Positions 1-32,018 of a stretch of DNA of 32,018 bases are shown piece after piece; position 1 is the first letter of the stretch, and each line of letters starts with the position of its first letter. The translations under genes and the position numbers were made by a program. The stretch is from Chloroflexota bacterium. GTDB taxonomy: Bacteria; Chloroflexota; Anaerolineae; Caldilineales; Caldilineaceae. The notes under the pieces were generated by a model that was given only the letters and a program-made list of their open reading frames with translations, ran no database searches and was not told the DNA's origin. The DNA lies in NCBI GenBank assembly GCA_024277175.1, contig JAJRVT010000392.1, positions 1 to 32,018 of the forward strand, written 5' to 3'.

Positions 1-339
1 CGCGCCATGTGGCTCATGCTCCAGCAGGACGAGCCGGACGACTACGTGATCGCCACCGGCGAGACCCATAGCGTGCGTGAGTTCGTGGAAGAGGCGTTCG
101 GCCACCTGGACCTGGATTGGCATGATTACGTGGCCCAGGATCCCCGCTTCTACCGCCCGGCCGAGGTCGACCTGCTGGTGGGCGACCCCACCAAGGCCCG
201 GGAGCAACTGGGTTGGGAACCCACCGTAGACTTCAAAGAACTGGTGCGCCTGATGGTGGACGCGGACATGGAAGCCCTGCAAGCCACCATCGCCAACCCG
301 GACTATGCACCGCGGCATTTGGAAGCGATTCATCGGTGA
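1..339 (+). CDS. gmd: GDP-mannose 4,6-dehydratase, C-terminal part (cut by window edge)
   Basis: The frame is open from the first base, so only the last ~112 codons are present. The residues resemble the C-terminal substrate-binding lobe of GDP-mannose 4,6-dehydratase, an extended SDR enzyme that makes GDP-4-keto-6-deoxymannose for GDP-fucose/GDP-rhamnose and surface glycans. Visible landmarks are [10 protein letters not shown], the [15 protein letters not shown] segment, the [15 protein letters not shown] segment and the [18 protein letters not shown] segment, all typical of this family near the C terminus. The stop TGA lies inside the first unit of a 16-bp tandem repeat. The last ~235 bp recur at 7270-7506 as a frameshifted copy. 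The NAD-binding and catalytic half lies outside the window, so intactness cannot be judged. Confidence 0.9.
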
Positions 340-398
340 CAAGGTGACCGGATGACAAGGTGACCGGATGACAAGGTGACCGGATGACAAGGTGACCA
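335..398. repeat. Four tandem 16-bp repeats overlapping the gmd stop codon
   Basis: Unit GATGACAAGGTGACCG is repeated four times almost without change; each unit is two related octamers (TGACAAGG and TGACCGGA type). The reverse complement recurs at 461-490, so GATGACAAGGTGAC (351-364) can pair with GTCACCTTGTCATC (470-483) and fold the gmd-hydrolase gap into a long hairpin. A second small hairpin (CCCCCAA, two bases, TTGGGGG) lies at 442-457. Related octamers are found at 7504-7556, 9454-9501 and 25763-25784. Confidence 0.85.
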
Positions 399-460
399 TG
401 CGTCACGAGTCACAAGTCATCCGGTCATCTACGCCCCCCAGCCCCCAACTTTGGGGGAGA

Positions 461-490
461 TGTCATCTTGTCACCTTGTCATCTTGTCAT
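461..490. repeat. Octamer repeats (TGTCATCT type) abutting a start codon
   Basis: Consecutive octamers of the form TGTCATCT / TGTCACCT run directly into the ATG of the hydrolase at 491, leaving no recognisable Shine-Dalgarno. They are the inverse of the array at 335-398. Confidence 0.75.
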
Positions 491-1279
491 ATGCCTGTCA
501 TGCCTACTATTACCATCCACAACCAACCCCTCTTCTATCGCCAATACGACCGGGACGCGGACCCGGCGCGGCCGCCGTTGCTGCTGATCCACGGCGCAGG
601 AGGGACGCTGACCCACTGGCCGCCCCAGGTGCGCAGGCTGCCCCGGACCGCGGTCTACGCACTGGATCTGCCGGGGCATGGCAAGTCCGCCGGCCCAGGC
701 TGCACGACGATTGAGGGCTACGCAAACGTGGTCGCCAGTTTCATCCAAGCGCTGGACCTGCCGCCGGTTATGCTGGCGGGCCATTCCATGGGCGGGGCCA
801 TCGCCCAGGAGGTGGCGTTGCGCTTCCCGGAAAAGCTGGCTGGGTTGGGACTGGTCGCCACCGGCGCGCGGCTCAAAGTCTCGCCGGTGATCCTGGGCGG
901 AATCCAGACCTCATTCGACGCCACCATCGCCCGGATCGCCCAATTCGTCTACAGTCCGAATGTCACGCCGGAAATGCGGGCCGAGTACGCAACCCATCTG
1001 CAACAGACCGATCCCGCCCTCCTCTACGGTGATTTCGCCGCCTGTGACGCCTTCGACCGGCGTGGCCAACTTGCGCAGGTGCAACTGCCGACGTTGATCA
1101 TCTGCGGGACCGCGGACAAGATGACCCCGGTCAAATTTAGCCAAAGCCTGCACGACGAATTGCCGAACAGCGAATTGCATCTGATCAATGATGCGGGCCA
1201 CATGGTTATGCTTGAGCAGCCAGTTACGGTAGCCGCGCTTTTGCAGAAGTTCCTTGGGACTTGCGTTCTACGCAAGTAA
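491..1279 (+). CDS. Alpha/beta hydrolase
   Basis: A 262-aa alpha/beta-hydrolase fold enzyme of unknown substrate (esterase, lactonase or C-C hydrolase type). The oxyanion-hole HGAGG is at 34-38. The nucleophile elbow GHSMGG puts the catalytic Ser at 99. The acid is probably Asp209 in CGTADKMTPV and the base His237 in NDAGHMVMLEQP, so the triad is complete. No signal peptide is seen, so it is probably cytoplasmic. The frame is open upstream to 392, but that part is only repeat DNA; ATG 491 (or ATG 500) gives the usual family N terminus. No Shine-Dalgarno is visible because octamer repeats reach the start. It lies 151 bp after gmd on the same strand. A decayed relative with the same order behind a gmd fragment is at 9010-9331. 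Confidence 0.9.
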   Translation: MPVMPTITIHNQPLFYRQYDRDADPARPPLLLIHGAGGTLTHWPPQVRRLPRTAVYALDLPGHGKSAGPGCTTIEGYANVVASFIQALDLPPVMLAGHSMGGAIAQEVALRFPEKLAGLGLVATGARLKVSPVILGGIQTSFDATIARIAQFVYSPNVTPEMRAEYATHLQQTDPALLYGDFAACDAFDRRGQLAQVQLPTLIICGTADKMTPVKFSQSLHDELPNSELHLINDAGHMVMLEQPVTVAALLQKFLGTCVLRK

Positions 1280-1377
1280 AGTCGCGCAGGACGCGATTGT
1301 CGGCGATGTGGGCCAACATCTCGGCGACGAGGATTCATGTGATGAAGCGCTCAACAACTTCTGCAGTCGTCGAGCAT

Positions 1378-3570
1378 CTATTCAACCGGACACGCGTCCA
1401 CATGCAAATACTGCTGGCACTCCTCAGTCTTCAGCGAGCGGGTAACGCGGGCTTCCCCAAGGGCGATTAGGTCTTCCAAGTCTAAAACCCATTCGCGCAT
1501 CGTAAAATCAGAACCGGCGCTGATCAGGCTCTTGCCGTCCGGACTGAAGTCAAGCCCAAAAATAGCATCAGTATGACCTGTTAAAAGCAGCAAGAGCTCG
1601 CCAGTTGAGGCATCCCAATATTTTATTGTCGCATCTCCGCCCGTTGTCGCCAGATTACTCCAGTCAGCGTTAAACACCATGGAATTGATCCCACTATTGT
1701 GCGCCTTGAAATTCAGCAACTCTTCGTTATTGTCCAGGTCCCATATTTTTACAACGCCATCCGTGCTCGAGGTGGCTAGCTTCGTTCCATCCGGACTAAA
1801 AATAACAGTACTAATCCTTCCTTCATTCTCTAAAACTGAAAGCAGTTCGCTGCCGTCTCTATTCCAAAATTCGACAGTGTAATTCGCGCCAATCGCCAGC
1901 CGCTCTCCATCCGGACTGTAGTCAATCGCCCACACACCAGGGAAAGTATTTTCGTACTCAATCGTCGATACCGGAACGCCTGAACTCAAATCCCAAATAA
2001 TGACAATGGGGAGGTCGCTCCCGCTCGTAGCCAGATAGCTTCCATCCGGGCTAAAAGTGACATTGTTGACCCATCTTTCACGCCCGCTGAGGGTCATCAG
2101 CTCCTCGCCCGTCTGCGCATCCCAAATTTTGGCCGTCGTGTCATCGCTGCCGGTAGCGATAAGATCACCGTCAGGGCTGAATTCGATCCCACCAATCCAA
2201 TCACTGTGCCCTTCCAAAGTTTGCAGCAGTTCTCCCGATTCGGCCTCCCAGATCCAGATTGGGCCAAAATAACTTCCGGCAACAATGCGACTGCCATCGG
2301 GGCTAAATTTTACGCGCGAGGCGCCGTCGTGTTCAAATGTCAGCAGCTCATAGCTGGGGCCGATATCCCATATTCTGGCTGTACCATCATAACTTGAAGT
2401 GACTAATTGGCTCCCATCCGGCATAAACTCAAGGCGCCTAACCCGGTCGTCATGACCATTCAAGGTTAACAGCTCATCGCCGGAAGCCAGATCCCATAAT
2501 TTGGCCTTGCCATCGGCGCCGGCGGTGGCCAACTGTGTGCCATCCGGGCTAAAGGCGACCGCCCAGGCTTCTGATGTGCTAACAGGCTGGTTTAGTATTT
2601 CCTCTCCAGATACGCTGTCCCACACGGCCAATAGGCCATCATCATTCACCCCGGCCACCAGGGTTCCATCCGGGCTGAACGCAGTCCCAACAACCTCAGC
2701 CACTTGGTCAAAGTTACCAAAATCACCAGAGAAAGCCAGCAGTTCCCGCCCGCTGGCCGTATCCCAAATTTTGGCGCTCCCGTCAGTGCTGCCAGATATC
2801 AGGCGCGATCCATCGGGGCTGAATTTGATGTCGGAGATCCAATCCGAATGGGCGGCGATAGAGAGTATTTCACTACCTGATTCCAAATTCCAGAACTTTA
2901 TAGAGCCTTCCTCTCCGGCAGTAGCCAACAGGATCCCATCGGGGCTAAAGGTGACTGCTCCTACTTCCCCATCATGACCATTGATCTGGAGCAGTTCTTC
3001 TCCGGTATCAATATCCCAAATCCTCACCGTATTATCGCTTCTGACTGTAGCCACACGCTGTCCATCTGGGCTAACGGCAATACCGCCGGCGCCTTTATTA
3101 CGGCTGTCAAAAGTGAGTAGTTCTTCCCCAGTGACTGCATCCCAGACTCTCGCAACCCCCTTATCATCTGAGAATGGGGTATCCATTGTGATAATTCGCC
3201 GGCCATCTGGCGTGATGGCTAACCCGCCAAATTTCTCCGTACCCGCTCCTAAAACCAGGCGCGTCCGCGAGGCGGGGATGGCCCTGTGCAGCGCTTCTTC
3301 CGCCTCCTGGGTGTGCGTGACGGAAAGCGCCTCCAGGGCCAGCAGGACGCTCAACTCGGGGTCAATTTCAAGGGTGTTTAGGGCGGCCAAAGCCAGCTCG
3401 CGTGAGGTTGTCAGCCGGGTTTGTTCTTCGGCCGCCAACCGAGCTTCGTTCGCTTCGGCTTCTCGTGTCGCCGCCAACTGGGAATTTTGTTCCGCCACTT
3501 GAGCATTTTCACCCGATTGTTGGGCAAAAAATAAGGCGGCGATTGCCAATAATAGGGCGAGCACCACCAC
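1378..3570 (-). CDS. WD40 double-propeller part of a split SARP-kinase-STAND-WD40 protein
   Basis: This is the C-terminal part of the giant regulator that begins at 6726. It is in the same frame as the upstream part, separated only by TAG at 3622-3624 and 17 sense codons. It starts with a hydrophobic helix (VVVLALLLAIAALFFAQQ), a charged coiled stretch rich in Glu, Ala and Arg, and the ELSVLLALEAL motif usual between STAND and WD40 parts. Then come 14 repeats, each with a (S/T)PDG turn and a W(D/N/E) strand end, enough for two seven-bladed propellers that bind proteins or ligands. It ends in a Cys-containing tail and its own TAG stop. The GTG at 3570 has no Shine-Dalgarno, so independent translation is doubtful. 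GC content is visibly lower than in pheT or apbE. Confidence 0.85.
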   Translation of the reverse strand: MVVLALLLAIAALFFAQQSGENAQVAEQNSQLAATREAEANEARLAAEEQTRLTTSRELALAALNTLEIDPELSVLLALEALSVTHTQEAEEALHRAIPASRTRLVLGAGTEKFGGLAITPDGRRIITMDTPFSDDKGVARVWDAVTGEELLTFDSRNKGAGGIAVSPDGQRVATVRSDNTVRIWDIDTGEELLQINGHDGEVGAVTFSPDGILLATAGEEGSIKFWNLESGSEILSIAAHSDWISDIKFSPDGSRLISGSTDGSAKIWDTASGRELLAFSGDFGNFDQVAEVVGTAFSPDGTLVAGVNDDGLLAVWDSVSGEEILNQPVSTSEAWAVAFSPDGTQLATAGADGKAKLWDLASGDELLTLNGHDDRVRRLEFMPDGSQLVTSSYDGTARIWDIGPSYELLTFEHDGASRVKFSPDGSRIVAGSYFGPIWIWEAESGELLQTLEGHSDWIGGIEFSPDGDLIATGSDDTTAKIWDAQTGEELMTLSGRERWVNNVTFSPDGSYLATSGSDLPIVIIWDLSSGVPVSTIEYENTFPGVWAIDYSPDGERLAIGANYTVEFWNRDGSELLSVLENEGRISTVIFSPDGTKLATSSTDGVVKIWDLDNNEELLNFKAHNSGINSMVFNADWSNLATTGGDATIKYWDASTGELLLLLTGHTDAIFGLDFSPDGKSLISAGSDFTMREWVLDLEDLIALGEARVTRSLKTEECQQYLHVDACPVE

Positions 3571-3621
3571 GCCAGAAAGGATATAGGCGCGGCGGCGTAG
3601 GTTTTGTGTGGCCGCAACCTG

Positions 3622-3624
3622 CTA
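3622..3624 (-). other. In-frame amber codon splitting the giant regulator
   Basis: The complement of CTA is a TAG in the frame shared by 3622-6726 and 1378-3570. The residues on both sides (HQRAE, then QVAATQNLRRRAY) read as one uninterrupted linker, and the next base is C. One base change from CAG or GAG would restore the full protein. Confidence 0.85.
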
Positions 3625-6600
3625 CTCCGCACGCTGATGTTCGGTCTCAACCAGTTGTCTGGCCGTCTCCAACTCGCGTGCTTGGCGAGTCGCCTCTTCC
3701 GCTTGACGCGCTTCACGAGCAGCGATGCTGTCCACGAGATAGGCCTGCTCATCCGCGGTCAGGGCCACTGTTGTCGAAGTGGCCCAGCCTTCATATTGGC
3801 TCAACCGCGCCCCGCGCAAGAGGTAGCCCGGATTCTGGTCCGACGATTGCCATTCGGCCACGGCCGCAGCTAGCAACCGTTGCAAACGTACATCATCCCG
3901 GCTCTCTTCCAGCCAGGTGCGCAGTCGATTCCATTCGCGCAACAATGCCTCGTGAGCCACCTCCACGGTCGGCTGACGGGTCAGCGGATCGTGGTCAAAG
4001 GTCAGCAAACGCGCCGTCCCAAACTGATTGATGATGTCCTCAAAAGACGCTTCATCATTCAGATTCTGCTCATCGACTAGATCGAGCGCTGCCAGTTCGG
4101 AGAGGAGAACACGACGGCGCGTATCTTCGACGCCTTCACCCAACGTCACCAGGCGTAGGAAAAATTGGCGCGTGGCCGCTTGTTCGGACGGCGACAGGCT
4201 GGCATAGATTTCATCCGCCCGGCGCGGCAACGCACCTAACACTCCGCCGATGTCGTCGAACGCCTGGCGCTCAATTTGGCTGCCGGAACGGGCGTCGAAC
4301 AATTCCATCAATGCGTACTGCAACAGGGGCAAGGCCCCCGGCTGGTCATGCACTTCCGCCACAATGGCCGACAGCACAGTGTCTTCAAATTCGACGCCAA
4401 TCCGCCGCGCCGGTTCCTGGATGGCCCAGGTCAATTCATCCTGGTTCAACGGCAGCACCAGTTCTGTGTGTTGCTTGACCAACTCGGCGAGCGACTGAAC
4501 TTGCAGTGGCCGATCATAGAAATCGGCGCGCAAGGTGATGATCACGTGCAGTGGGCTGCGCGGTGCAGAGATCGCGGCTATCAGGCTAACAAGGAAGTAT
4601 GTTCTTCGTTCCGGATCTGTCTGACTCCACAGTTCCTCGAACTGATCGATGACCAACAGCAGTTGGGCATCTTCTTCATCGGGTAAGATTCGGCGGATGG
4701 TGCGCAACATGCCGCGTGGATCGCGTTGCATTGGCTCCACCAGGCTGGGCGGCGGATCGACTGCAACCGGCCATAGGGCCAGTTCCAGTTCCTCTAATGG
4801 ATGCGCACCCGGTGTCATCTCGGCCATAAACCACTGTTCTGAACCCGGAATGGCGCCCTGGCGCAAAGCGGGAATCACACCTGCTTTCACCACGCTGGAT
4901 TTGCCGCTGCCGCTGGGACCGACAACGGCCAGAAAACGGCTTTCACTCAAATGCTCCAGTAATTGGCCGATAAGGTTGTCTCGGCCGTAGAAGTCCAGGG
5001 CGTCCGATTCCTGGAATGCACGCAGGCCCTTGTACGGATTGGTGACATCGACGGGAACGGGCGGTTGCGCAATGATGGTGGCCAGATCCAGGCGACCGGT
5101 AACGGATTGACGGAACGCTTCGGCAAAGGCCAAGACATCTGGAAAGCGGTCAGCAGGCTCTTTGGCCGTCGCCTGCTGAATCACGGCGTCGATCTGGGGC
5201 GAGAGATCGGGCCGACTGTCGCACACAAGGGGCAGTGGTGTGGACAGGTGATTTTGGATGACGGTGATCAGCGGCACATCCGGGAAGGGTTTTTCGCCCG
5301 TCAAGACCTCGTAGAGCACCGCCCCCAGACTGTAGATGTCCGACCGGGGGCTGACCAGGGCTTCCTGGATCTGTTCCGGAGAGATGTAATCCGGCGTGCT
5401 CAACAGTTCACCGTCAATGATGCCCAGATTGTCGTTTTGCAGGTCTTTGGCAATGCCGAAATCGGAGAGGTAGGCGTTGCCATCTTCGTCGAAGAGGATG
5501 TTTGCCGGTTTGATGTCGCGGTGGACGATGTCTTGACTGTGGGCAGCCGCCAGGGCCGACGCGATCTGGTCCAGCAATTTTTGTGTTCGTTCCAGGGACC
5601 ACGGCCCTTGCGCCAACGCCGTCAGCAGGTTGCCGCCGCGCAGCAGGCGCATGACCAGATAGGCGCCGTCCGGGTCGCGCCAGAAGTCGTAGATGGGCAC
5701 GATGTGAGGATGTTCCAGCCGGGCAATTGTCTGCGCCTCGGCTTCGAAGCGGCGAATGAAGTCAGGGTCATTGGCATAGCGGCGACGGATAATCTTGACT
5801 GCCACTTCACGGCCAATGACCGGCTGCATGGATCGATGAATGACACCGTACGCGCCCGACCCGATCTCTTCCTGTAGCTCGTAGCCGCGCACACCCTGCT
5901 CGCGCAACGAATCGAGTCGCAGGTCTCCGGTCAGTATCTGTTCATAAAGTTCCGTGGTGCGGGCGGAGGGTTCCATCCCCAGTTCGTCGTTGAACAGGCG
6001 ACGACACCGTTCATAGACAGACATCGCTTCATTGCGTTGTCCGTTGCGCGCCAGGATCTCCATCAACTGCTGATAGGCGCTTTCGCGGAAATCGTCAAGT
6101 GCCAGTTGGCGTTCGGCGTGGGCTTGAGCGGCCGCATAGGCTTGTTGGCGAATGGCGATGGCCGTCAGGATTTCCAGGGCGTCGAGTGTTCTTCGTAGAT
6201 ATTTCTGCCGCTCGATCTCCGCCCACTCTTCAAACTCGTTGCTGTCCTCTAAATAGAAATCGGCCAAAAAATGTCCTGTGTAGAGGTCTGTGACCGCTTC
6301 GAGATTCTCCTGGCATTGATTGCAGGTTAACAAGCTGTGATGATCGTGGGCTTGAACTTGTTCCAATAGAGCGCTGAACTGGCTGGTGTCGATCACAATT
6401 TGGGCATCCGGATTGATCCGGATGGTGTGGCGGTTGGCCAAGAGCAACGGCACGGCTTCATCCGCGCCGCTTGTATCACCTCTTTCAAAATCCGGGATCG
6501 CTTTGCGCAGATGGAACAACACCTGACGCAGATTGGTGCGGGCCGATGTGTCCGGCATGCCAGGCCAGAGCAACGTCATCAGCGTCTCTCGGCGATGGGC

Positions 6601-6726
6601 GGTTTCCGGTTCAGCCGCCAGATAGACAAGCAATGCCACCACTTTCCGTGTCCGAAAGTCAGAAATTGGTTCGTCGTCCAACACAATCTGCAGCGGGTCA
6701 AAGAGAGAAATCTGCAGTTGTCCCAT
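3622..6726 (-). CDS. SARP-type regulator fused to Ser/Thr kinase and STAND NTPase
   Basis: A 1,034-aa N-terminal part of a signalling protein. Order: winged-helix OmpR/SARP DNA-binding domain (about 5-80), BTAD helical repeats (about 145-265), a eukaryotic-like Ser/Thr kinase (about 282-545) with Gly loop GSGAYG, VAVK lysine 311, HRDIKPAN (Asp404) and DFG at 422, and a STAND-type NTPase from about 565 with YKGLRAF, Walker A GPSGSGKSS (Lys609) and Walker B LLLVIDQFEE. Kinase and ATPase residues look intact. SARPs bind direct repeats near -10 elements; the kinase would add phospho-control and the STAND part energy-dependent oligomerisation. ATG 6726 is preferred over GTG 6744 because AAGGGTGTGG precedes it and the SARP fold starts there. 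It ends at the amber codon just before the membrane helix. Kinase insertion between the SARP and STAND parts is uncommon. Confidence 0.9.
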   Translation of the reverse strand: MGQLQISLFDPLQIVLDDEPISDFRTRKVVALLVYLAAEPETAHRRETLMTLLWPGMPDTSARTNLRQVLFHLRKAIPDFERGDTSGADEAVPLLLANRHTIRINPDAQIVIDTSQFSALLEQVQAHDHHSLLTCNQCQENLEAVTDLYTGHFLADFYLEDSNEFEEWAEIERQKYLRRTLDALEILTAIAIRQQAYAAAQAHAERQLALDDFRESAYQQLMEILARNGQRNEAMSVYERCRRLFNDELGMEPSARTTELYEQILTGDLRLDSLREQGVRGYELQEEIGSGAYGVIHRSMQPVIGREVAVKIIRRRYANDPDFIRRFEAEAQTIARLEHPHIVPIYDFWRDPDGAYLVMRLLRGGNLLTALAQGPWSLERTQKLLDQIASALAAAHSQDIVHRDIKPANILFDEDGNAYLSDFGIAKDLQNDNLGIIDGELLSTPDYISPEQIQEALVSPRSDIYSLGAVLYEVLTGEKPFPDVPLITVIQNHLSTPLPLVCDSRPDLSPQIDAVIQQATAKEPADRFPDVLAFAEAFRQSVTGRLDLATIIAQPPVPVDVTNPYKGLRAFQESDALDFYGRDNLIGQLLEHLSESRFLAVVGPSGSGKSSVVKAGVIPALRQGAIPGSEQWFMAEMTPGAHPLEELELALWPVAVDPPPSLVEPMQRDPRGMLRTIRRILPDEEDAQLLLVIDQFEELWSQTDPERRTYFLVSLIAAISAPRSPLHVIITLRADFYDRPLQVQSLAELVKQHTELVLPLNQDELTWAIQEPARRIGVEFEDTVLSAIVAEVHDQPGALPLLQYALMELFDARSGSQIERQAFDDIGGVLGALPRRADEIYASLSPSEQAATRQFFLRLVTLGEGVEDTRRRVLLSELAALDLVDEQNLNDEASFEDIINQFGTARLLTFDHDPLTRQPTVEVAHEALLREWNRLRTWLEESRDDVRLQRLLAAAVAEWQSSDQNPGYLLRGARLSQYEGWATSTTVALTADEQAYLVDSIAAREARQAEEATRQARELETARQLVETEHQRAE

Positions 6727-6840
6727 AGAATCCACACCCTTCACTCAAATTCAATACGGCAATCTCTGTCCAAATCTTCCGCGGTTCTCAGCCCAAATCA
6801 GGCATAAAAACGATGGGACCTCGCCATGTTAACACAGAAT

Positions 6841-6866
6841 CGTTAGCAGTGGGACAAATGCTAACG
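6841..6866. promoter_or_regulatory. Perfect 8-bp inverted repeat upstream of the SARP gene
   Basis: CGTTAGCA (6841-6848) and TGCTAACG (6859-6866) are exact reverse complements with a 10-bp spacer, centre to centre 18 bp, as for a dimeric regulator. A palindromic GTTAAC lies just upstream at 6828. It sits 115 bp upstream of the SARP start, in the gap between the divergent genes. It could act on either one; a role as operator is inference. Confidence 0.4.
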
Positions 6867-6925
6867 GTTTGGGCCGATTTGTTAACGGTTATGAAACGGC
6901 CCGCAAACGGCGGCTGGGCAATACT
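6862..6925 (+). promoter_or_regulatory. Candidate SARP-dependent promoter (AACGG direct repeats plus -10)
   Basis: AACGG occurs at 6863, 6884, 6895 and 6906, spaced 21, 11 and 11 bp, all in the same orientation; the first two extend to TAACGGTT. Nine bases after the last repeat is AATACT (6920-6925), a plausible -10 box, with no good -35. SARP family members are known to bind heptamer direct repeats at 11- or 22-bp period, with the last repeat about 8 bp from -10. It points at the small gene at 7052. The remaining bases from 6727 to 7051 hold no gene that I can support. Confidence 0.45.
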
Positions 6926-7051
6926 GATGGCGTCCGGTTTCATTTCCCAACCAGACTTGGGACCGGAAAAAGAAAATCTCATCAACGTGAGCCAAACGGC
7001 TCCAGATAGGAAATAGTCTATCACTCTGTTTTGATTCCTAAGGAGGAAGCT

Positions 7052-7264
7052 ATGTTTACCGGACGAGATGAACTTGTGCGCCACGAGCAGAATAAAGATG
7101 CAATCCGACGGGCTGAAGCTCACCGATTGGCCAAGCAGGTATCCCAACCCGGCAGGAATTTTGCTTTCATAACCGACAAATTCGTTTGGCTATACAGTAG
7201 GCTTTTCCGTTTCAAATCCACCTCTGACATAGAGAATCAATCGCTAGGATCCGAACATGGTTAA
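7052..7264 (+). CDS. Small protein of unknown function (70 aa)
   Basis: This short gene has the best Shine-Dalgarno in the window: AAGGAGG ending about 6 nt before ATG 7052. The product starts [16 protein letters not shown], is rich in charged residues in its first half (Arg, Lys, Glu, His), has a short aromatic/hydrophobic patch ([16 protein letters not shown]) and ends in a polar tail. No known domain is recognised. It lies divergent from the SARP regulator, behind the candidate SARP promoter, and so could be its direct target. Its last bases run to within 6 bp of the gmd remnant, so the natural C terminus may have been changed by the rearrangement that brought that remnant in. The strong ribosome-binding site argues that it is real; function unknown. 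Confidence 0.6.
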
Positions 7265-7269
7265 ACTAA

Positions 7270-7506
7270 CACTGGACCTGGACTGGCATGATTACGTGGC
7301 CCAGGATCCCCGCTTCTATCGCCCGGCCGAGGTCGACCTGCTGGTGGGCGACCCCCACCAAGGCCCGGGAGCAACTGGGCTGGGAGCCGACCGTGGATTT
7401 CAAAGAACTGGTGCGCCTGATGGTGGACGCGGACATGGAAGCCCTGCAGGCCACCATCGCCAACCTGGACTATGCGCCACGTCATTTAGAAGCGATTCAT
7501 CGATGA
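7270..7506 (+). pseudogene. Decayed copy of the gmd 3' end
   Basis: About 236 bp match positions 106-339 at roughly 94% by eye, ending with the same HLEAIHR and TGA. One extra C in the run at about 7351-7355 shifts the frame, so the copy cannot encode the domain. Most other differences fall in third codon positions, which suggests the copy was under coding selection before the frameshift. It has no start codon of its own and no 5' part of gmd. Confidence 0.9.
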
Positions 7507-7556
7507 CAAGATGACAGGGTGACTCGTGACACGCCGTCATCTTGTCACCCTGTCAC
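7504..7556. repeat. Octamer repeats forming a hairpin between convergent ends
   Basis: Octamers related to TGACAAGA run in one direction and then invert: TGACAAGATGAC (from about 7505) pairs with GTCATCTTGTCA (from 7536) across a 20-base loop. It lies between the gmd remnant (+) and the 3' end of the minus-strand gene ending at 7560, so it may act as a two-way stop signal, though there is no T run. Confidence 0.6.
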
Positions 7557-7559
7557 TCC

Positions 7560-8936
7560 TCATCTTCGTTTGTCATTTATCATTCTGATAGTGGCCAGGA
7601 TCGATTCGGCCAACTTTTGACAGTCGCTATGCTGCCCCTGGTGGTAGTCTTCCGGCAGATGGAGCCCAACGATATATGTATGCCCATCAATTTCTGTATC
7701 GTATATCAAATAGTCTGGGGGAAAGAATCTGAGCATCCACGGCTGTCCCGCCAGTCGAAGAGGCCCAATATTCCAATACTCCCGTGCGCCTTCGGGGAAG
7801 ACCAAATAGCAGGATAGGTCTTTGCGCTGGATGAGCAATGCGTGTTCACGGAATTCATTATCACCGACTATCTGCCAAATCGCCTCATCATAGGTGAACT
7901 CAAAGAGAGGAGAGTCTGGATAGAGACTCTTGCCACGATGAGTGACGAAGCTTGGCGTGGCCGTTGGGCGGGATACGGTCGGTTGCGGCAGGGGGAGGGG
8001 TCGCTGGATCATCCCTTGTACCGAAGTCGATTGCTCGATTTCGTTCTGCTCATGCGCCTTCGACTGTTCGCAGCGCCTGCGTTCTTCCTTCTCGATCCCC
8101 CGATCTAATATGGGGATAGGATCAGGCTGAATTTCCTTCGCGGCTTTGGCGTCCCGGCAGACTATATCACATTCTTCCACCAAGTTATGTGGCGCGCGAA
8201 AATTGTCAAGCGTTTCCCGGAGCGAGGGCCATTCTTGTTCCGCCTTATACAATTCATTTAGGGTTCTGGGGGCGTCTGGCGCAAACTCTATTGACGATGC
8301 CAATGCATCCAGGATTACTTGCATGTCATCGCTATAGGCGAATGAATTGATGACGTAAACCAGCCGGCCATGGGTGAACCAGACAGCCTGTGTGGTTGGG
8401 CCATACCCCTCCACTTCTGTAACAGCATGTAACACCTGCTCCATGTTCTCTTTGTTGCGAAGTTCCCGGCTGGTAATATCACGTATCCAGGTCTGAGACG
8501 TCCCCTCATAAGGATGGATGAGAGAACTCAACGCTTGCATCTCCGCTACCCAGGAAAATAAATCTTGCCCTTCTGGGATTTCATAACTCTGCACCGTGAT
8601 TTCGATCCTATTCCCTTCAAGGACGTGCCCTTTGGGGGGAGATAGGGCAAGGACACCTCCATACCCTTGAGATGGCCCTTCTTTCGGAGGTTGATACTCT
8701 TTAGGCAAATCAGCGGGAACTACAATCGGGTTAAGGGTTGGTATGTTCAACTGCCAATTAGGTGGATACGCAAAGGAGATGTGAAGATCAGGTGAACTGT
8801 ATGTAGGCCAGCCCGCCGTTACTGGCGCAGTTCCATCTTGAGCCAGAGTTGGGTTCGGTGTTGTGAACATCAACAACGTTAGCAGGCCCATTATTACACT
8901 GCTTGCAAATGTTCTCTTGTTTGAATAGGGCGTCAT
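7560..8936 (-). CDS. Exported protein of unknown function
   Basis: A 458-aa secreted or surface protein. ATG 8936 is chosen because AGGAGGG lies 8 nt before it; the frame extends a little upstream without a better site. The N terminus is a Sec signal peptide (basic NKR, then SSVIMGLLTLLMF, probable cleavage after TLA near 35). Next is a module opening with YSSPDLHISFAYPPNW (about 44-60), the kind of small beta domain often seen in Chloroflexota exported proteins. A charged region (KEERRRCEQSKAHEQNE, about 285-305) and a Pro/Thr linker follow. A second module (FEFTYDEAIWQIV and later residues) has the same opening logic, suggesting an internal duplication. Four or more Cys could form disulfides. 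GC is low for the window. It interrupts the decayed gmd-hydrolase block, so it probably arrived by insertion. No enzyme motif seen. Confidence 0.7.
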   Translation of the reverse strand: MTPYSNKRTFASSVIMGLLTLLMFTTPNPTLAQDGTAPVTAGWPTYSSPDLHISFAYPPNWQLNIPTLNPIVVPADLPKEYQPPKEGPSQGYGGVLALSPPKGHVLEGNRIEITVQSYEIPEGQDLFSWVAEMQALSSLIHPYEGTSQTWIRDITSRELRNKENMEQVLHAVTEVEGYGPTTQAVWFTHGRLVYVINSFAYSDDMQVILDALASSIEFAPDAPRTLNELYKAEQEWPSLRETLDNFRAPHNLVEECDIVCRDAKAAKEIQPDPIPILDRGIEKEERRRCEQSKAHEQNEIEQSTSVQGMIQRPLPLPQPTVSRPTATPSFVTHRGKSLYPDSPLFEFTYDEAIWQIVGDNEFREHALLIQRKDLSCYLVFPEGAREYWNIGPLRLAGQPWMLRFFPPDYLIYDTEIDGHTYIVGLHLPEDYHQGQHSDCQKLAESILATIRMINDKRR

Positions 8937-9009
8937 CACCATAACCCTCCTGATCGGGGAAGACGAGATATAGATATCCACTCGTATAATGTCCGACGCC
9001 CTGTAGATG

Positions 9010-9331
9010 TTCCCGTTTTATTGGAGACCGCTGCTGCTGATCCACGGAGCGGGCGGGAGGTTGCACCACTGGCCGCCTCAGGTGCGCAGACTGCCCCGGA
9101 CCGCGGCCACTCGCGCTGGACTTGCCGGGGCATGGCAAGTCGGCAGGCCCAGGTTGTTGCAATGATTGAGGCCTACGCTGATGTGGTCGCCCGCTTCATG
9201 GAGGCGCTTGAGCTGCGCCGGCCCTGCTGGCGGGGCACTCCATGGGCGAAGCGATCGTGCAGGACATAGCCCTGCGCTATCCTGAAAAGTGGCCGGGCTG
9301 ATGCAGGATTTCCTGGTTCGGCGGTTTGGAT
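9010..9331 (+). pseudogene. Decayed copy of the alpha/beta hydrolase
   Basis: Bases from CTGCTGCTGATCCACGGAGC onward align with 578-835 of the intact hydrolase, including the HGAGG oxyanion hole, the [13 protein letters not shown] region and the GHSMG elbow, but small insertions and deletions scatter them over different frames. After about 9300 the sequence jumps to what looks like the natural C-terminal end (LMQDFLVRRFG and TAG), so some 370 bp are deleted. Same orientation as the gmd remnant, with the minus-strand gene between them. Confidence 0.85.
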
Positions 9332-9367
9332 AGAACGCGGATTTGCCGGATTTTTACGGATTTTTTT
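9331..9367. repeat. Half copy of the ~92-bp palindromic element
   Basis: Starts TAGAACGCGGATT and continues to the GGATTTTTACGGATT centre, like the left half of the element at 16659-16751; the right arm is missing. Its first bases supply the apparent TAG of the hydrolase remnant. Confidence 0.7.
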
Positions 9368-9402
9368 CAACGGCCCTCTGTCTATATACTCAACTACGAG
9401 TC

Positions 9403-9444
9403 ACGCTTCACGCTTTACGCTTCACGTTTTACATTTTACGTCTT
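9403..9444. repeat. Heptamer tandem repeat, six units
   Basis: Six perfect-register heptamers of the form ACGYTTY: ACGCTTC, ACGCTTT, ACGCTTC, ACGTTTT, ACATTTT, ACGTCTT. A second array of the same family is at 10111-10145. Confidence 0.8.
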
Positions 9445-9453
9445 CACCCTATC

Positions 9454-9501
9454 ATCTTGTCATCCTGTCATCTTGTCACCCTGTCACCCTGTCATCTTGT
9501 C
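9454..9501. repeat. Octamer tandem repeat, six units
   Basis: Six in-register octamers A(T/C)C(T/C)TGTC: ATCTTGTC, ATCCTGTC, ATCTTGTC, ACCCTGTC twice, ATCTTGTC. The last unit overlaps the stop codon of the cupin gene on the other strand. Confidence 0.85.
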
Positions 9502-9901
9502 ACGTTTCTCGCCCCACCCGCTTCCCCACCGCCGCCCACACCAACTTCAGCGCGCGCCGGGCGTAGACCCGCTCGCTCACCGTCTCGCGCATGAGCCAGC
9601 GCACGCCCTGGTTCGCGCGGAAGCCGTGGACCACGCCGGCCGGCACATAAATGTGGGTGCCCGGCCCCACGATCAGTTCCTGATCGTCCAGCCAGAAGAC
9701 GCCCTCGCCCTGGAGAATGTCGAAGCATTCGTCCTTGTGCTCGTGGCTGTGCAGGGGCACCTCCTGTTCCGGCTCCAGACAGAGGAGGCGGCCAAAGAAC
9801 GCGTCTCCGTCCCAGAGATTGATGTTGTTCAGTTGTTCGGGCGTGTAGGCCTGGATGGCGTTCAGGTCGACCACCAGGGCTGTGGGCTGTTTCGGGTCCA
9901 T
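9500..9901 (-). CDS. Cupin-domain protein
   Basis: A 133-aa single-domain cupin. Motif 1 is seen as the HSHEHKDE segment with metal-ligand candidates His51, His53 and Glu58 followed by DILQGEG; motif 2 is GPGTHIYVPAGVVHGFRAN with the fourth ligand candidate His92. The full ligand set suggests a metal-bound beta-barrel (isomerase, dioxygenase or sugar-binding role cannot be told apart). ATG 9901 is chosen because AAAGGA lies 5 nt upstream; ATG 9907 would leave no space for a ribosome site. No signal peptide, so cytoplasmic. It is a lone minus-strand gene with repeats at its 3' end and a palindrome 44 bp upstream of its start. Confidence 0.85.
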   Translation of the reverse strand: MDPKQPTALVVDLNAIQAYTPEQLNNINLWDGDAFFGRLLCLEPEQEVPLHSHEHKDECFDILQGEGVFWLDDQELIVGPGTHIYVPAGVVHGFRANQGVRWLMRETVSERVYARRALKLVWAAVGKRVGRET

Positions 9902-9944
9902 ACACATCCTTTCGCGTGTTCTACGTCGTAAATTTCGTTCGCAC

Positions 9945-9973
9945 CTGCCGGGGAGTTCGGAACTCCCCGGCAG
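9945..9973. promoter_or_regulatory. Perfect 14-bp palindrome upstream of the cupin gene
   Basis: CTGCCGGGGAGTTC, one central G, then GAACTCCCCGGCAG. It lies 44 bp upstream of the cupin ATG in the gap 9902-10264. It may be an operator or a member of a dispersed palindrome family (compare 14181-14212, which shares the GGAG...TTCC style). Confidence 0.45.
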
Positions 9974-10110
9974 ATGACCAGCGGCATCACTCGCGTACAC
10001 ACCCGCTTGCAGAATTCGTGATTCCGCCGCGCACTCAGTTTGCCGTCAATTCGAAGCTCAAGCCCATCATACCACAAGGCTATCCTTCACTCGTCACCCG
10101 TCGAACTTTC

Positions 10111-10145
10111 ACGTTTTACGTTTCACGTTTTACGCTTCACGCCTT
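10111..10145. repeat. Heptamer tandem repeat, five units
   Basis: ACGTTTT, ACGTTTC, ACGTTTT, ACGCTTC, ACGCCTT in register; same family as 9403-9444. Confidence 0.8.
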
Positions 10146-10182
10146 AACCCACTCTTAACACATTCATCAACCAGGCATAACC
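10144..10182 (+). promoter_or_regulatory. Four TTAACA-like direct repeats ahead of the redox/two-component cluster
   Basis: TTAACC (10144), TTAACA (10155), TCAACC (10167) and ATAACC (10177) lie in one orientation at 11, 12 and 10 bp. OmpR/PhoB-family regulators bind such ~11-bp direct repeats, and TTAACA matches the Bacillus PhoP box (established knowledge). The cluster downstream encodes an OmpR-family regulator, so autoregulation is possible. The first gene starts at 10265. No convincing -35/-10 pair was found. Confidence 0.4.
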
Positions 10183-10264
10183 ATAGACGGCCCAATCTCC
10201 GCTATGCTGTGGCGGAAGTTTGCTGTATGCCTTAGTCACGTCTCACAAAAGGAGAAGCACGATC

Positions 10265-10792
10265 ATGAATAGAACGAAATTTTTTCTGGCGTCCGGGGTC
10301 GCCATCGTCGCTATCACCCTCATCAGTCTGTTCGCAGCACAGCCCGTCGCCCTGGCGACGGAGGGCGAACCGCCCTCGCCGCTGATCGTCAGCCCTGCAA
10401 TCACGGAGACAGGTTCGACGACGACGACTGTGGAAACCGCCGCGACCTTGGAGCAGATTTACCGCCAGCGTGAAGAGACCTATCGGAAACAGATCGAACA
10501 ATTGGCGAGCGCGCGAGTGGAGCGCCAAAATGAATATCAGGCCCAGGTCGAGGCGTTGAACGCACAGATCGCCACCCTCAACGGCCAACTGGAGACCCTG
10601 AAGACCCAAGGCGCGACCCTTCAGGCGCAACTGGATCAGTTGACCTCGGCTCGGGCCGAAAGAGCCGTCCTGTACCAGCAGCGCCTGGAAGAGGCGCAGC
10701 AGCAGTTCAACGCCCAGCAAGAGGCCCTACAAGCCCGGCTCAGCGACGCCCGCACTAGGCTGGCCGAGGCCCGCACCATCCTGGGACAGTAA
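10265..10792 (+). CDS. Exported coiled-coil protein
   Basis: A 175-aa protein starting at ATG 10265 behind AAGGAG about 10 nt upstream. Residues 1-32 form a Sec signal peptide or anchor (MNRTK, then FFLASGVAIVAITLISLFAA, possible cleavage after ALA). A short Thr/Ser/Pro linker follows, and from about 58 to the end the chain is a long alpha-helical coiled coil with Gln, Glu, Ala and Leu heptads (EQIYRQREETYRKQIEQL, later QLEEAQQQ-like segments). No enzymatic motif. It is first in a run of seven co-directional genes ending with a two-component system, and resembles the second gene in architecture, so the two may be partners or diverged paralogues. Probably an extracytoplasmic structural or scaffolding protein; function unknown. 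Confidence 0.75.
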   Translation: MNRTKFFLASGVAIVAITLISLFAAQPVALATEGEPPSPLIVSPAITETGSTTTTVETAATLEQIYRQREETYRKQIEQLASARVERQNEYQAQVEALNAQIATLNGQLETLKTQGATLQAQLDQLTSARAERAVLYQQRLEEAQQQFNAQQEALQARLSDARTRLAEARTILGQ

Positions 10793-10862
10793 GCCCTTAT
10801 CGCCCGGATGACTTCAGCTTACAAACGCCTAACAATTCATCTTATGGAATGGAGTGACCACC

Positions 10863-11111
10863 ATGGATCGTAAATTCGCTTTTCTCACGGCCGGCCTGCT
10901 GACCGGCGTCATTCTCGTCGTTGTGTTCGCCCTCGTTGAACCGGCCAGCCGGGGCTCGGCCATGTCTGCGCCGGCAGTGGAGTCAGCCCCATCAGCCGCA
11001 CTGTCAGCGGAGCCGTCGACGGTCTCCTCCCCGGAGTCGTCAACCGTTACCTCATCAAATGCAGAAGCCGCGGCGGAGTATATGCGCACGCTGGAGGCCG
11101 CATTGAAATAG
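10863..11111 (+). CDS. N-terminal part of an exported coiled-coil protein, ended by an in-frame TAG
   Basis: ATG 10863 has GGAG 8 nt upstream. The 82 residues before TAG comprise a membrane anchor or signal peptide (FAFLTAGLLTGVILVVVFAL), a Ser/Pro/Ala linker and the first turns of a coiled coil (AAEYMRTLEAALK). The frame continues without another stop through 11594: ALK, TAG, REAALQAQVAD reads as one heptad pattern in which Gln (CAG) would fit at the TAG. Taken alone this product would be a membrane anchor with no functional domain. Either the gene is freshly broken, the base is an error, or the amber is read through. The next base is C, as at the other in-frame amber (3622). Confidence 0.6.
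   Translation: MDRKFAFLTAGLLTGVILVVVFALVEPASRGSAMSAPAVESAPSAALSAEPSTVSSPESSTVTSSNAEAAAEYMRTLEAALK
11109..11111 (+). other. In-frame amber codon in the coiled-coil gene
   Basis: TAG interrupts an otherwise single 243-codon frame (10863-11594) and sits in the coiled coil where CAG would be expected from the surrounding pattern KxREAALQAQ. Confidence 0.8.
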
Positions 11112-11135
11112 CGGGAGGCCGCCCTGCAAGCTCAG

Positions 11136-11594
11136 GTGGCGGATAGCAAGGCCGCCCTCGACGAGTTGGACGCCAGCTTCCAACCCCAGATTCAAAGCTT
11201 GCAGGACCAGGCGCCCGATCTCGAATCCGCCATCGAACAGCAGACGGCGCGGATCGAGTCGTTGCAAACCCAGATCGCCCAGACTCAATCGCTCATCCAG
11301 CAGGATGGAGAACAGTATCAGCAGGCCATCGCCCAGATGAGTGACGCTAATCTGCAACTGCGCCAGGAGTTGGAGACGACCCTGACCGAGTTGCAGACCG
11401 CCTACAACCAGATCGCAGCTCGACAGGCCGCGGCGGCCAACAGCGCTTCCGCCTCTCAAGGGAATGACGGCTATAGCGAGTATGAGGACGATGATCGCGG
11501 GGAGGAACGGGAGGATGATCGCGATGATGGCCGCGAAGAGCATGATGATGATGACGACCGCGGCGGCGAACACGAGGGAGGCGATGATGACTAG
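11136..11594 (+). CDS. C-terminal part of the coiled-coil protein with acidic tail
   Basis: Same frame as 10863-11111. About 110 residues of coiled coil (for example ELDASFQPQIQSLQDQ and ARIESLQTQIAQTQSL) are followed by a ~40-residue tail almost wholly made of Asp, Glu, Arg, Gly and His (from about 11460), which could bind divalent cations or basic partners. The GTG at 11136 has no Shine-Dalgarno, so independent initiation is weak; the complete protein would be anchor, linker, coil, acidic tail (243 codons counting the amber). Its TAG stop overlaps the ATG of apbE by eight bases, so apbE translation is probably coupled to translation reaching this point. Confidence 0.6.
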   Translation: MADSKAALDELDASFQPQIQSLQDQAPDLESAIEQQTARIESLQTQIAQTQSLIQQDGEQYQQAIAQMSDANLQLRQELETTLTELQTAYNQIAARQAAAANSASASQGNDGYSEYEDDDRGEEREDDRDDGREEHDDDDDRGGEHEGGDDD

Positions 11595-12627
11595 CGATGC
11601 GGGAGAGGAGACGCGACGTTGGCGGCAATGCGAATTCCGGGCCATGAACACGGACGTCTACGTGTGGCTCTACGCCGACGGCGGCCTGGCCATGGACCAT
11701 GTGGAGCATCTTTTCCGCCGCTACGAACAGTCCCTCTCCCGTTTCCTGGCGGACAGCGACCTCTCCCGGCTGAACCGATGCCCGCAGCGGCGTTGCCAGG
11801 TTAGCCGGGTGCTCTTCGATGCGCTGGAGGCTGCGCTCTGGGCCGCCCAAGTCAGCGGCGGCGTTTACAACCCGACCATCCTCCCCCTGCTGGAAGCGGC
11901 GGGATACGATCGCAGCTTCGAAATGGTGGGGGAGGCTCAGGGGGATCGGAAAAATGGACCGCTGATCGAGCAGGAAGGACCGGATTTTTCTGCTGCGATG
12001 ATGACCGACTCCGAACTGTTCGACCTGGACGCGATCACGCTCGACCGGGGCGCCCAAACCATCACCCGTCCCCCAGGGATGCGCTTCGACCTGGGAGGCA
12101 TTGGCAAGGGCTGGGCCGTGGACCGGACGGCAGACCTGCTCCACAGCCTGGGCGCCCAAACCGGGCCCTTTTTCATCAACGCCGGCGGCGATCTGTACGC
12201 CTACGGACAGCCGGAGGCCCACCGGGGCTGGGAAGTGAAGATCGTCCACCCCCTGGATGAGGAGCAAACCCTGGCTCGGCTCTATCTGACGAATCGGGCC
12301 TTGGCCACCTCCAGCGTGGCGAAACGGCGCTGGCTCAAGGATGGAGAACCCCGGCACCACCTGATCGACCCCCGCACCGCCCGGCCAGCCGCCACCGACC
12401 TGCTCTCCGTTTCGGTGCACGCGGACAGGACCGCAGCGGCTGATATCTACGCCAAAACGGCGCTGATCCTGGGGCTGGAGAAGGGGATGGCTTTCTTGCA
12501 AACGCTGCCGAACGTGGAGGGCCTGCTGGTCACCCGAGACGACCAGGTGTTCTGTACGAAAGGGTTCATTGAATTTGCAAAGATGGACGTCCCCGATCTT
12601 TGCGCCAGCATGGCCAATACCCTATAA
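11587..12627 (+). CDS. apbE: FAD:protein FMN transferase (ApbE family)
   Basis: A 346-aa enzyme that moves FMN from FAD onto a Thr/Ser of extracytoplasmic flavoproteins, using Mg. Landmarks: GGVYNPTILPL (91-101), DLGGIGKGWAVDR (168-180), NAGGD (198-202), HLIDPRTARP (258-267) and the metal-site segment around Asp286. At the position where many members have the DxxxT metal Thr there is Lys290 (DIYAKTALILG), a variant seen in part of the family. There is no lipobox or signal peptide, unlike many exported ApbE/Ftp proteins, so the export route is unclear. ATG 11587 overlaps the previous gene's TAG (ATGACTAG), giving translational coupling. The heme membrane protein at 13352 is a typical partner, but no FMN-binding domain substrate is seen nearby. 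Confidence 0.9.
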   Translation: MTSDAGEETRRWRQCEFRAMNTDVYVWLYADGGLAMDHVEHLFRRYEQSLSRFLADSDLSRLNRCPQRRCQVSRVLFDALEAALWAAQVSGGVYNPTILPLLEAAGYDRSFEMVGEAQGDRKNGPLIEQEGPDFSAAMMTDSELFDLDAITLDRGAQTITRPPGMRFDLGGIGKGWAVDRTADLLHSLGAQTGPFFINAGGDLYAYGQPEAHRGWEVKIVHPLDEEQTLARLYLTNRALATSSVAKRRWLKDGEPRHHLIDPRTARPAATDLLSVSVHADRTAAADIYAKTALILGLEKGMAFLQTLPNVEGLLVTRDDQVFCTKGFIEFAKMDVPDLCASMANTL

Positions 12628-12696
12628 CCGGCCTGTCCGCATCCGTTGGACAGGATGACTCTCATAGCATGACTATCAGCGAAGGAAACTGTTATT

Positions 12697-13206
12697 ATGA
12701 CGAAGCAACACGCGCAGAAGCGGAAGAAGAAAAACGCCAAATTCAATGGTGGCGTAAAAGTCGCCATCGCCGCCGTCTCCACGACCGCGCTGATCGGCGG
12801 CTGGAACGCGATCGGCCATCTGGAAGCGGCCCAGGGCCAGGGAGCAGTCCTCGACGCCACGCCGGCCGTCGCCTTGATCGCACCGACGCCGGCGCCGACA
12901 TCTACGCCCGGCCTGGCGTTTACAGGCGCAACCATCACCCTGCCGGCGATTCCGACGCTGGAGATCGAGCCGATTCCGACGCTGGCGTTGGCGTCGGGGA
13001 CGGGCGCAGTCGCCAGCCCGGGGACCGGCGGCGTCACCGGTGTGGTGATCGCGCCGGCAGCGGTCAGCGCGCCGGCGATGCCCGCCTTGGCCCCTCTACC
13101 CTCGTTGCCGGCCCTGGCTCCCCTGCCCGACCTGCCGTCCATGCCGGCCCCGCCCCCGCCGCCGCCCTCCCGATCCGGAGGCGGCAAGAAGAGCAGCGGT
13201 TCCTAA
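12697..13206 (+). CDS. Membrane-anchored Pro/Ala-rich protein
   Basis: A 169-aa protein with a very basic start (MTKQHAQKRKKKNAKF), one hydrophobic segment (VKVAIAAVSTTALIGGW, 20-36) and then an extracytoplasmic low-complexity chain of Pro, Ala, Thr and Leu, with a run of six Pro near the end and a GGGKKSSGS tail. The start has AAGGA about 10 nt upstream. At 76-79 lies TGAT inside AFTGATITLP, which matches the core of ApbE flavinylation motifs (usually D-x-x-S/T-G-A-T), but the Asp is missing and no FMN-binding domain fold is seen. The anchor resembles that of exported FMN-binding proteins from similar clusters. It may link the heme protein to external partners; function unknown. A small hairpin (CCTGTCC/GGACAGG, 12632-12654) lies before it. 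Confidence 0.75.
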   Translation: MTKQHAQKRKKKNAKFNGGVKVAIAAVSTTALIGGWNAIGHLEAAQGQGAVLDATPAVALIAPTPAPTSTPGLAFTGATITLPAIPTLEIEPIPTLALASGTGAVASPGTGGVTGVVIAPAAVSAPAMPALAPLPSLPALAPLPDLPSMPAPPPPPPSRSGGGKKSSGS

Positions 13207-13219
13207 ACGAGACTTCGAG

Positions 13220-13311
13220 GGAACGCTGATTCACCGGATTGAGCAGAAACTGCCGGAGTTTTCATAAAAAACCCGCGAAAATCAGCCCGATCCGCTCAAT
13301 CCGCGTTCTAT
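13220..13311. repeat. ~92-bp palindromic element (diverged left arm)
   Basis: The right arm ATCCGCTCAATCCGCGTTCT is identical to that at 16730; the left arm (GAACGCTGATTCACCGGATTGAGC) is diverged. Fills the gap between the Pro/Ala-rich gene and the heme membrane protein. Confidence 0.75.
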
Positions 13312-13351
13312 TGGATACGAGCCTGTATTGTTACAAGAAAGGTATGAACTC

Positions 13352-14164
13352 ATGAGCGTGCAATCATCTCGTCAAACATCGACTACATCCGTCCTGCCCT
13401 CACGCCGCACTTATCTTATCGAACTGCTTTACGGTATCCTGGGCCTGATGGCGGGCATTGCCCTGATCATGGCCGTCCAACGGCTGGCGCCCGCACTCAT
13501 CGCCCAGGCCCCGGCCATCCCCCTGCCTAACCTGATACAAACCACCCTGTCCGCCGAAGCCCGAACCATGGGGCTGCCCCTGGCTGGAGAAAGCCCCGCC
13601 TACTGGTACGCGGCCCGATCGGGGGGCGTCATCGCCTATCTTCTTCTCTGGATGGCCACCTTCTGGGGCGTGGCCATGAGCGGCAAAATGCTCAAAGGGC
13701 TCGTCCCCGCGGCGTTAGTCTATGGCTTACATGAATTTCTGCCCCTGTTGGCCCTGGCGTTCACGGCCTTCCACGCCCTGGTCCTGCTGGGGGACGCCTA
13801 CATCGGTTTCAGCGTAGTCGATATTCTCGTCCCCTTCGCCAGTTCCTACAACCGGATCTGGACAGGGTTGGGCGTCCTGACCTTGTACCTCAGCCTGGCA
13901 TTGGTGGCCAGTTTCTATCTGCGCAGCCGGATGGGCCGCAAGGCGTGGCGAACGCTGCATTACGCTTCGTTCCTGGCCTTCGCCCTGGCCCTGCTCCACG
14001 GCGTCATGGCCGGGACGGATGCGTCGTCGCCTTTCATGGCCTGGCTCTACCTGTTCACAGGGGGGACGGTGCTCTTCGCCACTTTCTATCGCATCTTCGC
14101 CGTCAAGTCCACCCGTAAGACGGCCGCAGTCGCCCATCGTTCTCCTCGGAAAACAGTGGTATAA
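13352..14164 (+). CDS. Ferric-reductase-like heme-binding membrane protein
   Basis: A 270-aa polytopic protein with about six to seven membrane helices, the first at 22-45 and a FRD-like four-helix core from about 90. The core has two His pairs, His127/His141 on one helix and His203/His216 on another, spaced 13-14 residues, which fits two stacked b hemes as in the ferric reductase/YedZ (MsrQ) superfamily. GLHEFLPLLALAFTAFHAL and TLHYASFLAFALALLHG are the key segments. There is no cytoplasmic FAD/NAD domain, so electrons would come from, or go to, a separate partner. Start ATG 13352 follows AAGAAAGG. The setting with ApbE upstream and a two-component system downstream suggests a transmembrane electron-transfer module. 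The basic C-terminal tail should be cytoplasmic. Confidence 0.85.
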   Translation: MSVQSSRQTSTTSVLPSRRTYLIELLYGILGLMAGIALIMAVQRLAPALIAQAPAIPLPNLIQTTLSAEARTMGLPLAGESPAYWYAARSGGVIAYLLLWMATFWGVAMSGKMLKGLVPAALVYGLHEFLPLLALAFTAFHALVLLGDAYIGFSVVDILVPFASSYNRIWTGLGVLTLYLSLALVASFYLRSRMGRKAWRTLHYASFLAFALALLHGVMAGTDASSPFMAWLYLFTGGTVLFATFYRIFAVKSTRKTAAVAHRSPRKTVV

Positions 14165-14180
14165 TTCGATTCCGATTCCG

Positions 14181-14212
14181 ACCTTCCAGGAAGCTGGAGC
14201 TTCCTGGAAGGT
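14181..14212. promoter_or_regulatory. Perfect 15-bp palindrome ahead of the response regulator
   Basis: ACCTTCCAGGAAGCT, GG, AGCTTCCTGGAAGGT, lying 24 bp before the response regulator ATG in a 72-bp gap. It could be an operator, an attenuating hairpin, or a copy of a short palindrome family like 9945-9973. Confidence 0.5.
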
Positions 14213-14236
14213 GAGAACATACATCAGGGAGCGAGC

Positions 14237-14965
14237 ATGACTGAGGCGACTATCTTATTGGCGGACGATGACAGGTTGATCGTCGATGTGTTGAACCACC
14301 AACTACAACGGGAAGGGTACGCTGTTATTCCAGCCTATGACGGTGCGCAGGCCCTGGCGTTGACCCAGGCCAAACAGCCCGATCTGGTGCTGCTCGATGT
14401 GATGATGCCCAAAATGCAGGGCTGGGAGGTCTGCCGGGAGATCCGGCGCGACAGCACTGTGCCCATCCTCATGCTGTCCGCCCGGGGCGAGGAAATGGAC
14501 CGGGTCCTGGGGTTGGAGATGGGCGCGGACGACTACATCGTCAAGCCCTTCAGCTTTCGGGAGGTGCTCGCCCGTATCCGCGCCAACCTGCGCCGGGTCA
14601 ACTATGCGGCCTCGCCCGGCAACGGAGGCGAGGACATGGTCACCATTGGCGACATCACCTTCGATCGCAAGCGCCATCAGGTCATCCGGGCCGGCGAGCC
14701 GGTCAACCTCTCCCAGCGCGAGTATGACCTGATCATGGCGCTGCTGGAGGCGGAGGGAGGCGTGGTCTCCCGCAATGACCTGCTGGACAAGGTGTGGGGG
14801 AAGGAATGGTTCGGCGCACCCCGCACATTGGACGTCCACATTCGTTGGTGCCGGGAAAAGCTGGAAGAGGATCCCAGCAATCCCCGCCTGATCCTGACGG
14901 TGCGCGGGGTGGGCTATCGTCTGATCTCAGCGCATGAACTCGATGAAACAACGGAGTCCAGATGA
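14237..14965 (+). CDS. OmpR/PhoB-family response regulator
   Basis: A 242-aa two-domain regulator. The receiver (1-120) has the acidic pocket DDD (10-12), phospho-acceptor Asp54 in LLLDVMMP, Ser81 at the usual Thr/Ser position and Lys103 in IVKPFSF, so it should be phosphorylated. The C-terminal winged helix (about 134-235) shows LSQREYDLIMALL, the TLDVHIRWCREKLE recognition-helix region and TVRGVGYRL, typical of OmpR DNA binding to direct repeats. AGGGA precedes the ATG by 7 nt. Its TGA overlaps the histidine kinase ATG (ATGA), so the pair is co-translated. Likely targets include the TTAACA-like repeats at 10144-10182 and the palindrome just upstream (inference). Confidence 0.95.
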   Translation: MTEATILLADDDRLIVDVLNHQLQREGYAVIPAYDGAQALALTQAKQPDLVLLDVMMPKMQGWEVCREIRRDSTVPILMLSARGEEMDRVLGLEMGADDYIVKPFSFREVLARIRANLRRVNYAASPGNGGEDMVTIGDITFDRKRHQVIRAGEPVNLSQREYDLIMALLEAEGGVVSRNDLLDKVWGKEWFGAPRTLDVHIRWCREKLEEDPSNPRLILTVRGVGYRLISAHELDETTESR

Positions 14966-16662
14966 CCCGCTCAACGTCCGCCCAACGCCCACCGTCCGAC
15001 CATGGTTCAATATCCGCAGGCCATAACCAACCCCGTGCGAAATCCAGGTGGCCCTGGCAGCGCAGTCTGCAATATCGCATTGCCGCCACCTATGGCGCGC
15101 TCTTCTTCGTCGTTCTTCTCTTCCTGGCTATCTGGATTGGGGGCGTTATCTATCGCTCCTACCTTGAGGCCCGGCAACAGGATCTAGTCTTGACCGCCTT
15201 CCTGGCCGCCAACGCGCTGGAGGATCCATTGAGCGGCTACGGCGACGAGTTCGCCGCCTATGAGCGGTCGGAGTCCGAAGATGAAAAAGACAAAGAAGCA
15301 GATACGGACAAGGCGCAAAATAAAAGCAGCGACGACGAGAGTGAAGATGGCGAAGAAGATGGGGAGGATGGAGATCCGCAAAAAGCGGAAAGCGTCGCGC
15401 CTGTTGCAACCGCCCAACCCACCCCCGCCGCCGAACTGCCGCGCCTGCAGCAGGTGGCCCAAACCTACGCCGGTGACGCCGACGCCCGGGTCACCATTCT
15501 GGATCACCAAGGGGACCCGATAGCGGACAGCCAGTACAACACCGGCCGCATCGACAATCAGCAGGGGCAGCCCGAGGTTCAGGCTGCGTTGGCCGGCGAC
15601 CAGGCTTCCAGCATCCGTAAGGACCCGCTCACAGGCGAGCGAACCCTGTTCGCGGCCGCGCCCATCCAGCAGGGCGCAAAACTGTTGGGCGTGGTCCAGA
15701 TCAGTCAGCCTGTGAATGAGGCCATGGAAGGCGTGCGTCAGATTTTCCTCAGCCTGGCCGCGGCCCTACTGAGCGCCCTGATCCTGGCCGGCGTCGTCGG
15801 CGTCTGGATGGGCCGACGGCTGGTGCGCCCTCTGCGGGAGATGGAGACGGCCGCCATGGCCGTGGCCGAAGGCGATCTCAACCAACAGGTGGTGGCCAGG
15901 ACCGATGACGAACTGGGTGCGCTGGCAAGGGCCTTCAACTACATGGTGAACGAGGTGCGCAGCCACATCGAGCGCCAGCAGCTTTTCATCAGCAATGCCA
16001 GCCATGAACTGCGCACGCCCCTGACCAACATCAAGCTGCGCAGTGAGGCCCTACGCACCCAACTGGACGAGAATCCGGCCCTGGCCGCCCGCTACGCGGA
16101 CGAGATCGACAGCGAGGCTGACCGCCTCATCCGCCTGGCCAACGATCTTCTCGACCTCTCCCGGCTGGAGGCCGATGGCTCGCGCCCGCCGGCCCGGCCC
16201 ATCGACATGGCCGCGCTCCTGCACGAGGCCGGCGATGTCATGCAACTGCGCGCCCAGCGCGTGGGGGTGACGCTGGAGGTGAGCGCGTCCCCGGATCTGC
16301 CGCCTGCGCTCGGCTCCCGGGACCAAGTGGAGGCCGCCATCATCAATCTGATGGACAACGCCATTAAATACACGCCACCCGGCGGGCGCGTCTGGCTCGA
16401 AGCCGAAGCTCGGAATGGCAGGCTGGAGGTGCGCGTCAGCGATACCGGCATGGGCATCCCCGCGGATGAACTTCCCTACATTTTCGACCGCTTTTATCGG
16501 GTGGATAAGGTGCGTAGCCGGCAGGAGAACGGCGTCGGCAGCGGCGCAGGCATCGGCCTCTCCATCGCCAAACAACTGGTGGAGCAGAACGGCGGCCAGA
16601 TCTGGGCCGAATCCATCCCTCAGCAGGGAACCACGTTTGTGATCTCCTTCAGAACAGCATAG
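14962..16662 (+). CDS. Membrane sensor histidine kinase
   Basis: A 566-aa HAMP histidine kinase. TM1 is about 41-65, the sensor loop 66-258, TM2 about 260-283, HAMP about 284-336, HisKA with phospho-acceptor His348 in SNASHELRTPL, and HATPase_c with N-box (NLMDNAIKYTP), G1 (DTGMGIP), F-box (IFDRFYR) and G2 (GAGIGLSI). All catalytic boxes are intact. The sensor loop contains an insert (about 101-141) nearly all Glu, Asp, Lys, Ser, Gly, followed by a Pro/Ala/Thr linker and a PDC/CHASE-like part (RVTILDHQGDPIADS). The acidic stretch could sense divalent metals or a basic partner (inference). The start overlaps the regulator's stop. The TAG stop lies inside the first bases of a palindromic element. 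Confidence 0.95.
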   Translation: MTRSTSAQRPPSDHGSISAGHNQPRAKSRWPWQRSLQYRIAATYGALFFVVLLFLAIWIGGVIYRSYLEARQQDLVLTAFLAANALEDPLSGYGDEFAAYERSESEDEKDKEADTDKAQNKSSDDESEDGEEDGEDGDPQKAESVAPVATAQPTPAAELPRLQQVAQTYAGDADARVTILDHQGDPIADSQYNTGRIDNQQGQPEVQAALAGDQASSIRKDPLTGERTLFAAAPIQQGAKLLGVVQISQPVNEAMEGVRQIFLSLAAALLSALILAGVVGVWMGRRLVRPLREMETAAMAVAEGDLNQQVVARTDDELGALARAFNYMVNEVRSHIERQQLFISNASHELRTPLTNIKLRSEALRTQLDENPALAARYADEIDSEADRLIRLANDLLDLSRLEADGSRPPARPIDMAALLHEAGDVMQLRAQRVGVTLEVSASPDLPPALGSRDQVEAAIINLMDNAIKYTPPGGRVWLEAEARNGRLEVRVSDTGMGIPADELPYIFDRFYRVDKVRSRQENGVGSGAGIGLSIAKQLVEQNGGQIWAESIPQQGTTFVISFRTA

Positions 16663-16751
16663 AACGCGGATTGAGCGGATCGAGCGGAAACAGCCGGGTT
16701 TTTTGACAAAATCCGTGCGGATCAGCCCAATCCGCTCAATCCGCGTTCTAT
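16659..16751. repeat. ~92-bp palindromic element, best-preserved copy
   Basis: Left arm 16659-16680 and right arm 16730-16751 are perfect 22-bp reverse complements (ATAGAACGCGGATTGAGC and so on). The centre has the GGGTTTTTTGACAAAATCC style of inner half-palindrome. The left arm provides the stop codon of the histidine kinase. Confidence 0.9.
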
Positions 16752-16765
16752 CAAACCTCGACCGA

Positions 16766-16794
16766 ATCACTCTCGCGTTTCGCGTGATTTTTTT
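16766..16794 (+). terminator. Possible weak intrinsic terminator
   Basis: Stem made of ATCA/TGAT and CGCG/CGCG with a four-base bulge and TTT loop, followed by seven T. It would stop transcripts from the kinase cluster before the next promoter. The stem is short, so the call is tentative. Confidence 0.35.
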
Positions 16795-16803
16795 GTTCTG
16801 TAT

Positions 16804-16809
16804 TATACT
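16804..16809 (+). promoter_or_regulatory. -10 box for a probable leaderless transcript
   Basis: TATACT (within GTATTATACTG) ends six bases before ATG 16816, which places the expected start of transcription on the A of the ATG. No Shine-Dalgarno precedes this ATG, which fits a leaderless mRNA. No good -35 was found. Confidence 0.45.
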
Positions 16810-16815
16810 GCGGGC

Positions 16816-18384
16816 ATGAATTTTTCAGATCATCGTCCGGCCCGGGCCGGCTTCTGGGGAGTGCTGCTGTTGGGCGTCTTCGCCTGGGCCCCCGCCGCCT
16901 ATCCCGGCTACTGGCAGGGGCTGGAAGGGTTTACGCCCATCTATAACGCCATACACCCTCAGCAGATCGCGGGCATCGCCGCCGAGGCGGACGTCTGGCG
17001 GGGCATGGGCGTCGCTAGCTTCATCCTCGTCCAGCCCTTTCTGCTGCTTGGCCTGGCCCCCACCGCGGCCGTGCGCGCCGTCTTCATCATCGCCCTGATC
17101 CTGGGCGGGTTGGGCGTCTATACCTGGCTCCTTCCCCGGCTTGGGGACCGGGCCGCGGGGCTGGCCGGGCTGGTCTACATGCTCATGCCGCCGGTGCTGG
17201 CCACGATCTACGTGCGTGGCAGCCTGAGCGACGCCCTCATCCTCGCCCTCCTGCCCCTGACCCTGGCCGCCATCGCCGCCTATGCGGAGAGCGAATCCCT
17301 GTCCGCGGCCGGCATCGCGGTCATCGCCATGATCTGGATGTGGCGCACCCAGGCCGGGCTGGCGCTGCTGGCCAGCATTATGCTTTTGCTCTACGCGCTG
17401 TTGGTGGAGCGCTCGCGCTGGGCTGCGCTGGTCGTCGCGGTGGGCGGCGCGACCGGGCTGGCCAGCCTGCTGCCGCTGTGGTCCATCCGCGCCGCGCCGG
17501 CGGAGATCTTTTCCGACCATTTCGTCTATCTCTTCCAGCTTTTCGGCAACGGTTGGGAGACCGCGCCCAGCATTCCCGGCTGGCAGGACCGCTTTCCCTT
17601 CCAGCTTGGCTTTGCGGTTCTGGCCTTCAGCCTGATGACCCTCTGGTTCTGGCTGCGCACGCCTGACCGGGGCCGCCAGATGGACGCGCGTCGCTTGCTG
17701 GCCTTTAGTTTTATCGGCGCGCCCATCATCGTCGCCCTCAGCCTGACCGTCAGCGCGCCCCTCTGGCGCATCCCCGGCGCGTCCGGGCTGCTGACCTATC
17801 CTTGGCAGATCATTCTGGTGTCCACGCCCCTGCTGGCCGCGACCGCCGGCGCGCTGCCGGCGGTCAGCAACCCCCTGGCAAAAATTCCTTACTGGCCTGT
17901 GCTCATGGGATTGGCGATCCTGGCCTCTTACCCTTATCTGAGCGCCGACTTCACCCAGGTCCAGCCGCCGGATCGCCCCTACGCGGTCCTGGGATCGGCC
18001 AGCGACATCGTGTTGCTGGATGCTGACTTGCAGGAACTCGCCGACCCGCCGGCGGCGGAACTGACGGTCACCTGGCAAACCCGCCATCTCCTGGACGCGG
18101 ACTACAACATCTTCTTCCAGGCCCTGGCCGAGGTGGATGGCGAATGGCGGGTGGTGGCCCAGTTGGACGCTCAGCCCCTGGGTGATGAGCGGCCGGCCAC
18201 CTCCTGGCGACCGGGCGAAATTCTGGCCAACACCTATCGTCTGGACCTTGCCGATGCGGCTGAGAGCATAAACCTGGAAAATACCCGCCTGCGCTACTAC
18301 TTTGGCTACTACGATTGGCGCACCGGAGATCGCCTGCCCGTAGACGGCGGCATCGATGACAAGCTGGTGTTCTATGGCCGTTAA
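16816..18384 (+). CDS. Polytopic membrane protein, PTPS-related family
   Basis: A 522-aa integral membrane protein with about ten hydrophobic helices in the first ~375 residues and a soluble C-terminal region (about 375-522) rich in beta strands, probably outside the membrane. It resembles the membrane family annotated as 6-pyruvoyl-tetrahydropterin synthase-related, a GT-C/YfhO-like group with no proven enzyme activity. The segment YVRGSLSDALILALLPLTL corresponds to YVRANLAESMALLWLPLIL in the next gene, so the two are tandem paralogues. ATG 16816 is preceded by a -10 box and no ribosome site. The end overlaps the next gene. A role in surface glycan or lipid-linked sugar transfer is plausible but not shown by any catalytic motif I can name. 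Confidence 0.75.
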   Translation: MNFSDHRPARAGFWGVLLLGVFAWAPAAYPGYWQGLEGFTPIYNAIHPQQIAGIAAEADVWRGMGVASFILVQPFLLLGLAPTAAVRAVFIIALILGGLGVYTWLLPRLGDRAAGLAGLVYMLMPPVLATIYVRGSLSDALILALLPLTLAAIAAYAESESLSAAGIAVIAMIWMWRTQAGLALLASIMLLLYALLVERSRWAALVVAVGGATGLASLLPLWSIRAAPAEIFSDHFVYLFQLFGNGWETAPSIPGWQDRFPFQLGFAVLAFSLMTLWFWLRTPDRGRQMDARRLLAFSFIGAPIIVALSLTVSAPLWRIPGASGLLTYPWQIILVSTPLLAATAGALPAVSNPLAKIPYWPVLMGLAILASYPYLSADFTQVQPPDRPYAVLGSASDIVLLDADLQELADPPAAELTVTWQTRHLLDADYNIFFQALAEVDGEWRVVAQLDAQPLGDERPATSWRPGEILANTYRLDLADAAESINLENTRLRYYFGYYDWRTGDRLPVDGGIDDKLVFYGR

Positions 18385-20335
18385 AACCGACAGTAAAGTG
18401 AACAGATATGGTCAAAACAAGCATTCCGGGATTCGGCCACAAGGTGCGTCGCAACAGGAAATGGCCTGGCCGAATCCCGGAATGCAGGAGAGTGCCGCCA
18501 TCCCCCTGTGGCGTGACCCGCTCCTGTGGCTGACCCTGGGGCTGAGCCTGTTCGCGGTCGCGCCTTTCCTGCAGCCGGGCTATTTCTGGGGGGCCAACGA
18601 CGCCCGCCATCACGTCTATTTCCTCTTCGAGTTCGACCGTCTGGTCCAGGACGGGATCTGGTGGCCCCGCTGGAGTCCCGACTTCGCCTTTGGCTACGGC
18701 TATCCCTTCTTCAACATCTACGGGCCGCTCAGCCATTTCCTGGCCGAGTTGCTGCACCATTTCGGGGGCGTGGGCTTTGTGGCCGCCATCAAGACCGTGT
18801 TCGGTTTCAGCATTGTGGCCAGCGCCGCGGCCATGTACGCCTTCGTGCGCTCGTGGAGCGGTCGCCAGTCCGCGGTGATCGCGGCCCTGGTCTACGTCTA
18901 CATTCCCTATCACCTGCTCAACCTCTATGTGCGCGCCAACCTGGCCGAGAGCATGGCCCTGCTCTGGCTGCCCCTGATCCTGTGGACCGCGCGCGAGGCC
19001 GCGCTGCGCCCCTCCCTGGGCTGGATGGCGGGTGTGGCCGTGGCTTACGCCGGCCTGATGCTGACCAGCAACCTGGTCTTCTTCCTTTTCACGCCCTTCC
19101 TGGGCCTCTACCTTTTCGTCCTGCTCTGCCTCTACGCCTGGCCCCGGGAAGGCCCGGACGCCCGCTCCCTGGGGCGACGTCTGTGGGCGTGGGTGAAGCG
19201 GGCCTTGGCTCCTGGCTTTGGTCTGCTGCTGGGCCTGGGGTTGAGCGCGGTCTTCTGGATCCCCATGGTCCTGGAACGGCAGTACGTGCGCGTCGACCAG
19301 TGGTTCGACGGCCGCTACGACTACCGGGGCCACTTCGTTTACTTCTTTCAGCTCTTCAGCCCCCACTGGGGGTTCGGCGCCTCCCAACCGGGACCCAACG
19401 ATCCCATCGGCTTCCAGATCGGCGCGGCCGCGCTGACCCTGGCGGTCCTGGGGCTGATCCTGGCCTGGGCGCGCCTGGGCAAGCAGCGCTGGGAAGTGGC
19501 TTTCTTCGCCGCGGCCGGGCTGGCGGCCCTCTTCGTGGGCATGGAGTGGGGCAAGTTCCTGTGGGAGATCCCCATTCTGGGGACCGTGCTCGGCATCGCC
19601 CAATTCCCCTGGCGCTGGTTCAGCCTGGCTGCGCTGGCCATCAGCCCTCTGGCCGGGCTGGTCATGCATCCGGCGTTGACCCGGGGCCGGCGCAGCCTGG
19701 ACATGCCCCTCCTGACTGTCATCGCGCTGGTGATTCTGAGCAGCTATCCCCTGCTCGGCGTGCAGATCAGCGAGCCTGCCGAGGGGCCGGTGAGCTTGGC
19801 CGGCCTCATGCGCTTTCAGCAGTCCTCGGACGAGATGACGGGCAGCACGGCCTGGGTGAAGGAGATCCCCCGCTGGAGTCCTATGGCCGACTACTATATC
19901 AGCCAGGCCAAGGCCGGGGAGTGGCCCATCAAGCCGGTGGAGACCAAGGTGGATTACGCCAACCAACAGTACCCCATCGACTACGAGACCCTGGCCATTT
20001 CCTCCGTGGCCCACAACACGGTCATGGAGGAGATCTACTTCTACAACCAGCGGGAGACGGAGCAGCGGGTGGTCTTCAACCAGTTCTATTATCCGGGCTG
20101 GCGGGCCTGGCTGCTGGACGGCGAGCATGGCCAGCCGGTGCGCGAATTGCCCATCATCCCCGAAGAGACGGGGACGTTGGGCCGCATGACCGTTCCCCTG
20201 CCCCAGGGCGAAGGTTACATTCTCCTGGAGTACGGGGACACCGGACCGCGAAAAGCCGGCCGAATACTCACGTTTGCGTCGTTGATCCTGCTGGGGACGA
20301 TGATCGTCGCCGCGTTCGTGTGGCGGCGGAGGTAG
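18374..20335 (+). CDS. Polytopic membrane protein, PTPS-related / YfhO-like
   Basis: About 653 aa from ATG 18374, which overlaps the stop of the previous gene (ATGGCCGTTAA). Other starts are ATG 18461 and ATG 18482; the last gives a short N terminus directly before the first helix and would leave the 19-bp inverted repeat at 18421-18485 untranslated, so the true start is uncertain. Family features: GANDARHHVYFLFEFDRL in the first external loop (acidic pair plus His pair, as in GT-C-like enzymes), FAFGYGYPFFNIYGPLSHF, YVRANLAESMALLWLPL, about eleven helices, then a C-terminal beta domain (FNQFYYPGWRAWLLDG) and a last helix with a basic end. Probably a membrane glycosyltransferase-like protein for surface polymers; substrate unknown. 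Paralogue of the gene before it. Confidence 0.8.
   Translation: MAVKTDSKVNRYGQNKHSGIRPQGASQQEMAWPNPGMQESAAIPLWRDPLLWLTLGLSLFAVAPFLQPGYFWGANDARHHVYFLFEFDRLVQDGIWWPRWSPDFAFGYGYPFFNIYGPLSHFLAELLHHFGGVGFVAAIKTVFGFSIVASAAAMYAFVRSWSGRQSAVIAALVYVYIPYHLLNLYVRANLAESMALLWLPLILWTAREAALRPSLGWMAGVAVAYAGLMLTSNLVFFLFTPFLGLYLFVLLCLYAWPREGPDARSLGRRLWAWVKRALAPGFGLLLGLGLSAVFWIPMVLERQYVRVDQWFDGRYDYRGHFVYFFQLFSPHWGFGASQPGPNDPIGFQIGAAALTLAVLGLILAWARLGKQRWEVAFFAAAGLAALFVGMEWGKFLWEIPILGTVLGIAQFPWRWFSLAALAISPLAGLVMHPALTRGRRSLDMPLLTVIALVILSSYPLLGVQISEPAEGPVSLAGLMRFQQSSDEMTGSTAWVKEIPRWSPMADYYISQAKAGEWPIKPVETKVDYANQQYPIDYETLAISSVAHNTVMEEIYFYNQRETEQRVVFNQFYYPGWRAWLLDGEHGQPVRELPIIPEETGTLGRMTVPLPQGEGYILLEYGDTGPRKAGRILTFASLILLGTMIVAAFVWRRR
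18421..18485. repeat. 19-bp perfect inverted repeat at the gene start
   Basis: GCATTCCGGGATTCGGCCA (18421-18439) and its exact reverse complement (18467-18485) flank a 27-base loop. It lies in the first codons of the second membrane protein, between alternative start codons, and can form a strong mRNA hairpin there. Confidence 0.85.
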
Positions 20336-20413
20336 GATAGGCCGCGGATTGGGTGAAAACTGCCGGATCTTTTCAAAAAAATCCGTGCTGATCCGCCTAA
20401 TCCGCGGTCTATC
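20336..20413. repeat. Palindromic element copy plus extra half arm
   Basis: GATAGGCCGCGGATTGGG at the left and CCTAATCCGCGGTCTATC at the right form the arms, with inner GCCGGATC/ATCCGTGC. A second AAATCCGCGGTCCATC follows at about 20415-20430. Downstream of the membrane protein pair. Confidence 0.8.
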
Positions 20414-20477
20414 CAAATCCGCGGTCCATCAAATTCGACAGTTCGTCAAAGACGCGTTACTATCATCACGTCACAAT

Positions 20478-20511
20478 TACACAACTCCATATTCCTATGG
20501 AAATTTGTGTA
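20478..20511. promoter_or_regulatory. Nested dyad upstream of the NUDIX gene
   Basis: Outer arms TACACAA and TTGTGTA enclose inner arms CCATA and TATGG around TTCC. It lies in an AT-rich stretch 45-78 bp before the NUDIX start, where an operator or promoter would be expected. Confidence 0.4.
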
Positions 20512-20555
20512 TGTTTCCCCTCACAAACCCACAGCAACTGTAGGAGCATCCCAAG

Positions 20556-21164
20556 ATGACTCAGCAGGCGTCTTCGACGGTCTCACGCAAACGCAGACCG
20601 ATCGTCAGTGAAGTGGAAATCGCCATCCTGTCCCGTCGCTATGGTGCGCCGGTGCGCCGCTCCGTTCAAATTCAGGCCGATCAATATCTGCGCCGTCATC
20701 GCTGGCGGGCGGACAGCGACCGACGCGCCGAGGTCGTGTTCGCCATCGAAGACCCCCGGGGGCGCATCTGGGTCCATGCCAAACGCCACTATCCATCCCA
20801 TATCTACCGGCTGCCCTCCGGCGGCGTCAACTGGGACGAGACCGTGGAGCACGCGCTCTTCCGGGAGATCGACGAGGAGACGGCCATGCCGGTGAAGGTG
20901 GAGCGCTTCGTGGGGGTGATCGACTATCGCTTCCGGCATGTGGATAGCTTCGCCTATTTTGCCAGCTATATCTTTCACCTACGCTGCGACAGCGGCCAGC
21001 CCCATCCCCACGCCGACGAAAACATTTCCGTATTTCGCGCTGTGCTGCCCTGCCAGTTGCCCCAGATCGCCGCCGATCTGCGCAATATGATCGGCGACCG
21101 CCGGGGCTGGGGCCAGTTCCGCGCCATTCCCCACGATTTGGTGTATGAGCGCCTGAGTGGGTAA
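20556..21164 (+). CDS. NUDIX hydrolase
   Basis: A 202-aa NUDIX-fold pyrophosphohydrolase. The box GGVNWDETVEHALFREIDEE fits G-x5-E-x7-R-E-U-x-E-E; the Gly after the last Glu pair is Ala (EETAMP), a mild deviation, and all metal-binding Glu are present. Residues 1-55 are a basic leader without recognised fold; the NUDIX core covers about 58-175 and includes the beta strands AEVVFAIEDPRGRIWVHAKR. Substrate cannot be told. ATG 20556 has AGGAG 9 nt upstream. Its last 60 bp recur at 22832-22893 beyond the propeller gene. It stands alone on the plus strand, with a palindromic element directly after its stop. Confidence 0.9.
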   Translation: MTQQASSTVSRKRRPIVSEVEIAILSRRYGAPVRRSVQIQADQYLRRHRWRADSDRRAEVVFAIEDPRGRIWVHAKRHYPSHIYRLPSGGVNWDETVEHALFREIDEETAMPVKVERFVGVIDYRFRHVDSFAYFASYIFHLRCDSGQPHPHADENISVFRAVLPCQLPQIAADLRNMIGDRRGWGQFRAIPHDLVYERLSG

Positions 21165-21168
21165 ACGG

Positions 21169-21259
21169 AATAGAGCGCGGATTGGGCAGATTGGGCGGAT
21201 CAGAACGGGTTTTCTCCGAAAATCCGGCCGTTTTCGCCCAATCTGTCCAATGGCGCTTT
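21169..21259. repeat. Palindromic element copy after the NUDIX gene
   Basis: ATAGAGCGCGGATTGGGC at the left, TCGCCCAATCTGTCCAATGGCGC at the right, inner TCCGAAAATCCGG. Arms are diverged from the best copy at 16659. Confidence 0.75.
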
Positions 21260-21301
21260 GCACCCACTGCGTGATCTGCTGTCTATCTTGATCGCGGCAG
21301 T

Positions 21302-22636
21302 TCAGGGTTCGATGCGGCCGCGTACAAAGATGTCGTAGACCATATTGGTGTCGCCGTTGACCAGGTTGGAGGCTTTGGAACCGAACGCCACCTGCCGACC
21401 ATCGCCCGACATGGATGGTGATTTAGAATTGCCATTCCCCTGCGCGCCATTGGTTGCGACGGAGATTCGGGTCGTCGTCTCTCTTTCCCGGTCATAGACA
21501 AAGACGTCCCACGCCTCGTTTGTGTCGTCGTCCACAATGTCTGCATTCGATTCGAAGGCCACATAGCGACCGTGATCTGAAATCGACAGAAGCAAAAGAC
21601 GATACTCGATCAGAGGGATGCGCGAACTGTCTGTAGCCACCCCAATCTGTTCCGTCTCTCCCGTCTGACGGTCATGAATAAAGACCCGCCACTCCTCATT
21701 GCCACCACCCTCGATCGGATCGGTGGCGTCCGAATAGAAGGCCACATAGCGACCATCGGCCGAAATAGCCGGCACAGCGGAATAGCGTACAATAGGCCAC
21801 TCACCGCTAAGTCTTGCAATCTGGGTCACCTCACCTGTTTTCAGATCATGGACGAAGACCCCGCCATACCTGTTATCATCCGTGTCGAACCACTCCGTAC
21901 TGACGGCCATATAGCGTCCATCGGCCGAAAGCGCCGGCATACCACCGTATTCTGCCACCAGCCTTGTCACGCCCGTTGCCCGCTCGTGGAGGAAGATGCC
22001 CCCGCGCCCGCTATCGACCAGATTGGTGGAACCCGAAGTAAAAGCGACAAAGCGGCCATCGGCAGAAATCGTCGGCTCTCCTGTGTAGCCGTTCCCTTGA
22101 ACGCCATCTGATGAGACTGAAACCCGGGTCGTCTCTCCCGTTTCCCGGTCATGAACAAAGATATCCGGCAGTTCATTCGTATCGGCACTGACCAGATTGG
22201 TGGCTTTCGACACGAAGGCCACATAGCGGCCATCGGCGGATATGGACGGTGGTTCGAACCACAGGTCACCGCTCCTCCGGTTCCCTTGGGCGCCGTTAGA
22301 GGCCACCGAAACCCGGGTCGTCTCCCTCATCTGGCGGTCATGGACAAAGGCGTCGGATACGCCATTGGTGTCGCCACTGACCAGATTGGAAGCGTCCGAA
22401 TAGAAGGCGACAAAGCGCCCGTCGGCAGAAATCGCAGACAGGGTAGAATGGTCATTTGCCTGGAGGCCGTCTGACGAGATCGAAACGCGCGTCGTGTTCT
22501 CGGACAGACGAGCTATCGGTATGTACGCATGGAAGCCGTCCGTTTGTTGGGTCAGCGGAGCGGAACTGACGCCGCTGAAAGTGAGGAGGGCTATCAGTAG
22601 AGCCAGCGCGCCTATTGTGAGTGTTCGCCGTAGCAT
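21302..22636 (-). CDS. Secreted seven-bladed propeller (PD40/TolB-like repeats)
   Basis: A 444-aa exported beta-propeller. The ATG at 22636 follows AGGAGA. Residues 1-26 are a signal peptide (LTIGALALLIALLTFSG, cleavage near SSA). Seven repeats follow, each with SADGR(F/Y)VAF, a NLV..DTN turn and D(I/V/A)FVHDR..TGETTRVSV. The last repeat stops at DIFVRGR without its final strand, while the N terminus supplies an extra NTTRVSISSDG strand: the expected Velcro closure of a ring, so it is a complete seven-blade propeller. Such domains bind proteins or glycans; no catalytic residues are evident. The gene sits between the NUDIX 3' end and a copy of that end, which suggests it was inserted. The upstream gap 22637-22831 should hold its promoter, but no clear boxes were found. 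Confidence 0.85.
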   Translation of the reverse strand: MLRRTLTIGALALLIALLTFSGVSSAPLTQQTDGFHAYIPIARLSENTTRVSISSDGLQANDHSTLSAISADGRFVAFYSDASNLVSGDTNGVSDAFVHDRQMRETTRVSVASNGAQGNRRSGDLWFEPPSISADGRYVAFVSKATNLVSADTNELPDIFVHDRETGETTRVSVSSDGVQGNGYTGEPTISADGRFVAFTSGSTNLVDSGRGGIFLHERATGVTRLVAEYGGMPALSADGRYMAVSTEWFDTDDNRYGGVFVHDLKTGEVTQIARLSGEWPIVRYSAVPAISADGRYVAFYSDATDPIEGGGNEEWRVFIHDRQTGETEQIGVATDSSRIPLIEYRLLLLSISDHGRYVAFESNADIVDDDTNEAWDVFVYDRERETTTRISVATNGAQGNGNSKSPSMSGDGRQVAFGSKASNLVNGDTNMVYDIFVRGRIEP

Positions 22637-22831
22637 TTATCTTCTCCTGTGTGAATTAATCGAGCGCGTTCCTGCTGGCCAACACATTTTAGCGTGTTTT
22701 GTGCAGCAAGGGCCGAATTCATTCGGTGCAAGCGATCTGACTAGAAGAACAGAACAGTGGATCAACGATCCGCTCGCCATGATTGTCTGGCTGATTGTGA
22801 AGATCGTACCATACCTCCATTCGACCGTCGC

Positions 22832-22893
22832 GGCTGGGGACAGTTCCGCGCCATTCCCCACGATTTGGTGTATGAGCGCCTGAGTGGGTAAAC
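22832..22893 (+). pseudogene. 62-bp copy of the NUDIX 3' end
   Basis: Identical to 21105-21166 except for one base (A for C at the ninth position), including the last codons (HDLVYERLSG) and TAA. Nothing of the rest of the NUDIX gene precedes it. A palindromic element follows it, as after the original. Confidence 0.95.
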
Positions 22894-22909
22894 TAAAGGG
22901 TCGAAAAAT

Positions 22910-23001
22910 ATAGACCGCGGATTGAGCGGATTAGGCGGATCGGTACGGATTTTTTATAAAATCCGGCTGTTTCCGCCCAATCCGCTCAATCCGCGGTCTA
23001 T
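22910..23001. repeat. Palindromic element copy, near-perfect
   Basis: ATAGACCGCGGATTGAGCGG at the left and its exact 21-bp reverse complement ending TCTAT at the right; inner GGATTTTTTATAAAATCC. It ends 28 bp before the pheT start codon. Confidence 0.9.
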
Positions 23002-23029
23002 CGGTCATTACTCAACGCGAGGAATCATT

Positions 23030-25597
23030 ATGCTTGTTCCCTTATCATGGCTGAAACAATATGTGGATATGGACGCGCCCACCGAGGCCCTGGCCGAACG
23101 CCTGACCCTGGCCGGGCTGGAAGTCGGCGGCATCGAGCGGGTCGGCGACTGGTGGGACCCGGAGACCATCGTGGTCGGCCAGGTGGTGGGCGTCTCTCCC
23201 CACCCGGACGCAGACCGCCTGGTGCTGGTGGACGTGGACTACGGCAGGCCCAACCCCCAGCGGGTGGTGACGGGCGCGCCCAACCTCTTCCAGTACAGGG
23301 AGGCCGATTCGCTGCCCACGCTCAAGGTGGCCTTTGCCCGGTCCGGCGCGGTGCTCATCGACGCCTACAGCGACAAGACGCCCCGCCCCAAGAAAAAGCT
23401 CAAGCCCTCCAAGATCCGGGGCGTCAAGTCCGCGGGCATGGTCTGCTCCGAACGGGAGCTGGGCCTGAGCGAGGAGCACGAGGGCATCATGATCCTGCCC
23501 GAAGACGCGCCCGTGGGCGCCCCCCTGCGCGACTACCTGGGCGAGGAGGTGCTGGAGCTGGACCTGACGCCGGACATGGCCCGCTGTCTGAGCATGGTGG
23601 GCGTGGCTCGCGAGGTCGCCGCGCTCATGGAAGCGCCCCTGCACCCGCCCGCGGACGAGTGGTCGCCTGAAGGTGACGACCGAGCCAAGGACTACGTGGC
23701 GGTGCGCATCGACGACCCCGACCTCTGCAACCGCTACACCGGCGTCATGATCCGGGACGTGACCATCGGCCCCTCGCCCAAGTGGATGCAGGACTATCTG
23801 ACCCGGGCTGGCATGCGCCCCATCAACAACATCGTGGACATCACCAACTTCGTCATGCTGGAATGGGGCCAGCCCCTCCACGCCTTTGACTATGACATCC
23901 TCAAGCGGCGGGCCGAGAAGGTGGGCGACGAGACCCCCACCATCATCGTGCGCCGGGCGAGCGAGGGCGAAAAATTCACCACGCTGGATGACGTGGAGCG
24001 CACCCTGAGCGACTCCATGCTCATGATCGCGGACACGGCCGGCCACATCGCCATCGCCGGCGTCATGGGCGGCCAGGAGAGCGAGGTCTCCGACGCAACC
24101 ACCAACATTCTGCTGGAGTCGGCCACCTTCGAGGGCATCAACAACCGGCGCACGGCCCAGGCCCTGCGCCTGCCGTCCGAGGCCAGCTATCGCTTCGCCC
24201 GAGGCGTGCCCGCGATCCTCAACCCCATCGCTGTACGGCGGGCCGCGGAGCTCATGCGTCGCTATGCGGGCGGGCGTATCGTCCCCGGCATGGTGGACGC
24301 CTACCCTGTGCCCCAGCCCCAGCGGATCGCCTACACCACGGTCAGCGACATGCGTCGCATCCTGGGCATGGACGTAGGCCAAGACGACATCATCGACAGT
24401 CTGAAACGGCTGGACTTCGGCGTGCAAGTGGTGGACGAACCTGATTCCAACGCCGGCGAGCAGGCCGTCTTCGCCCTGCACCGGGAGTCGGGCGAGCCAC
24501 TGATCGAGGCCGTCTCCCCCTGGCACCGGCTGGACGTGAACATTCCCGCGGACCTGTGCGAAGAGGTGGCGCGCGTTATCGGCTATGAAGAGGTGGGGCT
24601 GACCCTGCTGGATACGGAGCTTCCCACTCAGCATCGGGATCAACTGCTGGAAACCGAGAAGAAGGTCAGCAACATCCTGGTGGGCATTGGCCTGCAGGAG
24701 ATCATCAATCGCCCGCTGACGTCGCCGGAGAATCATGACAAGCTGCATCCCGGTCAGCCGCCCAGCCGGGAGCAGGACTACGTCATCATCACCAACCCCA
24801 TCGCGCCGGAAAAGCGGGCCATGCGCCGGGAGATGCTGGTCAGCGCGCTGGAGAATCTGGCCCGCAACATTCGCTTCACCGACCGGCTGGTCACCTTCGA
24901 GGTCGGACGGGTCTACCTGCGCGAGCAGGGCGACGGCCTGTTGCCGGAGGAGGAGCGGCGGCTCTCGATCTTGATGACCGGCCCGCGACGGGTGACTAAC
25001 TTCCACCCCGACCCCGGCGGCGAGGAAGAGATGGACTTCTTCGACCTCAAGGGTGTGGTGGAGACCCTGATCGCTCGCCTGGGCTTCAAGGCCGATGGGC
25101 TGGAGTTCCAGGCCCGGCCCGGGACCAGCCCGTTCGGTCCCCGCTGCGCCGAGGTGATCCTGAACGGCGAGAGCCTGGGGCTGATGGGCGAGATCCATCC
25201 CCAGGTGCGCAACGTTTACGGGGCGCCCGACATTCGGGTCAACGCCGCGGAGTTGAAGCTCCGGCCGCTGATCAAGCCCCACTGGAGCCCGGACCCCATG
25301 CCGCCCATTAGCAATTATCCGCCGGTGGTGGAGGACCTGGCCTTCGAGGTGAGGGAGGACGTGACCGTGCGCCGCATGGAGGACGCGATCCGCAAGGCCG
25401 GCGGTCCGCTGCTGGTGGATGTGGCCCTCTTCGACATCTACCGGGGCGACCCGGTGCCGGCCGGCCATAAGTCGGTGGCGTTCCGGCTCACCTACCAGAG
25501 CCTGGACCACAGCCTGCGCGAGAAGGAAGTGGCCAGCCTGCGCAAGCGCATCATCAAGGGCGTGGAGCGGGAGACGGGCGGCCGGCTGCGGCAGTAG
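23030..25597 (+). CDS. pheT: Phenylalanine--tRNA ligase beta subunit
   Basis: An 855-aa protein of usual length. The start [17 protein letters not shown] is typical and has GAGGAA 6 nt upstream. Domains in order: N-terminal segment, the EMAP-like tRNA-binding OB fold (about 40-155, [17 protein letters not shown] and VVTGAPN), B3/B4 editing region (about 210-390, with [20 protein letters not shown] and PLHAFDYD), B5 and the catalytic-like core (about 400-700, [20 protein letters not shown]), and the C-terminal ferredoxin-like anticodon-binding domain (last ~95, beginning [15 protein letters not shown]). It forms the alpha2beta2 enzyme that charges tRNA-Phe and edits mischarged Tyr. pheS, usually directly upstream, is absent here. 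Upstream lies a palindromic element and the divergent propeller gene. Confidence 0.97.
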
Positions 25598-25641
25598 ATA
25601 GACCGCGGATTGGGCTAATTGGGTGGATCTTCACGGATTTT
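25598..25641. repeat. Left half of the palindromic element after pheT
   Basis: ATAGACCGCGGATTGGGC and the CACGGATTTTG centre are present; the right half is replaced by the strong hairpin at 25642-25685. Confidence 0.75.
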
Positions 25642-25685
25642 GACGACAAAAGCGCCTTCCCCAGCGGGAAGGCGCTTTTGTCGTC
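25642..25685. terminator. Strong bidirectional intrinsic terminator
   Basis: Perfect 20-bp stem (GACGACAAAAGCGCCTTCCC and its complement) with a CAGC loop; the GC-rich core is flanked by A and T tracts on both strands. It lies between pheT (+) and the rhomboid gene (-), which converge, so it should end both transcripts. Confidence 0.9.
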
Positions 25686-25764
25686 AGCAGGCCACGCATC
25701 CTTGCGTGACGTCTCAGGCAATTTCTCAACATCAGACAAGAAAGCCGGGGAAACGTCCCCCCTG

Positions 25765-26493
25765 TCATCCTGTCATTTTGTCACCAGACCGATACCCGAT
25801 CTCCACTTTACGCTTTGACCTCACCAGAACATAGGCCGCTATCACGCCGCCCACCAGGCCGAAGAGATGGCCCAGCCACGAGACGCCGCTGCGGATGGGC
25901 AGCACGCCGAAGATCATGCCGCCATAGAGAAAGACCGCGACCACGGCCAGAATGATGGCCACCAGGCTGCGCTCATAGTAGCCCCGGGCCAGCAGATAGC
26001 CCAGATAACCGAAGATCACGCCGCTCAGGCCCAGGGTGATGGTGTCGGACCCACCCAGGAGCCATACGCCGAGACCGCTGACCACCCCGGCGATGATGCT
26101 GACAGTAAAGAAATCCCGCATGCCGCGCACCAGCACCATCCACCCCAGAACGATGAAGGGGATAGTATTGGCCAACAGATGACCAAAGCCAACATGCAGA
26201 AAAGGAGAAAACAGAATATTGCGCAGGCCGACCAGCGTACGCGGCTGGATGCCGAACATGTCCAAATCCACGCGAGAAATAGTCAGGTCCATCGATTCAA
26301 GCACCCACATGAAGAGCACGATGGCTCCCAGGAGAATCGCCTGCCCGATCAGGACGTCCTTGATTTTGCGCGTCCGCTCGTGGTTCAACAACCGGGCGCG
26401 ATCGGTGGGAATGTCGCTCAAACGGTCGCTATTGGCTTGGAGCAATTTCCAAAATGACGTCTTTTGTTGCATGATATCGTCCTGTGTTCTCAT
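25765..26493 (-). CDS. Rhomboid-family intramembrane serine protease
   Basis: A 242-aa membrane protein with a ~45-residue cytoplasmic N terminus and about six to seven helices. Catalytic features are present: nucleophile Ser157 in TLGLSGVIFG (GxSG), catalytic His209 in WLGHLFGLVGG, and HVGFGHLLANT with His105 and Asn109 for the oxyanion region. It should cleave membrane-spanning substrates within the bilayer. ATG 26493 is preceded by GGGGAT; ATG 26472, with AGGAC upstream, is an alternative start seven residues inside. The 3' end overlaps octamer repeats. It is divergent from the four-helix membrane protein at 26558 (64-bp gap), so the two may share a control region. Confidence 0.9.
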   Translation of the reverse strand: MRTQDDIMQQKTSFWKLLQANSDRLSDIPTDRARLLNHERTRKIKDVLIGQAILLGAIVLFMWVLESMDLTISRVDLDMFGIQPRTLVGLRNILFSPFLHVGFGHLLANTIPFIVLGWMVLVRGMRDFFTVSIIAGVVSGLGVWLLGGSDTITLGLSGVIFGYLGYLLARGYYERSLVAIILAVVAVFLYGGMIFGVLPIRSGVSWLGHLFGLVGGVIAAYVLVRSKRKVEIGYRSGDKMTG

Positions 26494-26557
26494 TTCTCAT
26501 CCCCATTCGCGTGGCGTCCTGTTTGATAACGCCGGCAGCCAGAGGAGCGTTTCGTTC

Positions 26558-26980
26558 ATGGCCTATTCATTCACCGATGTCTACCGCCCCCCGCGCACCT
26601 TGCTGCGGATCAACGGTCTGGTGATCGGCCTGGGCCTGGGCCTGCTCCTGTTCTTGACGCCCGGGACTCTGTTACAAGGGTGGGGCGTGTTAGCGGGCGG
26701 GCCGGTCTGGCCGGCGCGGCTGGCCGGCGCGCTGCTGGTGACCCTGGGCGTCTTCTGGCTGCTGGCGGCTAGCGAGAGCGTTATCGGCTCCACTGCACTC
26801 GTCACCACCATGTTGGGACACGGTTTAATCGCCATCGTCCTGCTCATAGCCTATCTGCAGCGCGATCTGGGCGCTCTGTCGCCACTGGGATTGCTTCTGC
26901 TGGGCGCAATCTTCGTCCTCTGCTTGGCCGGCGCACTCCTACCCTTGCGCTACCTGCGTGCAGACTATCGCAGGCCTTAG
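26558..26980 (+). CDS. Four-helix membrane protein of unknown function
   Basis: A 140-aa hydrophobic protein with four predicted helices, at about 16-37, 50-70, 76-98 and 106-129, short loops and a basic C-terminal end (RYLRADYRRP). ATG 26558 has GAGGAG about 11 nt upstream; the frame is open further upstream but overlaps the rhomboid gene on the other strand, which makes the longer version unlikely. No conserved polar motif inside the helices suggests a catalytic role. It has the look of small DUF membrane proteins common in Chloroflexota. It ends with TAG, after which a 640-bp gap without genes begins. Confidence 0.7.
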   Translation: MAYSFTDVYRPPRTLLRINGLVIGLGLGLLLFLTPGTLLQGWGVLAGGPVWPARLAGALLVTLGVFWLLAASESVIGSTALVTTMLGHGLIAIVLLIAYLQRDLGALSPLGLLLLGAIFVLCLAGALLPLRYLRADYRRP

Positions 26981-27099
26981 GCTACTTCAAGAAAATAAAT
27001 ACACGTCATGTCCCCGGCACTTTCCAGTCGCACTCTGGTCAGCGCCAAACTCGTGACAAGTGCCAGGAACGTTAATTCCCAGGAAGGGCCTAAATAGAG

Positions 27100-27181
27100 A
27101 ATAGAGCGCGAATTTATCGGGTCAGGCGAATTCACACAAATTTTTGAAATCCGACGATTTCCGCCCAATCCGTGTTCTATT
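27100..27181. repeat. Diverged palindromic element copy
   Basis: AATAGAGCGCGAATT at the left and CCGCCCAATCCGTGTTCTATT at the right, inner TTTTTGAAATCCG. The gap 26981-27618 has no gene I can support; it contains this element, the hairpin at 27270, a fragment at 27478 and an inverted repeat at 27551-27608. Confidence 0.7.
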
Positions 27182-27269
27182 GCACTTATGTGCTCGTGAT
27201 CACAGAATCATTCGGATTCCACAGCTATAGTAAGGCCGTATTCTCCTTCTCCTATGTGTGGAGTGTGTG

Positions 27270-27314
27270 CCAGGGGGGTCGGGGCGACGTGGCGGCGTCG
27301 CCCCGACCCCCTGG
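27270..27314. repeat. Strong GC-rich hairpin in the gene-free gap
   Basis: Left arm 27270-27289 (CCAGGGGGGTCGGGGCGACG) and right arm 27296-27314 pair over 19 bp with one bulged G and a six-base loop. No T run, so not a classic terminator. Confidence 0.75.
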
Positions 27315-27477
27315 CCGATCTTACACCTCTGCCACCCTTTACGCAATCAATAGGGAAAAGTTGCAGTGCTGGACGCGGGAAAGCGGCTTCTTTTTGACGC
27401 AGAGCCCCTAGCAGAGCCTGGTCGGCTCAATTCCTCCTAGAAGACATTTATGCTGCCGCCAGCGCCACGGGGAATGA

Positions 27478-27510
27478 AAAATCCGTGCAAATCCGTGTAA
27501 TCCATGGCTA
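27478..27510. repeat. Fragment of the palindromic element
   Basis: AAAATCCGTGCAAATCCGTG followed by TAATCCATGGCT resembles the centre and right part of the element. Confidence 0.5.
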
Positions 27511-27550
27511 TTTTTCAGGACAGAAACTGGGGGACATGAGTTTCTTAGTA

Positions 27551-27608
27551 GGCGCAGGGCCGCAAAGAAACGCCGACAACTACCGTTCTAACGGCCTTTC
27601 TCTGCGCC
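27551..27608. repeat. Imperfect inverted repeat after the MFS gene
   Basis: GGCGCAG (27551-27557) and CTGCGCC (27602-27608) form the outer stem, with AAGAAA/TTTCT matching inside. It lies 10 bp beyond the MFS stop codon and may act in transcription ending or mRNA protection. Confidence 0.4.
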
Positions 27609-27618
27609 AGGTTATTCT

Positions 27619-29109
27619 CTATCCCCTGCGTCTCCGCGTCAAATGCGTCTCCATGATCCCGCCACGCCACACCCAAAGCGTGACCGCCAGACCGATGGCC
27701 ATCACCACCGCTACCATCCAGAACTGATCGCGCAGGGCGAACACGATGGCATCCGGCGGGGCGCTGGCCAGATCGCTGCCGCGGCCTCCATATTGTTGCA
27801 GGCGGCCATTGAAAAACGCGCCCAGCAGGGACACGCCGATCACCTGGCCCAGGGTGCGCACCATGCTGACGATACCACCGGACACGCCTAACCGCGCCCT
27901 GGGCGCTGCCCCCATGATGGCGCTGTTATTCGGGCTGTAGAAAGCCGCTACGCCCACAGCCACCGGCAACAGGCGCACGATGAAGCCCAATGACGAACCG
28001 TCCGCACGCAGGGTGGACATAGTCAGATAGCCCACAACCAGCATGGCCAATCCCAGGACGATCAACGGGCGAGCGCCAATGCGATCGGAGAGCGCGCCGG
28101 CCATGGGTTGGAGCGCGCCGATGGCGATGGGGACCACAGCCATCAGCAGCCCCATGCCCAGGACGTCGAGCCGGAGCGCGAACTGGAGGTAGAAGGGCAA
28201 CATGAGGACCACCCCGGCCAGGGTGGTGAAGACGATCCAGCTGGAAAAGAGGTTCAGGCTGAACTCGCTGGACTGAAAAAGCGACAGATCCACCATGGGA
28301 TGACGTACGCGGACTTCGATCAGGAGAAAAAGGAGGGCGGCGAGCAAAGAGACGAGGAATAGGCCTAACGGAGCAGGGGCCAGAAAGCTGCCGGTTTCAC
28401 CCAGGGTCAGCCCTACGGCGAGGGAGATCAGCGCGATGCCCAGGGAAACGGCTCCGGCCCAGTCGAAACCGCCGTGGGTTTCGGCCGGCCGCAGCGGGGG
28501 AACATAGCGCCAGACCAACCCCGCCGCCACCAGGCCAAAGGGCAGATTGACGAAGAATATCCAGCGCCAGTTCAGCCATTTTAGCAGCGTCGCACCCATG
28601 ATAGGGCCGACCACGATGCCGATGGAGAGGAAGCCGGAGGCGATGCCGATGGCCATCCCCCGACGGCTGGCCGGCCAGGTTTCAGTGATGATGGGCACGC
28701 CCACAGCCAGCATCATGGCTGCGCCCACAGCCTGGAAGGCGCGGAATCCGATCAGCCAATAGATGCCGGGGGCCAGACCGCAGAGGACCGAACCGATCAG
28801 GAAGAGGGTCAGCCCGGCGCTAAAGATGATCTTCTTGCCGATCATGTCCGCCAGCCGCCCTGCCCCCACCATCAACACGGTCAGGCTGAGCAGGTAGGCC
28901 AGCACCACCCAACGCACGATGGCGAAATCGACAGCCAACTCTTCGGTCAGTGTGGGCAGCGCCACATTGACGATGCTGCCGTCAATACTGCCCAAAAAGA
29001 GCACCAGGCTGACCGCAGCCAGGACACCCCACTGAGACGACGAACGAACGGCGCCTGTCGCCGCAGAGAATCGTTGGTCATTCGTCGTCGGTCGTTGCTC
29101 ATCGGTCAT
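27619..29109 (-). CDS. DHA2-type MFS drug exporter (EmrB/QacA-like)
   Basis: A 496-aa transporter with about 14 helices. Helix 1 carries the D-(G/x)-S-I-V-N-V-ALP motif (SIDGSIVNVALPTL) that marks the 14-helix DHA2 group, loop 2-3 motif A is GRLADMIGKKIIF, and helix 5 holds the antiporter motif C (GIVVGPIMGA). It should export drugs or metabolites by proton exchange. The first ~25 residues (MTDEQRPTTNDQRFSA) are encoded by a heptamer repeat array, so the natural start may be different, though no better one is seen. It begins 10 nt after the proB stop on the same strand, so the pair is probably one operon. Stop is TAG. Confidence 0.92.
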   Translation of the reverse strand: MTDEQRPTTNDQRFSAATGAVRSSSQWGVLAAVSLVLFLGSIDGSIVNVALPTLTEELAVDFAIVRWVVLAYLLSLTVLMVGAGRLADMIGKKIIFSAGLTLFLIGSVLCGLAPGIYWLIGFRAFQAVGAAMMLAVGVPIITETWPASRRGMAIGIASGFLSIGIVVGPIMGATLLKWLNWRWIFFVNLPFGLVAAGLVWRYVPPLRPAETHGGFDWAGAVSLGIALISLAVGLTLGETGSFLAPAPLGLFLVSLLAALLFLLIEVRVRHPMVDLSLFQSSEFSLNLFSSWIVFTTLAGVVLMLPFYLQFALRLDVLGMGLLMAVVPIAIGALQPMAGALSDRIGARPLIVLGLAMLVVGYLTMSTLRADGSSLGFIVRLLPVAVGVAAFYSPNNSAIMGAAPRARLGVSGGIVSMVRTLGQVIGVSLLGAFFNGRLQQYGGRGSDLASAPPDAIVFALRDQFWMVAVVMAIGLAVTLWVWRGGIMETHLTRRRRG

Positions 29110-29129
29110 TGGGCTTCCGTCATTCAGTC
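29074..29129. repeat. Heptamer array spanning the proB stop and MFS start
   Basis: Eight in-register heptamers of the TYGGTCA kind: TTGGTCA, TTCGTCG, TCGGTCG, TTGCTCA, TCGGTCA, TTGGGCT, TCCGTCA, TTCAGTC. They code for the last residues of ProB and the first residues of the MFS protein and fill the 10-nt gap. Confidence 0.75.
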
Positions 29130-30226
29130 AGAATCGTCATATTGTTTCGATGCACCACAGCCGGGCCGTAGGTGTAGCCTAATTGGGCTTGGATTTCGTT
29201 GGAATGGCGGCCCATAATCCGGCGCAGATCATTGCTGGCGTAGGCCACGGTTCCTCGGGCCAGCTCGCGGCCGCGCCCATCCTGGATCGTGACCGTATCG
29301 CCGCGGTCGAACTGCCCCTTCACCGCCACCACGCCTGCGGGCAGGAGGCTGCGCCCCCAGTGGCTGAGGGCGTCGATCGCGCCTGCGTCCACTATCAGCG
29401 CGCCGGACGGCCGTGGCCCTGCAAGGATCCAGCGCTTGCGACTTTCCAGGGGCGTCTCCAGCGCGGGGAAACGGGTGCCGAGCGCTTCGCCGCCCACCAC
29501 GCGCGCGATGACGTCAGGTTCGCTGCCGGCGCAGATAACCACATCGGCGCCGGCGTGGCGGGCGATGTTGGCGGCCTGAAGTTTAGTCGCCATGCCCCCC
29601 ACCCCGAGACCTGTGCCTGCGCCGCCGGCGTTGGCGCGCAAGGTGGCGTCGATGTGGTGCACTTCGGGAATGAGCTCCGCGCCGGGGTTCGTGCGCGGGT
29701 CGGCGGTGAAGAGCCCCGGCTGGTCGGTGAGCATGAGCAGCAGATCGGCATTGGTCAGCGTAGCCACCAGCGCCGACAGGTTGTCGTTGTCGCCGACCTT
29801 GATCTCCTCGGTGGCCACGGCGTCGTTCTCGTTGACAATGGGGATGATGCGATGTTCGAGCAGCACCGAAAACGCATCGCGCGCGTTCAGGTAGCGCTGA
29901 CGGTTCTCCACATCGGCCCGGGTCAGCAGAATCTGGCCCACCTGGATGCCGTAGATGTCGAAGAACTGCTCCCACATGCGCATGAGCCGGGGCTGCCCCA
30001 CCGCGGCGAAGAGCTGCTTGGTGACGATGCTGGCGGGCAGGTTGGGAAAGTTGAGCCGCGCGCGGCCAACGCCCACCGCCCCTGATGAGGTGACGATGAC
30101 GTCTCGGCCGGCCGCGTGCAGTTGCGCGCACTGGCGCACCAGCTCGATCATACGCGGGCGGTCCAGGGTGTGGGTCCCGCCGGTGAGGACGCTGGTGCCG
30201 AGTTTGACGACGATGCGTTGGTACAT
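29120..30226 (-). CDS. proB: Glutamate 5-kinase
   Basis: A 368-aa enzyme with the two expected parts: an amino-acid kinase domain (about 1-255) and a C-terminal PUA domain (about 275-355). It phosphorylates glutamate in the first step of proline synthesis. Markers are VVKLGTSVL near the N terminus, VTSSGAVGVG, the VNENDAVATEEIKVGDND glutamate-site segment, LLMLTDQPGLFTADPR and GTGLGVGGMATKLQAA; the PUA part has LLPAGVVAVKG and GDTVTI. ATG 30226 gives the normal N terminus; the Shine-Dalgarno is weak and the upstream GTG lies in a palindromic element. proA, the usual partner, is not in the window; an MFS exporter follows instead after 10 nt. Confidence 0.96.
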   Translation of the reverse strand: MYQRIVVKLGTSVLTGGTHTLDRPRMIELVRQCAQLHAAGRDVIVTSSGAVGVGRARLNFPNLPASIVTKQLFAAVGQPRLMRMWEQFFDIYGIQVGQILLTRADVENRQRYLNARDAFSVLLEHRIIPIVNENDAVATEEIKVGDNDNLSALVATLTNADLLLMLTDQPGLFTADPRTNPGAELIPEVHHIDATLRANAGGAGTGLGVGGMATKLQAANIARHAGADVVICAGSEPDVIARVVGGEALGTRFPALETPLESRKRWILAGPRPSGALIVDAGAIDALSHWGRSLLPAGVVAVKGQFDRGDTVTIQDGRGRELARGTVAYASNDLRRIMGRHSNEIQAQLGYTYGPAVVHRNNMTILTE

Positions 30227-30245
30227 GATGAATGGTTTATCGATC

Positions 30246-30328
30246 TGATAGAACACGGGCTGAGCGGATTGAGCGGACTACCTTTCCTTTCGTTTTTATC
30301 CGCGTGAATCCGCCCAATCCGCCTTCCA
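30246..30328. repeat. Palindromic element copy between proB and the Wzz-like gene
   Basis: GATAGAACACGGGCTGAGCG at the left, with GAATCCGCCCAATCCGCC at the right; the centre is diverged (CTTTCCTTTCGTTTTTATCC). Confidence 0.7.
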
Positions 30329-30331
30329 CCC

Positions 30332-32018
30332 TCAAGCCGCCGCCCCGGATCTGCGGCGCAGGAACGGCTCCTTGCCCAGGTAAGCGGCGAAGAAGACGAA
30401 GAAGATAGCGAACATGAAGCCGACGATTCCTCCCAGTGCGACCGCCATCAGAGTGCTACGGCCGGCCACCGGGTCCACGGGCGGAACGGCCGGCGGCCCC
30501 GGACGCACTTCGCTGTTGGCCGCGCTGCGGGCCAGGTTTAGCTCCACCACCTTGTTGTTGAGGGTGTCATAGGCGGTCCAGGCCAGATCCCGTTGCTGGC
30601 TTAGTTGTCGTTTTCGGGCCTGTTCGGCCTCCAACTGGGCGCGCAAATCCTGGACACGCTGCTCCAGTTCGGTAATGGTGCGGGTCAGGTCATCGCTGGC
30701 GCCTTCGACTGGCGCCACTTGAGCCGCCGCCCCCAGACCAAACAGATCGGCGGCGCTCTGGACAATGGCCTGGGAGAGGGCGCTTTCGCTCTGCTCGCCG
30801 GTAAGGCCGCCTTCTCCATTGGTTCCGTCTGTGGCGCCGTCCAAAACTGGCGTAGTCAAGGTGAAACTTCGAGCCGTCAACTCATCCACGAACTGGTAAT
30901 TCTCATTGTTCAGCGTTTGCTGGCCCAGCGCCTCCAGTTGGGCGTCGATCCGGGTCAACCGCTCCTCCAGGGCTGCGATCAGGGCCGCCACATCCGTCTG
31001 CTGCGCTGCGCCGTCCACCGAATCGGCGGGACTGGCCACGTTCAGTTGCAGGTCCACGGGCAGGGTCATGGTGGATGAGACGGATGTGGAGGCGAAGACC
31101 TGGGTTTTTAATAGTTGCAGGGCCAGGGTGTTGCCTGCCGCCGTGGCGTCATTCCCCTGGTCGATCTGGGTCTGGAGGGACTGGGCCTGGTCCAATGCCT
31201 GCGCGATCTGGCTGCGGGTAGCCAGCAGATCGGCGATTGCGCGCACATTCTGGACGGTTTGCTGCTCGATGAGGGCCAATGCTGGATTGGTCTCCGCGTC
31301 CACGAGCCGGTTGAAGAGATCCAGGCGCGCGCCCATATCTCGGTCGATGACTGCCGTGGCGGCGTCGATCTGGCCCTGCTTGAGTGCATCTAGCAAGGCC
31401 TGGTCTGCGTCGATCTGGCGGGCGAGCGCGCTGATACGATTGGCGGCGATGAAGTCTTCGAACGCCTTTTGGGCGCGCTGGTAATCCCCTTCAGCCTTGG
31501 CCTGCTCCGTTTCCACCGAGGCGATTACATCTTCCGGCACCTGTCCGTAGATGGCGTTGACCGCGTCCACATAGTAGCGGGACCAGGCATTGGCCACCGC
31601 AGCGGCCTTGTTCGGATCGTTCATGGTGACCGTAATCTGGATCAGGTCGCTGGGCGTACGCGAGTCCGGACCTGGCGCCAGCTCGGCTTCCACATGTTTG
31701 AGCAAGGCCGCCGGCTCCTGTTCCCCGGGGGTGAGTTGGTCGCCAAACTCGTCGATGACCGCCTGGGCAATGGCCCCGCTTTTGGCCAGGCCCAGCAGAG
31801 AGGCGCGGCGAGAGGCGATAGCCGCCGCGGCCGTGCTTTCATCAGACGTGGTGAGAAAACGCTCGTCGAAGTTGACCACGCTGCTGACGCGGGCGATGAC
31901 GGCCGTGGCGGTCGCCTGGTATTGGGGCTGTCCGGTCTGCCGGAGGACGAAAACCAACCCGCCGGCGGCCAGGGCAGCGAGCACGGTGATCAGCGCGATC
32001 TCCCGCCACCAGTTGATC
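30332..32018 (-). CDS. Wzz/GumC-like polysaccharide chain-length protein (N terminus cut)
   Basis: At least 561 residues; the frame stays open to the window edge, where INWWREIALITVLAALAAGG is the usual start of the first membrane helix, so only a short N-terminal piece is missing. The order is TM1, a Wzz-like alpha/beta base (QPQYQATATAVIAR, later ITVTMNDPNKAAAVANAWS), a long coiled-coil region rich in Gln, Ala, Asp and Leu (about 160-500), the Pro-rich GPPAVPPVDPVAG segment typical before TM2, and TM2 (LMAVALGGIVGFMFAIFFVFFAAYL) with a short basic tail. Such proteins sit in the inner membrane and set the length or export of surface polysaccharides. No fused tyrosine-kinase domain is present. 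Polysaccharide genes probably continue beyond the right edge. Confidence 0.85.
   Translation of the reverse strand, partial: INWWREIALITVLAALAAGGLVFVLRQTGQPQYQATATAVIARVSSVVNFDERFLTTSDESTAAAAIASRRASLLGLAKSGAIAQAVIDEFGDQLTPGEQEPAALLKHVEAELAPGPDSRTPSDLIQITVTMNDPNKAAAVANAWSRYYVDAVNAIYGQVPEDVIASVETEQAKAEGDYQRAQKAFEDFIAANRISALARQIDADQALLDALKQGQIDAATAVIDRDMGARLDLFNRLVDAETNPALALIEQQTVQNVRAIADLLATRSQIAQALDQAQSLQTQIDQGNDATAAGNTLALQLLKTQVFASTSVSSTMTLPVDLQLNVASPADSVDGAAQQTDVAALIAALEERLTRIDAQLEALGQQTLNNENYQFVDELTARSFTLTTPVLDGATDGTNGEGGLTGEQSESALSQAIVQSAADLFGLGAAAQVAPVEGASDDLTRTITELEQRVQDLRAQLEAEQARKRQLSQQRDLAWTAYDTLNNKVVELNLARSAANSEVRPGPPAVPPVDPVAGRSTLMAVALGGIVGFMFAIFFVFFAAYLGKEPFLRRRSGAAA

Follow-up and report, generated by a model that had tools for sequence, protein, structure and literature searches.

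AfsR of Streptomyces, a large SARP of the STAND family, has its SARP at the N-terminus, a STAND-type NTPase next and repeats that serve as sensor at the C-terminus (PMC10936776). Its C-terminal part restrains the SARP, and once the TPR repeats are removed the protein still shows DNA binding and activation in vitro, though the isolated SARP activates more strongly (PMC10936776). A comparable layout is found in nSTAND1 STAND conflict systems, which carry an N-terminal effector, a central nSTAND1 domain and a swappable C-terminal sensor (PMC10907252). In-frame nonsense codons in otherwise intact bacterial coding sequences have also been reported by Belinky et al. 2021 (PMC7918605). The gene described here shares the general layout of AfsR, but AfsR is built with NOD and TPR units and has no built-in kinase, membrane helix or WD40 repeats, its kinases (AfsK and others) being separate proteins (PMC10936776). 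It differs from the nSTAND1 conflict systems in that its effector is a transcription activator plus a kinase (PMC10907252), and from the cases of Belinky et al. in that their stops are shared between species, whereas the TAG at 3622-3624 is unshared with the relatives examined (PMC7918605). We found no description of the combination SARP-kinase-nSTAND1-membrane helix-WD40 in the literature searched.

The gene lies in a window of 32,018 nucleotides (the whole stretch of DNA analyzed) on contig C343 of a draft MAG (5.2 Mb, 440 contigs, 89.5% complete), taken to represent an uncultured member of Chloroflexota. An earlier note on this DNA, silent on strand, had described two parts sharing one frame with only a TAG between them. 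We confirmed a single frame, on the minus strand, running from 6744 to a TAG at 1378-1380, with the TAG at 3622-3624 as its sole interruption. Its features are as follows.

3625..6744, minus strand: ORF preceding the stop, 1040 codons, ending in the TAG at 3622-3624
5932..6720, minus strand: SARP module, OmpR-type winged helix plus BTAD (PF03704, 4e-22; PF00486 weak, 2.7e-4, below that profile's cut-off)
5146..5883, minus strand: Hanks-type Ser/Thr kinase domain with HRDIKPAN and DFG motifs (PF00069, 8e-50)
3829..5037, minus strand: nSTAND1 NTPase domain, residues 570-972 (PF20703, 2.4e-117)
3625..3828, minus strand: Glu/Gln-rich linker from the STAND domain to the membrane helix (sequence and alignment), probably a coiled coil
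3622..3624, minus strand: in-frame TAG, in a column that is Glu in 13/14 aligned relatives and Ile in 1/14
3517..3582, minus strand: single membrane helix ILSGVVVLALLLAIAALFFA, RRR just before it (hydropathy 2.95)
3568..3570, minus strand: GTG, first in-frame start-type codon past the stop, 17 codons downstream
1381..3174, minus strand: WD40 repeats, ∼14 counted by eye, two propellers (PF00400, 1e-104)
1378..1380, minus strand: terminal TAG, where orthologues also end (EECQxYLHxDxCP)

Translation may start at GTG 6744 or, more likely, at ATG 6726, near which SARP homology begins. The N-terminal OmpR-type winged helix and BTAD (residues 119-271 by Pfam) are those of a large SARP. They are followed by the kinase domain (residues 288-533 by Pfam), whose top PDB matches are PknA and PknB chains, and by an nSTAND1 domain with legible Walker A (GPSGSGKSS) and Walker B (LLLVIDQFE) motifs. 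Residues 1055-1073, 14 residues past the stop, form the only strong hydrophobic helix in the entire frame; a coil separates this helix from the WD40 repeats, and the C-terminal residues EECQQYLHVDACP agree with orthologue ends. All these modules occur in one open frame in relatives; here, the TAG at 3622-3624 interrupts it. Past this TAG the same frame stays open for 747 codons, far beyond chance, whereas the other frames there contain 11-54 stops. The earlier note held that the stop falls exactly between the soluble part and the membrane helix with its propellers. The domains and the helix are indeed placed in this way, but the position is less striking than it seems, since ∼6% of the nonsense changes open to this gene would fall in the linker of residues 973-1057.

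We compared the position of the stop in relatives, the closer of which came from a class-wide search of 396 genomes. Among 14 aligned relatives the column holds GAA or GAG (Glu) in 13 and ATT (Ile) in one, with no stop, and in 18 relatives from two sources aligned across the junction the frame is open through this column, which is occupied by a sense residue or a gap. In two of the relatives (G677 and G641) the contig runs out within the membrane helix or past it, and two others (G684 and G722:C3) begin at a contig end; apart from these and G509:C11, all are full-length single ORFs. A tree of the first halves nested the broken gene within an unbroken clade. Together with the Glu column, this nesting indicates that the ancestral state is Glu and that the TAG is lineage-specific, one substitution away from GAG. 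First-half identity to the relatives found did not exceed ∼66%, which precludes fine dating of the stop. Two apparent truncations among relatives were rejected: the end of G677 at 1091 aa is a contig end, and an internal TGA in G691:C148 precedes the start of what is a clean 1860-codon ORF.

In G509:C11, the WD40 half is spread over two further frames past the membrane helix (gene-strand 5313-7705), which we interpret as independent frameshift decay of the sensor half. According to the earlier note, simple gene loss would be recognized by relatives with a sense codon and decayed WD40 halves. The sense codon was found, but decayed WD40 halves are the exception, with a frameshifted one in one relative, G509:C11.

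The part of the gene past the stop shows no trace of long decay. Random substitutions would create a stop in these 747 codons in ∼3.3% of cases, and we infer that neutral sequence would gain a further stop after ∼1-1.5% divergence. No additional stop, frameshift or downstream acceleration, as would be expected of an old pseudogene, was found: Tajima relative-rate tests did not consistently assign more change to the WD40 half of this gene, and the terminal branch of the broken gene measured 0.65, compared to 0.74-0.84 in nearby rows. Since the WD40 half is intact and unaccelerated, the stop appears to be recent or not real, or else the WD40 half is still used; continued use, through read-through or restart, would explain the intact half equally well.

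To place this stop among others in the genome, we scanned 1.39 Mb of the MAG (∼a quarter of it) by six-frame comparison for stops that are flanked on either side by coding signal and have no start nearby, keeping those within a domain match. This gene was counted although its stop lies between domains, within the orthologous ORF. Most matches of the scan were ordinary gene junctions, where an ATG follows within a few codons (e.g., HlyD/ABC at C85), and a stretch of radical SAM/Fic sequence on C35 that contains two TGA was left out of the count as possibly separate genes. Besides the gene studied here, four interrupted genes were retained.

C404:38556-38558, minus strand: TAG in a GH5-like gene; Glu in 23/23 motif-bearing relatives (WLRQ-E-FPWEDIE)
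C380:12643-12645, minus strand: TAA within the BTAD domain of a SARP-AAA-TPR gene; Glu in relatives, a column resting on just four motif matches that carry a sense codon
C9:9075-9077: TAA within a domain of a membrane glycosyltransferase-like protein; relatives vary at the column
C434:23739-23741: TAG within a domain of a LuxR-type response regulator

The five genes thus comprise three TAG and two TAA, and codon usage predicts a TAG share of 57-59%; there is therefore no amber excess among interrupted genes. Relatives fixed the ancestral residue in 3/5 cases, and in 3/3 of these (this gene, the GH5-like gene and the C380 gene) it was Glu, G-to-T on the coding strand accounting for all three.

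Taken together, these results make it very probable that the TAG is a Glu codon altered at one base, an ordinary nonsense change that is either a recent real allele or a consensus error. The earlier note had listed a fresh mutation or a base-calling error as the alternatives to a switch, and in this it was right. That the stop is a real recent mutation, a truncated allele present in the population and heading to loss, has a probability close to one half. Only one substitution is needed, the rest of the gene is intact and it belongs to an expanded family, in which the WD40 half of G509:C11 was frameshifted independently. What speaks against a real mutation is the Glu-only pattern of ancestral residues, and this same pattern favors an error, i.e., an open gene in the organism and a G-to-T mistake in the MAG, to which we give somewhat less than an even chance. 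Glu stood at three of the five broken sites, compared to the 12-22% share of nonsense changes predicted from codon usage, and the stop in the GH5-like gene, which is conserved throughout relatives and intact in those searched, is hard to ascribe to natural loss. However, the error rate cannot be gross, since 127 ABC-ATPase matches in the MAG contain no internal stop, and the ancestral codon was established in just three of five cases, the 3/3 Glu count being small and spotted after the fact. The Glu pattern leans towards G-to-T errors or towards a G-to-T mutational process.

In the earlier note, termination would give a soluble regulator and read-through a membrane-tethered sensor. We consider it very improbable that the TAG is read through, whether by program or by tolerance, into a minor full-length tethered form. 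The intact, unaccelerated WD40 half would fit such read-through, as would a possible 12-bp GC-rich stem-loop ∼25 nt past the stop (3562-3598, minus strand, over the start of the membrane helix), but its folding was not significant compared to shuffled sequences (z-score -1.6). Programmed read-through would call for a conserved stop with coding selection downstream, and no relative has the stop. The search for an amber suppressor tRNA suggested in the earlier note found no CUA anticodon among 32 tRNA genes, in a MAG ∼89% complete, where absence is not proof. PylS was sought in the MAG and is absent, and RF1 is present. TAG serves as a normal stop: it ends 4/17 other listed genes of the window in addition to this gene itself, and 293/1056 (28%) of coding-like ORFs in the 1.39 Mb. 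None of the marks of amber recoding (a CUA tRNA, RF1 loss, TAG depletion) was thus observed. These data, together with the lack of amber bias among interrupted genes, leave the proposed soluble/tethered switch unsupported.

Ribosomes are able to restart after a nearby stop, and the GTG at 3570 lies 17 codons past this one, at the distance given in the earlier note. Gene fission, with the WD40 half translated separately from this GTG, is nevertheless a very slim prospect. As the earlier note had stated, no restart site is apparent: we found neither a close Shine-Dalgarno-like sequence nor a promoter-like site upstream of GTG 3570, which makes restart there unlikely, and no split relative was found. 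It is hardly credible that UAG and UAA standing at certain Glu positions are tolerated in this lineage because Glu is weakly inserted there, with several interrupted genes thereby yielding part of their product at full length; if true, this would give a tethered sensor form here beside the soluble one.

For intact members of the family, AfsR (PMC10936776) and other STAND proteins (PMC10907252) suggest by analogy the following mode of action. The WD40 propellers would be the sensor of a ligand or partner, and the positive-inside rule (RRR before the helix) probably places them outside the cytoplasm. Under the control of this sensor the STAND NTPase would change state and free the SARP and/or the kinase; both would work in the cytoplasm, where promoters would be the targets of the SARP. 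If the TAG is real, translation would halt at 3624 and leave a soluble SARP-kinase-STAND protein deprived of its membrane anchor and its sensor; this remnant would most likely be mis-regulated or without function. Such a form could keep some SARP activity, uncoupled from the signal, because AfsR without its TPR still binds DNA and activates.

Pfam matches confirmed the SARP-kinase-nSTAND1 order in relatives from Chloroflexota, as well as in two MAGs of Actinomycetes. In a paralogue on C284 of this MAG and in a kinase-nSTAND1 protein of a relative (G010:C38), an FGE-sulfatase-like domain replaces WD40 after the STAND domain; from such sequences, the sensor of nSTAND1 proteins appears exchangeable. 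In addition, trees of the first halves and of the WD40 halves conflict, e.g., for Ww555 and G722:C3, suggesting that sensor halves have been swapped among family members.

The stop itself is of little import: a single base of a draft genome can mimic a regulatory switch. The architecture is more interesting, in that transcription activator, kinase, STAND NTPase and membrane helix share a single chain with sensors that can be exchanged, and it occurs in MAGs of both Chloroflexota and Actinomycetota.
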